In this document: positions 1 to 51,798 of the stretch, piece by piece | Layout of the letters: the number at the start of each line of letters is the position of its first letter | Position numbering within the stretch: the stretch's first letter is position 1 | Source: Acidobacteriota bacterium | GTDB taxonomy: Bacteria > Acidobacteriota > Blastocatellia > UBA7656 | DNA: 51,798 nucleotides | Reading direction: 5' to 3' | Assembly (NCBI GenBank): GCA_016201275.1 | Contig: JACQDB010000071.1 | Coordinates: 1 to 51,798, forward strand | Position numbers and translations under genes: made by a program | Notes under the pieces: model-generated | What the model was told of the DNA's origin: nothing | What the model saw: the letters and a program-made list of their open reading frames with translations, nothing else | Database searches by the model: none

Positions 1-2286
1 ATCTACGGTTTTGCCGACCGCGACATTGCCTTTTGATTGGTCAATCGCGGTCGCATTGGTGACGTGAACCGTGCGCCCACCGACGCGCCAATCGCCGATT
101 AATCCACTCGACGGCAAGCTCTCAACAACGGCAGTGAATTCGGTAGAACTCCCGCCGCTACCTCCGGAACCGCCGCCACCGGAACCGCCGCCAGAACCAC
201 CGCCGCCGGATTGGAGATTGCCTTGCAGCACCACCTGCCCAGATGAATTGCGAACTTCGATTTGGCCTATGCTGGTCGCGGGTTGCAGAGCCTGCGGCAA
301 CGAGCCATCATCGCTGCGATACTCGGCTCGGAAATAACCCGATGGAGAGGCCGTAGCAGAACCCAGTTGCACGCCGTTGGCAACGATGGTGAAAGCCGCT
401 CCGCCAGGTAAATGGTCGCCCTCGACTTCAAACTTCTGATGCTCCGATTCGATCTCGGCTTTGGCGGAGCCGCTGGCTTGCGGAATCACGCTGGTAGGCG
501 ACAGCGGAACCTCTTTTTCAGAAGACTGTCCGCCGCCCATGCCGCCACCTGTACCGCCACCCATGCCGCCGCCGCCGCCCGTGCCGCCACCGGTGCCGCC
601 GCCTGTGGTCGCAGTGAAATCGCCTTGTAGAATCACGACGCCTTGCGGGTTGCGAATTTCCACATGACTCAAACCGCTTACCGGATTCAAAAACCCTGGC
701 AGCGCGAGGTGATCGCTGCCGGGCAACGTGGATAATTCAATCCTCAAACCGCCAAAGCTGTTGGCCGTCGCGGTCGCCGTAAAACTTCCTGTCGCACTGT
801 TGAGAACGATGGCATAAGCAACGCCTGGGCGTATGCTGTTGGCTTCTACTTCTATCTCCTGCTCGTTTGCCATCACCATGTATTCGGCTGAACCACGCGC
901 CGCAACCTCTATGCCGGTGGCGGTCAAATTAATCTTGGCGTGATTGAGCGCCGGAGTTGTAGAAGCCTCCAGACTGCGTACTGCGTTCAAAGGGTTGATG
1001 CGGCCTTTGCCGAGTTTGCCTGAAAAGGTTTGATTTTTGGCATCAATTGCATCGGCATTATTTTCGATAATGCTGCGAGCATCTGCGGTCGAGCGTCTTT
1101 CTAAAATCAACGCCGCTTCACCGGCCACAAAGGGCGCGGCAAAAGAGGTGCCGCTCCACATCGCATAATCGCCGCTGCCTGCGCCCGGATAGGTGCTGAA
1201 GATGTGAACGCCGGGCGCGGCGATGGATACGCCCGCACCGAAATTCGAGAACGCCGCTTTCACGTCGCTGTCATCAACCGCCGCTACGCTCATGGTTTCG
1301 TCTTTCCACGCGGCAGGAAATCTAGGTGTAGCATCGGTGTTGTCGTTTTCATTGCCGACCGCAGCGATCAGCAAAGCGCCGCGTTGTCTGGCATAGCTGA
1401 CCGCGTCGTGCAGGAGACTGGAATTTTCCTCCGAGCCAAAACTTAAATTAATAATATTGGCTCCGTGATCGGCGGCATACTTGATGGCAGCGGCAACCGT
1501 AAAGGCATCGCTTAAGCCATCGGTGTCGAATGCCCGCACCGGCATGATGATGGCTTTGGGCGCGACCAGATTGATGATGCCGGCAATAAAAGTGCCGTGA
1601 CCGGCAACGCTGGTTTGCGGATCGGGCGGCGCGGTCTCCCAAGGGTCTTTATCGTTGCTGACAAAATCCCAGCCATTGGCATCGTCTATCAGGCCGTCGT
1701 TGTCATCATCCAAACCGTTGTTGGGAATTTCGGCTTTCGCGCTGCGCGTATCGTGCCACAGTTGCGCGGCCAACTGCACATGATTTTTATCAATGCCGGT
1801 GTCCACAACCGCTATGACGATGCCTGCGCCGGTGGCGCGTTCCTGAGTTTCAGATAATTGCAGTTGCGCGATGAGCGCTTGCGTATTGTACAGACTGGCG
1901 GGCTGCGCGGGTGTAGGATGGCCGTTGGGGAAATTCAAGTGTGCGCGGGCGAAGGCGGTAATCGGATTCAACACTACAGGGTTGAGCGCAACGCTCAATA
2001 AATCGGGGTCGTTGGCGAGACGCTTGCGCCACTTGGCTTCTTTTTTACCTTTCGGAGTGCGTAGGCGGTAGAGGTTAGTGCCGTAAATCTGTTGAATCGT
2101 GGTGGTCTCCCAGCGCGCATTGATCGTCGCAATCGAGATGCCCGGTTTGACTTCGACGATAAGCTCGCCCTTGCGATATTCAATTTCCGACGCGGGAGTT
2201 TGCGCGACCACAGACAGGCAGGACAAGCATAACCATGCGAACAGGAAAATGGCTCGGGTCAGACTCTGTTTTTGTATATGATTCAT
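1..2286 (-). CDS. exported subtilisin-like serine protease (S8), 3' end cut by window edge
   Basis: The frame is open for 762 codons from ATG at 2286 to the window edge, so the C-terminus is missing. Residues 1 to about 28 form a Sec signal peptide (hydrophobic stretch AIFLFAWLCLSCLSVVAQ). The S8 catalytic triad is complete: Asp162 in VVDTGID, His230 in GHGTFIAG, Ser381 in GTSFAAPFVAG, with oxyanion Asn312 in VGNEN. An N-terminal prodomain-like stretch (about 30-110) precedes the catalytic domain. After about residue 440 come beta-rich repeats, each ending in a pattern like IEVRN..G.VVLQG, joined by two Gly-rich linkers at about 561-586 and 691-714. The start lies 7 bp downstream of the stop of the CHAT gene, so both are very likely co-transcribed. 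An exported endoprotease is a firm family inference; its substrate is unknown. Confidence 0.93.
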   Translation of the reverse strand, partial: MNHIQKQSLTRAIFLFAWLCLSCLSVVAQTPASEIEYRKGELIVEVKPGISIATINARWETTTIQQIYGTNLYRLRTPKGKKEAKWRKRLANDPDLLSVALNPVVLNPITAFARAHLNFPNGHPTPAQPASLYNTQALIAQLQLSETQERATGAGIVIAVVDTGIDKNHVQLAAQLWHDTRSAKAEIPNNGLDDDNDGLIDDANGWDFVSNDKDPWETAPPDPQTSVAGHGTFIAGIINLVAPKAIIMPVRAFDTDGLSDAFTVAAAIKYAADHGANIINLSFGSEENSSLLHDAVSYARQRGALLIAAVGNENDNTDATPRFPAAWKDETMSVAAVDDSDVKAAFSNFGAGVSIAAPGVHIFSTYPGAGSGDYAMWSGTSFAAPFVAGEAALILERRSTADARSIIENNADAIDAKNQTFSGKLGKGRINPLNAVRSLEASTTPALNHAKINLTATGIEVAARGSAEYMVMANEQEIEVEANSIRPGVAYAIVLNSATGSFTATATANSFGGLRIELSTLPGSDHLALPGFLNPVSGLSHVEIRNPQGVVILQGDFTATTGGGTGGGTGGGGGMGGGTGGGMGGGQSSEKEVPLSPTSVIPQASGSAKAEIESEHQKFEVEGDHLPGGAAFTIVANGVQLGSATASPSGYFRAEYRSDDGSLPQALQPATSIGQIEVRNSSGQVVLQGNLQSGGGGSGGGSGGGGSGGSGGSSTEFTAVVESLPSSGLIGDWRVGGRTVHVTNATAIDQSKGNVAVGKTVD

Positions 2287-2293
2287 AACTCCC

Positions 2294-5158
2294 TCAATCT
2301 AGGCACGCCGCTGCGGTGTCGCCCATCAACACAAACGGGGCCCAGTAATACGGATGTCCATAATCATCTTTGACAGCCAGTTGCGCCTGTCGTAAAGCCG
2401 CACGTTTGCTGTGTCCGGCTTTCAGATTGAGGTACATTTCACGCATCAATTCGGTGGTCGAACGATCATTAACAGCCCACAAACTGACCACCATAGAAGG
2501 CGTACCGGCATAGAGAAAACCGCGCATCAACCCATGTAATTCATCGCCCGGAAAGATCGCATTAACGCCGGTGTGACAAGCCGATAGCGTCACCAGTTCG
2601 GCCTGCAACTCCAGGTCGAGCAGATTGTAAAAATGCAAATGGGAATCCGCGAGTTTCAAAAACGAAAACATCGGGTTGTCGCGGCGAAAATATCCGTGTG
2701 AGGCCAGATGCAAAAGTTGAGCTTGCGGCGCAAGCCTTTTGAGATTTTCGTGGGTGGCGCGGTTCCCTGTCAACTGTATGGCGTCAGGAAAAATTTCGCC
2801 CAGCGCGACGATCTCCTCGGCAATGCTCGGCGTGCCGCTTTCGGCTATCCCTAAAGCCAGCATCGTGATGGCTGTTGGTCGAGAGGGCGTGGCCAACTGC
2901 CTTTGGGTTTTCGCCCGACACAATTTCAACACCGAGGCGCTCGGCGCATAAGAAATTTCATACTCATCAATCAAATAGTTTTCGCCTTTTCGCAGCGCGT
3001 GAAACGGCGCGTAATGCAACAAGCCGTGCGGAATGATGATGACCTTCGTGCGGCTCAACAGCGCTTCAATCGGCGCGAACAGTTGGCGATACAGATCAAC
3101 CAGATGACCGTCGGTGGTGCGCTTCAATTGCCCGAAATACGCCTCTACATAAGCCGCGCCGTAGTTGAATTTTTCGATTTGAAAGCGCAGCCCCATCAAA
3201 GATTTTTCGACCTCTTTTTTGGAAGCGAGGTTGCGGGCGATGGTGATTTGCTCGCGGGAAGCGACAAAGGCGGAGACTTCATCGCCGGTGATAAAAAATT
3301 CGACAGCGCATTCGTCGGCCTCTAAGGTGTCGCGTAAATCGTTCACCTCGGAAGACGGCACGCTTTGAATTTCGGCAAACGCCGAAGCCGCCGACTCCAA
3401 GCGCCGGAACAAGCGCGCGATCTGTTTTTCGCAACGCGCCACTTCGCGGCGATAGGCGGCGGCGTTGTCGGCCTTGCGCTGCTCGCCTTTGTCATCTTCA
3501 AGCCCTGCGTGCGAACTGTACCAGTTCAAATCGGCAATCAATTTCGCCAGCCGCTCGCGGACTTCGAGATTGGGTTCGCGGCTGGCGACCGACTCGCTTT
3601 CGTTGGCATAACGCGCCATCAAATCGGCCAACGCCCGCGACTTCGACGATTCGACCAGGCGAAAGGCTTCCTCAATTAAAGCCTCGCCGCCGTTGTCCAG
3701 ACAGGCTTTGATGGTGTCTTCATAAACCGTTATTTTATCGCGTAAAAATGTGGTCTTGAATTCATCGGCGGCAATGCCTGCGCGCATCTTTTCGATGACC
3801 GCGACGGCGCGACGAAAATAGTCCAGTGCCGGACGCTGGCGCTGTTGTTCAAGTTGTCCCAGCAGGTGCAGGCTCTTAAACACAATGGTTGGCGCGTAGA
3901 TTTCATCCACTTCTTTTAACGCCGCTTTCGCCAGTCGCGCTGCCTTCGCCAGTTCGCCCAATTGAAAAGCCGCGCGCCCTGCCAGCAAACGCGCATAGGC
4001 CGAGCGCGTGGCGAGATGCTGTTTTTGAAAAGCGCGACGTGCGGTTTCGGCGCGTTCGAGCGCTTCGGCATAATCCTGGCGATGCAGCGCCAATTCCGCC
4101 ATATACAGTTCGGCCAGCGCCGTAAAAGTTTTGTTGTTCTGCTCGACAAACGCCTGTTGCGCCATTCGCAAATCGTCTTGCGCCTGAGCGAAATCTTCCA
4201 GCCCCATCGCCGCCAAGGCGCGAGTCAGCGAAGCTTTGGCCGACTCGTACTTCATGCCCAGTTCATCGAATTGCTTGCGCGCACTGGTAGCGCTTTCAAA
4301 AGCGTCTTCAAAAGCGTTCAAGGCAAACAGCACGTCAGCGATTTCCAAATCGCACCAGGCGACAAATTGTTGATCGCCCAATTGCTGCAGCCGCTCGCGG
4401 GTTTGATAATAACCGTGCAACGCGGTGTTGTAATGGCCGCGCAAAAACTGTATGTAAGCGATATGAAAATTTGCCAGCGCCGCATTGACCGCCAGGCCGG
4501 ATTGATCAAAAGCCTTGCCGGAACTTTCAAACAAGCGCAAGGCTTCATCAGGTTTGTCCAACTCGGTGAAAATATCGGCGCGATTCAAATCCACCAGCGC
4601 CTGCATGGATTTTTCACCTGCCGTAGCAAACATTTCGCGGGCGCGATTGTAATGCTCAAGGGCTTTGTGATAGCGATCCAGTTGATAGTAAACATTGCCG
4701 ACGTTGGTTTCGAGTTGCGCCAGTTGTACAGGCGAATCCAGAGCGCGGCGGGCGCGGCGGGCAATCTTCAAGGCATCTTGAAAACGGCCTAAGCGTTTGA
4801 GCGCGTCCACCTGAGACTTTTGCAGCAGAGCCGCTTCGTTGGTGAGATTGGCGCGGCGCAGCGCCGTCACCGCGCTTTCATAAAATTGGTTAGCATCATG
4901 AGGATTACCCTGTTGATGGAGCAGGCGTGCGCGTGAAGCTTCGGCAAAGGCGTTGGCAAGCGGGTCTTTGACCAGCACGGCCAGTTCATCTACACGCGAG
5001 GAAAGTTGGGCGGCGGCTTTGAGGTCGGAAGCGGTCAGGCGATCAACTTCGGATTTCAGCGCCGCAAAAGTTTGCCAGTTCACGCCGCTGCGTTGGGCGC
5101 GCAAAAACGCTGCGGCGCTCGTCGCTTTCATTAATTGATTCGCCAGTTTAATGCTCAC
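2294..5158 (-). CDS. TPR-CHAT caspase-like protease
   Basis: This 954-residue protein has no signal peptide or membrane segment. Residues about 40-430 are a run of tetratricopeptide-like helical repeats (for example LETNVGNVYYQLDRYHKAL), followed by a charged helical region and a C-terminal CHAT domain (about 625-950). The caspase-type dyad is visible: His821 in HLASHGYF and Cys861 in TLSACHTG, followed by the family hallmark SLWAVND. CHAT proteins are clan CD cysteine peptidases, and the TPR part normally binds a partner or substrate. The start is GTG at 5158 with no clear ribosome site; an in-frame ATG at 5131 is an alternative. It lies between a zinc-finger anti-sigma-like gene (95 bp upstream) and an exported subtilase (7 bp downstream), in one row with an ECF sigma factor. 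A role as the protease that releases the sigma factor is inference. Confidence 0.92.
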   Translation of the reverse strand: MSIKLANQLMKATSAAAFLRAQRSGVNWQTFAALKSEVDRLTASDLKAAAQLSSRVDELAVLVKDPLANAFAEASRARLLHQQGNPHDANQFYESAVTALRRANLTNEAALLQKSQVDALKRLGRFQDALKIARRARRALDSPVQLAQLETNVGNVYYQLDRYHKALEHYNRAREMFATAGEKSMQALVDLNRADIFTELDKPDEALRLFESSGKAFDQSGLAVNAALANFHIAYIQFLRGHYNTALHGYYQTRERLQQLGDQQFVAWCDLEIADVLFALNAFEDAFESATSARKQFDELGMKYESAKASLTRALAAMGLEDFAQAQDDLRMAQQAFVEQNNKTFTALAELYMAELALHRQDYAEALERAETARRAFQKQHLATRSAYARLLAGRAAFQLGELAKAARLAKAALKEVDEIYAPTIVFKSLHLLGQLEQQRQRPALDYFRRAVAVIEKMRAGIAADEFKTTFLRDKITVYEDTIKACLDNGGEALIEEAFRLVESSKSRALADLMARYANESESVASREPNLEVRERLAKLIADLNWYSSHAGLEDDKGEQRKADNAAAYRREVARCEKQIARLFRRLESAASAFAEIQSVPSSEVNDLRDTLEADECAVEFFITGDEVSAFVASREQITIARNLASKKEVEKSLMGLRFQIEKFNYGAAYVEAYFGQLKRTTDGHLVDLYRQLFAPIEALLSRTKVIIIPHGLLHYAPFHALRKGENYLIDEYEISYAPSASVLKLCRAKTQRQLATPSRPTAITMLALGIAESGTPSIAEEIVALGEIFPDAIQLTGNRATHENLKRLAPQAQLLHLASHGYFRRDNPMFSFLKLADSHLHFYNLLDLELQAELVTLSACHTGVNAIFPGDELHGLMRGFLYAGTPSMVVSLWAVNDRSTTELMREMYLNLKAGHSKRAALRQAQLAVKDDYGHPYYWAPFVLMGDTAAACLD

Positions 5159-5202
5159 GTATTTTTTTTTCGAGACTCAAGCCTGCTAAAAAAGGCAATC
5201 GT

Positions 5203-5239
5203 AAAAGGGCAAAAGGCAAGCTGCACGGTCAGCCTTGCC
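5203..5239 (-). terminator. weak hairpin with T-rich tail between zinc-finger and CHAT genes
   Basis: Read on the minus strand, GGCAAG and CTTGCC pair over a 13-nt loop and are followed by TTTTGCCCTTTT. The stem is only 6 bp, so it may attenuate rather than end transcription from the sigma/zinc-finger genes into the CHAT gene. Confidence 0.3.
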
Positions 5240-5253
5240 GCTGAACCAAAGTG

Positions 5254-5874
5254 CTATTGCTCCTGTATAACTGGAACGCCCGCCGCCAGCACAAAGCCGA
5301 CAGGAGTTTCGATTTGCAAATCATAAATGCCTTGCTCGATGCCGCTGATGGTAAATTCACCCATGCGATTGGTCGTTGCCAGAAACGGCTCTTTGTCGGC
5401 GCTCGACAATACCAATGGCAAATTCGCTACCGACTCGAAAGAGGTTTCGCCTTCGCGCAGAATTTGCCCGACCAGATCGGCGGAGGCTTTGCTGGACGGC
5501 GCGATTTGTAAATCAATGCTGTAATCGCCGGCGTTGTAGAGCAACTGGCGATTGCTAGTTTCGGTGGAGCGTGCGCCGGCAAGCGCCGGACGCGACAGGC
5601 TGTCGAAAACCAGCGCGGCGAGCGCTTGACCCAAGCGCTCGACGAGGCGCGGACGTTGGGTTTCAAAAATTCGCAGCGCCCGTTTGGTCACCCAAGCCGG
5701 TGGCTCCACCATGTCATCGCTGGCGGCAAGCGCGCGAGTCTGTTGATACCAATTTTGATTGGCGGCGCATTTCGCGCAACCCGTGTTCAAGTGCCAGGCC
5801 AAGCGCGCCGCTTCATCGGCAGTAAGGTTGCCATCCAGATAATCCAGCAGGCGCTCAAAGTTTGGGCATTTCAT
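5254..5874 (-). CDS. zinc-finger anti-sigma-like protein
   Basis: The 206-residue protein begins MKCPNFERLLDYLDGNLT and contains H-x4-C-x2-C (HLNTGCAKC) at about residues 31-39, together with Cys3. This resembles the zinc-binding anti-sigma (ZAS/zf-HC2) module that clamps ECF sigma factors, although the classical spacing is H-x3-C-x2-C. I chose ATG at 5874 because GAGG and AAGG lie just upstream; a TTG start at 5904 would add ten residues. No transmembrane helix is visible, so it would be a soluble anti-sigma factor. The C-terminal half looks like a small beta-sandwich (GEFTISGIEQGIYDLQIETP, as in carboxypeptidase-regulatory domains). It lies directly downstream of the ECF sigma gene and upstream of the TPR-CHAT gene. 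The anti-sigma role is inferred from motif and position. Confidence 0.75.
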   Translation of the reverse strand: MKCPNFERLLDYLDGNLTADEAARLAWHLNTGCAKCAANQNWYQQTRALAASDDMVEPPAWVTKRALRIFETQRPRLVERLGQALAALVFDSLSRPALAGARSTETSNRQLLYNAGDYSIDLQIAPSSKASADLVGQILREGETSFESVANLPLVLSSADKEPFLATTNRMGEFTISGIEQGIYDLQIETPVGFVLAAGVPVIQEQ

Positions 5875-6045
5875 AACCTTCGGTCCTCGTTCTTCGATTC
5901 TCAATTCAGCAGAGCCGATAAAGCGGTAAAAAATACATCATCGCTCATACAAAAATACACGCAAGGAAAAAAGCCGTTTACGGTACTAGCAGTTGGACGA
6001 CGCGTTCGGCGCTTTTTCCCTTTGGGGCAAGCTTCATCAGCGCTC

Positions 6046-6654
6046 TTAAAGTTTTCCTTCGAGTAATTTCTTGAGTTTTTCCAGACAACGCGCCCGCGTA
6101 GGGCCTATGGAAGCGACCGGCATATCCATCTGGCGGGCGATTTCGGCATAGCTCAAATCGTCCTTCTTGTAAAACAACATGGTCACCAAATCCTGGCAGC
6201 GTTCCGACAAAGCGGCTATCGCCTGACGCACCGCCTGTTGTTGTTCGAGAGCCAGGCGCTGCTCGTCGGCAAGCGGAGCCTCCGCAACCAGATGATTGAT
6301 TTTGCTCTGGGTTTCGTCGTCGCTGTCTTCATCGGCAGAGACTTCGCGCTTCTTGCGATTGGCCAAGCGCCAACTTTCGCGCATGGTCGTGGTGATAATC
6401 CATGAACTCAGGCGTTCGTGATCGCGCAGCGATTCAAGCTTTTCATACAATTTCAAACAGACCGATTGAAAAATATCGGCAGCATCATCTTGCGACAATC
6501 GGAATTTCAGCGGTATCGAATAAATCAGCCGTTGATAGCGATAGATTAATGTTTCCCAAGCCCTCGCCTGCCCTTTTAAGCAGGCGGCGATCAGGGCGCT
6601 GTCTTCACTTTCGAGAAATTGGTTGGCCGCCTCAGCATTCGGTTTTCGCTTCAT
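6046..6654 (-). CDS. ECF RNA polymerase sigma factor
   Basis: The 202-residue protein has sigma-70 region 2 at about residues 25-95 (LIYRYQRLIYSIPLKF, then DAADIFQSVCLKLYEKL and a WIITTTMRESW segment) and region 4 at about 140-200 with the helix-turn-helix LSYAEIARQMDMPVASIGPT. An acidic linker (SADEDSDDE) separates them. Length and layout are normal for an extracytoplasmic-function sigma factor, which directs RNA polymerase to a small regulon. It is the first gene of the minus-strand row that continues with the zinc-finger protein, the CHAT protease and the subtilase, so these are its likely regulators and targets. About 170 bp separate it from the next gene. Confidence 0.92.
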   Translation of the reverse strand: MKRKPNAEAANQFLESEDSALIAACLKGQARAWETLIYRYQRLIYSIPLKFRLSQDDAADIFQSVCLKLYEKLESLRDHERLSSWIITTTMRESWRLANRKKREVSADEDSDDETQSKINHLVAEAPLADEQRLALEQQQAVRQAIAALSERCQDLVTMLFYKKDDLSYAEIARQMDMPVASIGPTRARCLEKLKKLLEGKL

Positions 6655-6921
6655 ATTTCTGTCAATGCCTTTTGAAAAATCGAAGAGCGAAGGTCACACA
6701 GACTGTAGCGATTCTAACAAACCCGCCTTGCGGTGTGAAGCAAACTATCGGCAAAGAAGAACTCCGTTTGTCGTGGGGTCGGTTTTATGAGGCGGAAGCA
6801 AAGAGGCTTGAGCGCCTCCGTTTGGCTTGACCAAACCTTGCAGGTGAGCGGCGAGTCGGAGCGCTGTTGGCGATTCGCCATTGAGCAATAGCTTAGTTTC
6901 TGCGCTGCTGAAAAATAAGAG
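6655..6921. other. intergenic region without a recognised gene
   Basis: No convincing coding frame is seen here. A minus-strand frame at 6714-6992 is Arg/Ser-rich, runs into the repeats on its right and lacks protein-family features. The 5' side (6655-6700) should hold the promoter of the ECF sigma gene, but no clear boxes are visible. Confidence 0.5.
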
Positions 6922-6976
6922 GTAGGGCGAAATACGTAAGGCGGAAGCGGGAACAATTGAACCGATGAGTACCTCC
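6922..6976. repeat. dispersed 55-bp repeat, copy 1
   Basis: This stretch matches 42651-42705 in the same orientation at about 47 of 55 positions by eye, including the shared words GTAAGGC, GGGAAC and CCGATGAGTA. It is the left neighbour of the 26-bp tandem repeat. Confidence 0.7.
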
Positions 6977-7048
6977 TACGGCGCTGAACCATAGGTCGTT
7001 CCTACGGCGCTGAACCATAGGTCGTTCCTACGGCGCGAAACCATAGGG
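6974..7048. repeat. 26-bp tandem direct repeat, about 2.9 copies
   Basis: The unit begins TCCTACGGCGCTGAACCATA and starts at 6974, 7000 and 7026. The first two copies are identical; the third diverges after CCTACGGCGC. No coding role is apparent. The remaining bases up to the next gene (7049-7224) show nothing else I can name. Confidence 0.85.
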
Positions 7049-7224
7049 CGCTTTTACAGAGCGAAACCGGCGCAGTTGGTTGCCAGTCAAGCCCTATTTT
7101 TTTTCGCACTACCAAATAAGAAAGCCGCCAACTTTTTGGTTAGCGGCTGGGCTGCATTTTATTTTTTATGTGCAGCGTCAACGTCGTGTGTTTGGTAAAA
7201 ACTCTTTGTGGTTGCCGACCGTCA

Positions 7225-7824
7225 TCAAGCAACTTCGGCGCGTTGCTGAATCAGGCGGCGCAATTTCAAACGCGCTTTGTGCAACTGCGATTTTGAAGTG
7301 CCGGGACTGCATCCCAAGATTCGCGCAATCTCTTCGTGTTCATACCCTTCGACATCGTGCAGCACAAACGCCGTGCGATAACCGGGCGGCAGTTGCGCGA
7401 TGGCGGTTTCCAAAGCGATGCGATCAATGATCGGCATAGCTTCCGGGTTGATAGTGTCTGGGTCAATCGAATCGGGCATCTCGCCATCGTCGGTCGTCAA
7501 CTCCGATTTCACCGAGCGTTTGCGAAAGTGCATCAACACCTGGTTGACGGTCAAACGATGCAGCCAAGTGGTGAAGGCTGACTCGCCGCGAAACGAGCCC
7601 AATTTCCGGTGCAATTGAATAAAAACTTCTTGGGTTAAATCTTCCGCCTCGGCGACATTGCCGGTCATTCTGAGGCATATCGAATAAACCCTGCGATAAT
7701 GTTTTCGATATAATTCTTCAAACCCGCTCATCTGTTCGCCGCCTAGAGCCGAGCAAATTTCTACTTCGCTCAACGGCGTTTTGATATTGGTATCGGCAGT
7801 CATCGAAATCCCGCTGGTCGTCAT
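7225..7824 (-). CDS. ECF RNA polymerase sigma factor (RpoE-like)
   Basis: A compact ECF sigma factor of 199 residues from the chosen start. Region 2 ([55 protein letters not shown]) and region 4 ([40 protein letters not shown]) are both intact. I placed the start at ATG 7824 because GGGGAAGGAG sits 6 nt upstream; in-frame starts up to 7860 would put the ribosome site inside the gene. Unlike the sigma gene at 6046-6654, no anti-sigma gene adjoins it: downstream is the tandem-repeat gap and upstream an AraC regulator on the other strand. Its inducing signal and regulon cannot be read from the window. Confidence 0.92.
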
Positions 7825-8206
7825 TTTCATCTCCTTCCCCGTCGTATCCATTTTCTGCAACGGGTGCGCTCTGATAGTGCGACTAACGTGCCATTGCGTC
7901 AGCCCTCTGGCCTAACCATGTAAGTCAATTAATAATAGGATTTATTTTCTACGTAAGAAAAGGGCAGGAAAGTTGACCTTTTTTGAGACACTGGTTTTGG
8001 GATGGACTCATACCTTTTGGTGTAGGAATCATATGAAAAGGTTGCAAGCCCGACGGTTTAATCTCAGACCAGCGAGACAGATTAAGCAAAGGCCAAGCAG
8101 CACAGGCAATAAACCCGGCAAGCGGCAGCAAAGCGCCGCCTGATGGCAAAAGGGTACGGCCAATACTTTCTCAATACACCCAATGAACTGGCTCGTGATT
8201 GAGGGT
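7825..8206. other. divergent intergenic region between ECF sigma and AraC genes
   Basis: About 380 bp without a credible gene; it should hold the promoter of the leftward ECF gene. Two overlapping minus-strand frames (7949-8149 and 8029-8316) have no family features and run into the AraC coding region. Confidence 0.4.
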
Positions 8207-8237
8207 TTGTCGCAACCCCAAAACAATCCGCTATAAT
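8207..8237 (+). promoter_or_regulatory. sigma-70-type promoter of the AraC gene
   Basis: A perfect TATAAT at 8232-8237 lies 19 nt after TTGTCG at 8207-8212. The expected transcription start, about 7 nt beyond the -10 box, coincides with the ATG at 8245, which suggests a leaderless mRNA. Confidence 0.5.
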
Positions 8238-8244
8238 GCCGACC

Positions 8245-9057
8245 ATGAACCGAAAGCCACTTCAAGTTGAACCCTTCGAGTTGCAGATTTCCGATCAGCC
8301 GCAGACTGCCGTGCAATCGCAGCGCAAAATGGCGTTGACCGCTGAAGGCGCTTTTCTGATTGACGACGTGTTGGCGCTTAACGGCTCCGGCAACTACACC
8401 TTTGTGACTTGCACGGCGTGGCTATTAGAGTTGTTTGAATTACAAAGTGGTGACTTCTATTTTTTGAGCGGCGGCAAAGCGGTGCGCCCGACCAGTTGTC
8501 GCTTCGGGATTTTTTATCCGCCGTTTGCCATTCTTGAAAGTTGCTTCGATCAGGTCAAAGCCCACTGGACGGGAATGGCGGCAAGCGCGCCGCTCCCGAA
8601 AGCTTTTCTTGCCGCACCGATGATTTTTGAAACCGCTTTCCGGGAACCGTTGGAGCGCCTTGAACAAGTCACAGACATTTTGCACACCAGTTCACATCGC
8701 CAACCCATAACGAGGAACCCGAAACCGTCGCTCTTGTCCATCAAAACCAAACGGCTGTTGGATGAAAACTATTTCATTCACCCGGCGATTGCTCACCTAG
8801 CGGCGCGCTTGGGCGTCACACACGCCCACCTGACACGCCAATTCAAAAGCGATTTCGGTTTCAGCCCGAGCGCCTACGCGCAGCAATTGCGAATTGCTGA
8901 CGCGACCTTTCGACTGGCCGGAGGCGAGGCCATCATTAACGTGTCGCAAGAGGTCGGTTATAACGATTTGAGCCGCTTTTATCGGCAATTCAATAAAGCC
9001 ACGCGCCAAACTCCCGGCGATTGTCAGTCGCCGAAAAAGCGTAAGATCAGCAGATGA
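8245..9057 (+). CDS. AraC-family transcriptional regulator
   Basis: The 270-residue protein has an N-terminal cupin-like ligand domain (about 30-150) and a C-terminal pair of AraC helix-turn-helix motifs (about 165-260): IAHLAARLGVTHAHLTRQFK with GFSPSAYAQQLRI, then NVSQEVGYNDLSRFYRQFNK. AraC regulators bind DNA as activators or repressors controlled by a small ligand. No Shine-Dalgarno sequence is seen. A perfect TATAAT overlaps an upstream in-frame ATG (8236), so the ATG at 8245 was chosen and is probably read from a leaderless transcript. The RibD-C reductase gene follows 99 bp downstream on the same strand and could be a target; that is a guess. Confidence 0.9.
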   Translation: MNRKPLQVEPFELQISDQPQTAVQSQRKMALTAEGAFLIDDVLALNGSGNYTFVTCTAWLLELFELQSGDFYFLSGGKAVRPTSCRFGIFYPPFAILESCFDQVKAHWTGMAASAPLPKAFLAAPMIFETAFREPLERLEQVTDILHTSSHRQPITRNPKPSLLSIKTKRLLDENYFIHPAIAHLAARLGVTHAHLTRQFKSDFGFSPSAYAQQLRIADATFRLAGGEAIINVSQEVGYNDLSRFYRQFNKATRQTPGDCQSPKKRKISR

Positions 9058-9156
9058 ACAACGGATAATTCATATCAAAAAACGCCAAGACAGCAGCCTT
9101 CGATTTTGCTAAAACTCCGGTGTGCAAGACGCCTACAACAAAGGAGGAGACGCCTC

Positions 9157-9723
9157 ATGCGAAAGCTGAAATATTTTATTGCCAACAGCCTGGATGGCTG
9201 TATCGCACGAACCAATGGCGCGGTTGATTGGTTGTTTATGGACGGTACGGATTACGGTATGAATGACTTTTTTCACTCGATTGACGCGGTGTTGCTGGGA
9301 CGCAAGACCTATGAATTGACGGTCAACCATAACCAAAAAACATCCGCGAAAAAGCCGTCTGGTAAAGCCAAAGGCGGGTTCGGTTCCGCCATGAGCAGTT
9401 ATGTTTTTTCGCGCACGTTGAAGAGCGCGGACGTTGAAGGCTTGACCGTCATTGCGGAAAACGCTGGAGAATTTATCCGTCATTTGAAAACCCGGCCCGG
9501 CAAAGATATTTGGTTGATGGGCGGCGGCGAACTAGCGAGCAGTCTGTTTGCCGAAGGCGTAGTGGATGAAATCAGTCTGGCGGTGCATCCGGTGCTGCTG
9601 GGCGCAGGCATCCCTTTATTTCCCGCCATCGGCAGACAACTGAATTTGACCTTGCGCGATTGCCGAGCGCATCTGAACGGCGTCGTCCAATTGGTCTATG
9701 CAGTAAACACGGTCGCACGCTAA
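9157..9723 (+). CDS. RibD C-terminal/dihydrofolate reductase-like reductase
   Basis: The 188-residue protein has the RibD_C fold pattern: MRKLKYFIANSLDG at the N-terminus, DAVLLGRKTYEL at about 40-50, VFSRTL at about 82-87, then IWLMGGGELASSLFAEGVVDEI and VLLGAGIPLFP. Stand-alone members use NADPH and resemble the reductase half of riboflavin biosynthesis RibD and dihydrofolate reductase; their substrates are mostly unknown. The start ATG at 9157 is fixed by AAGGAGG 9 nt upstream; a longer Arg-rich frame from 9106 lacks a ribosome site. It is probably a general oxidoreductase and not the true riboflavin enzyme, because no rib genes are nearby. Confidence 0.88.
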   Translation: MRKLKYFIANSLDGCIARTNGAVDWLFMDGTDYGMNDFFHSIDAVLLGRKTYELTVNHNQKTSAKKPSGKAKGGFGSAMSSYVFSRTLKSADVEGLTVIAENAGEFIRHLKTRPGKDIWLMGGGELASSLFAEGVVDEISLAVHPVLLGAGIPLFPAIGRQLNLTLRDCRAHLNGVVQLVYAVNTVAR

Positions 9724-9879
9724 ATTCTTCGGTAAAAAAAGGCACGATGACGCGCCGACAACAAAGGCGAGCCATTGATGGAATTCACCAACGGTTCGCC
9801 CCTGCTAAACCTTCAACGATTGTCAACCGTTCGCCTTGCCGCTGGCCGGGAATCATCTTCTCTACCTTGCCGCAGGCGC

Positions 9880-9907
9880 AAAAAAAGATGAGGGCGACGC
9901 CGCGCCC
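9880..9907 (-). terminator. terminator of the Lys-rich protein gene
   Basis: On the minus strand a short GC-rich hairpin (GGGCG pairing with CGCCC, 9892-9907) is followed by TCATCTTTTTTT. It lies 13 bp after the stop codon of the leftward gene at 9920-10381. Confidence 0.5.
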
Positions 9908-9919
9908 ACGCTTGTTCAT

Positions 9920-10381
9920 TTACGAATTTGAATCATTTGGGTTGACCGCTTTCTTCACCGCTTTGACGGTTTTCTTGGTGGCTCTTTTGGTCACGCTGGC
10001 GGTCTTTTTCACCACGCTCTTGGTGGTGTGGGCGGTGTTCTTCGCTAAGTCTTTCGTCGTATCAGCGCTGGCTTCTACGACATCTTCGGTTTTATCAGCG
10101 GTCTTGATGGCGGCTTTCTTAGTGCCGCGACCGACGTTTTTTCCTGCGTGTCCCAGGTGTTTGCCGAAGTGTTTGCCGCCGCGAGCAATGCGACCTTTTC
10201 TAACATTGCTGCTGAGACTCTTGGCGGCTTTGCCGGTCTCTTTGCCGGCTTCTTTCATCTGGCCGCCAACCGTAGGCTTGCCCTGCGTGGTATCTTCCTG
10301 CGCCAAAGCTAGCGGCGTGAAAATAGCGAAGGCCAAAAATGCGGTTGACGTTAAAATTAATTTCGTTAGTGTGAATTTCAT
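9920..10381 (-). CDS. exported lysine/threonine/alanine-rich protein (H1-like or LEA-like)
   Basis: The 153-residue protein starts with a clear signal peptide (LILTSTAFLAFAIFTPLALA, cut before QEDTT at about residue 28). The mature part is strongly basic and low in complexity: repeated Lys-Thr/Lys-Ala helices such as EAGKETGKAAKSL, KTADKTEDVVEASADTTKD and KRATKKTVKAVKKAVN. A Gly/His patch (GGKHFGKHLGHAGKNVGRG) lies in the middle. The pattern resembles histone H1 tails and stress-type LEA proteins, but an exported one is more likely to bind DNA, lipopolysaccharide or another polyanion outside the cytoplasm. AGGAGAG lies just upstream of the ATG and a terminator follows. Function is not assigned. 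Confidence 0.8.
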   Translation of the reverse strand: MKFTLTKLILTSTAFLAFAIFTPLALAQEDTTQGKPTVGGQMKEAGKETGKAAKSLSSNVRKGRIARGGKHFGKHLGHAGKNVGRGTKKAAIKTADKTEDVVEASADTTKDLAKNTAHTTKSVVKKTASVTKRATKKTVKAVKKAVNPNDSNS

Positions 10382-10534
10382 AACGGCTCTCTCCTAAATG
10401 TGTATCATACGCAATATTCTGTATGCGATTCGTGCGACAAAATGCCGCACGTAGGTAGCAACGGCAAGAGCTATGCCAAGCAAGGGAAGAAGTAAGGCAG
10501 CGCGTGAAGGGAGGTGCAAATAAACAGCGGTTCT

Positions 10535-10567
10535 CTTGGCGTAACTTGGCGGCTTGGTGACTTGGCG
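10535..10567. repeat. CCAAG-type repeats flanking the GxxExxY remnant, left block
   Basis: Three close copies of CTTGGCG (complement CGCCAAG) occur in 33 bp. The same words recur on the other side of the truncated gene at 10796-10862. Such arrays commonly accompany GxxExxY genes (established pattern as I recall it). Confidence 0.6.
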
Positions 10568-10594
10568 CGAAATCCTACGCCCAAATGCAGACGC

Positions 10595-10762
10595 TCATAA
10601 ACCGGAGGGAATCGCCTGCTGACCAACGGCGCGAAGATAGCGCTTCTTCAATTCCGTAGTCAACAGATTTGCATAAACCGATTCCAGCAGACCCGTATCG
10701 AACATCGTGTGAATCTTAAAGGCAGAGTCAACCATCGCTTTGGCAATTTCATTCTCTGTCAT
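10595..10762 (-). pseudogene. truncated GxxExxY protein gene
   Basis: The 55-residue frame carries the family hallmark GLLESVY within KIHTMFDTGLLESVYANLL, preceded by MTENEIAKAMVDSAF. Family members are usually about 120-130 residues long; here the frame stops after RAVGQQAIPSGL, so roughly the C-terminal half is missing. The ATG at 10762 has AGGAG 8 nt upstream, so the 5' end looks intact. Family function is unknown, although it is a very widespread small family with a nuclease-like fold suggested in the literature. CCAAG-type repeats flank it on both sides. The truncation suggests a decaying gene. Confidence 0.75.
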
Positions 10763-10795
10763 GGTGAGGCTCCTGCGGGAGTTGGTTCGTAAAAT

Positions 10796-10862
10796 TGCCA
10801 AGGTACGCCAAGAAGAATGCTGATTTCGCGCCCAGCCGCCAAGCCGCAAAGTCACGCCAAGA
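10796..10862. repeat. CCAAG-type repeats, right block
   Basis: The words GCCAAGGTACGCCAAG and, at 10835-10861, AGCCGCCAAGCCGCAAAG followed by TCACGCCAAG repeat the motif seen at 10535-10567 on the other side of the GxxExxY remnant, in the inverse orientation. Confidence 0.6.
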
Positions 10863-10949
10863 AAATTGCCAGATCAAAAACAGACGGAGTATAAATCAAC
10901 TTGAAAGCGCCGCCAATGGCGTATTAGGGCTATTGCAAAGTCGTAAAAA

Positions 10950-10986
10950 CCCTTGTACAGGCGACCCTGCGGTGGTCGCCCCTCGT
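10950..10986. repeat. core fragment of palindromic element family C
   Basis: CCTTGTACAGGCGACC and GGTGGTCGCC match the centre of the elements at 16241-16357 and 37790-37901, but the flanking arms are absent, so this is a partial copy. Confidence 0.55.
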
Positions 10987-11051
10987 TGAAAGGTAAGCGA
11001 TTACTGCCATGATTCGTAACTACCCAGCCTTGTTGTGAGAGTCGAGTTCGG

Positions 11052-11118
11052 TGCGGCTGTGCCGCTTTGAGGTGCGGAAAGGCTGTGACTCTCCGCACCT
11101 CAAAGCGGCACAGCCGCA
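11052..11118. repeat. perfect 27-bp inverted repeat
   Basis: Arms 11052-11078 and 11092-11118 are exact complements around a 13-nt spacer. The right arm starts TCCGCACCTCAAAGCG. There is no T-tract, so it is unlikely to be a simple terminator. It lies immediately left of a MITE-like element. Confidence 0.9.
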
Positions 11119-11135
11119 AGCACTGGCTGGGTGGG

Positions 11136-11238
11136 TAGAGCGTGTCGCAGAAATGGATTTTCTATCCAGTATATTGTGTGTGACGGTGCAACTATCCACA
11201 AGATATGGGCGATTTCTAGAATTATGAGACACGCTCTA
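11136..11238. repeat. MITE-like element, family A copy 1 (103 bp)
   Basis: Perfect 11-bp terminal inverted repeats, TAGAGCGTGTC (11136-11146) and its complement (11228-11238), bound a 103-bp non-coding element. Its centre is related, in inverse orientation, to 42728-42826. Bases 11239-11366 up to the lysA stop show no further structure I can name. Confidence 0.7.
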
Positions 11239-11366
11239 GCTACAATGATTCGCTGCTTCACCAAGGGGTGCACACCGAGGTACGCCCGTACCGGTCTGCT
11301 GAATTTTTCGTTCTTACCCAACTTTGCAATAGTCGTAAACGGGGTATCACACATCTCATAATTTTT

Positions 11367-12761
11367 TTACCATACATCGTAAGCGTACAAGTCTTCGTAG
11401 GTTTCGCGCAGACGCGCCAAGGTCGCTTCGCCCGATGCTTTGATCAACACCACAGCGGGGCGTGGGCGACCGTTGTACTGCGACGATTGATCCAAAGCGT
11501 AAGCGCCGGTGTTTAACAACGCCAGCACATCGCCGACCGCTGTGGTTGCCGGAAGCAAACGATAATTCGGCAGCCGCGAGCCTTTTTCCAAATCGAAATA
11601 GACATCGCCGGAATCACATAACGGCCCGGCGACTTTGAAGGGCGGTTCATGCGCTTCTGCGGCGCGGGAAGCCGAAATCAGATGGTAGTACCATTTGTAC
11701 ATTCCCATCGAAAGCGCTAAAGAATATCCAGCGTCGGTCAATAACCAGGTGTCGCCGGTTTCCGGTCGCGTCTTAATATTGCAGACGCGAGTCAAGATCA
11801 AACCGGTATCGCCAATGATGCGACGACCCGGCTCCATGACGATGGTCAAATCGGCGAGCAGATTCGCTTCATCAACTTTCACAGCTTCGGCAAGCGCGGC
11901 GCGCAACACGGTTTCGGGATCGAGTTGCGCCGACAGCATCGCGCGTTCGCGTTCGCCTATCTGATCGGCCATCGCCGTCGTCGGTAAATAATCAATCGGC
12001 AAACCGCCGCCAATGTTGATGTGCCTCAACCGATGATTATATTTTTTGTAGAGGTCAACAAGAATTTTCCACATCTCACCAAAAGCCAAAGCGTAGGGTT
12101 GGGCGTCGGGAGTTTGCGAACCTACGTGTATGTGCGCGCCTGCCAGGTTAATGGCGTCCGACATCTCCAGGGCGTGAGTGAATGCCGCTTCGATTTGTGC
12201 CGGTGAGAGGCCGAACTTGGAAGAGAGCAAGCCGGTCTGCAAAGCGATGTGCGAGCGCGTGACGATTTCGGGAACGATGCGAATAGCGACGTTGGCGCGT
12301 TTGCCTACATTGCGTGCGACTCGCGCCACTTGATCGAGTTCGTACAACGAATCAATGTTAATAGCGAGAATGCCGTATTCGATAGCCGCAGCAATTTCGT
12401 CATCGGTTTTGGACACGCCGTTGAAAATAATCTGTTCGGGTCGAAAGCCTGCGACTTGGGCTTTATGGAGTTCGCCGCCGGAATTGACTTCCAGATCGCC
12501 GCCGGCTTCCAGCACGGTTTTCAAAATCGCCATGTTGGAATTGGCTTTCGAGGCGTAACAGAGTTTGATGCGCGGGTGCGCGGCTTCAACAGCGCGGCGC
12601 AGATTGCGTATGTTATCGGCGATGCGTTTTTCGGAAAAAACATAGAGCGGCGTGCCGTAGGTTTCGGTCAGTTGCACAGCGTCAGCGCCATTGATGGTTA
12701 AATGACCGTCGCGGGTTTCTAAATACCCTTGCACTTGCCAGGATTTCGTTTGCTCGGACAT
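11367..12761 (-). CDS. lysA: diaminopimelate decarboxylase
   Basis: The 464-residue protein is a fold-III PLP decarboxylase that converts meso-diaminopimelate to L-lysine, the last step of lysine synthesis. The PLP lysine is Lys72 in CYASKANSN. Other family motifs are HIHVGSQ, the phosphate-binding GGGLPIDY, MEPGRRI and the substrate-binding CDSGDVY near the C-terminus. The start at ATG 12761 (MSEQTKSW) was chosen from the AGAGG upstream and because the longer frame from 12863 reads through repeat-like DNA. An insert at about 265-305 (VDEANLLADL and surroundings) is slightly longer than in short family members. No other lysine genes are in the window, so it seems to be transcribed alone. Confidence 0.95.
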   Translation of the reverse strand: MSEQTKSWQVQGYLETRDGHLTINGADAVQLTETYGTPLYVFSEKRIADNIRNLRRAVEAAHPRIKLCYASKANSNMAILKTVLEAGGDLEVNSGGELHKAQVAGFRPEQIIFNGVSKTDDEIAAAIEYGILAINIDSLYELDQVARVARNVGKRANVAIRIVPEIVTRSHIALQTGLLSSKFGLSPAQIEAAFTHALEMSDAINLAGAHIHVGSQTPDAQPYALAFGEMWKILVDLYKKYNHRLRHINIGGGLPIDYLPTTAMADQIGERERAMLSAQLDPETVLRAALAEAVKVDEANLLADLTIVMEPGRRIIGDTGLILTRVCNIKTRPETGDTWLLTDAGYSLALSMGMYKWYYHLISASRAAEAHEPPFKVAGPLCDSGDVYFDLEKGSRLPNYRLLPATTAVGDVLALLNTGAYALDQSSQYNGRPRPAVVLIKASGEATLARLRETYEDLYAYDVW

Positions 12762-12925
12762 GGAGTACCTCTGCGGAGAAAATATAAACGATGAATTGTA
12801 AGCGAGCCGCCAGATGCTGGCAAATTTGCTTTGTTGGAAATTGCTTGAAAGGGTGCAATGCAAAGTGAGATACCAATAAAAAGAAGTTTCCTTTTCCCAG
12901 CCCTGAAAGGACGCAATTCTATAGC

Positions 12926-13054
12926 CTAGAGCGGTCCTTGTTTGAGATTACTGAGACATCAAACCCGTTGAGTGGCGGTCGAAGACCTTCGTGCGGTCGA
13001 AGACCGCTGCTCCACGATAAGGTGTTCTGTACATACATATGAAAACCGCTCTAG
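12926..13054. repeat. MITE-like element, family B copy 1 (129 bp)
   Basis: The ends are inverted repeats (CTAGAGCGG and CCGCTCTAG), with an inner palindrome around GGTCGAAGACC. The same element occurs inverted at 21450-21578 and, cut by the window edge, at 51703-51798. Confidence 0.85.
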
Positions 13055-13320
13055 TGCATCGCACTAGGAAAGAGACCGTCCCAACGACTAGCTCTGCAAG
13101 GGCGTAATACTTCATGCGGTCAATGATTCCGCCCTTTCCGGGCCGAATGGTTCGTGCGTCCCCAGCCTTCTTTGCCCCGCAGGGGCGTAGGAGATTAGCC
13201 AGTGCTGTAGGCACTGGAATCATGTTGGGCAAACGCGGCGCGCCCTGAAAGGGTGCAGGAGATAGATTGCGGCAAGCTTCCGGCGCTCTTCCAGAGCGCG
13301 ACCGTCAAGCCGCCTGCGTC
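13055..13320. other. intergenic region, repeat-derived
   Basis: No gene is credible here. The sequence contains short GC-rich words such as CCTGAAAGGGTGCAGGAG and GCGCTCTTCCAGAGCGC (a small palindrome at about 13285-13301), of the kind that fill other gaps in this genome. Confidence 0.5.
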
Positions 13321-13427
13321 TTCCCGTGGCTTCACCACGGGCTAATCTCCTGTGCGCCGACGGCGCAAAAACGAATTCCCGTGGCTTCACCAGGGGCTAC
13401 TCTCCGCTGCGCCGATGGCGCAAAACT
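13321..13427. repeat. 55-bp tandem duplication of a palindromic repeat
   Basis: Two copies of a unit starting TTCCCGTGGCTTCACCA (13321 and 13376) each contain CCCGTGG-loop-CCACGGG-like and GCGCCGACGGCGC-like palindromes. The second copy differs at several bases (for example CAGGGG for CACGGG). Further right (13459-13500) is another hairpin-type repeat related to the one at 39801-39853. Confidence 0.8.
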
Positions 13428-13589
13428 AAGGGAGTTGGAAGAAAATATAATTCCATCATTCCCGTTGAGCAGCGGTCTCTGACCGCTGGCTTGGCTGTGC
13501 GCCGACGGCGCAACAACGAAACGACCGGCAATTTTCAAACCGGCTGGGTAGTCACGATACCTGAACGCCGCTAATCGCGCTCTGTTTTT

Positions 13590-14258
13590 CTAGCGATGCT
13601 CATGGGAATTCATTAGTGGTTGCTGTTCTTTTAGAGGGCGGACGAGGGCTTGATCCTTGAGCGCGGCCAAGATTTCTGCGACCGATTTTTGCAGCACCGG
13701 ATGAATCAGGTCGGGCGCGATTTCGCAAAGTGGCGCAAGCACGAATCGCCGCAGATGCAATCGCGGATGCGGCACGATTATCGTGTGCGTCGTTTCATCC
13801 GACAGGCGATGAGGGGGCAAAGTAGAAGAGATCACCAAATCGCCAACGCATAACAAATCTATATCAATGCAACGCGGACTGTTGAGAAATTCGCGTCGGC
13901 GACCCATCGCATTTTCAATGGTCAAGAGCGTAAGCAACAACTCTGCGGCGAGTTGCGGCAAGCCGTCGGCGAATCTTTTTTCCAGAGCCTTTTCAATAAT
14001 CATTCCGGCATTATTGGGAAGTTGTCGAATGAATGCGGGAGTGATGGCGACTTCGACGACCTGATTCAAAAACCACTCTTGATCGGCGTAACCTACAGGT
14101 TCGGTTTCATAAATTGATGACCAGTGAACCAGGCGTAAGCCGGAAGCGTTGAGGCGTTCAAGGGCGTCGCGCAAATTGGTTTCGCAGTCGCCGAGATTGG
14201 CACCCAGGCCAAAAAAGATTCTGCGATTTGCTGCGCCTACGCGCTCAAGGTTTTTCAT
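13590..14258 (-). CDS. folK: HPPK, 6-hydroxymethyl-dihydropterin pyrophosphokinase
   Basis: The enzyme transfers pyrophosphate from ATP to 6-hydroxymethyl-7,8-dihydropterin in folate synthesis. Visible motifs are FFGLGANLGD, the pterin-binding YETEPVGYADQEWFLN, the ATP-binding ENAMGRRRE, the metal-binding RCIDIDLL and the late motif IVPHPRLHLRRFVLAPL. At 222 residues it is longer than typical members (about 160-180): an additional stretch at about 73-105 (ITPAFIRQLPNNAGMI onward) is inserted before the usual helix leading to ENAMGRR, and the C-terminus is extended. The neighbour on the other strand is an RlmI-like methyltransferase 81 bp away; no other folate gene is present. Confidence 0.93.
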   Translation of the reverse strand: MKNLERVGAANRRIFFGLGANLGDCETNLRDALERLNASGLRLVHWSSIYETEPVGYADQEWFLNQVVEVAITPAFIRQLPNNAGMIIEKALEKRFADGLPQLAAELLLTLLTIENAMGRRREFLNSPRCIDIDLLCVGDLVISSTLPPHRLSDETTHTIIVPHPRLHLRRFVLAPLCEIAPDLIHPVLQKSVAEILAALKDQALVRPLKEQQPLMNSHEHR

Positions 14259-14339
14259 GAAGGTCTTTTCGTCCGGTGAAAAAAATCTTTTCTCGCCACG
14301 ATTTCTGGAAACCGCCGAGAAAAGTTATGATAACAACTT

Positions 14340-15503
14340 ATGGCGACAACCATCACGGTAAACAAGCGCGGCGTCGAACGGGCGCGGGCGCGACATTTAT
14401 GGATTTATCGCAGCGACCTCGTGGACACCAAGAATGCCAAAGCCGGCGACATCGTGCGCGTCACCGATGCGAAAAATAAATTTGTCGGCCACGCGCTCTA
14501 TAGCACGACTTCGCAAATCGCGCTGCGCTTCGTGTCGTTCGATGATTGCGACATCAACCGCGACTTCTGGCTTGCGCGCCTCCTCGCCGCCGCCGCCCTG
14601 CGCCAACAGGTCGTGCAAAACGCCAACGCTTATCGGTTGGTTTATGGCGAAAGCGATTTATTGCCATCGCTCATCATTGATCGCTTCGATGATTGCTTGG
14701 TCGTGCAAACCCTGTCGCAGGGCATGGAAGCGTTGAAGCAGATGTGGACGGAATTGCTGGTCGAGCGCTACCACCCGCGAGCCATCGTTGAACGCAATGA
14801 CGCGAAGGTGCGCGAGATGGAAAGCTTGCCGCGTCAAACGAGTTTGCTGTATGGCGAGGAATCGGGCGAGATTTTGATTAACGAAGGCGACGTGAAATTC
14901 GCAGTGAATTTACAGCAAGGGCAGAAGACCGGAGCCTTTTTAGATCAACGCGAAAATCGTCTCGCCGCCGCAAGCTACGGGCGAGGCCGAGCGTTGGACT
15001 GCTTCACTTTTCAAGGCGGCTTTGCCTTGCATCTGGCCAAGCGTGCCGAACAAGTGATGGCGATTGATGTTTCCGCAGCGGCGATTCAACAGGCGCGACG
15101 CAACGGAGAATTGAATCAAGCGGCGAATATTGAATTTGTCGAAGCGAATGTTTTTGATCGGCTCAACGAGTTGCAGAAAGCCGGAGAGCGCTTCGACTGC
15201 ATCAACCTTGACCCACCGGCGTTTGCCAAAAACCGCGCTGCGGTGCAGGGCGCGGTGCGCGGTTACAAAGAGATTAATCTGCGCGCTCTGAAGATGCTCG
15301 AAGCGGGCGGCACCTTGATTACTTCGACCTGCTCGCATCATCTGAGCGAAGAGCAATTTCTAAATGTCATAGCGCAAGCGGCCTCGGACGCCGGACGCAG
15401 CGTGCAGATAATAGAAAAGCGCAGTCAGTCACGCGACCATCCGGTGCTGATTTCCATGCCGGAGACCTATTATTTGAAATGCCTGATTCTGCGCGTTGAG
15501 TAA
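14340..15503 (+). CDS. RlmI-like 23S rRNA (cytosine-5) methyltransferase
   Basis: This 387-residue class I methyltransferase carries an N-terminal PUA-like RNA-binding domain (about 1-80, with ARARHLWIYRSDL) and a Rossmann domain. The SAM-binding loop is RALDCFTFQGGFALHLA with the acidic VMAIDVS next to it; NLDPPAFAKN is the motif IV equivalent, and the putative catalytic Cys lies in ITSTCSHHLSEEQF. These features match the RlmI/COG1092 group, which methylates C1962 of 23S rRNA using SAM. The family is broad, so the exact target base is inferred. It starts 81 bp from the divergent folK. Confidence 0.88.
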   Translation: MATTITVNKRGVERARARHLWIYRSDLVDTKNAKAGDIVRVTDAKNKFVGHALYSTTSQIALRFVSFDDCDINRDFWLARLLAAAALRQQVVQNANAYRLVYGESDLLPSLIIDRFDDCLVVQTLSQGMEALKQMWTELLVERYHPRAIVERNDAKVREMESLPRQTSLLYGEESGEILINEGDVKFAVNLQQGQKTGAFLDQRENRLAAASYGRGRALDCFTFQGGFALHLAKRAEQVMAIDVSAAAIQQARRNGELNQAANIEFVEANVFDRLNELQKAGERFDCINLDPPAFAKNRAAVQGAVRGYKEINLRALKMLEAGGTLITSTCSHHLSEEQFLNVIAQAASDAGRSVQIIEKRSQSRDHPVLISMPETYYLKCLILRVE

Positions 15504-15559
15504 AGCAGCACGATGACAGAAACCTCAAGCAAGGTAGCTTTGGGTCTTTGATATAGTCT

Positions 15560-15580
15560 GTAAGAAATTTTTTTTCTTAC
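15560..15580 (+). terminator. AT-rich hairpin downstream of methyltransferase gene
   Basis: GTAAGAAA and TTTCTTAC pair over a 5-nt T loop, 57 bp beyond the stop codon. It could help end transcription, but the stem is AT-rich and no U-tract follows. Confidence 0.3.
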
Positions 15581-15610
15581 AAGCTCTTGCTGTCGAAAAT
15601 AAGAAGAAGC

Positions 15611-15693
15611 ATCCTAGGGAGTGTGGCGGCTCTCTTCCACTTGCCCATATATAGTGTTCGGCTCAGGGGTTTTCCGACCCCCATCAAAGCGCC
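15611..15693. repeat. dispersed element family D, copy 1 (partial)
   Basis: This 83-bp stretch is the reverse complement, with some mismatches, of 27006-27087. Shared words include CCCATATATAGTGT and CATCAAAGCG. Only one end of the element is recognisable here. Confidence 0.75.
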
Positions 15694-15780
15694 GGAAGTT
15701 TTTGCAAAGCGGATTTGGTTTCCTCCACACAATCCGGGAGCTACGGCTGCAAGCGCGACTGAAAAATAAGGAGAGCAGAA

Positions 15781-16179
15781 ATGAATCAATCAATCTTTCA
15801 ACAAAAGACCAGGTGGATGGTCATCGTGGTGCTTTTGTGTGCCGCTTCGATGACCTCTGCGGAAGGCGCGAAAAAGCGCATCAAGTTTCCCAAAGGCTTT
15901 TCCGGGGTGACGCTGCAAGGCGGGGTCATTCGCGGCGACCGCGATGAATATTTATTGAAAGCCGGTAAAGGCCAAACCCTGACGGTCAAGATTACTTCCT
16001 TGGAAAACAACGCGGTCTTTCAAATCTACGCGCCGAATCGCAAAACCTTGAAAGGCGCAGGCGAAGGCGAAGATGTGAGGAACTGGAAAGGTAAGTTGCC
16101 GCTGACCGGCGATTATCGCATCATCGTTGGCGGCACACGCGGCAACGCCAGCTATTCCCTCTCCGTGACCGTCGAATGA
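15781..16179 (+). CDS. small exported beta-sandwich protein (PPC-like)
   Basis: The 132-residue protein has a signal peptide (WMVIVVLLCAASMTSAEG, cut at about residue 28). The mature part resembles the pre-peptidase C-terminal (PPC) type beta-sandwich: GGVIRGDRDEYLLKAGKGQT, LTVKITSLENNAVFQIYAP, then LPLTGDYRIIVGGTRGNASY and SLSVTVE. In exported proteases that module is appended; here it stands alone. AAGGAGAG lies upstream of the ATG. It lies between two dispersed repeats and has no operon partner. A periplasmic binding role is plausible but unproven. Confidence 0.8.
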   Translation: MNQSIFQQKTRWMVIVVLLCAASMTSAEGAKKRIKFPKGFSGVTLQGGVIRGDRDEYLLKAGKGQTLTVKITSLENNAVFQIYAPNRKTLKGAGEGEDVRNWKGKLPLTGDYRIIVGGTRGNASYSLSVTVE

Positions 16180-16240
16180 AACACCGCTCAGAATGAAAAA
16201 GAAGCGCAGCACTCGGAGCGCAATATCGTGGCGCGTGGAA

Positions 16241-16357
16241 TTTAGGATGGTGGATGAAATAACCTGCAACCTTGTACGGGCGACCCTGCGATGGTCGCCC
16301 GTACAAGGCATTGAAAAAGCACTCAAGTGTTGCAGGTTATTTCAGGCATAATCCTTA
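16241..16357. repeat. palindromic element, family C copy 1
   Basis: The element runs from TTTAGGATGGTGGATGAAAT to the TAATCCTTA end. Its centre is a palindrome (CCTTGTACGGGCGACC pairing with GGTCGCCCGTACAAGG), and outer words ATAACCTGCAA/TTGCAGGTTAT also pair. Its right end contains the TAA stop codon of trmO. Confidence 0.8.
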
Positions 16358-16819
16358 CTTCTCTGGCGACGATTGATCGCGGCGCGCTTCGGCATCGGCC
16401 AGCCAGCCGCGTTTTACTTGCTCCATCGGCACGCTTGACAAGTAAGGCTTGATGTCGAGAACCGGCGTGCCATCGAGCATATCCAACCCCTTGACCTTCA
16501 AGCTTGCGCCATCGCGCCCCAGCAACTGCACCACAGTCAGCCCCAGCGGATTGGGGCGGCGCGGCGAGCGCGTCGCAAAGACGCCGTGCGGTTCGGTGTC
16601 CGTAGGCGGCACGCCGGTCAATTCATAGCCTGCGGAGTGATGAAACACCCAGATGATGAAGAGATGCGAAAAGCCTTCAATATCTTTCAAGCCATCGGCA
16701 AATTGCGGCAGAATTTCCACCACGCCTTCGGCATCATGGTGCGCGCCACAACCCTTTGGCACCTCTGAAGTCTGACCATAAGGGCTGCGAACATAACCTA
16801 TCGGTTGCATAGAAAACAT
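16355..16819 (-). CDS. trmO: tRNA t6A37 methyltransferase TrmO
   Basis: The 154-residue protein belongs to the TrmO/TsaA (UPF0066) family, which adds a methyl group from SAM to N6-threonylcarbamoyladenosine at position 37 of certain tRNAs. Motifs are PIGYVRSPYGQTSEVP at the N-terminus, HLFIIWVFHHSAGYEL, and the family signature GVFATRSPRRPNPLGLT. Length is typical of the short form without the C-terminal extension. I used the second of two adjacent ATGs (16819) because GAGG lies 6 nt upstream; the first ATG (16822) is only 3 nt away. The stop codon TAA lies in the end of a palindromic repeat element. Confidence 0.92.
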   Translation of the reverse strand: MFSMQPIGYVRSPYGQTSEVPKGCGAHHDAEGVVEILPQFADGLKDIEGFSHLFIIWVFHHSAGYELTGVPPTDTEPHGVFATRSPRRPNPLGLTVVQLLGRDGASLKVKGLDMLDGTPVLDIKPYLSSVPMEQVKRGWLADAEARRDQSSPEK

Positions 16820-16971
16820 CATTCACCTCAAACCAAAGTGTACACGCATCATCGCTTGCCAGAGAAATCGAAAACCGGATGCGCGTCGGCAGATGACACC
16901 GTATCGTTTTATATGTAAACCGCCACAACCGCTTTAGGCAACCAGACGGTTTCTTCATCCACATTGCAAGA

Positions 16972-19107
16972 CTATCTTGATGAAGCAAATTGGGCGAGAA
17001 GGTCTTTTATTTCACTCGGTGTATATCCTGAAAGAGAACCTAACAGCAGAGCCTGTGACATGGTGATCACAAAGCTATCGGCTTTCGATAGTTTGATCCC
17101 CGAGGCAATCAATTCTTGACTGATCGCTTCGGCTTTTTGTTGAACCTCTCTAAGAATCTCTTTATGCTTACGCGGTATAGTATTGGCTTTTTTACAGACC
17201 AGAATGGCATCGAAAGTTATGGGGTCTTGGGTTGCAGTTTTGGGATTTCCGCCTTTCATTTCACCAAAAATCGGATGAGCCGCAACGATCTGAAAATCCG
17301 CCTCCGTGATGGCCTGGTAAATGGAAAGCCATCCCTCATGTCGAGAATGGTGAAACGTAAAGGCTAAAATTCCTTCCGGCTTCAATACACGATGACATTC
17401 ACAGAACACGCGAGTTAATTTCTCGGTGAATCGGTAGGTGTCGCGATCCTGAACCTCATCCTGATGGGAAGAGTCTGAGTCGGAAAAATAACTGTAGGTG
17501 TCTTGCAGAACAGGCTTGAGCCAGGCATAGAAAAAATCGCTCAATTCACTATAGTGAACAAAATCAAAGTAGGGTGGGTCGGTGACGATTGCATCTACAC
17601 ACTGATGCGGAAGTGGTAAATTGCCGGCGTCGCCGTTAAGAATCAACGCACTATGCGGATTATCAATAAAATCTTCCCACTGATCCGTTACCGTCAGGTC
17701 AATAGCGCGGCTTGATGCTACCTTAGAACTCGCCGTTCCATTAATTTCCAAATCGCCAAACAGCTGATAGGTTGCTCCTATTTCATGAGGTTGAGTGAGA
17801 TAGTGCTTGGCTTTCATCAGGCGCGAGCGAAACAAAGTGGAAAAAGTGCCACTGCTCTTATCGGTCCCCCAAACGCTGTTTTCCAGCGGAGTCCGCTCCG
17901 GTTTGAGGATATGATGAGAGAAGAGAGGGCGCACCGCCCCTGTGCCTTCGCCTTTGAACGTGCAAAAGAGATTGTTGAATTCCAAAGTGCTGGAAAACAA
18001 ACAGATGAATTGCTCACGCATAATCGGGTCTTCTATTTGTTGAATCCGTCTCAACAGCAATCCTAAGCACAGAAGTTGCCGTTCGTTAAAAAACTCTCGC
18101 CAGTTTTGATAGTGGTAGCCGCGTGCTTGATTGGTATTGTGTCCGGCACGAATCGTCATGTCCGGTTGTGGCAAGCGCTCTCTTGCAAGTCTGCGGTGCG
18201 CCTCTTGGAATAACTGAAAATCATATTCGGCTGGTTTCAGATAGACTTTTCTGCCATCTTTTCTAAGCGCCATCATGGCATAAAGGCGATGTTTCGGGGG
18301 ATGATTGGAGGTGACGATTACATCTTTTATCTTGTACTTCTCTCCCCGTGAGTCAAACACATATTGGCCTTGAACGGGGCCGCGTTGAGGATTGAAATGC
18401 TGCTGACAAGTCTTGCACGCCAAACCGTCTATATCATAGCGCCCCTCGTTGATACTCCAACACCAAGGGCAAAGAATCTGTGCCAAGGGTTTTTTCTTCG
18501 GGTAAGCATCTTTACTGAAAATGTAGGAGTGAAACAGCGGAACAATTTCTCCGCTTGGCAGGGTAACTTGTTTTACCCAGAAATAATATAGAACCGGCAG
18601 CTCTTCCTGGGTAACCGGATCAAGGGTTTTGTAATAAACGGCGATTTCGTTTTTGACCGCTGCTTCTATTGCTTGAAAGGTACGTTCTAAGTCGCGTAAA
18701 TCTACCTGCGTAAGCGACTGTCTTACAATAAACGTGCTGACCGGATTGATGTCAACGCCTACTGGTTTCGCTCCTAATTTTGCACTCTCGCCCAAGGTCG
18801 TACCACTGCCCATAAACGGGTCGAGTATGATTTTGTCACGGAAATCCTGCTGCCGGTAAAAACTTTGCCAAATATCGGTATCCGCGTCCGCCAAGGTGCC
18901 TAAGATGATCGCCCGAAACACCGAGCCAAGTCGCTGCGCCCACCATTTATGAATATGGTAAATCGGCCTATGAATTTCTTTCCGCCAGCTTTCTTGCTCG
19001 GCGAGTTTACTGATTTCAATAATGGGAAAGCGATATTCAATCGCCTTGCTATTGGGCTTGGTTATAAGCTGCTCTGGCAACAGAATATTTGATGCGCCGG
19101 TTTTCAT
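16972..19107 (-). CDS. DNA methyltransferase with zinc ribbon (restriction-modification)
   Basis: The 711-residue protein has the N6-adenine/N4-cytosine methyltransferase motifs: SAM-binding DPFMGSGTT at 96-104 and catalytic DPPYFDF starting at Asp510. Between them is a zinc ribbon, CPWC at 213-216 and CKTC at 231-234. This order (FxGxG first, DPPY later) and the ribbon match the large COG1743-like DNA methylases. HIHKWWAQRL near the N-terminus is another group signature. The gene overlaps the upstream nuclease-like gene by 4 bp (ATGA), typical of translational coupling. Both genes are visibly more A+T-rich than their neighbours, which suggests transfer. Recognition sequence unknown. Confidence 0.9.
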   Translation of the reverse strand: MKTGASNILLPEQLITKPNSKAIEYRFPIIEISKLAEQESWRKEIHRPIYHIHKWWAQRLGSVFRAIILGTLADADTDIWQSFYRQQDFRDKIILDPFMGSGTTLGESAKLGAKPVGVDINPVSTFIVRQSLTQVDLRDLERTFQAIEAAVKNEIAVYYKTLDPVTQEELPVLYYFWVKQVTLPSGEIVPLFHSYIFSKDAYPKKKPLAQILCPWCWSINEGRYDIDGLACKTCQQHFNPQRGPVQGQYVFDSRGEKYKIKDVIVTSNHPPKHRLYAMMALRKDGRKVYLKPAEYDFQLFQEAHRRLARERLPQPDMTIRAGHNTNQARGYHYQNWREFFNERQLLCLGLLLRRIQQIEDPIMREQFICLFSSTLEFNNLFCTFKGEGTGAVRPLFSHHILKPERTPLENSVWGTDKSSGTFSTLFRSRLMKAKHYLTQPHEIGATYQLFGDLEINGTASSKVASSRAIDLTVTDQWEDFIDNPHSALILNGDAGNLPLPHQCVDAIVTDPPYFDFVHYSELSDFFYAWLKPVLQDTYSYFSDSDSSHQDEVQDRDTYRFTEKLTRVFCECHRVLKPEGILAFTFHHSRHEGWLSIYQAITEADFQIVAAHPIFGEMKGGNPKTATQDPITFDAILVCKKANTIPRKHKEILREVQQKAEAISQELIASGIKLSKADSFVITMSQALLLGSLSGYTPSEIKDLLAQFASSR

Positions 19108-19886
19108 TTGTCGTTTGTTGCAGGGGAAATCGCTAGAGAATCCATAGCCATAGATACCGATTTACCGCCTTGCCCCTTTAATCGGTACGCAATGAATTGG
19201 TGTTGTTGATTAGCTGTCGGGTTTGATTCCTGAGTAGCCACCAAGGTGTTTTGGTGCAGATCAAATTGGTAACCGACTACGAGTTCTGAAGATTCTATTC
19301 TTAGCAGTTCACCGATTTGCTCAAATCTTTTATCGGTTGGAAACTCCGCTGGAAGAATCAAAGTTTGCGTTCCGGTCGTACCGTTCGCTAAGGCAAAGGG
19401 CGTAGGTGCGACATACATTTTCCGGTCGCGAATCTTGATGTCGCCATAACTGCCGAAACCTTTCAGACTTTTATTCTTATGGATGTAGTGAGGGTCGGCG
19501 TTGAGAAAGGCTCCGTGACAGATGACCAAATCAATCACTGGATATTCTTTTTCTCCGGTTTGAGCCGCAGGGTATCGTCCAAAAACATAAAAAATCGTTC
19601 GTCCGTTATGGCTCCCAGAAGGCACCTGGCTGTTACAATCATAATCCTTTTCTCGGCCTGGCCACGCGAGTCCTTTTAGTTCATAGCCTTCCGGTTGATG
19701 GACAAGGCGAAAGTCGGGATATAGGTTTCGACCGGGCTCGTCAAAATCAAGGCCTAATTCGCGCAGGCGATACTGAAACCAATTTTGGAAATGAAACTCT
19801 TTATCCCTGACACTGACGGATTGAATCAGTTCTCCGTTCTGAATTGCTTTTACGCACTGAGCGAAAACATCGTAGCAGCTAGTCAC
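19104..19886 (-). CDS. putative type II restriction endonuclease, PD-(D/E)xK-like
   Basis: The 260-residue protein carries a likely nuclease core: PDF (Asp58) followed ten residues later by YELKGL (Glu69, Lys71), fitting D-x10-E-x-K. A conserved-looking strand follows (GRTIFYVFGRYP), and the C-terminal half is beta-rich. I do not recognise a named family. The start GTG at 19886 was chosen because AAGGAG lies 5 nt upstream; a TTG at 19889 is too close. The 4-bp overlap with the methyltransferase gene makes a coupled restriction-modification pair the simplest explanation. An inverted repeat and AT-rich promoter region lie just upstream. The nuclease role is inferred. Confidence 0.7.
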   Translation of the reverse strand: MTSCYDVFAQCVKAIQNGELIQSVSVRDKEFHFQNWFQYRLRELGLDFDEPGRNLYPDFRLVHQPEGYELKGLAWPGREKDYDCNSQVPSGSHNGRTIFYVFGRYPAAQTGEKEYPVIDLVICHGAFLNADPHYIHKNKSLKGFGSYGDIKIRDRKMYVAPTPFALANGTTGTQTLILPAEFPTDKRFEQIGELLRIESSELVVGYQFDLHQNTLVATQESNPTANQQHQFIAYRLKGQGGKSVSMAMDSLAISPATNDK

Positions 19887-19901
19887 CAAATCTCCTTATC
19901 G

Positions 19902-20005
19902 CTAAGTAGGTAGGCAAAAGTTTTTTGAAAAATAATCACAAAAAAACCTTGTTTTTCAGGCTTTTTAATCAGTTTTTTTCAAAAGATATACGCAAACCTA
20001 CTTAG
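19902..20005. promoter_or_regulatory. inverted repeat bracketing the upstream region of the R-M operon
   Basis: CTAAGTAGGT at 19902-19911 and ACCTACTTAG at 19996-20005 are exact complements bracketing an AT-rich 84-bp stretch that must contain the promoter. They may be operator half-sites or ends of a small insertion. Next to the arms the sequence runs into A/T tracts that are partly complementary too. Confidence 0.45.
19941..19966. terminator. bidirectional A/T-flanked hairpin terminator
   Basis: AAAAAACCT and AGGCTTTTT pair (one G-T) over an 8-nt loop, so on the minus strand the hairpin ends in a T-run. It would end transcripts from the amidohydrolase gene before the R-M operon. Confidence 0.45.
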
Positions 20006-20187
20006 GAGACTATACTTGATGGTTTTGCGGGAGCGCAACACTCCCTTTCTGCAAGATGGATTCGGAAAAGATAAGAAAATAGTTTTTGTAGCCTGCTGCG
20101 GCAGACAGTACCTACGGGTTCCCAGCCCTATGCTTCAAGCGATCTTCTTCGCACCATTGAATCATTGCTGACGGGTTTTTCGTGTGA

Positions 20188-21429
20188 CTACTTGCCTGGC
20201 TTGTTCGTCTCTACGGTCAGCGGCAGAGGTTCGGCGTCGTTACGCATTTTATAGAGCAGGTCGCTTTCGACTCCCTGCTTGGCTTTCTTGATGTCTATGT
20301 TGAAAAGTCTGGCGACATTTTCGCCGAAGATTTTGCGCTTCACTTCCGGCGTCAGTTGTTGATACTTCTTCTTCTCGATCAACTCGTCGGGAATGGTGAA
20401 AGTTTGAAACCCCTGTATCTGCCAATGCGGTGGCCCAATCACCGGCGTATCGGTGCCCCATAAAATATGATCCGCGCCGAGGCCGTCCAGCAATGTCCCC
20501 ATGCACTCGGCGAAGCGCTGCGGATTGGCACGCATCACACCGGCAAGCAAACCCATCTCGGCGTAGATGTTTTTAACCTTCGCCTGTTTCGCCTGCTCGG
20601 CGAGTTCGGCTTCAAAAGGATAGGCGCTGTGAAAGGCTATGAAGTTGAGGTCCGGCCAGTCGGCGGCGGCGCGTGTCATATCAGCAGGGTGACAACCCGG
20701 TTCGAGAAACGACCCAGGAAAGCCTTTATGGACGCAGATATTTTTGACGCCGTGTTTTCGCAACACTTCATAAAGCGGATAAGTCAGTTTCTCGTCATCC
20801 ATACGCCAGCCTCTGGTGTCTGGCCCCGGCGGATAAAGTTTCAAGCCGTCAATCTTGAGTTTCTCGCATTGAAAGATCAACGAATCAACTGCCGATTGCC
20901 CGTCCGGTGGATCCACGCAACCCAGTATGCGTATGCGCGCAGGAGCCATCGAACGAATCAACGCCGCTTCGCGTGGCGGAAATAAATCCACGCCGTCAAA
21001 GGCGGCTTTCATGCCAAAGCTGTTCAAGAAAGCGAGGTCGGTTTCGCTTCGCAAAAACAGGTCTTCGATAAACATGATGCGTCCCATATCGGCGATGGCG
21101 ACAGGTTTGCCGACCATGTTTTGACGCGCTCCGGCCAGCGTTTTCAAAAACATTTCGCCGCGTTCCGACATACGCTTGATGCCACCGGCGCGCCACCATA
21201 CGTGGGTCTGCATATCTATGAAAATCGGCACGCGCAAATCGGGGTCGCGGTCGGCGACGCGCTCGACCGCCAACGCCTCAACGAAGCGTTCCGGCGCAAT
21301 CGCCGCGACGGCGTTGGCTTTGCGTTGCAGAAAGGTGAAACCGGCAAGGCCGCCCGCCGTCAATTTCAGCATCTGTCGCCGCGACCTTTGCAAAGGGGAA
21401 GGTGAGATAGGTTTGCTGGCTTTGTCCAT
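20188..21429 (-). CDS. Tat-exported amidohydrolase (amidohydrolase-2 family)
   Basis: The 413-residue protein has a twin-arginine signal (SRRQMLKLTAGGLAGFTFL) followed by a TIM-barrel amidohydrolase. Metal-binding candidates are THVWW at about 78-82 (the usual HxH has become QTH), CVHKG, FHSAYP and the late WGTDTP. The family includes decarboxylases and hydrolases of aromatic or lactone substrates; the actual substrate is unknown. The Tat signal means it is exported already folded, with its metal. It lies upstream of, and in the same direction as, the restriction-modification pair but is separated from it by about 300 bp with a terminator, so a shared transcript is unlikely. A MITE-like element begins 20 bp upstream of its start. 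Confidence 0.85.
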   Translation of the reverse strand: MDKASKPISPSPLQRSRRQMLKLTAGGLAGFTFLQRKANAVAAIAPERFVEALAVERVADRDPDLRVPIFIDMQTHVWWRAGGIKRMSERGEMFLKTLAGARQNMVGKPVAIADMGRIMFIEDLFLRSETDLAFLNSFGMKAAFDGVDLFPPREAALIRSMAPARIRILGCVDPPDGQSAVDSLIFQCEKLKIDGLKLYPPGPDTRGWRMDDEKLTYPLYEVLRKHGVKNICVHKGFPGSFLEPGCHPADMTRAAADWPDLNFIAFHSAYPFEAELAEQAKQAKVKNIYAEMGLLAGVMRANPQRFAECMGTLLDGLGADHILWGTDTPVIGPPHWQIQGFQTFTIPDELIEKKKYQQLTPEVKRKIFGENVARLFNIDIKKAKQGVESDLLYKMRNDAEPLPLTVETNKPGK

Positions 21430-21449
21430 GATTGCCTCCGTTTCTTACT

Positions 21450-21578
21450 CTAGAGCGGTTTTCATATAGGTGTACGGAACACCTTATCGTGGAGCAGCGG
21501 TCTTCGACCGTGCGAAGGTCTTTGACCGCCGCTCAACGGGTTTGAGGTTTCCGTAATCTCAAACAAAAACCGCTCTAA
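21450..21578. repeat. MITE-like element, family B copy 2 (inverted)
   Basis: The reverse complement of this stretch aligns end to end with 12926-13054, including the inner hairpin and TIR words TAGAGCGG/CCGCTCTA. It lies directly upstream of the amidohydrolase gene and could influence its expression. Confidence 0.85.
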
Positions 21579-21630
21579 GGGTTTGCCGCCGATTTGGAAA
21601 AGGCAATCTATCGCAACTTGGCTTGGTTTG

Positions 21631-22491
21631 TCACCTTTGCTGCGCGGCATTGCGCGCTTGCGCGGCTTCGCGTTTGCGGCTCTCCAGTTCGGCGATGCGT
21701 TTGGTGATATAACTCTGTTCGGTTTCGTCTCTGATCTGGCGCAGCGTCTGGATGGCCTGCTCCAGTTCCAGCAACTCCGCATAACAATCGGCGATGCCAT
21801 AAAGCGCCCGCCGCTGCACCTTGGCATCGCTCGATTCGGCAACCAGTTTTTGATAGAGGGGAATCGCTTCTTTATATTGATTGCGCGTGATGTGATAAAT
21901 CGAAGCCTCGCGCAATAATGCCTGCTCGCTCAACTCGTCGTACTCGGCGTTTTCGTTGACCTTCAGGTATTCGGTCAACGCCTGACTGTAATTTTTTTGA
22001 TCGTAGTACAAATCGGCTATACGCAGGCGCAAACGGCGGCGCTCCTGGTCATCACGCGGATTGAGATTTTCATACTCGGCGATGGCTTCGTAAGTGCGCC
22101 CGAGTTCGTTCAACACTTCGGCCAAACGCTCACGCGCTGCCGGAGCGTTGGTGTGAGACGGCGCTTGATTCAAAAACTCGCGGTAATGCAGGCGCGCCGC
22201 TTCGTATTTGTGGAGATTCAAATAATAGACATTGGCGAGTTGAAAGCGCGCTTCCAAAGCTTTCTCGCCGGTCGGATAAACTTGCAGGAAGCGCTCGTAT
22301 TCATCGGCAGCAGTCTGGTAATCGCCCGCGTCCCAGGCTTCAACCGCGTGAGCAATAGAGCCGTTGTTTCGCTTTTGACAGGCGCTGATCAACACCCCGC
22401 ACACCAACATCAGCGCAACATAAATTCCCAAGCCTGCAAAGACGTGGCTTTTTTTGAGATGGATTTTCCGTTTCACATTCATGTACTGCAT
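21631..22491 (-). CDS. TPR-repeat lipoprotein
   Basis: The 286-residue protein starts with a basic N-terminus, a hydrophobic stretch (FAGLGIYVALMLVCGVLISAC) and a lipobox ISAC at about residue 38, so it should be a lipid-anchored envelope protein. The rest is a row of tetratricopeptide-like repeats: AWDAGDYQTAADEYERFLQV, then KYEAARLHYREFL, SQALTEYLKVN, YKEAIPLYQKLV, ending in a basic coiled tail. It is similar in layout to YbgF/BamD-like assembly factors. It lies alone between two repeat-rich gaps. An in-frame ATG three codons later is an equally possible start; neither has a clear ribosome site. Confidence 0.85.
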   Translation of the reverse strand: MQYMNVKRKIHLKKSHVFAGLGIYVALMLVCGVLISACQKRNNGSIAHAVEAWDAGDYQTAADEYERFLQVYPTGEKALEARFQLANVYYLNLHKYEAARLHYREFLNQAPSHTNAPAARERLAEVLNELGRTYEAIAEYENLNPRDDQERRRLRLRIADLYYDQKNYSQALTEYLKVNENAEYDELSEQALLREASIYHITRNQYKEAIPLYQKLVAESSDAKVQRRALYGIADCYAELLELEQAIQTLRQIRDETEQSYITKRIAELESRKREAAQARNAAQQR

Positions 22492-22518
22492 GGCTTTTAT
22501 CGTATGAGAAATTTTTTT

Positions 22519-22637
22519 TTCACCACGAAGAACACCAGGAACACGAAGAGAAATTAGAAGGAAAGCGGCGATGAGTAAACCCGCGAATTTTGCCGCTATG
22601 ATTTTTTCTTTACAGTCTTCGTCTTCTTCGTGGTGAA
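22519..22637. repeat. inverted pair of CACCACGAAGAA repeats
   Basis: TTCACCACGAAGAA at 22519-22532 is the exact complement of TTCTTCGTGGTGAA at 22624-22637. A direct relative (CCACGAAGAACACAAAGAGC) appears at 51381-51406. Confidence 0.75.
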
Positions 22638-22667
22638 GATCATTTTTCTGTTGTCTATAAATTCAGA

Positions 22668-22707
22668 ATGCCGCCTTGATATAGTGCTGCTCATATCAAA
22701 GCGGCAT
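22668..22707. repeat. 15-bp hairpin downstream of gyrA
   Basis: ATGCCGCCTTGATAT and ATATCAAAGCGGCAT pair with one mismatch over a 10-nt loop, 35 bp beyond the gyrA stop. No T-run follows, so it may stabilise the mRNA end or be a repeat and not a classical terminator. Confidence 0.5.
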
Positions 22708-22741
22708 CCCGAAATAAAGGTTTCGATTTTCCCCTTACCGA

Positions 22742-25210
22742 CTACAAGCCATTGGTCGAGCCGATAGGTTCGGTTGCATCCACTTGTTGTTCTTCCAACA
22801 ACGAAGCGGCAGAAACCATGTCGCCATCGGAGGTGTCTATCAACTTCACGCCTTGCGTCGAGCGCCCCGATTCGCGTATGCCTTTGGTTTCCACGCGAAT
22901 CAATTTGCCTTGACTGGTGATGATTAACACCTGGCTTTCATCGTTGACCGGCAAGGATGCCACCACTTTGCCGTTGCGGTCGGAGGTCTTCATATTGATG
23001 ACGCCTTTGCCGCCGCGTGAAGTGACGCGATAAGCTTCTATCGCCGTGCGTTTGCCAAAGCCATTTTCGGAGATTGACAGAATGTCAACGCCCGCCGTTA
23101 CCGCTGCGACGTTGATAACATAATCATTTTTGTTCAAGCGGATACCGCGCACCCCTTGCGCCTGCCGCCCCATCGCACGCACATTTTCTTCTTCAAAGCA
23201 GACGGCCATACCTTCGTGCGTAGCGATAAAAATCTTCTTGCTGCCATCGGTCAATTCCACCGCCAGCAATTCATCGTCATCGCCCACGCCCATAGCAATG
23301 ATGCCGTTGCCGCGTATGTGCTGAAATTCCGAAAGCTCGGTCTTCTTGATCGTGCCTTTACGAGTCACCATCACCACATAACTGCCTTCGGCAAAATCGC
23401 GCACCGGCAAGATACCAGCGAACTTTTCTTCTTTCGGAATGTTCAACAAATTGACAATCGCTTTGCCGCGTCCGGCTGCCGCCGCGTCCGGTATTTCGTG
23501 AACCTTCAAGCGATGCACTTTGCCTTTGTTGGTGAAAATCATGACATAGCTGTGCGTCGAGGCGACAAAGATATGGTCAACCACATCTTCGGTCTTCAAA
23601 GCCGCGCCGCGCCTGCCGGTGCCGCCGCGACGTTGGGCGCGGTAAATCGAAACCGGCGTGCGTTTGATATAACCGGAGTGCGTCACGGTGATAGCCATGT
23701 CTTCGTCGGCAATCAAATCTTCGATGGAAAGCTCCGCGCCCGATTCAATAATTTCCGTGCGTCGGCCTTCGCTGTAATCGCGCTGCACTTCGCGCAATTC
23801 TTTAATGATGAGACTGCGAAGCACCGATTCATTAGCCAAAATCTCCTGTAATTCAGCGATTTTTTGAATCAACTCTTTGTACTCGTCTTCGAGTTTCTGG
23901 CGTTCCAAACCGGTCAGGCGCTGCAACTGCATTTCGAGAATGGCGCGGGCTTGAATCTCTGTGAACTTGAACTTCGCCATCAAGCCTTCACGCGCTTCTA
24001 CGTTGGTTTTCGATTTGCGAATCAACGCAATCACCGCGTCGAGTTGGTCTAAAGCTTTCTTCAAACCTTCGAGGATATGAGCGCGCGCTTCGGCCTTTCG
24101 CAATTCAAAGCGGGTGCGCCGGGTGATGACTTCGCGGCGATGCTCTATGAAAATGTTGAGCGTTTCGATCAGGGTTAATTCTTTGGGCTGGCCGTTGACA
24201 ATCGCCAGATTGATGACCCCAAAGGATTGCTGCATGGCCGTCAGCTTGTAGAGGTTGTTCAACACGATGTCGGGTATGGCATCGCGTTTCAATTCGATGA
24301 CGATACGCATACCGTCGCGGTCGGATTCGTCGCGCAAATCCGATATGCCTTCGATCTTTTTGTCGTTGATTAATTCGGCTATGCGTTCGAGCAGTCTCGC
24401 TTTGTTGACTTGATAAGGAATCGCCGTGACGACGATGGCCAGACGTTCACCGGCGCGTCCGCCGCGATCAATGGCGACTTTGGCGCGCATGACGATGGAG
24501 CCGCGCCCCGTCGCATACGCCGAATAGATGCCTTCGCGCCCGTAGATAAAGCCGCCGGTGGGGAAATCCGGGCCGGGAACTTTTTCCATCAAGGTCTTCA
24601 AACGAGCGTTGGGATTTTGCAGCAGATAAATCGTCGCTTCGATAATTTCACTCAAATTATGCGGCGGAATATTGGTCGCCATGCCAACCGCTATGCCGCC
24701 CGAACCATTGACCAAGAGATTCGGATAGCGCGTTGGCAACACCGTCGGTTCATTGCGCGACTCGTCATAATTGGGGATGAAATCCACCGTGTCTTTGTCT
24801 ATGTCGGCAAGTAATTCCGTAGCGATGCGCGTCAAGCGCGCTTCGGTGTAACGGTAGGCCGCTGCATTGTCGCCATCCACGCTGCCAAAATTACCTTGCC
24901 CGTCAACCAGCGGATAGCGCATGGAAAACTCCTGCGCCATGCGAACCATCGCGTCATAAACGGCGCTGTCGCCGTGAGGATGGTACTTGCCCAAAACATC
25001 GCCGACGACGGTGGCCGATTTCTTATACGCCTTGCCCGGATTCAAACCGATTTCGTGCATCGCAAAAAGGATGCGGCGATGCACCGGCTTGAGGCCGTCG
25101 CGGGCATCGGGCAAAGCGCGCCCGATGATGACGCTCATGGCGTAGTCCAGATAACTACGCTTCATCTCTTCTTCGATATTGATCGGTACTCGTGGTATTG
25201 CTTCTGCCAT
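22742..25210 (-). CDS. gyrA: DNA gyrase subunit A
   Basis: The 822-residue protein is a full-length GyrA, the DNA-cutting subunit of gyrase. The active-site tyrosine is Tyr121 in AYRYTEARL. The quinolone region reads [12 protein letters not shown] with Ser82 and Asp86, equivalent to the drug-sensitive E. coli Ser83 and Asp87. The C-terminal beta-pinwheel begins with the GyrA-box QRRGGTG (consensus QRRGGKG), which is needed to wrap and supercoil DNA, so this is gyrase and not ParC. The six pinwheel blades follow ([20 protein letters not shown], then [13 protein letters not shown] and others). The start at ATG 25210 (MAEAIPRVP) is preferred over TTG 25225. gyrB is not in the window. Confidence 0.97.
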
Positions 25211-25255
25211 TGGTTCTCTCTTCAATGAAAATGTTCCTGCTTGGGTGATTAATTC

Positions 25256-25405
25256 CTACGGACAAGGGACGGTCAGGCGCGTTTCGCAGGCAGGACAAAA
25301 CTGCGCCGCTTGAGCCGGATTGCTGATACCTTTCGCTGTCCGCGTGAGATGAATTTTCGTTTCGTAAGCAAAGCCAATTGTAGCGGAAAAGTGGCCATTT
25401 TTCAA
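25256..25405 (-). CDS. possible 49-residue zinc-ribbon protein
   Basis: A short frame from TTG at 25405 encodes beta-strand-like GHFSATIGFAYETKIHL, a basic turn, and a C-terminal CPAC with a further Cys in TVPCP. The pattern suggests a miniature zinc ribbon. The frame is open upstream to the stop of the alarmone hydrolase gene, but no ATG or GTG is available and no ribosome site is visible before the TTG. It lies between the alarmone hydrolase and gyrA, all leftward. It could be a real small protein, or the 3' remnant of a longer gene. Confidence 0.35.
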   Translation of the reverse strand: MKNGHFSATIGFAYETKIHLTRTAKGISNPAQAAQFCPACETRLTVPCP

Positions 25406-25498
25406 AGCGAAGTGCGCGAGAAAATCACTAATAAAATCGGCGGTTTTTCGAGAAAAACTGCAAAATTTGCTTGACCTTGAAAAGGGCCGAATCGGGCT

Positions 25499-26110
25499 TC
25501 ACTGCGGGTCGCTCGCGTTCGGCAAATCGGGGCTTGCCTGCGCCACTTCCTGACGCACGACCTCGAGGGCACGGTGCAGTTCGTTGAACAAGTATGCGCT
25601 TGAGCGTGCGGCCATCGGCAGATAGTAATGTTCGGTGGTGCGTATGTAGCGCCGCTTTTTTTCCAGGCGGGGCGAGTGCGATAAAAAGCGTAAATTGTCG
25701 AGGCGGTCGCACAACTTCACAAGCGGCGCGCCGCTGTCGGCAGCCGCTTCGATGGCCGCCAGATAATCGCCCAACGAAACGCTGTCGAGTTTGGTCAACA
25801 GCCAGACGAGGTGTGCGATTTCTTGGTCAAACCATTCGGCGACCTCTTCGCGGGTGATCGGGCTGTCTTCGATGACATCGTGCAGCAAGGCCGAGCAGAT
25901 TAACTGGGGCGAGAAAATTTCCAGTTCGTCAACTAACGACACCGCGACTCTGACCGGATGCACAATGTACGGCGTGCCTTCATCGCGCAGTTGTCCGGCG
26001 TGCGCCGCTTCGGCAACTTCATAAGCGTGCCGCACCTTTCGCAAGTCGTCGTGATGCAGTTGGTGGCTCAGTGTGGCTTCGAGGTAATCGTAATCTCTTG
26101 TGTAAACCAT
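25499..26110 (-). CDS. small alarmone hydrolase-like HD protein
   Basis: The 203-residue protein is an HD-domain hydrolase like the N-terminal half of RelA/SpoT and stand-alone SAH/MESH1 enzymes, which remove pyrophosphate from (p)ppGpp with Mn2+. The metal motifs are HPVRVAVSL (His51), LLHDVIED (His77-Asp78, Glu81-Asp82) and LCDRLDNL (about 143-150). YLEATLSHQLH begins the domain and SHSPRLEKKRRYIRTTEHYY closes it. No synthetase, TGS or ACT domain is present. The start at ATG 26110 (MVYTRDYDY) fits domain boundaries; a longer frame from 26335 has a low-complexity N-terminus and overlaps the divergent plsC. The regulatory role is inferred from the family. Confidence 0.85.
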   Translation of the reverse strand: MVYTRDYDYLEATLSHQLHHDDLRKVRHAYEVAEAAHAGQLRDEGTPYIVHPVRVAVSLVDELEIFSPQLICSALLHDVIEDSPITREEVAEWFDQEIAHLVWLLTKLDSVSLGDYLAAIEAAADSGAPLVKLCDRLDNLRFLSHSPRLEKKRRYIRTTEHYYLPMAARSSAYLFNELHRALEVVRQEVAQASPDLPNASDPQ

Positions 26111-26273
26111 GTTGATTGACCGTTGGTGGTTCACTGTAACAAAGCGGCGTGGCGTCTTCAAGCGAGGCGACGAAAATGGGGATGGCGCGCTGCAACGCTC
26201 TTGCACAACAACAACGGCGCGGTGTTTAATTTCACCTCTCGATTTTCGTGTGTAGTGCGTTGCGGATTGATTT

Positions 26274-26942
26274 ATGGAATTTGTCATCGCCGTTATCAGG
26301 CCGGTCGCGTTGTGGCTTTGTCGTCTGTTCTTCAAGATCGAATTTCAGGGCGTCGAAAACATTCCGCCACAGGGTGCCTGCATCATCACGCCCAATCATC
26401 AAGCTTATGCCGACCCAATCTGGGTTACTATACCGTTTCGCCGCCGCATCTATTACATGGCTTGGGCAAAGATGTTCCGCATACCGGTGCTGGGTTTTGT
26501 CATGCGAAGCTTTGGTGCGTTTCCGGTGAAGTTGGAATCCACAGACCCCAGAGCGCAACGCGCAGCGCTTGAGTTATTGAAACGTCATTGCGCGCTAGTC
26601 ATCTTTCCCGAAGGCGGGCGCACGACGAATGGCAAGCTGATGCCATTTAAGCCGGGAGCATTTCGTCTAGCCTTAACGCAGGGAATTCCTATACTGCCGG
26701 TGACCATAGCAGGCGGCTACGAAATTTGGCCGCGCCACAAAATCTTTCCCCGCCTCGGCAAGCTTATCATCACCTTTCATCCGCTCATTTTTGTAGAACG
26801 CCTTGCCGAAGATATGCAGCGCGCCGCTCTCAAAGAACGCGCCCGCCAACTGGCGCAACAGACCCGCGCCGTGGTTGCCAGCGCCCTTGCACAAGCAAGC
26901 GTGGAAACCGAAGACCCCTTTACGGCTATCAGTAAAAGCTGA
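26274..26942 (+). CDS. plsC: 1-acyl-sn-glycerol-3-phosphate acyltransferase
   Basis: The 222-residue protein is a PlsC-type acyltransferase, which adds a fatty acid to lysophosphatidic acid to make phosphatidic acid. The catalytic NHQAYADP gives His42-x4-Asp47, followed by FPEGGRTTNG and the hydrophobic PILPVTIAGGYEIWP. An N-terminal membrane-associating segment (FVIAVIRPVALWLCRLFF) is normal for the family. It is divergent from the alarmone hydrolase gene, 163 bp apart. The C-terminal tail (about 190-222) is Ala/Gln-rich. Family members also acylate other lysophospholipids, so the exact acceptor is inferred. Confidence 0.93.
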   Translation: MEFVIAVIRPVALWLCRLFFKIEFQGVENIPPQGACIITPNHQAYADPIWVTIPFRRRIYYMAWAKMFRIPVLGFVMRSFGAFPVKLESTDPRAQRAALELLKRHCALVIFPEGGRTTNGKLMPFKPGAFRLALTQGIPILPVTIAGGYEIWPRHKIFPRLGKLIITFHPLIFVERLAEDMQRAALKERARQLAQQTRAVVASALAQASVETEDPFTAISKS

Positions 26943-27005
26943 ACCAAAATCGGCAAGCTCGCCGCCGCTTTCCGTAATTGCCTATGCCTTTGCTGGAAAA
27001 ATATA

Positions 27006-27121
27006 GCGCTTTGATGGTGGTCGAAAAAGCCCTGAGCCGCACACTATATATGGGCAGCAGGAAGAGAGTGGCTACACTTCCTGGGATAGCGTATTCATTT
27101 TTCCGATAACCATCAAAGCGC
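27006..27121. repeat. MITE-like element, family D copy 2 (116 bp)
   Basis: Perfect 13-bp terminal inverted repeats, GCGCTTTGATGGT (27006-27018) and ACCATCAAAGCGC (27109-27121), bound a non-coding element. Its left 82 bp match 15611-15693 in inverse orientation. Confidence 0.8.
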
Positions 27122-27197
27122 CAAGATAGATGGTGAGTTGATTTCCAGTTTTTATTTGCAGCCTTCACCGGCGTTTTGTCCACTCACCTTCTGCGTT

Positions 27198-28106
27198 TTA
27201 TTCGTGTACCCAGAAGCCGAACTTGCGGAATTGCGAACTTGTCCACCAGACTCTTCCACCATAGCGAAAATTGCTGGCTCCGGCCTGGCTTTGCAAAGGC
27301 GTAGTGATTTCAGCGCCGCTGCGAAGCGCCTGATGCCCGGCGGTTTCCGGCACCACGGCGCAAATATGCCCGGAGCGATTCAAATTGGTTCTCTGCCCAT
27401 TGATGATGCACACCTGCCCGTCATTGGCCGCTCGCTGTAGCTGGTTGAGCGAGAAAACTCTTTGCCAGCCAAACTCGCTGCCGAATTCCTCAAACCAGTT
27501 ACACAAGCTATTGGCGTTGAGTTCGCTCACCGTCACATCATATTGTGGGGTAACGGAAGCACCGGAGGCCAGCCGGGCTATCGCATTGCGCGTCCACCAT
27601 ACGCGCGGCAGATAGACGCCCGCCAAATAGCAATAATCATAGGCGTAGATATTGCAGAAGGTCGCGCCGCCAGAGGCCAGATAGCGTTGACTCTGTTCCA
27701 CCTTTAACCACTCAATCATACTGGTTAGCTGTGCGGCTTTGGCGGCAGCCGTAGTGCCGTTGCGACGTGGTTGCCCGGTTTCGTTGAGCGGATAGGCGCG
27801 TCCGCCGGTGTGATTTCGAGCGATGCGATTCGCGGTGGTCAAATGCACTGCGCCAATCCCTGTATGGGCGACTGGTTCTTCAATATCCGACACCGGAGAC
27901 AGATAGCGACGACTGACGAAGCCTTCCACGTCAACGCCATGAAGAGTAGTGGAAACCTTCCACCAGATTTCGCCGTTGGTGCCGCCCACTTTGGTGACCA
28001 ACTGCCCTTGTGGCAAGGTGGCTTTTACGGTTCGGGGCGCAATGACGGGTTCAGACCGCAGATTCAATGCGGTTGCGGTAACCTTAAACTGTGAAGTTGT
28101 TGCCAT
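27198..28106 (-). CDS. SH3-domain cysteine peptidase-like protein
   Basis: The 302-residue protein begins with a bacterial SH3 domain (about 7-72: VTATALNLRSEP, GEIWWKVSTTLHGVDVEGFV). After a linker there is a NlpC/CHAP-like cysteine peptidase or amidase region with Cys151 in GGATFCNIYAYDYCYLAGV and His247 in SGHICAVVPE. Such enzymes cut peptidoglycan peptides or amides. Surprisingly no signal peptide is seen; the start at ATG 28106 is well supported by GGAGGAAA upstream, so export, if any, uses another route or lysis. It follows the coiled-coil protein gene by 99 bp, in the same direction. Enzyme assignment is by motif only. Confidence 0.75.
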   Translation of the reverse strand: MATTSQFKVTATALNLRSEPVIAPRTVKATLPQGQLVTKVGGTNGEIWWKVSTTLHGVDVEGFVSRRYLSPVSDIEEPVAHTGIGAVHLTTANRIARNHTGGRAYPLNETGQPRRNGTTAAAKAAQLTSMIEWLKVEQSQRYLASGGATFCNIYAYDYCYLAGVYLPRVWWTRNAIARLASGASVTPQYDVTVSELNANSLCNWFEEFGSEFGWQRVFSLNQLQRAANDGQVCIINGQRTNLNRSGHICAVVPETAGHQALRSGAEITTPLQSQAGASNFRYGGRVWWTSSQFRKFGFWVHE

Positions 28107-28205
28107 GATAGTTTCCTCCAAAAAAACTGTGATTTCGTTCGCCAGCCTGCCAAGGAACGACAAACTGGCGCAAGAAGAGAAGTCATCGCCGAGTTGCCCG
28201 GCTCT

Positions 28206-29741
28206 TTATGGCACGGGTTCGAACAACCTCTTATGCACATCTTTAGAGTCGGTGTACTCGATGTAATCCATTACTACACCGCCATCCACCATAATGCCTT
28301 TGGTATCGAAAAGCTGATAATAGACGCTGACGCCGCCGCTATGCGCGGACTTGGCATTGAAAAAGAGATTTCTACGAATGCGCGTCGTGCCGTTTGCGGT
28401 CGGCGGCGTCAAGCGCAAAACATAGGTCTTCGGGTCTTTCAGGAGCACGGCTAAAGACTCGGTGCGGATGATTAAGGCCAGCGGCGTCAACTTGGTCTTC
28501 TCATCTACGGTATTGAGGCTTTTGGTGAGTTCTTCAATGGCCAGATTAAAAAAGGCCAACCGCGTAATCGGTTTTTCCATACGCGTTTTTTTCGCTTTAC
28601 GTTGAGACATTCCCCCGTTGATAGCTTCCACCTGCTTCTTCTTGGTTTTGATTTTCTCAAGCGTAGCCGCATCGGGTGAAGAGATTTTCTCCAATTCGGC
28701 AATCTCTTTTTTCAACTCCTCCACATCCTTCTCGTTCTTGGCGATCTTCTTGCCCAAGTCCTCGAATTCTTTGAGCAAGGCCACCGCTTGAACCTTTTGT
28801 TCCACCAGGCGATTGAGCGCCTCCAGAAAAGGCGATTGCGCTGCGGGTTTATCCGTGCCCTCTTCGGTCGTCAACACATTGGGCGGATACAGCAACGGAT
28901 AGTAAACCGTGATATGGGGAGAGTGAGTATTCAAATCCATGACCAGATAAGAAATGATCATCTCTTCGCTGACCGTAATCGGTTGATCCTTAAACTCGGT
29001 GTCGGTCTTGAACAGGCTGAAGAGTTCGGCTATGGATTTCAGCACTCCCGTAGCGGAATAGAAAGGCAAGGAAATCTCCCCACCGCCAATCGCCGCAGTC
29101 GTAAACTCCGCCTTGCTGTTTTCAACTTCTCCAACGGCCTGTTTGGTGCCAGCGAGTAATCCATAGAGTTGAACCAGCATGGCCTTGTAGCTGGAAAGCG
29201 CGAGCAGATCGGTGGCGTTATAAACCACGAGCGTTTTGATCTTCCCTTCTGACTCGGCAGTACTGCGGGGCGCAGAACGGCCTGGCTCCGCATCCTTATT
29301 AGGAAGGCTGAAATTGCGGATTTGCGCGCTCAGTTTTCCCGAGGCTTTTTCCGCAGCTTTTTCGGCCAGCAGCCGGGTTTCGACAAACTTACTGGTATCG
29401 CCGGTGATGTCGCCGGTTTTCGCGGTGACGCTGGAGGGGCCGGCAACGGCAGCGCGATTCGCCTCAAGGGTGGCTTTTCTAGCTTCGGCTGCGGCTTTTT
29501 CGGCTTCCGCCAGTTTCTGCTTAAACTCGGCCATCTCCAGTTCGCGTTTTCTGGCCTCATCATCGGAATTTTGCGCCGGGTCTTGTTGCCCAGCCGCCGT
29601 GTGCAGGCGTGTGACTGCGCTTACCGCTCTGGGCATTTGACACAGACTGCATAATAGTAAAACCCCGATCACTTGGTGTTTGCCTATACAGGCTACGCGG
29701 TGCATCCGGGACTGCATTTTTCGCATAGAATTTGGTTTCAT
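28206..29741 (-). CDS. exported coiled-coil protein of unknown function
   Basis: The 511-residue protein has a signal peptide (VIGVLLLCSLCQMPRAVSA, cut at about residue 42) and then an Ala/Lys/Glu coiled coil (FKQKLAEAEKAAAEARKATL). A mixed alpha/beta central part (TLVVYNATDLLALSSYKAML, LPFYSATGVLKSIAELFSL) follows, then a second coiled coil (KKIAKNEKDVEELKKEIAEL) and a C-terminal beta region with RNLFFNAKSAHSGGVSVYY. I do not recognise a family. AAAGGAGA supports the ATG at 29741. It lies between a cytoplasmic subtilase and the SH3-peptidase; the layout suggests an envelope scaffold for that locus. Confidence 0.75.
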   Translation of the reverse strand: MKPNSMRKMQSRMHRVACIGKHQVIGVLLLCSLCQMPRAVSAVTRLHTAAGQQDPAQNSDDEARKRELEMAEFKQKLAEAEKAAAEARKATLEANRAAVAGPSSVTAKTGDITGDTSKFVETRLLAEKAAEKASGKLSAQIRNFSLPNKDAEPGRSAPRSTAESEGKIKTLVVYNATDLLALSSYKAMLVQLYGLLAGTKQAVGEVENSKAEFTTAAIGGGEISLPFYSATGVLKSIAELFSLFKTDTEFKDQPITVSEEMIISYLVMDLNTHSPHITVYYPLLYPPNVLTTEEGTDKPAAQSPFLEALNRLVEQKVQAVALLKEFEDLGKKIAKNEKDVEELKKEIAELEKISSPDAATLEKIKTKKKQVEAINGGMSQRKAKKTRMEKPITRLAFFNLAIEELTKSLNTVDEKTKLTPLALIIRTESLAVLLKDPKTYVLRLTPPTANGTTRIRRNLFFNAKSAHSGGVSVYYQLFDTKGIMVDGGVVMDYIEYTDSKDVHKRLFEPVP

Positions 29742-29905
29742 CGGTTCTCCTTTATGTCGAGCTGAAAATTCAAAATGGGCATTCGTCATGGGTTGCAGCC
29801 ATCGCTCACCACGCGCCTCATCTACAGACAATTGCTCCTGTAGGGCCAGTCATTTTCTTTCACACCGGAGGCGGAAATTTCTGTGCTTCAAATTGTGGCG
29901 GCAAT

Positions 29906-30002
29906 AAGCTGCAAGTCTTGAGTGATTTTCCAATGCCCTGTAGCGGCGACGCTGAGGTCGTCGCCGCTACAGGGTTGCAGATTATTTCGCGCCCAATCCT
30001 TA
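29906..30002. repeat. palindromic element, family C copy 2
   Basis: In inverse orientation this matches 16241-16357: TTGAGTGATTTTCCAATGCC, the central palindrome CCCTGTAGCGGCGAC/GTCGCCGCTACAGGG, and the end ATCCTTA. The last bases contain the TAA stop codon of the subtilase gene at 30000-31142. Confidence 0.75.
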
Positions 30003-31142
30003 CGCTCGTAAGGCTCTGGCTTCGACCAGCAAGCGAAGTTGCAGATGGCGTCGCACCGCGTCCAGTGCAGTTAAGGCATCAACTCGAAAATATTTCAAAC
30101 CGGTATGATGAACATTGTCATTCTCATCATCGCCGTCTTCAATCTCGACGCCGCCTTGACGAAGCCAGGTGACCAAATCTTCAACCGCTGGCATCTGGTT
30201 GGTTTGCCGGAAATAAAACTGCTGCATCAAAAGCACCATACCGGCAATCACCGGCGTCGCCTGGCTGGTGCCGCTTTGCACCGATTCGCCATTGTCCGAT
30301 GCGATACCGGAGGAAGTGACGGGCGCGCCGGGAGCGAAAATATCGGTGCGCGTATGGGGATTTACGCTCTCGTGAAGGCGCTGCGAAAAAGGCGTAAGCT
30401 GCCCGGCGCGAGTGGAAAAGGCGGTTCCCAGATTGCCGTCTTGCCCATAGCTGATCGGTCCGCCGATATTGGAATCATAGACTGCGCCCACGCTGATGGT
30501 ATCCGATAAAATCGCCGGAAAGCTCATGCCCGGCTCCGAGTTGTGGGTAGCGAAGTCATTCCCTGCAGCCACCACCACTGGCACTCTTTCGGCTTTTAAC
30601 TGCCGGATACGATTACTCACTTTGTCGTCCTCAAAGCCGCCATCTGAGGTATAGTTGCCGGAATCGCCGAGAGACATCGAAACCACTGTGATGTTGTACT
30701 GCTGGCGATTTTCCAGCACCCAGTCCAGCGCTTCGGCAACAGCGTTGAAAGAGCCTCCGCCCATATTGGTCAAGACTTTTAGCGGCACGATTCCGGCTCC
30801 GGGGGCAACGCCGATATGCCGACCATTGGCGGCAATGATGCCACCAACATTGGTACCATGCCCTTGTCCATCGGAAGCATCATTAGGATTCCCGCCATTG
30901 TCACTGGTAAAATTCCGTTGCGCTTTGACGCGCCCGGAAAAATCTATATGCGTGGCACGCAGTCCGGTATCCAGCACTGCTGCCGTGAAACCATTCCCCG
31001 TCACCGAAAACATGGAGCGTGCTTCATTGAGGCGCAAAAAATTAGTGATTTCCACCAACAGAGCGTGGAGTTGAGGTTGCGAAAATTGAACGGGTTTTTC
31101 GACCATACCAATCTGGTCTGGCGGTTGAATTACGTTAGTCAT
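30000..31142 (-). CDS. cytoplasmic subtilisin-like serine protease (S8)
   Basis: The 380-residue protein has the complete S8 catalytic set: Asp58 in AAVLDTGLR, His95 in GQGHGTNVGG, Asn195 in VAAGND and Ser293 in SGTSQATPVIAG. The N-terminal 45 residues are short and contain no signal peptide or membrane segment, so unlike the subtilase at 1-2286 it should act in the cytoplasm or be released by lysis. The C-terminus is helical (VDALTALDAVRRHLQLRLL) and acidic before that (EIEDGDDENDN). AAGGAG lies upstream of the ATG. It overlaps the small zinc/HTH gene by 8 bp. A processing protease for a product of this locus is an attractive guess. Confidence 0.92.
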   Translation of the reverse strand: MTNVIQPPDQIGMVEKPVQFSQPQLHALLVEITNFLRLNEARSMFSVTGNGFTAAVLDTGLRATHIDFSGRVKAQRNFTSDNGGNPNDASDGQGHGTNVGGIIAANGRHIGVAPGAGIVPLKVLTNMGGGSFNAVAEALDWVLENRQQYNITVVSMSLGDSGNYTSDGGFEDDKVSNRIRQLKAERVPVVVAAGNDFATHNSEPGMSFPAILSDTISVGAVYDSNIGGPISYGQDGNLGTAFSTRAGQLTPFSQRLHESVNPHTRTDIFAPGAPVTSSGIASDNGESVQSGTSQATPVIAGMVLLMQQFYFRQTNQMPAVEDLVTWLRQGGVEIEDGDDENDNVHHTGLKYFRVDALTALDAVRRHLQLRLLVEARALRA

Positions 31143-31458
31143 GGTTACATTCTCCTTTTTGCGGGGTTACGTCCATCGGCGGAGGTTGGTCTGGCGTCCC
31201 GTGTTGAGACCGCCAAGCCGCCAGCGATTGTGGACAAATCATCAAAATGCTGCCCAGCGCGGTGGCGAAGTGAAGTTGCCCTTCGCCAATCAACCGGCAT
31301 AGCTCTTGTGTGGGCAGGCCAGTGGTGGCGCTGGCGTCTTCCAGCATCAGCAGCCATACGCCCTCGCCGCACTCCGGGCATTTCTTCTGTAATAGTTTGC
31401 GACGACGACGAATCACAGTAGTTTTACTGATCGCAACGGTGATCTTGGTTCGCTTCAT
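31135..31458 (-). CDS. small zinc/helix-turn-helix protein
   Basis: The 107-residue protein starts with a basic strand-like segment (ITVAISKTTVIRRRRK), continues with CPECGEGVWLLMLEDASAT (one CxxC pair) and then an excisionase/MerR-like helix-turn-helix stretch (TGLPTQELCRLIGEGQLHF, ICPQSL). I associate this layout with a small regulator type common in Blastocatellia, from memory. It overlaps the cytoplasmic subtilase gene by 8 bp and is the first gene of the leftward half of the divergent locus. A local regulatory role is inferred. Confidence 0.7.
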   Translation of the reverse strand: MKRTKITVAISKTTVIRRRRKLLQKKCPECGEGVWLLMLEDASATTGLPTQELCRLIGEGQLHFATALGSILMICPQSLAAWRSQHGTPDQPPPMDVTPQKGECNHD

Positions 31459-31564
31459 TTGAGAATCCGTTATCGCCGCATAAAAAAAATTTGCGCGGGT
31501 CGCTCTTTCGTGCTAGACTGCGAACCGTTTACTTTCCGCAGTACCCAAGTTCAGCGACCCTGCA

Positions 31565-31612
31565 CGCAATGACTATTGCGTAATTGACGTAGAAAAGTCC
31601 TCAAAGAAATAT
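31565..31612 (+). promoter_or_regulatory. operator-like palindrome and promoter of the sensor gene
   Basis: CGCAAT-GACT-ATTGCG at 31565-31580 is a perfect palindrome. It ends 3 nt before TTGACG (31584-31589), which is 17 nt from AAATAT (31607-31612). Layout fits a -35/-10 promoter with an adjacent regulator site in the divergent gap. Confidence 0.45.
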
Positions 31613-31641
31613 CAAAAATATATAAAATTGGGGTTTTGCCT

Positions 31642-34101
31642 ATGAAACCTATCCCTCATCGCTTTTATGAATTCGGGCCTTTCCACTTGGACACGGCCAC
31701 GACTTGTCTTCATCACCAGCAGGAATTGATTCGCCTGACGCCAAAGGTTTTCGACGTACTGGTCTTGCTGGTGCAAAGCAAAGGTCGCCTGATTGAACGC
31801 GACGAACTGCTCGATACCGTGTGGTTCAATACTGCCGTTGAAGAAGCCAATCTGACCCAAAGCATTTCGATTTTACGAAGCAAGCTGGGGTGTGGGCAAA
31901 ACGGACAACGCTATATCGAAACCATCCCGAAACGCGGCTATCGCTTTGTCGCGCCGGTGCGTGAGTTCGATTATGAAGAAGAGATGATTATCAAGCAGCA
32001 CACCCTTACAGAAGTAATCATCGAGCAGCAGGAGGTTCCTCCGACGACCCAGACCGCAACAGCAGCGCCAACCGTCGGCCTAACCCCTGCGACTTCTACA
32101 CGACTGCGTACCACTTGGCGCGCTTGGAGCCAAAGCCGTACCCTATTGGCAATCAGCCTCATCGCTATAGTGCTGGTCACCACGCTGACGCTTTTGCGAT
32201 TGGCGACCAAAGAGCGCCTGCAAAAGACTCCCGACTGGCGCTCCACCTTACGACTCGTGCAGATTTACGGGCAGAAGAACAACCGCCGAGAAAACATGAC
32301 GAGTGGCAAATTTTCGCCGGATGGCAATACCATCGCGTTCTCTTCATCGGGTGAAGGATTGAATATCTGGGTTATCCAAAAAACGGCCAACCAGCCCATC
32401 CAGATTACCAACGGCACTTGGAATGATAGTGATCCGCTCTGGTCGCCTACCGGCGACGCCATCGCCTTCCTGTCTGACCGTGGCGACCAATTAGGCATCT
32501 GGAGTGTGCCGTCTCTGGGTGTCGGCACTGCCCCTACGTTACTGAAAACGCTCAACCCACATGGCACCGTTCCCCACCATGTGCCGTCTCTACATCGCTG
32601 GTCAAAAGATAAAATTTATTATAGTTGGAACAACAATTTTTATTCTTTTGATCTCTTGAGCCTGGCCGTGGAGCAATGGACTTCTTTCGCTGCGGACAGC
32701 AAATATTCGATTGAATTCAGTTTATCGCCAGACGCACAGCATCTGGCATACCGGAAAAATGAAAACAACCAGTTTGATCTATACGTGATTTCCAAAGGTG
32801 GAGAGCCACCCCGTCCTTTGACTCAGGACCCGGCACTTGAAGTAGCTATGGCCTGGCATCCAGATAACCAACGATTAATCTATACCTCGGAACTCGATGG
32901 CCGTTATCGCCTCGGTGTGGCGTACCTGGATGGGCGTCCGCCCGAACAAATTACCTTTACGGATCAGCGCTTGGCGGTGTGGGACGTTGCGCCGGATGGC
33001 AAACAAATTCTCTGCTTCGGACATAAAGATGAATCCGACATCTGGAAAGTCAATCGGGATACCGGCGCAGAGACCCGGCTGACCTCGGCCATAGGCATGG
33101 AATTCTGGCCCCTGCTGTCGCCTGATGCAAAAGCCATCGCCTATCAAGCGCTACAGGGAGAAAATACCGTATGGAAACCCAAAGAGAGCGCTCTGGTTAT
33201 CAGTCCGCTGGAAGCGCTCGCGCAACCCAGCCAGGTTATTGCCAACGGCTTCGCCGCGCAGTGGTCGCCCGATGGCGAGAAACTCGCCTTTCTGCGGCTT
33301 TCTGCGCGTGTGCCGAGTCTGTATGTCGCCCGAACCTATGGCAGCGAGCCGCAACGAATCGCTGAAAATGTACTTTTCGGTGGCGCGACTATCGGGCCGC
33401 CTTTCAATCGTTTTCAGGTTAAGGATTTCTGCTGGTCGCCGGATAGTTCAAAAATCGCTTATTGTGCTGAACTCGACGGCATAGCCAATCTATGGGTAAG
33501 CACTGATGATGGGACCAGCACAAGAAGCCTCTCTGAAAATACGGATACACAACTCAACTTCGCGGCTCCCTTCTGGTCGCCGGATGGTCGCTATCTCGCT
33601 TATGTAACCAAAACCGCAGCGCAGCCGGCTGAGACCAAACAAATTTGGACGCTCTGCCTTACCGATTTTGAGACGACCACCCGGTTATATCAAAGCGACC
33701 GTGTGTTGCGAATCATGGGCTGGGATGCGACCAGCGCCCAGGTACTTTTTGGCGCGGTTGAAAATAAAGGGATGAATCGAGCCATGCCCACCGAAGTCAC
33801 CTTGCATCAGGTTTCGGTAGCCGCACAGCGTGAGACCCTCCTTGCCACCTTACAGAATACTTATCTGGCCAATATTCATCTCTCCCCGAATAGCCGAACT
33901 ATTTTTTTTGTCAAAGTGCAGGAGGGCAAAGATGATTTATGGGCTTTATCCCTTGTCACCAAACAGACAACCCGAATCACTCAGAATCAAGACGCCGAAA
34001 CCTATTTTTCCAGTGTTGCCTGTTCGCCCGATGGAAAGGAATTTTTCTACGGCAAACAATCGAGCTGGAGTGTGATGACCTTGATAGACAACTTTAACTA
34101 A
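31642..34101 (+). CDS. membrane winged-helix sensor with WD40-like beta-propeller
   Basis: The 819-residue protein has an OmpR-type winged helix at about 8-106 (LIRLTPKVFDVLVLLVQSKG, YIETIPKRGYRFVAPV), a linker, one transmembrane helix at about 167-186, and a long periplasmic beta-propeller of TolB/PD40 repeats (FSPDGNTIAFSSSGEGLNIW, WSPTGDAIAFLSDRGDQLGI and several more with the SPDG motif). This is the CadC/ToxR-like one-component arrangement: an outside sensor linked directly to a DNA-binding domain, without phosphorelay. ATG 31642 was preferred over TTG 31636. It is the first gene of the rightward half of the locus and probably controls it, perhaps through the adjacent palindrome. Confidence 0.9.
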   Translation: MKPIPHRFYEFGPFHLDTATTCLHHQQELIRLTPKVFDVLVLLVQSKGRLIERDELLDTVWFNTAVEEANLTQSISILRSKLGCGQNGQRYIETIPKRGYRFVAPVREFDYEEEMIIKQHTLTEVIIEQQEVPPTTQTATAAPTVGLTPATSTRLRTTWRAWSQSRTLLAISLIAIVLVTTLTLLRLATKERLQKTPDWRSTLRLVQIYGQKNNRRENMTSGKFSPDGNTIAFSSSGEGLNIWVIQKTANQPIQITNGTWNDSDPLWSPTGDAIAFLSDRGDQLGIWSVPSLGVGTAPTLLKTLNPHGTVPHHVPSLHRWSKDKIYYSWNNNFYSFDLLSLAVEQWTSFAADSKYSIEFSLSPDAQHLAYRKNENNQFDLYVISKGGEPPRPLTQDPALEVAMAWHPDNQRLIYTSELDGRYRLGVAYLDGRPPEQITFTDQRLAVWDVAPDGKQILCFGHKDESDIWKVNRDTGAETRLTSAIGMEFWPLLSPDAKAIAYQALQGENTVWKPKESALVISPLEALAQPSQVIANGFAAQWSPDGEKLAFLRLSARVPSLYVARTYGSEPQRIAENVLFGGATIGPPFNRFQVKDFCWSPDSSKIAYCAELDGIANLWVSTDDGTSTRSLSENTDTQLNFAAPFWSPDGRYLAYVTKTAAQPAETKQIWTLCLTDFETTTRLYQSDRVLRIMGWDATSAQVLFGAVENKGMNRAMPTEVTLHQVSVAAQRETLLATLQNTYLANIHLSPNSRTIFFVKVQEGKDDLWALSLVTKQTTRITQNQDAETYFSSVACSPDGKEFFYGKQSSWSVMTLIDNFN

Positions 34102-34115
34102 AAGGAGAATTGCAA

Positions 34116-34397
34116 ATGGACCCAATCAATTTACAAGACACCAAAAGCCTGCTCTTCCTGAGAGCCGTGCTGGATGCCTTTCAAGAAAAAGCGATTTCTT
34201 ATGTGATGGCGGGAACGTCCCCCAAGGAACGCTTTGATCGCGTCAATGATGTAAAAAATTTCCTGATCGCGACCGCAACGCCACAGGACATCAATGTGGA
34301 TCAATCCTATTCCGCTTGTCCGCCGGATCGCTGCGAAGGCGGCGTCTGCACACTCCGAGCCTATAATTTTCAATGGGATCAGTTTCATCCGGAATAA
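34116..34397 (+). CDS. small Cys-containing peptide between sensor and tyrosinase genes
   Basis: The 93-residue protein begins MDPINLQDTKSLLFLRAVLD, a helical stretch, and ends in a Cys-containing tail: CPPDRCEGGVC (C-x4-C-x4-C) then TLRAYNFQWDQFHPE with two aromatic clusters. No family is recognised. The ATG at 34116 has AAAGGAG overlapping the stop codon of the sensor gene, so it is translationally linked to it. A strong terminator follows. The layout (helical leader, short Cys/aromatic tail) also fits a ribosomally made precursor peptide or a small metal carrier for the tyrosinase; both are speculative. Confidence 0.75.
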   Translation: MDPINLQDTKSLLFLRAVLDAFQEKAISYVMAGTSPKERFDRVNDVKNFLIATATPQDINVDQSYSACPPDRCEGGVCTLRAYNFQWDQFHPE

Positions 34398-34405
34398 CGG
34401 TCTGC

Positions 34406-34450
34406 GGATCCAGGTTGACCGGAGTTCGCCAACCTGGATCCACATTTTTT
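34406..34450 (+). terminator. strong rho-independent terminator
   Basis: GGATCCAGGTTG (34406-34417) pairs perfectly with CAACCTGGATCC (34430-34441) over a 12-nt loop, followed by ACATTTTTT. It closes the sensor/peptide transcript, so the tyrosinase needs read-through or its own promoter in 34451-34600, where no clear boxes are seen. Confidence 0.85.
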
Positions 34451-34616
34451 GACCGCGCTGGAAAGCCTTTCAGTTCGCACTGAAGAAGGCAAATTTTGCC
34501 TACTCAATTCACCATCAATGCACCCCGCAAATGGCCGTTGACGCACGGAACCAAAGTATCCGCACTGCCAGGTTATTGACGATGTGCCGAGAACTTTTGC
34601 CCGGAGGAGAAATTTT

Positions 34617-35852
34617 ATGACCACACGTAAATCCATCCACGCGCTGCCAGATCATCCCTTAGAACTGGAAAAAATTCGCGACGCCTTCCGACACCTGATG
34701 AATAGTGCCGGTGACAATGGCTATCAAAAACTTGCCGGAATTCATGGCGTACCGGAGCATCTGTGTAAGCATGTCCCTTCAGATGAAGGGGTTTTTCTGG
34801 CCTGGCATCGTGCCTATATTCTGAATTTTGAAAAAGCCTTACAACAGATAGACGCGTCGGTCTATCTGCCCTATTGGGATTGGACGGAGCTGGTGGGCGT
34901 ACCGGCGGCGATACCTTTGGCTTGTACAGATAAGACTTATGATGCCGCCGGAACTCCTATGCCGAATCCGTTTTTCGCTGCCAAGATTGCCCTTGAAGCC
35001 AATCGCTTGACCACCAGAGGAACCTATTTTAGTCCGACAAGCCGCTACAGAGCATTACAAGCCATCATTCAAAACACTCTGCCCACTCTGACCAGCACCA
35101 GCTACGAAGAATTCAATACTCGTATCGCTTCTCTACATGGTGATGTTCATGGGTGGGTTGGTGGAGATATGCGACATACAGACTATGCAGCTTATGACCC
35201 AATTTTTTGGATGCTCCATGCCGGGGTGGATTATTTATGGGCGAAATGGGCTGAGGCGTTACGAACCCACCTCAGCCCAGACCCACCGCCCAGTATATTG
35301 GATAAACCTCTGGCACCTTTTGAAGTAGCGCTTGATGGCGAGAGAAGAATCATGAAAGTCGCCGATGTCTTACAAACGGCAGCGCTCGGTTATACCTATG
35401 CAGGGATCGGTGAAAATCCTGCGCTGATCCCTATCTTGAATCATCATAATGGCGCGTTCCACATTGAGAACTTCTCCATAGGGAGTCGCAAAATCTTTAT
35501 CAAAATATTGGGGCTGCGGGTTAGCGCAGAATCATTCTTCATCAATATTTTCATTAATCAACCGGACGCTGACTTCCATACGCCTCTGGAAGGCAATGAT
35601 TATTATGCGACCTCGTTTGCGATCTTCGGAATGGGAAACTCCGCTCACCACAACCTTCATCATCACGCTCTCACAGCAGATATAGAAGATCGCTGGCTCG
35701 ACATTTCTGCATCTTTCAACAAGCTGTTGGCAACTGGAAAACTTCAGAATCCTGATCGCCTAGAAATTAAACTGGTTGCTGTTGATGGCGAGGAAAAGCC
35801 CGTTGATATATCTCGCCTTCCGTTTCAAGGCGTCTCTATCGAAACCCGGTAG
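34617..35852 (+). CDS. tyrosinase (type-3 copper monophenol oxidase)
   Basis: The 411-residue protein has both copper sites: CuA His43 (GIHGV), His52 (LCKH) and His64 (FLAWHRAYI), and CuB His174 and His178 (LHGDVHGW) with His201 in DPIFWMLHAGVDYLW. YWDW at 86-89 is the family marker. Tyrosinases hydroxylate phenols and oxidise catechols to quinones with O2. Cys50 precedes His52 as C-x-H, the arrangement that forms a thioether in fungal tyrosinases and hemocyanins; many bacterial enzymes lack it. In the CuB motif the usual HH pair reads LH. A C-terminal beta domain (about 280-411) resembles the long polyphenol-oxidase form. No signal peptide. GGAGGAG supports ATG 34617. Confidence 0.93.
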   Translation: MTTRKSIHALPDHPLELEKIRDAFRHLMNSAGDNGYQKLAGIHGVPEHLCKHVPSDEGVFLAWHRAYILNFEKALQQIDASVYLPYWDWTELVGVPAAIPLACTDKTYDAAGTPMPNPFFAAKIALEANRLTTRGTYFSPTSRYRALQAIIQNTLPTLTSTSYEEFNTRIASLHGDVHGWVGGDMRHTDYAAYDPIFWMLHAGVDYLWAKWAEALRTHLSPDPPPSILDKPLAPFEVALDGERRIMKVADVLQTAALGYTYAGIGENPALIPILNHHNGAFHIENFSIGSRKIFIKILGLRVSAESFFINIFINQPDADFHTPLEGNDYYATSFAIFGMGNSAHHNLHHHALTADIEDRWLDISASFNKLLATGKLQNPDRLEIKLVAVDGEEKPVDISRLPFQGVSIETR

Positions 35853-35883
35853 GCTTGCGATGCCCTTCGCACCTACGCATCGG

Positions 35884-36876
35884 CTAGATCAACGGGTCGC
35901 CGTATTTGATCTGTAATAATTTGTCGGCGCTGTCGCCTAAACGAAAATCTCTGATAATCGTGGCGCGGCGTTTCGCTTGTTCCGGCGAACCGATGTTGGC
36001 ATTCATCAACTGTTCGAACTCATTCAAACCGTCGGCGATTTTTCCGGCGTGGCGATAACTGATCAGCAGCGTAATCGCCAGCCCTATATAGGCGTCGTCG
36101 GAACCTTCCTCGGCAGTAATCAACCCTTTGGCTTCGACCAGAGCGGCGCGCACGCGAGCGATTTCGGTTTGGTAAAACTCGGCGAAGTCGCGTGACGCAT
36201 TGACGTACTTGCCGCCCTTCCAGGCATAAACCAGTTTGGCCGATGGCGACGCCGCGTGCGCCAAGTCGCCGTAAAATTCCCAACGCCCATCGGCCACCAC
36301 CAGATCGGCAAGGCCATCGTGATTGAGGTCTGCGATTTTTTGCAGGGGCGCGGCGGCGATCAGTTTCGCCTGATGATTTTTGACCTGATAAATTTCCACC
36401 GGATTGCACGCCCAGCAATTGCCGCCGCTCGAACTCTGCACCAGCAACTCTTTCACGCCATCGCCGTTGAGGTCTGTGGCGTTCCATTTCGCCATGTCAT
36501 TCAAGGCCGCAAACGAAAAGAAAAATTCCTGGCGCGTGAAGATGGTTTTAGCGGTTTTGCCATCGCTTTCGAGGATTCGGAATTCGTAAGCGGCGCTCGC
36601 ACTTTTCGCATTGGTGCGTTCAAAGATTGCCGCCAAATGATGAGCCGTCGCCTCCAAATCGGCTCCTGTAGCCTCTTTCAGCCGCAACCCTTCAGCGGCA
36701 AGGCGATTGATTTCAGCTTGAAACTCGGCGCTCACTTGCGGCGCTGGCGCGGTTTGCGAATCCTGCTGCAACGCCGCTGCCTTTACCGCCAGTGAACCTA
36801 AAGACGAGTTGTCATCACCACTCCACAGCAGCAGCAACAAACCCATCGTTGTCATCACCCAAGCACGCAAATTCAT
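35884..36876 (-). CDS. exported protein with FG-GAP-like calcium motifs
   Basis: The 330-residue protein begins MNLRAWVMTTMGLLLLLWSG, a signal peptide or N-terminal anchor. A helical part (EFQAEINRLAAEGLRLKE) precedes two FG-GAP/EF-like loops: ATDLNGDGVKELLVQSS at about 155-171 and IADLNHDGLADLVVADGRWE at about 200-219, which bind calcium in related exported proteins. The C-terminal part is helical. Function unknown. The ATG at 36876 has only a GGGAG touching it; other Met codons nearby are alternatives, while a longer frame from 37149 overlaps suhB and is not credible. It follows suhB by 56 bp, the gap being a tandem repeat. Confidence 0.75.
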   Translation of the reverse strand: MNLRAWVMTTMGLLLLLWSGDDNSSLGSLAVKAAALQQDSQTAPAPQVSAEFQAEINRLAAEGLRLKEATGADLEATAHHLAAIFERTNAKSASAAYEFRILESDGKTAKTIFTRQEFFFSFAALNDMAKWNATDLNGDGVKELLVQSSSGGNCWACNPVEIYQVKNHQAKLIAAAPLQKIADLNHDGLADLVVADGRWEFYGDLAHAASPSAKLVYAWKGGKYVNASRDFAEFYQTEIARVRAALVEAKGLITAEEGSDDAYIGLAITLLISYRHAGKIADGLNEFEQLMNANIGSPEQAKRRATIIRDFRLGDSADKLLQIKYGDPLI

Positions 36877-36902
36877 CTCCCGAAAAAAAACATCCGCGTA
36901 AC

Positions 36903-36931
36903 TCTCCCCGTCTCCCCGTCTCCCCCTCTCC
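36903..36931. repeat. pyrimidine-rich 8-bp tandem repeat
   Basis: TCTCCCCG occurs twice, followed by TCTCCCC and CTCTCCCTC. The strand is nearly all pyrimidine, so an unusual DNA structure is possible. It sits between suhB and the FG-GAP gene. Confidence 0.7.
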
Positions 36932-36932
36932 C

Positions 36933-37706
36933 TCACTTCTGCTCTGTCAGTGCCAGAACGTCTATCATCTGTTGGTGAATCAAGCCGTTGCTGGCGATGA
37001 TTTCGGGAGTGTAGTTGGAGAAGGTGCCACCGGAAAAATCGCTGACTTGTCCACCGGCCTCTTTGACAATCAATCCCCCTGCAGCGGTGTCCCAGGCGCT
37101 CAGGTTCAACTCCCAAAATCCATCGAAGCGTCCGCAGGCAACGTAGCACAAATCAATCGCCGCCGCGCCATCGCGCCGCAACGCCTGCGCGTTCATAGCG
37201 AAGTTGGTCCAGTGGTCAAGATTAGTCAGGCTCGATGTCTTGATGTTGTAAGGGAAGCCTGTCGAAAGCATACTCTTAATTAATTCGCTGGTCGCAGACA
37301 CGCGAATAGTTTTGCGGTTGAGGGTTGCGCCGCCGCCTTTTTCCGCCGCGAATAATTCTTCGCGCATCGGATCATAGACCACGCCGACGATCACTTCGCC
37401 TTGATATTCCAAGGCTATCGAAACATTGAAGACCGGATAGCCGTGAGCGTAATTGGTGGTGCCATCGAGGGGGTCAACAATCCAGCGATAAGCGGACGAG
37501 CTATCGGCAAGTCCGCCCTCTTCGGCAAGGATTTGATGGCGCGGATAGCGCGTCACTATGCGTTCGCGGATCAAGGCTTCGCTGGCAAGGTCAACTTCGG
37601 TGACCAGATTAATCGCACCTTTATGCGCGACCTGAAATTTGGTGTTGAGGCGGTCGCGCAATAAAGCTCCGGCTTCTTGCGCTACACTGATGGCAAATTC
37701 GAGCAT
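36933..37706 (-). CDS. suhB: inositol-1-monophosphatase family protein
   Basis: The 257-residue protein is an IMPase: Asp39 (TEVDLAS), Glu62-Glu63 (ILAEEGG), Asp78 and Asp81 in WIVDPLDGTTNYAHG, and Asp206 in WDTAAGGLIVKEAGG make up the Mg/Li-binding site. These enzymes remove phosphate from inositol monophosphates; SuhB homologues also act in ribosome/antitermination complexes. Full length and normal start with GGGAA upstream. Downstream lies the FG-GAP gene. Exact substrate is inferred from family. Confidence 0.95.
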   Translation of the reverse strand: MLEFAISVAQEAGALLRDRLNTKFQVAHKGAINLVTEVDLASEALIRERIVTRYPRHQILAEEGGLADSSSAYRWIVDPLDGTTNYAHGYPVFNVSIALEYQGEVIVGVVYDPMREELFAAEKGGGATLNRKTIRVSATSELIKSMLSTGFPYNIKTSSLTNLDHWTNFAMNAQALRRDGAAAIDLCYVACGRFDGFWELNLSAWDTAAGGLIVKEAGGQVSDFSGGTFSNYTPEIIASNGLIHQQMIDVLALTEQK

Positions 37707-37789
37707 TTGATTCCCTTTCTAAAATAATCGTCTTGCGGCTTTGGTCCGGTGTCCGAATCGCTGTTTGTTCGCGCCATTTTTTTGCTGTA

Positions 37790-37901
37790 AGGATGGTGGA
37801 TAAAATCAAGTGCAACCTTGTACGAGCGCCCCTACGGTGGTCGCCCGTATAGGGCATGGGAAAATCGCTCAAGTCTTGCAGGTTATTTTATCCACCATCC
37901 T
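37790..37901. repeat. palindromic element, family C copy 3 (perfect 17-bp TIRs)
   Basis: AGGATGGTGGATAAAAT (37790-37806) and ATTTTATCCACCATCCT (37885-37901) are exact complements. The centre (CAACCTTGTACGAGCGCCCC) matches the copies at 16241-16357 and 29906-30002. It lies between the divergently spaced suhB start and the YheT-type gene end. Confidence 0.85.
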
Positions 37902-37969
37902 AAAAATTGATCGCCTGACGCTTCCAGACGCGGACGCCAAACACCCGACTAAGGCTGTAAGACTGCCGA

Positions 37970-38983
37970 CTACAGACAAAGTTGATTGGCGTAGGCGACA
38001 ATAATTTTTTCGTACCAAAAGCGCTCTGCGGCGTCTTTGCTTGCGGAGATGAAACCAACGTGGCCGCCGTGTTCGGTCGCCAGTAAAATGATGTTGGCAT
38101 TCTCCTGTAGCTCGCGACTTTCAAACGGCGCGAAGGGAATGAACGGGTCATCTTTGGCTTGAATGATGAGCGTCGGCACGGCGATTTTTTTGATGACGCG
38201 AATGGCGCTGGCGCGCTCGTAGTAATCGTGTACATCACGAAACCCGGCGTGCCGCGAGGTGTAGGTGTCATCGAATTGGCGAATCGTCCAGATGCCGTTC
38301 AGTTTTTTGATGTCGTACTCTTCGGGGAAGAGCCGGGCTTTGCGTTTCATACGATTTCGCAAACTGATGATGAAGCGCGCATGGTACAAAAAATTCGAGC
38401 GCATCTCGATGGCATTGGCGCAACTCGATAAATCCATCGAAGGCGAGACGGCAATAAAACCTTTCACTTGGGCGGGAATCGCGCTGCCGTATTCGCCTGC
38501 CAGTTTGAGCGCCACATTGCCGCCCAGCGAATAACCGGCGATGAAGATTTCCCGCAACCCGTCTTTTTCGATCAACTCCGCAACGATGCGCCGCACGTCG
38601 TCCGTCAAGCCCGCGTGATACAGCGTCGGCGTCAGACTTTCAGTGCCGCCGCAATTGCGATGATTCAAACGCAAAACCCTGAAACCGGCTGCCAGAGCCT
38701 GTTCTGCGGTGCCGCGCATATAGCCCGAAGCAATCGAACCCTCCATGCCGTGCAGCAGAATCAAGGCGCGGGTGGGCGTCGCATTGGCTGGCACGCTCCA
38801 ATCGCCAAGCACACGGCTAGGCGGCGCAACGTCAAAGAAACGCGGTTTTGCCAGCGCGTTGAGCAACGGCGTAGGGCGCGGAATGAACGACCCGAAGATG
38901 GTTTGCGCGTGACCGTTTTTGATTGCCGGATGCGGGAGAAAAGGGATTTGCGCGAGGTGTTCGATGATGGTTTCTCTATTCAT
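37970..38983 (-). CDS. YheT-family alpha/beta hydrolase
   Basis: The 337-residue protein is an alpha/beta hydrolase of the YheT (UPF0017) type. The nucleophile is Ser152 in AGYSLGGN, the acid Asp278 or Asp279 in IIQAKDDPFIP and the base His308 in TEHGGHVGF. LILLHGMEGS is the oxyanion region, and NGHAQTIFGSFIPRP is the family N-terminal signature. Family members are hydrolases of unknown natural substrate, some acting as acyl esterases. No signal peptide. Upstream of the ATG is GCAGGAG. Confidence 0.92.
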   Translation of the reverse strand: MNRETIIEHLAQIPFLPHPAIKNGHAQTIFGSFIPRPTPLLNALAKPRFFDVAPPSRVLGDWSVPANATPTRALILLHGMEGSIASGYMRGTAEQALAAGFRVLRLNHRNCGGTESLTPTLYHAGLTDDVRRIVAELIEKDGLREIFIAGYSLGGNVALKLAGEYGSAIPAQVKGFIAVSPSMDLSSCANAIEMRSNFLYHARFIISLRNRMKRKARLFPEEYDIKKLNGIWTIRQFDDTYTSRHAGFRDVHDYYERASAIRVIKKIAVPTLIIQAKDDPFIPFAPFESRELQENANIILLATEHGGHVGFISASKDAAERFWYEKIIVAYANQLCL

Positions 38984-39146
38984 GACTTGCAGGAGAATGC
39001 CCTTCGTCAGTCCGTCGTTCGGACTGCTAAAAATAGATTCTAGTTGGCAAAGCGCAAGGCTATCAAGGCGCGAGCAGGAATTTCGGTCTAGCCTTTGCAG
39101 TCCGGCGTCCGCGATACGGCTGCGGCAGTGCAGCCGTCAGACCTTT

Positions 39147-39644
39147 TTAGCGCATCAATTCCACCAACAACACCACGAGGTAGCCGGTGATATAAATGGC
39201 CGTGAGCGTGAACAGCATGAATTGCGGGACATTGCGAACTTGGAAACTGTGCGCTTTCAAAAAAATCGTCTTGACCATATCGCCGACCGTCATCAGCGCG
39301 CAAAACGGCACTAGATACGGATTGCGATTCGACACATAAAGCACCGAAGCGACCACGCCCCAATGCGCCAGATTGTTGAGGAGGATAAAAATCATGGCGA
39401 CGATTTCGCGCTCGACGAAGCGATCAAAAATTGCCGCAACTAATCCGATAGCCAATATCGCCAGCACCGCAAATTCAACGAGGCGCGCTCCGGCAGGCCA
39501 TACGAACGCGCCTTTGGTCAACGAAGTTGCGAGCGCCACAATGCCGATGAGGATGGCGCTTGCTTTGATGAGCGTTTCAGCCCAGGCCAGCGCTGGATAT
39601 TTCGCTACATACCAATGGCGTGGAGGTACAGCCGTATCATTCAT
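39147..39644 (-). CDS. four-helix membrane protein, unknown function
   Basis: The 165-residue protein has four hydrophobic helices at about 22-40, 55-72, 82-103 and 144-164 (IKASAILIGIVALATSL, VEFAVLAILAIGLVAAIF, IVAMIFILLNNLAHWGVVAS, LFTLTAIYITGYLVVLLVEL). I do not recognise the family. It precedes, on the minus strand, the YheT-type gene by about 160 bp. The other-strand frames over it are shadows. Confidence 0.75.
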   Translation of the reverse strand: MNDTAVPPRHWYVAKYPALAWAETLIKASAILIGIVALATSLTKGAFVWPAGARLVEFAVLAILAIGLVAAIFDRFVEREIVAMIFILLNNLAHWGVVASVLYVSNRNPYLVPFCALMTVGDMVKTIFLKAHSFQVRNVPQFMLFTLTAIYITGYLVVLLVELMR

Positions 39645-39728
39645 CTTTCACTTGCTCCTGGTCTTTCTGTTGCTGTTATACCGTAAGAAAGTTGGTGGCG
39701 CAAAGCAGCGCCGTAAAGGAAGGGGAAG

Positions 39729-39803
39729 AAAATATACTCCCATAATGGCCGTGAAAATATTACCCCATAATGGCCGTGAAAATATCACCTCATATTGGCC
39801 GTT
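39729..39803. repeat. 25-bp tandem repeat, three copies
   Basis: The unit containing TAATGGCCGTGAAAATAT recurs with a 25-bp period (TGGCC at 39746, 39771 and 39796). It abuts the hairpin at 39801-39853. Confidence 0.8.
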
Positions 39804-39853
39804 GAGAAGCGGTCTGTGAGCGCTGGACTGGCGGTCACAGACCGCTTCTCAAC
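39801..39853. repeat. perfect 19-bp hairpin repeat
   Basis: GTTGAGAAGCGGTCTGTGA (39801-39819) is the exact complement of TCACAGACCGCTTCTCAAC (39835-39853), with a 15-nt loop. Related words occur at 13463-13490 and in the ketosynthase gene at 46596-46646. The following stretch to 40060 shows no gene I can support. Confidence 0.85.
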
Positions 39854-40060
39854 CGTATGCAATTTCTTGCCGCTGCCGTAAGCGAATTCCACTCTTGGGT
39901 TTCGGCTCGCCATCAAGCGAAGAACATCCGGCGCAAGGCTTGGCTCAAACTTGACGCGGCTGCGCGACAAAAAAATTTCCGCCGCCACCATTGTGCAGCC
40001 GGATTTCAAACTTGCGTTGCGGCGGCGAGCGCTGTAGTGTGCCTTCGAGTTACCGTCATT

Positions 40061-40086
40061 CTCGTACACTGGACTCGTACACTGGA
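40061..40086. repeat. 13-bp direct repeat before the phosphodiesterase start
   Basis: CTCGTACACTGGA occurs twice in a row, ending 11 bp before the chosen start codon; it may be a regulator site or a duplication. Confidence 0.5.
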
Positions 40087-40096
40087 AAGGAAATTC

Positions 40097-41296
40097 ATGC
40101 AGCGATTCACGCGCCGAAAATCACCAACGCTTAGGAAAGCCGCAACGATTGAAAACCTATTTCCAAGCGCAAAGGCCTTATCAATGATTCATCAGGCGGC
40201 GTTGCTGCTCTTGTTCGCCTCGTTGTTGATGAACTTTTCCGGCGCTGCATCCACAGCGGCGCAACCGCCCGCGACGTCCGTAAATAAAGGTCAAGCGGCA
40301 AATCGTACCCGGCCAACGGCAAGCCGCAAGCCGTTGTTGATCGCGCATCGCGGCGCTTCCGGCGATGCACCGGAACACACTCTTGCGGCTTACGGATTGG
40401 CGATTGAGCAGGGCGCAGATTTCGTCGAACAGGATTTGCAAATCACCAAAGACGGCGTGTTGATTTGTCTGCACGACCCGGAATTGTCGCGCACCACCAA
40501 CGTCCGCCAGGTCTTTCCTGAACGCTTCACCAAGCGCGATGCGGAAGGCAAGGGAACGCCGAAAAAAGGTTGGTACGCGGTTGATTTCACGCTTGCCGAA
40601 ATTAAAAAGCTGGATGCAGGCTCATGGTTTTACCAACTCAATGCCTTTGCCGCTGCCGATCACGTCGCCAGCGTGGCGCTGCCAAAAACTCAACAGCTTC
40701 ATCGCATCCCGACGTTGCAGGAGGTCATTCAATTCGTCCGGCATCGCCGTGGTCTCTACATAGAGGTCAAGGATTATGAGTATTACCAGGCGCTAGGCTT
40801 TGATATGGTCAAAATGCTGGCGGCAGTTTTGCAGGCCAACGGTTATGCCACGGCGAAACGCCGCACGGAAATTTTTATTCAATCATTTTCGCCAGCGGCT
40901 TTGGTGAAGATGAAAAAACTGGCTCCACAATATGCGCGCATTCAACTGCTGCCGATGGAAGACCCGCAACGCCAGGACACCGCGCAAGTCACCGCCGCAT
41001 TGGCCAAGGAGTATGCCGCCTACGCGCAAGGCGTAGGCCCCGCCAAACAGATGCTCAAGAGCGCCACAGAGGTAGAGATCTTTCATGCGGCAGGGTTGCT
41101 CATTCATCCGTACACCTTCCGAGGCGCGACGACTGCCATGCTTCGCAAACCGCTTGAAGAGATGTTGAGCGACCATTCCAGCGTGCGTCAAAACCTCATC
41201 GCCGATATTCAACACTATCTGGCCTACGGCATTGACGGCGGCTTTACCGATTACCCGGCGTTATGGAAAGAGGCCGTCAAAGCAACGAAGCCGTAA
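40097..41296 (+). CDS. glycerophosphodiester phosphodiesterase
   Basis: The 399-residue protein has a hydrophobic export segment (IHQAALLLLFASLLMNFSGA, about 31-50) and then a GDPD TIM-barrel. The active site is IAHRGASGDAPEHT (His84, Arg85, Glu93), EQDLQ with Glu111 and Asp113, and HDPELSRTT with His126. It cuts glycerophosphodiesters to glycerol-3-phosphate and an alcohol, and resembles periplasmic GlpQ. GGAAAGGA supports ATG 40097; a longer frame from 39857 runs over repeat DNA. Family members usually need Ca or Mg. Neighbours are unrelated. Confidence 0.92.
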   Translation: MQRFTRRKSPTLRKAATIENLFPSAKALSMIHQAALLLLFASLLMNFSGAASTAAQPPATSVNKGQAANRTRPTASRKPLLIAHRGASGDAPEHTLAAYGLAIEQGADFVEQDLQITKDGVLICLHDPELSRTTNVRQVFPERFTKRDAEGKGTPKKGWYAVDFTLAEIKKLDAGSWFYQLNAFAAADHVASVALPKTQQLHRIPTLQEVIQFVRHRRGLYIEVKDYEYYQALGFDMVKMLAAVLQANGYATAKRRTEIFIQSFSPAALVKMKKLAPQYARIQLLPMEDPQRQDTAQVTAALAKEYAAYAQGVGPAKQMLKSATEVEIFHAAGLLIHPYTFRGATTAMLRKPLEEMLSDHSSVRQNLIADIQHYLAYGIDGGFTDYPALWKEAVKATKP

Positions 41297-41444
41297 GCGG
41301 TGCTATCGCTACAGGCAAACCTGGCGGTCAAGTTTCACGCCCGGCTTTCGCAACGGACGATTGAACTCGGGGCGCGGGCAAATCATCGGTTGTCCGCGCC
41401 GAGCGGTATCAGCGCGAGTGGTGAAAAACCCAATACTGACGGGG

Positions 41445-42446
41445 TTATTTCTCTGTTTCATTGTTGGTCGGCGGCAGCAGATTTACAAAGTCGGGATAGA
41501 GATTTTTGAAACAGTCCGGACAAACGCCGTGCGAAAATTCTGCGCCGGAATGTTCGTTGATATAGATTTCTACGGGGTGCCAGTCGCCTTGATCGTCACG
41601 AATTTTTTTGCACGAAGCGCAGATCGGCAACAGTCCTTTCAAAGTTTTCACCTGTGCCAGAGCCTCTTGAAGTTCTGAAATCAAAGCTTCTCTTTCGACC
41701 GCTGCGCGTCTCTGTTCGGTGATGTCGCGGCTAACGCCGACGACCATCACGACTTCACCGGCGCAATTGGTGATCGCCGATTTCACGGTGTTGAAAAGAT
41801 GCGGCTCACCATCATAACGCCTGGCTGCTTCTTCCAGAATGTTCAGCGTTTCGCCGGTAGAAAATACCTGCGCGTCTTGTTGCCGATACAACTCTTGCTG
41901 ATTCGTCTCTGCACCTGCCGTTGCTATTTCTTCGTCGCTGAAACTGTAATATTCGAGAAAGGCTTTATTGCCCCAAGTGAATTGCGACTGACGATCTTTG
42001 CAAAACACCATGTCGGGAATGGCGTCAAGAATTTTTCTATAGATATGTTCCGTCTCAAACAAAACTTCTTCGGCGCGCTTGCGTCTGGTGATGTCATAAC
42101 CAGTGGCATAAAAGACCTGCTCTTCGGGATACGGCGTGGCATTCCACAGCGTCCACTTATACGAGCCGTCCTTACATAAAGCGCGTAGCTCGAAGGTGCG
42201 TGTCACCACACCACAGGTGAGTCTTTGAAGTTCCGTGGATACCGCTTTCAGGTCATGCGGATGGACGAAATGAAAGAACGGATAGGCCATCATTTCCTCT
42301 GGTGTAAATCCCAACATCGTTTTCCAAGCCGGATTCAGGCGGATGATTTGTCCATCAAATCCAGCGACAAACATCAAGGTATGCGATTGATTGAAAAATC
42401 GCCTGGCGCTGTGCCGCGTCGGGGCATCGTTCTTCGCAGAATCCAT
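41445..42446 (-). CDS. PAS-PAS protein with C-terminal zinc module
   Basis: The 333-residue protein has two PAS domains, about 18-130 (FVAGFDGQIIRLNPAWKTML, ATGYDITRRKRAEE) and about 135-250 (DMVFCKDRQSQFTWGNKAFL, VGVSRDITEQRR). A short coiled coil leads to a C-terminal module, LPICASCKKIRDDQGDW, then INEHSGAEFSHGVCPDCFKN, which has CxxC/CPxC zinc-type pairs and is common at the end of PAS-linked sensors. There is no kinase, cyclase or effector domain, so output must be by partner interaction. Lone gene, no signal peptide. Ligand unknown. Confidence 0.88.
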   Translation of the reverse strand: MDSAKNDAPTRHSARRFFNQSHTLMFVAGFDGQIIRLNPAWKTMLGFTPEEMMAYPFFHFVHPHDLKAVSTELQRLTCGVVTRTFELRALCKDGSYKWTLWNATPYPEEQVFYATGYDITRRKRAEEVLFETEHIYRKILDAIPDMVFCKDRQSQFTWGNKAFLEYYSFSDEEIATAGAETNQQELYRQQDAQVFSTGETLNILEEAARRYDGEPHLFNTVKSAITNCAGEVVMVVGVSRDITEQRRAAVEREALISELQEALAQVKTLKGLLPICASCKKIRDDQGDWHPVEIYINEHSGAEFSHGVCPDCFKNLYPDFVNLLPPTNNETEK

Positions 42447-42650
42447 CGGTTGCCTCCTTCACGTTTCCATCAAAACAACGTCCGTTCAGGAGAATAAAAT
42501 TGCGCCTTCCCCACGCGCCGCAAGACGGAGTGGCTATACCAATAGCAAAATTAAACGTAACGCCAAGTCATTTATAATTCTTCTATATTTGCCATTCAAG
42601 GGTTTCCAGCCATAGGGTTTTTGCGAAGTCAAAATCAGGGAGAACTTTGG

Positions 42651-42705
42651 GTAGTGCGAAACAAGTAAGGCAGAAGTGGGAACGATTGACCCGATGAGTA
42701 GCTCC
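42651..42705. repeat. dispersed 55-bp repeat, copy 2
   Basis: Matches 6922-6976 in the same orientation at about 47 of 55 positions, including GTAAGGC and CCGATGAGTA. Confidence 0.7.
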
Positions 42706-42727
42706 GTAGAAACCACCTGTCTATAGA

Positions 42728-42826
42728 TAGAGGGGGTCGCAGAATTCCAGCAACCGCCTATATGTTGTGGACGATTAAACCATCACCCACAATATCTGGA
42801 CAGAGCATCCGTTACGCGATACCCTC
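42728..42826. repeat. MITE-like element, family A copy 2 (diverged)
   Basis: Its centre (TATGTTGTGG, ACCATCACCCACAATAT) matches the inverse of 11136-11238, and the ends GAGGGGGTCGC and GCGATACCCTC pair with two mismatches. The copy is more diverged than the first. Confidence 0.6.
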
Positions 42827-42936
42827 TGGTTTTCACTTTTGGTGCGACACCCGCTGGTTCCTGCTTTTTTCGCCCTACCGATTTTCCTGCGCCGCAAGCA
42901 TTGGCGTTCCTCGCCTGTAGCGCAATGCGGTAGCGC

Positions 42937-44355
42937 TCAACGGCGTTTGGGCATCGCTGTTGTCGCCAACGATTTCGCGCCGCCGGTGTTCAAGGCCAAC
43001 GGTGCGGGATAACCTTTACCGCTAAGCGCGGCGATGTCAATCACCACCTCTTTCGCGCCTTTCACGCTGCGCGTAACTCTGGCGCTGTCGGATTTTTTAT
43101 CAGCGGTCTTCGCGTGCTTCGTTGCCGCAACCTTGTCTGTACGCGGCGCGCTGCCCAAATTCCCCTTGGCGTCACGCGACATCTCCTGCAACGCAGTCAA
43201 CACCTGCGTGCGTTCGTCGGCGCTTAAATCTTCCAGGCGGACGCCATACTTCGACAACACCATGCGTAAGTTCTCTGCGGTGTTGGTATCCATATCGTAA
43301 ACATCACGGTAGATATGCAGCTTGCCGTCTTCGACGACGATGGTTTCATAACGCAGTTCAACCGGAACCGCTGCCTGCAATTTCACGATCTTGGTCTCGT
43401 CGCGTTTCTGTTGATAAGCGGTAATCTCCTGAACCGTCAAAGCAGTGCCGCTCGCTTGCGCCAGGGTGTGAATGAAATCGCGCAATTGATTGTCGGTCAA
43501 ACCTACGCAGCCATGCGAAGCGAAGCCGCCAATGGTGGCGGTTTTTTTGCCGCCGTGTATCAACGACGGCATACCGATGGGAATTTTCGCTATGCCCAGA
43601 GGATTCAGCTTGCTGCCCGCTTCGACTTTTTCACCGGCCTTTACGTTGGGGGAACTCTCTACCCAGGGTTCATCGGGTGGCGTCCACGTCGGGTTGAAAA
43701 TAATTTCTTTCGCCTGTCGTTGTCCTGTGGGCAGAGGGAATTCGGGATAGCCTATGCCGATTTTGTAGGACTTCATCAATTGCCCGTTGGTAAACACATC
43801 CATGCGATAGGCAGGGGCATTGACGACGATGCGGGTATCCGCCGGAACCGCGTTCCACAAAGCCGTTGGCGCTGCGTTTGAAGCAGGCGGCGCGCTGCTG
43901 GCAGCATTTCCCGCACCGTTCCAATAGTCATTCACCAGCGCCGCCAGTTGCTGCGTCTTCTCAGCGCCCAGCACCGCCCGGACGCGCTCATCGGCAAATT
44001 GGCGAGCATAAAACGCGGCGTCCGCCTGCTCTTGATTGATGGTCTGTTTGCGAGCCGCTTCGACCAAAGTTTTTAACTGGCGAATCTGCTCGTCGCTCAG
44101 TTGCAAACGCCTTTTGACATCCTGGGTGAACGCTTCATTCGCTAAAAAAGCATTCAACATAGGCAAGGTAAACATGGGCGCTGGCGGCAACGCAGGATGG
44201 GCCGTTGGCGACGGGTGCGGATTGGTGTTGGAGTTGGCAGTTGCCGCCGCGTTGGCGTTGTGACGCGCCGCGTCATTAGGCGGATTGTCACAGGCGCTGA
44301 AAACCAGACCAAGCGCAAGAATCAGCGCAGGCATAGTGAAGGCCGATTTTCTCAT
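42937..44355 (-). CDS. L,D-transpeptidase lipoprotein (YkuD)
   Basis: The 472-residue protein is a lipoprotein (lipobox FSAC, Cys22) with an Asn/Ala/Pro-rich linker, a helical stretch (about 75-145), and a YkuD domain at about 175-310. The catalytic set is visible: His267 in LIHGGK, His281 and Cys283 in SHGCVGL. L,D-transpeptidases cross-link peptidoglycan stems or attach proteins to them, using Cys. A charged region with ERTQVLTALQEMSRD follows, ending in a Lys-rich tail. It lies 69 bp downstream of the M23 peptidase gene on the same strand. Both proteins have unusual low-complexity linkers. Confidence 0.92.
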   Translation of the reverse strand: MRKSAFTMPALILALGLVFSACDNPPNDAARHNANAAATANSNTNPHPSPTAHPALPPAPMFTLPMLNAFLANEAFTQDVKRRLQLSDEQIRQLKTLVEAARKQTINQEQADAAFYARQFADERVRAVLGAEKTQQLAALVNDYWNGAGNAASSAPPASNAAPTALWNAVPADTRIVVNAPAYRMDVFTNGQLMKSYKIGIGYPEFPLPTGQRQAKEIIFNPTWTPPDEPWVESSPNVKAGEKVEAGSKLNPLGIAKIPIGMPSLIHGGKKTATIGGFASHGCVGLTDNQLRDFIHTLAQASGTALTVQEITAYQQKRDETKIVKLQAAVPVELRYETIVVEDGKLHIYRDVYDMDTNTAENLRMVLSKYGVRLEDLSADERTQVLTALQEMSRDAKGNLGSAPRTDKVAATKHAKTADKKSDSARVTRSVKGAKEVVIDIAALSGKGYPAPLALNTGGAKSLATTAMPKRR

Positions 44356-44424
44356 GATGATAAAACCTCGCGTTGCAGAATTTTTCTCCGGCGATAGAGA
44401 TCGCCAAGCCCTTAGATGCGCGTT

Positions 44425-45189
44425 TTAGTGCAACCACAAATATGGATTGATATTTTCGCCATCCCAAAAGCGCTTCGGGTCAGTGATGCGCCAGATCGAA
44501 AAATGCAAATGATAATTCCCTGCCCCGGCGTTGCCGCTGTCGCCAACGTAAGCGATGACCTCGCCCTGTTTGACCTCTTTGCCTGCCGCCAGCCCATCGG
44601 CATAGCGTTCCAGATGGGCGTAGTAATAAATGAGTTTGCCATCGCGGCTGAGTTGATAAATTGTATTGCCGCCACGGTCGCTGAAAAACAACCGTTTAAT
44701 CGTGCCATTTTCTACCGCCAATACCGGCGTGCCGCGTGCTGCCATAATATCTATAGCGTTATGCACACGATTTGCTGAACGCGCCGCTTGATAAGTGTCT
44801 TGCAATTGTTCGCGCTTCACCCCGGCAACCGGAATAATTAATTTCGGCACATCGGCAGAGGCTGAATCCGCGTTGCCGTTTCTAGTATTGCCGCTTGCCG
44901 CCGCCGTACCACTCGCTTTGTCGTTGGTGGCAGAGTCCCGATTGGCATTGCCATTTGCCGTAGCCGCCGCGCTTTTCGCAGTTGTCGGCGACGGCTCTGT
45001 GTCGGTGTTTTGCGCCTCTGTGGTCGGCTGAATCTCTATTGCAGGTTGAGCGAAAAATGCCAGCCAGCCGGAAAAAATCAACGCCAGCAACAACACCACC
45101 AACAGCAACATATTGGTTAAGGCAAGCCATTGTGGTTTGAATCGTTTCATAAAAATCCAGGCTTGAGAGTGCAAACGCTGTGCCTGCAT
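44425..45189 (-). CDS. M23-family (LytM-like) metallopeptidase
   Basis: The 254-residue protein has an N-terminal membrane anchor (NMLLLVVLLLALIFSGWLAFF), an Asn/Ala/Thr-rich linker (60-110), and an M23 domain. Zinc ligands are His143 and Asp147 in HNAIDIMAARGTPV and His229 in the HLH of NYHLHF; His192 lies in YYAHLERY and His227 starts the HLH. These enzymes cut peptide bridges in peptidoglycan. I kept ATG 45189, which has GAGG 6 nt upstream; ATG 45150 (MKRFKPQW) is an alternative. With the L,D-transpeptidase it forms a wall-remodelling pair. Confidence 0.9.
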   Translation of the reverse strand: MQAQRLHSQAWIFMKRFKPQWLALTNMLLLVVLLLALIFSGWLAFFAQPAIEIQPTTEAQNTDTEPSPTTAKSAAATANGNANRDSATNDKASGTAAASGNTRNGNADSASADVPKLIIPVAGVKREQLQDTYQAARSANRVHNAIDIMAARGTPVLAVENGTIKRLFFSDRGGNTIYQLSRDGKLIYYYAHLERYADGLAAGKEVKQGEVIAYVGDSGNAGAGNYHLHFSIWRITDPKRFWDGENINPYLWLH

Positions 45190-45342
45190 AAGCGCCCTCA
45201 GAGAACAAGCTTCGCGTGAGTGGATGCCACGAGATGCCTGCTAAAGGGAAAACCGCCTGGCTTGTATCGGAACCGCTCAACTTGTATGCGCGTCGTACAG
45301 ATGAGAACGGCAATATCGCTTTGTCTTTTTTCCGGCTGCGAT

Positions 45343-45372
45343 TTCCTGAATGAATCACCGCGTGAGTATAAT
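45343..45372 (+). promoter_or_regulatory. promoter of the ketosynthase gene row
   Basis: A perfect TATAAT at 45367-45372 lies 18 nt after TTCCTG (45343-45348), a weak -35 match, and 28 nt before the chosen ATG at 45400. Confidence 0.45.
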
Positions 45373-45399
45373 CGCGGGGTTGGATCAAGAGAGGTGATG

Positions 45400-47370
45400 A
45401 TGGCTCAAACGGTTTATCTCAACGCGCTCGGCAAATTTCTGCCCGGCGATGCGGTCACCAACGACGACATGGAAGCGCATCTGGGTTTGGTCGGCGGCAA
45501 GCCTTCGCGTTTGAAAGCGCGCATACTGAAACAGAACGGCATTCAATCGCGCCACTATGCCATTGACCGCGATGGCAAGGTTCTATTCCGCAATTATCAA
45601 CTCGCCGCCCATGCGGTGCGCGATGCCTTGCAGCACTCCGAACTTTCCTTACAGGAACTTCATTACCTTGCCGCCGCGACTTCGCAGAGCGATTTACTCG
45701 CCCCCGGATTTGCCAGTCTGGTGCAAGGCGAACTCGGTTTACCGGCCTGCGAAATCGCTTCGCTGCACGGCGTCTGCGCGAGCGGTATGATGGCCTTGAA
45801 GGGCGCGTATTTGCAGGTTCAATCCGGCGAAAAAGCCAACGCCGTAGTCGTCGCCAGCGAATTCACCAGCCGCTTTTTTCGGCACGGCCTGTTTGAAGAA
45901 ACCCGGCTTTTCAAAGAGAGTGGGCGCGTCGCTTTTGACGCCGAGTTTCTGCGCTGGATGCTATCGGATGGCGCGGGTGCGGCGCTCCTGGAAAATCGTC
46001 CCAATGCAAGAGGGCTGTCGCTGCGCGTTGAGTGGCTAGATTTAATCTCTTACGCCGACCGCTTCGATGTTTGTATGTACGCGGGGGCAAATAAACTCAA
46101 AGACGGAATGCTTGATCGTTCGTGGTACGACTACGCGAACTTCGCGGAAGCGGCGCGTGAGGGCGCAATTCTGTTGAAGCAGGACATTGAACTGCTCGAT
46201 AACGTCGTGGTCTTGGGCGTCAATCGTTACTTTGCTTTGCTGGATGAAAAACAGTTTAAGCCCGCAGAGATTGATTGGATGGTCTGCCATTATTCGTCGC
46301 ACATCTTTCGCAGCAGAATTTTTGAACGGCTCGAAAAAGGCGGCGGCATGATTGCGGAAGCGCGCTGGTTCACCAATCTCTACAGCAAAGGCAACACCGG
46401 CTCGGCTTCGATTTTCATCATGCTCGAAGAGTTGTTCAACGAAGGCAAGTTAAAAGCCGGACAGAAGATTTTGTGCATGGTGCCGGAAAGCGGGCGCTTC
46501 ATCATTTCGTTCATGATGTTGACGGTGGTGGCTTCAGAACCGCCTATGCCAGAGGCGCGAATCAGCGATAAAGAACGCCTGAATCTCAATCCTCATTTCG
46601 AGACGGTCTCTGATCGCCGCGTTGATGAGCAGAGACCATCTCGAAACGAAGCGCAGAATTTATCCAACGAAAAACCGCCTGAAGGCGGAACTCCAAACCT
46701 GGCCGATGAGTTACCCGCCGTGTTAATGCGAAGGCTGGCGCAGGTGTGGATAGATTTCGAGAGTCGTTTGAATCAAGTGCCTATCGTGGACAAAATCAAT
46801 CGCGGCAAATTGCGCGTAGAAGATTACCAACTCCTGCTGTTGAATCTGCGTCAACAGGTGATGGAAGGCGCACGCTGGATTTCCCGCGCCGCTTCCAACA
46901 TCACGATTGACGCTTTCGAGTTGCGCTCCATGTTCATAGGTCACGCGGCGGATGAACACCGCGATTACCAGATGATTGAGCGCGATTATCTGGCCGTAGG
47001 CGGGACGATGGATGACATCACCAACGCCGAAAAGAATCTCGGTTCCGAAGCCCTGTCGGCATGGATGTTTCATCGAGCGAGTCAGGAGAATCCTTTCGAT
47101 TTATTTGGCGCGATGTTCATCATCGAAGGCTTGGGCAATCGCCTGGCGAAGCGTTGGGGAACGAAAATCAAAGAGCAGTTGGGTTTGAAAAACGAGCAGG
47201 TGAGTTTTCTGCTTTATCACGGCGTCAACGATGCCACGCATTTTGAAAAGCTGGAAAAGGCGATCAACAGCGGCCTGCTGACCGAGCGCCTGGTCGAACG
47301 CATCATCAAAACCGCCAAGGTCACAGCGCGACTCTACGCCTTGCAACTGGAAGAACTCGGCAATACCTGA
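45400..47370 (+). CDS. StlD/DarB-like ketosynthase fused to a heme-oxygenase-like domain
   Basis: The 656-residue protein begins MAQTVYLNALGKFLPGDAVT. The N-terminal two thirds are a FabH-like ketosynthase: catalytic Cys126 in LHGVCASG, His297 in CHYSSH and Asn332 in SKGNTGSA. ILKQNGIQSRHYAID near the N-terminus is a StlD/DarB-type signature (dialkylresorcinol ketosynthases), recognised from memory. After a linker (about 385-440), the C-terminal part (about 445-656) is an all-helical heme-oxygenase-like domain (HAADEHRDYQMIERDYL, His515, Glu519, His520), as in iron-dependent redox enzymes. The linker is encoded by two palindromic repeats. AGAGGTG precedes ATG 45400. Substrate and final product are unknown. 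Confidence 0.8.
   Translation: MAQTVYLNALGKFLPGDAVTNDDMEAHLGLVGGKPSRLKARILKQNGIQSRHYAIDRDGKVLFRNYQLAAHAVRDALQHSELSLQELHYLAAATSQSDLLAPGFASLVQGELGLPACEIASLHGVCASGMMALKGAYLQVQSGEKANAVVVASEFTSRFFRHGLFEETRLFKESGRVAFDAEFLRWMLSDGAGAALLENRPNARGLSLRVEWLDLISYADRFDVCMYAGANKLKDGMLDRSWYDYANFAEAAREGAILLKQDIELLDNVVVLGVNRYFALLDEKQFKPAEIDWMVCHYSSHIFRSRIFERLEKGGGMIAEARWFTNLYSKGNTGSASIFIMLEELFNEGKLKAGQKILCMVPESGRFIISFMMLTVVASEPPMPEARISDKERLNLNPHFETVSDRRVDEQRPSRNEAQNLSNEKPPEGGTPNLADELPAVLMRRLAQVWIDFESRLNQVPIVDKINRGKLRVEDYQLLLLNLRQQVMEGARWISRAASNITIDAFELRSMFIGHAADEHRDYQMIERDYLAVGGTMDDITNAEKNLGSEALSAWMFHRASQENPFDLFGAMFIIEGLGNRLAKRWGTKIKEQLGLKNEQVSFLLYHGVNDATHFEKLEKAINSGLLTERLVERIIKTAKVTARLYALQLEELGNT
46596..46689. 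repeat. two palindromic repeats inside the ketosynthase gene
   Basis: TTTCGAGACGGTCTCTG (46596-46612) pairs with 46630-46646 with one mismatch, and CCGCC-TGAA-GGCGG lies at 46676-46689. Both are of the intergenic repeat type and encode residues about 399-430, between the two protein domains. Confidence 0.7.
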
Positions 47371-47390
47371 GCGGGAAGGCAATAGTAAAA

Positions 47391-47411
47391 CGGCAAACGG
47401 CAAACGGCAAA
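47391..47411. repeat. CGGCAAA tandem repeat, three copies
   Basis: Three exact 7-bp units follow the ketosynthase stop codon. The rest of the 257-bp gap to the next gene shows no gene. Confidence 0.7.
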
Positions 47412-47627
47412 AGTACAGTTGCAGGCAATGTGGGTCGGGTTGCCAGCGTGCTGCCGGGTAAAAAATGGTTGCGGACTTGGCGTTCCCCTCTACACAACTT
47501 CGCGTTCACCTTGTCGCAGTCACGCTGAACGATGACCGCTATTTTTTAGCGGTTGCATAGAGCAAACCAAATATGGTTTAGTAACGGCGTACAGCGAAGA
47601 AGCCGGATGGGGACAGGAGGCACAATC

Positions 47628-48992
47628 ATGCACCGCGTCTTCACACCCAAATCCGTTGTCCGCATCAATCGCAATTCCCGTGTCACGCTACTTTTCCTGT
47701 TGCTCTTGTTCAGCGCCGCGCCGCGCCTTCACGCGCAAGGCTTCGGCATCAGCAAACTGAAAGTCTCACTGACCCAGAAACTACCCCCGGCCATTTATAC
47801 AGTTGGCACCGAGGTGTTGGTAGATGTTTCTTCGCAGGTCAAAATCAATCCGCAACTTCTGCAACGCCTGCAAGACGGGCTGGAACTCACCTTGCCAAGA
47901 TATGATTGGCGCTTGAATATCGTGCAGGACAAACCGGAAATCGTTCTCGCCTGCCGCGTCAAAGAGATGCAGGCGACTGCCCGCAGCAGCAGCGAAAGCC
48001 GCAACATCTATAAAAAAGTTGGCGAACACACGGTCACCGACAACACCGGCAACAGCCAAATAATCGAAGATTACGGCTATGTGCAGGAATCTTTTCGGGT
48101 CATCTTCCTTGAAGGTCACGCCACCGTCGAGTATGAAATTCGGGATGAAGTGACCGGCAAGATGCTCGAAGTCCGCACCATCAACACCGACTTTCGCCAA
48201 GCCTATGAGGTCAACGCGCCCCTGCCGGACGCGGCCTATCCGGCCTTGACCGAGAGTCTGATTCAACAGATTGCCCGACGCTTTATGCCGACCTTCAATT
48301 CGCCCATCACACTGGGACTGCCGAAAGGTGAGTTGAAAGACGCCAGCGAATTGCTGGCCTACGGTTTGTGGAACAGCGCCCTTGCCGAATTGAAAAAAGT
48401 TAAGCCCTTCAAAAAACCCGAAGACGAGGCTTATCGGCTGTACGCTTTGGGCGTCGCGTATGAAGGACTGGCTTATGAAAGCCCAGACCTTGCATCTACC
48501 AAATACTATCTTGAACAGGCGGCCATTTATTACGATGACGCCAGCCAGAAAAATTATGACGAGGCCGAAATTCAAAACGCCGCCTATCGCATATCGCTCC
48601 TCTTGCCTTCCTATAAACGTCTGGAGAGCGCTATTGTCGCTTATGAAAGCAAGCGTCAACAAAAAGGCTTGAAGACTATCGAGACGCAAAAAATCCACAG
48701 TTATTTCGGCACCTCAAGAGTGGTCACTAACGCAACCGTCATGGACTGGGCGAAAGCGGGAGCCTCTGAAAAACAGATGCTCAAGCGCTTCGCAATCGCT
48801 CCGGCAAAATATTTCGATTTGTCGGCCAGCGGCATTAAAGATTTGACCGGCGCGGGCGTCAAACCCGCTGTCATAGATGCCATGCGACGAACCATGATTC
48901 CCAATCAATATAAACAGCGGTCGCGCTACAAATGGATCGGCACAACGCTCACCTATGCGTTGGTCTATTATCCGTTTCTGTTCATCCATTGA
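47628..48992 (+). CDS. exported protein of unknown function, paralogue 1
   Basis: The 454-residue protein has a signal peptide (VTLLFLLLLFSAAPRLHAQ, cut at about residue 37). The mature part has an N-terminal alpha/beta domain (about 40-220, with DGLELTLPRYDWRLNIVQDK and FLEGHATVEYEIRDEVTGK), a TPR-like helical middle (YGLWNSALAELKKVKPFKK, ALGVAYEGLAYESPDLAS), and a C-terminal helical module with AKYFDLSASGIKDLTGAGVK. The first part is faintly reminiscent of CsgG-type outer-membrane proteins. It is homologous over its whole length to the next gene. AGGAGG supports ATG 47628. Function unknown. Confidence 0.8.
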   Translation: MHRVFTPKSVVRINRNSRVTLLFLLLLFSAAPRLHAQGFGISKLKVSLTQKLPPAIYTVGTEVLVDVSSQVKINPQLLQRLQDGLELTLPRYDWRLNIVQDKPEIVLACRVKEMQATARSSSESRNIYKKVGEHTVTDNTGNSQIIEDYGYVQESFRVIFLEGHATVEYEIRDEVTGKMLEVRTINTDFRQAYEVNAPLPDAAYPALTESLIQQIARRFMPTFNSPITLGLPKGELKDASELLAYGLWNSALAELKKVKPFKKPEDEAYRLYALGVAYEGLAYESPDLASTKYYLEQAAIYYDDASQKNYDEAEIQNAAYRISLLLPSYKRLESAIVAYESKRQQKGLKTIETQKIHSYFGTSRVVTNATVMDWAKAGASEKQMLKRFAIAPAKYFDLSASGIKDLTGAGVKPAVIDAMRRTMIPNQYKQRSRYKWIGTTLTYALVYYPFLFIH

Positions 48993-49053
48993 TTTACAAG
49001 CCGCTGTCTTAGACGTACCATTGCTGTTCGCCAACCTAGTGGCGAGGTGAAGC

Positions 49054-50394
49054 ATGAAAAACCGCTACAAAATTCGTTTGACCGCGCCGATACACCTAGC
49101 CTTGTGCGGGTTCTTGTTGGCGGTTTGCGTATTGGCTTTTCAGGCTTCACCGACAGCGGCACAAAGCTTCGGCGCACGCAAAATGAAGATGTATCTGTAT
49201 CCGAAACAGCCGCCGAAAGTCTTTCCGCCCAAGGCCCGCTTCCTCTTGCAACTGCAACCGCAGGCGCTCATCAATCAACGCAACCTGCATCAGTTGCAGG
49301 AGCGCCTGATTAAAACCCTGGTCGGTTACGATTTGCGTTTCAATCCAGTGTTCACCAAACCCGACATCATCATCACTTGTGTGATTCCTGAACTCAACGC
49401 CTTCTCGACTTACGAAACGCATTACACTCTCGAACCCGCAGGAGAGATGAGCGGCGACTTGGATATCAAAAGCCCTATGGGTTCGACCCTGCAACCTTAT
49501 ACGTTGACCATATTGGAAGGCCATTTGACGGTGCGCTATTCGGCACAAGAAGTGGCAACCGGCAAGACGCTGGACGCCGATACCTTGACGCTCGATTTCA
49601 AACAGGGCTATGAACGCAACGCGCCAAAAATTCATGACCTCTACGATTTGTTGATTCAGAAGCTGGCACACCTGATTGCGGCGCGCTTCGTTCCCGATTT
49701 CAATTCCATAGAGGTGGTGCTGCCCAAAGAGAGGTTGAAACACGCCAGCGAGTTGCTGCAAAAAGGCTGCTGGAACAGCGCCATAGAAGAATTGACAGCG
49801 CTTGCACCGATGGCGAAATTCGCGGACGAATCCTATCGCCTCTATGCCTTGGGCATCGCGCACGAAGGCTTGGCTTATGAGACGCCGTACTTGAATCCTA
49901 CGAAAGAGTATCTGGAAAACGCCCTCGCTTATTACGACAATGCGAAGCGCAACAATGCGGCGGAGACGGTTTTTTTGCAAGCCGCCGCTCGCGTCACCAA
50001 GTTATTGGACGAGTATCGAAGGCTGGAACCCTTCATCAAAGCCTTTGAAAAGAGCGAACGCCAGAAAGATTTGGAAGCCTCTTTAATCAACAAGATTCAA
50101 ACGCGCTGTGGCAAAGACGGCTTCATCAATAACAATACGATTATCAGTATGGTGCGCCACGGCGTGGCGGAAAAAATCATCGCCCGGCACCTCGCCGCAG
50201 TGCAGTCGCGCTATTTCGATTTGTCGCCGAGCGGCATGGCGGCGCTAACCAAAGCCGGAGTGAAAGCCAATTTGATAGACGCCATGCGCGAATCCATGCG
50301 CGGCCTTCCTTACGATGGCAAGAGGCTGCGCCAATGGAATCAACTGCCGCTGGATTCGATCCTGGCGGTTTATCCGTATTTGCTGATTCGTTGA
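49054..50394 (+). CDS. exported protein of unknown function, paralogue 2
   Basis: The 446-residue protein is a full-length paralogue of the preceding one: signal peptide (LALCGFLLAVCVLAFQASPTA), RLIKTLVGYDLRFNPVFTKP for the RYDWRLN segment, ILEGHLTVRYSAQEVATGK, a shared helical middle (KGCWNSAIEELTALAPMAK, ALGIAHEGLAYETPYLNPTK) and the C-terminal SRYFDLSPSGMAALTKAGVK. A 61-bp gap separates the pair, so it is a tandem duplication, diverged enough that the copies probably have separate or partnered functions. GAGGTG precedes the ATG. Confidence 0.8.
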   Translation: MKNRYKIRLTAPIHLALCGFLLAVCVLAFQASPTAAQSFGARKMKMYLYPKQPPKVFPPKARFLLQLQPQALINQRNLHQLQERLIKTLVGYDLRFNPVFTKPDIIITCVIPELNAFSTYETHYTLEPAGEMSGDLDIKSPMGSTLQPYTLTILEGHLTVRYSAQEVATGKTLDADTLTLDFKQGYERNAPKIHDLYDLLIQKLAHLIAARFVPDFNSIEVVLPKERLKHASELLQKGCWNSAIEELTALAPMAKFADESYRLYALGIAHEGLAYETPYLNPTKEYLENALAYYDNAKRNNAAETVFLQAAARVTKLLDEYRRLEPFIKAFEKSERQKDLEASLINKIQTRCGKDGFINNNTIISMVRHGVAEKIIARHLAAVQSRYFDLSPSGMAALTKAGVKANLIDAMRESMRGLPYDGKRLRQWNQLPLDSILAVYPYLLIR

Positions 50395-50457
50395 CCCCCA
50401 ATCCGGGCGATCCTTTTTCAACTTCAAAATGTCATCGGGAGAGTACCCAATACCTTT

Positions 50458-51354
50458 ATGTCTTTTGCCGAACAATTCAACCTCGCCAATCACGACACCC
50501 GCGACCCAGACCCTTGGCTGGCGCTTTATATGGACAACAGCATATTGATGGACGATGAAGCGAAAGCCGCTTTGTTGTTGTGTATGCGCTCGACATCGCG
50601 GCAATTTTTGCTGCCCTTCGCTCGCCCTTGCGCTCGCTTGACGATGATTCTTCTGCAACTGGTGAAGACCGTGATGCCCAATCAATTCACCTCGTCGAGA
50701 GTCTTGCACCGCTTGATTTATTGGGGCTTGAAAAACTGGGTCAGCCCCGAAGCCAATTTCTTAATCCTCCGCCATTTTCACATCGGCTCGGAAATCCTCG
50801 CCTTCATCGAAAGCAACACCCAGAGCGTTGACATTTCTTTGAATCCGCTCAAGCCACGCACCCTTGCCGATTTGCTTGACGATGTATTTTTGCAGCACGA
50901 TCTCAATCTGTTTAACTTCGTCATCGAGTTCAACAAAGACTTGCGCGAGGCGGGAGTTGAGGTGCAACCTCCGGCCAAACTCAACTTCGATTGCATCACC
51001 GAAGGGCAGTTCGAGTTTGCTGCCTTCCCGAAAAAATGGCGCAATTTTATAGACATTCAAACCGCTATAGAACTGTACACGCCTATGTATCAACTGTTTT
51101 TGACCGACAACGATTTCTGGCGAGCCTCGAATTCGCTGCAACTGGATGAGACCGTAGCGCTCTATGTGGCGAGAATTTTAGGCCACCCGGAATACTTGGC
51201 GTTGGTGAACAACAAACATCCTATGGTGCCGCTGACGACCTTGAGCGCAGGCTTTCGCTTGATGCTGCACGGGCTGGCGGCAGAGTCTTTGCACGCCATG
51301 CTGCGCGAAGCCAAACGCCAGCATCAAAAAGTTGCCGCCATCGGAGCCGTTTAA
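50458..51354 (+). CDS. protein of unknown function downstream of the exported pair
   Basis: The 298-residue protein begins MSFAEQFNLANHDTRDPDPW; I recognise no family. It is mostly helical, with ARLTMILLQLVKTVMP perhaps membrane-associated, and contains DDVFLQHDLNLFNFVIEFNK and FRLMLHGLAAESLHAMLREAK. No signal peptide. It follows the exported paralogues by 63 bp and may belong to the same transcript as the ketosynthase. Confidence 0.7.
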   Translation: MSFAEQFNLANHDTRDPDPWLALYMDNSILMDDEAKAALLLCMRSTSRQFLLPFARPCARLTMILLQLVKTVMPNQFTSSRVLHRLIYWGLKNWVSPEANFLILRHFHIGSEILAFIESNTQSVDISLNPLKPRTLADLLDDVFLQHDLNLFNFVIEFNKDLREAGVEVQPPAKLNFDCITEGQFEFAAFPKKWRNFIDIQTAIELYTPMYQLFLTDNDFWRASNSLQLDETVALYVARILGHPEYLALVNNKHPMVPLTTLSAGFRLMLHGLAAESLHAMLREAKRQHQKVAAIGAV

Positions 51355-51702
51355 GATGGAAAATAAAACCCGTTTATCAACCACGAAGAACACAAAGAGC
51401 ACGAAGACAATTAATCAGTCCGCTGGCTTCATGCGCTTTGCCGTGAACGACATCTGAAAATCCTCAAGCCCTGAAACGGGCAACAGGAGCCGGTTTCGTG
51501 TCATCCATCATCCGCTTCGTGGGCTATGAAGGGTTTGCGATTGGCGCTCATCGCGTTGCTACACGGGGTGAGATGCCGACGTGAGTTTGACATAAGAAGC
51601 CAGCTCTGAAAGGGCAATGGCATGAAGTTAAGCAGCATAGATGTACCGCAGGCGGTCTAGCCTGCGGCGGACCTGGTTGCAGAAGCGTGCGAAATCCAAG
51701 TC
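51355..51702. other. intergenic region with CACGAAG-type and CCTGCGG repeats
   Basis: No gene is seen. The stretch holds a CCACGAAGAACACAAAGAGC relative of the repeat at 22519-22637 (51381-51406), short GC-rich words such as GTACCGCAGGCGG / CCTGCGGCGGACC at about 51644-51673, and ends at a MITE-like element. Confidence 0.5.
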
Positions 51703-51798
51703 TTAGAGCGGTTTTTGTGTGAGATTACGGAAACCTCAAAGCCGTTGAGCGGCGGTCGAAGACCTTCGTGCGGTCGAAGACCGCTGCTTAACGATAGG
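51703..51798. repeat. MITE-like element, family B copy 3, cut by window edge
   Basis: Starts TTAGAGCGGTTTTTGTGTGA and carries the same inner hairpin (GGTCGAAGACC twice) as 12926-13054. The right end is outside the window. Confidence 0.8.

Follow-up and report, generated by a model that had tools for sequence, protein, structure and literature searches.

The window analysed here is a stretch of 51,798 bp from an Acidobacteriota bacterium and represents one whole contig (C125) of the 6.84-Mb genome. At one of its ends four genes lie on the minus strand in the order ECF sigma factor, zinc protein, TPR-CHAT protease and exported S8 subtilase (Table 1). This order, as well as the intact His821/Cys861 pair of the CHAT protein and the intact subtilase triad, had been given in a preliminary description of the sequence; all of these are present, and Pfam assigns the genes in the same way. 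Just upstream of the module there is a second ECF sigma gene, which occupies the same place in several relatives of the same family (L049, L050, L051, L053).

Table 1 Features of the module and further elements of the window.
Feature	Position	Strand	Remarks
ECF sigma factor	6046-6654	-	202 aa; Pfam Sigma70_r2/r4
Zinc / anti-sigma-like (ZAS-like) protein	5254-5874	-	206 aa; two domains
Arg102-containing loop (residues 92-108) of the zinc protein	5551-5601 (Arg102 codon 5569-5571)	-	candidate site of cleavage by CHAT, AGAR↓S
Putative promoter read by the sigma factor	5908-5937	-	TGTATTTTTT-N13-CTCTGCT; ~35-65 bp upstream of the zinc protein gene
TPR-CHAT protease	2294-5158	-	954 aa; GTG start
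CHAT residues His821, Cys861, Asp898 (codons)	2696-2698, 2576-2578, 2465-2467	-	
Exported S8 subtilase	1-2286	-	signal peptide; truncated at contig end
Second ECF sigma factor	7225-7860	-	SigE/SigM-like
Repeats between both sigma genes	6974-7051		three head-to-tail 26-nt repeats (TCCTACGGCGCTGAACCATAGGTCGT)
Further repeats	39728-39802		three tandem 25-nt repeats (GAAAATATACTCCCATAATGGCCGT)
S8 subtilase outside the module	30000-31142	-	380 aa

The subtilase (Pfam Peptidase_S8, 4e-44) possesses a signal peptide, a Fervidolysin-like prodomain and the triad Asp162/His230/Ser381, in agreement with its earlier designation as an exported protease, although it is truncated C-terminally since the window is a whole contig, the reading frame ending inside a C-terminal DUF5666 domain. 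In some relatives DUF5666 is likewise fused to the S8 protein. The S8 proteins of the module begin with signal sequences, and the triad is intact in 82 of the 83 that were aligned.

The TPR-CHAT protein contains a TPR array (residues ~1-520) and a CHAT domain (~688-947), the latter matched by the Pfam CHAT profile with 7.5e-64 and 216 bits against a cut-off of 24, with TPRs also matched. In fold, its structure model (mean pLDDT 90, pTM 0.88) is best matched by Csx29 (8eey, Z 32.8) and by separase, for which 5fby gives Z 30.0 and an rmsd of 3.0 Å over 330 residues; there are additional matches of the TPR arm to Rap, NprR and MalT. His821, Cys861 and Asp898, which belongs to an LWxVxD motif, are conserved in 54 of 55 CHAT proteins, the exception being a dead copy (L135) which has lost all three residues and has neither a sigma factor nor a partner protein, with an S8 gene on the other strand. 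In separase the Arg pocket is lined by an Asp at the corresponding place, and Asp898 is likely to be the Arg-pocket residue of the CHAT protein.

The zinc protein is the putative partner of both the sigma factor and the CHAT protease. Its zf-HC2 match is weak (E 0.0024, under the Pfam cut-off), but the AlphaFold2 model built from 48 sequences (mean pLDDT 88) contains anti-sigma-like N-terminal helices (residues 6-73) with the zinc ligands C3/H28/C33/C36. The HX3-4CX2C pattern and the upstream Cys by which ZAS domains are recognised are thus found in an anti-sigma helical fold, with profile scores below the cut-off, and the protein is predicted from these features to hold down the sigma factor. 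The preliminary description of a soluble zinc anti-sigma-like protein is borne out for this ZAS-like N-terminal domain, but it left undescribed a second, C-terminal β-domain (residues 83-202 of the model). The β-domain has a weak Pfam match to CarboxypepD_reg, and a fold search performed with it gave no match under E 0.001.

Residues 92-108 form an exposed loop, modelled with lower confidence than the rest of the protein. It carries Arg102, which is invariant in all 102 homologues, including the forms devoid of the zinc finger and the Meiothermus forms consisting of the β-domain only. The surrounding motif is PALAG[VA]R↓S/G, with P-A-L-A-G-V/A before the arginine and S/G/A after it, and the flanks resemble those of a protease site (P3 Gly in 79%, P1' Ser/Gly/Ala in 80%). 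Judging by this conservation, Arg102 is likely to be the place where the CHAT protease cuts to turn genes on. Asp91 is nearly invariant as well (96%), and the two residues could form a structural salt bridge, which counts against the reading of the locus as a proteolytic switch. They might then belong to a non-proteolytic partner switch, in which CHAT would bind the β-domain and release or recruit the anti-sigma protein by allostery, Arg102 remaining uncut and serving for docking or structure through its pairing with Asp91 or with CHAT. The near fixation of both residues would suit such a switch, and so would the binding of Csx30 to Csx29, which is independent of activation (PMC10028731). We regard it as rather unlikely, given the conservation of the catalytic dyad and Asp898 described above, the single dead copy being one without partners, and the loop-like flank of Arg102 with its small P1' residues.

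The N-terminal part of the partner is far more variable: the zinc ligands are missing in 22 of the 102 homologues, a zinc-less helical domain being present in some partners from Chloroflexota and Rubrobacter and other partners being shortened. Among about 200 further genomes of the Rubrobacter phylum there are partners with a short zinc-less N-terminus encoded beside sigma, CHAT and S8 genes, with the DS...R motif kept as judged by eye. Because zinc-less forms are common, zinc is not essential to the design. For the sigma group ECF54, proteolytic control without an anti-sigma factor has been proposed from the carboxypeptidase, subtilase and CHAT neighbours, according to PMC8999054 (citing Casas-Pastor et al. 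2021 and Huang et al. 2015), a precedent which the preliminary description overlooked. Applied here, that proposal from gene context would make the sigma factor itself the substrate, degraded by CHAT or by the subtilase so that the system is kept off, with the β-domain protein as an adaptor. It would accommodate the actinobacterial partners with a short zinc-less N-terminus, but 80 of the 102 partners carry zinc-ligand anti-sigma signatures, the usual mark of sigma inhibitors, and the signal sequences of the module subtilases indicate export, so these should not reach a cytoplasmic sigma factor; we consider it quite improbable.

A search among 58 relatives found homologues of the zinc protein in 22 genomes, and in the DNA around them the sigma, zinc protein, CHAT and S8 genes repeatedly occur together. 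A second copy of the four-gene set is present in the same genome (contig C62). Independently of the partner, 80 loci were collected from a public genome collection by CHAT alignment alone; they originate mostly from Acidobacteriota, but also from Chloroflexota, Rubrobacter, Meiothermus, Chthonomonas-type bacteria and Latescibacterota, the nearest named match being from an Acidobacteriota metagenome-assembled genome, Chloracidobacterium sp. UBA7656 (58% identity). In the 56 of these loci where CHAT has 2.5 kb or more of flanking sequence to either side, a β-domain (ZAS) partner was found in 54, a sigma gene in 50, an S8 gene in 45 and all four genes in 45. The preliminary description had called for a check of the gene order in related genomes, and the order is conserved. 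Two gene orders exist, sigma-zf-CHAT-S8 (39 loci) and sigma-CHAT-zf-S8 (33 loci), and in several relatives a gene for an exported DUF5666 or CusF-like protein lies between the sigma and zinc protein genes. By contrast, eight further TPR-CHAT paralogues were inspected in the genome to which the window belongs: none has a partner or an S8 gene nearby, and only one has an ECF sigma gene. Since the set recurs across many bacterial groups and is absent from these paralogues, the four genes occur together far above chance.

In Meiothermus, CHAT is accompanied by stand-alone β-domain proteins with the Arg motif, sigma factor and zinc finger being absent nearby; loci L151 (1922-9784) and L143 (2008-8155) encode CHAT, two β-domain proteins and a GAF-GGDEF-HD protein, with an S8 gene in L151. 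The β-domain with its arginine therefore goes with CHAT, and these loci possibly represent a sigma-free use of the same protease-substrate pair. As zinc-less, shortened and stand-alone β-domain partners all occur, the constant part of the module is CHAT and the Arg-loop β-domain, mostly with S8, and it is the sigma-facing part that varies.

The module sigma factors, 96 out of 96 and with the actinobacterial ones included, form one clade (support 0.835) against the other ECF sigma factors of three genomes; the sole outgroup label inside it, L236, is the window sigma factor itself, which entered through an overlapping locus. They share the recognition-helix motif SIGPxRxRCL. In strict intergenic gaps before ZAS, DUF5666 or S8 genes a fixed-spacing motif, RTATTTTT-N14-CNCT, was detected: in 18 of 26 sigma>zf gaps (0.37 expected from dinucleotide shuffles), in 17 of 31 CHAT>zf gaps (0.61 expected) and in 6 of 25 CHAT>S8 gaps (0.2 expected). 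The spacing of its halves is sharply peaked (25 versus at most 3), and similar sites were seen by eye upstream of DUF5666-type genes. We infer that the module sigma factor reads this promoter. The T-run was also considered as a terminator, which is not favoured because of the fixed-spacing CNCT downstream and the recurrence before different genes. Upstream of the sigma genes, a relaxed scan found the motif in 2 of 74 cases (0.86 expected); autoregulation of the sigma gene was rejected, there being no shared ECF motif upstream of it, and a motif upstream of sigma in the order with zf downstream was discounted as probably coding sequence. The suggestion that freed sigma turns on the subtilase finds partial agreement here, the predicted promoters lying before the inhibitor gene and, in part of the loci, before the subtilase or the exported DUF5666 gene.

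Only two strict matches exist in the whole genome, so a regulon is not claimed: one is the site in the window and the other (L168, C123:13761-13790) lies ~80 bp upstream of a gene which we take from its sequence to be DUF1800-like and which is a possible extra target. Relaxed matches do not exceed the reversed-pattern control (6 versus 5).

Some CHAT proteins are known effectors, and the one described here might act on other targets, for instance as a cell-suicide or defence protease, with the sigma/anti-sigma pair merely regulating its expression. This would agree with the motif preceding CHAT in the sigma-zf-CHAT-S8 order and with the persistence of CHAT and partner without sigma in Meiothermus; however, in the sigma-CHAT-zf-S8 order CHAT is upstream of the motif, beside sigma and not under its control, and it is the Arg-motif β-domain partners that Meiothermus retains. 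PADLOC matches were limited to generic TPR and subtilase models, and a defence system was rejected on that ground; action on other targets as a whole seems to us very improbable.

Taken together, it is moderately probable that the locus works as a sigma switch operated by proteolysis and independent of CRISPR, in which CHAT cuts the partner after Arg102 and so frees the sigma factor. The partner would hold the ECF sigma factor through its N-terminal anti-sigma domain and dock on TPR-CHAT through the C-terminal β-domain; upon a signal presumably received by the TPR part, CHAT would cut the exposed loop after Arg102, and the sigma-binding half, parted from the β-domain, would no longer hold sigma or would be destroyed. 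Free sigma would then transcribe the operon of anti-sigma, CHAT and subtilase genes, or else those for DUF5666 and the subtilase, the subtilase would be exported and newly made anti-sigma protein would reset the system. Since the N-terminal domain would stay intact after a cut at Arg102, a further step must release sigma, and the same problem exists for Csx30. The earlier proposal of CHAT cutting the anti-sigma factor is in this way partly supported, with a candidate site in an exposed loop and a separase-like Asp898 to match it. As to the signal, it is pure speculation that the TPR arm, with its fold like the peptide-binding Rap/NprR receptors, senses a peptide which the operon's own exported subtilase has matured.

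Partner distances track those of sigma and CHAT, the observed values being reached in 36 and 122 of 5000 within-genome swaps, respectively, a correlation for which linked inheritance alone can be sufficient. Domain-wise mirror trees gave no clean pairing of sigma with the zinc domain or of CHAT with the β-domain, and the partial correlations run against the expected domain pairs, sigma following the β-domain more than the zinc domain.

The literature found on this module is limited to the remark on ECF54 in PMC8999054 and to the Craspase paper. In the description cited by PMC8999054, ECF54 sigma factors have CHAT, subtilase and carboxypeptidase(-regulatory-like) neighbours; in the window CHAT and S8 are certain and CarboxypepD_reg is weak, though this match of the β-domain would explain the reported carboxypeptidase. 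The actinobacterial loci have an ECF54-like context, ECF54 being known here by its described context, and their sigma factors belong to the clade of the window sigma. ECF54 differs in being described without an anti-sigma factor and with the sigma factor itself possibly proteolysed, whereas here a ZAS-like domain, inhibitory by inference, is encoded beside sigma and the carboxypeptidase-regulatory-like part is half of the anti-sigma-like protein; the module also reaches well beyond Actinobacteria. The β-domain protein is probably the missing anti-sigma partner of ECF54, and the module probably an expansion of ECF54 with its anti-sigma-like partner identified. ECF54-type sigma factors gain from it a candidate anti-sigma, and it also provides a single-residue handle (Arg102) and a promoter motif.

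In type III-E Craspase, the CASP-sigma inhibitor Csx30 is cut by Csx29 within a loop of the C-terminal domain of Csx30 (PMC10028731), and the RNA-guided protease Csx29 is the only CHAT protein documented, in the literature found, as acting on a sigma inhibitor. The module shares with it a TPR-CHAT protein of similar fold, an ECF-type sigma factor and a partner divided into one part that faces sigma and another that faces CHAT, with a loop in its C-terminal domain. It differs in that the partner is not detectably related to Csx30, an exported subtilase is added, the TPR arm is longer, no RNA-guided partner was seen, and Csx29 in the alignment has Ser where the module CHATs have Asp898. As far as the window shows, the module is not a Craspase: no CRISPR-type repeat array is present in the window, which ends inside the subtilase, and the Csx29 model NF041237 scores 55 on the window CHAT against a cut-off of 300. 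The module rather suggests that the logic leading from CHAT to a sigma inhibitor is widespread and CRISPR-free. That it constitutes, across several phyla, a widespread CRISPR-independent switch, with a separase-like TPR-CHAT of Arg specificity cutting a modular anti-sigma factor at an invariant Arg and bringing Craspase logic into chromosomal signalling, is put forward tentatively, as possible but somewhat doubtful.

The N-terminal helical domain with C3/H28/C33/C36 resembles ZAS factors of the RsrA/RsiW type, from which the partner differs in scoring under the family cut-offs, in being soluble with a C-terminal β-domain and in having lost the zinc ligands in about one fifth of the homologues. 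With eukaryotic separase the CHAT protein shares the superposable region given above, the combination of a helical-repeat arm with a caspase-like domain and an Asp after the catalytic Cys as the presumed Arg-pocket residue, whereas the partners and the role are different and sequence identity is 16%. The module would stand as a bacterial case of signalling by separase-like proteolysis at a specific site, and as a natural relay from a protease to transcription.
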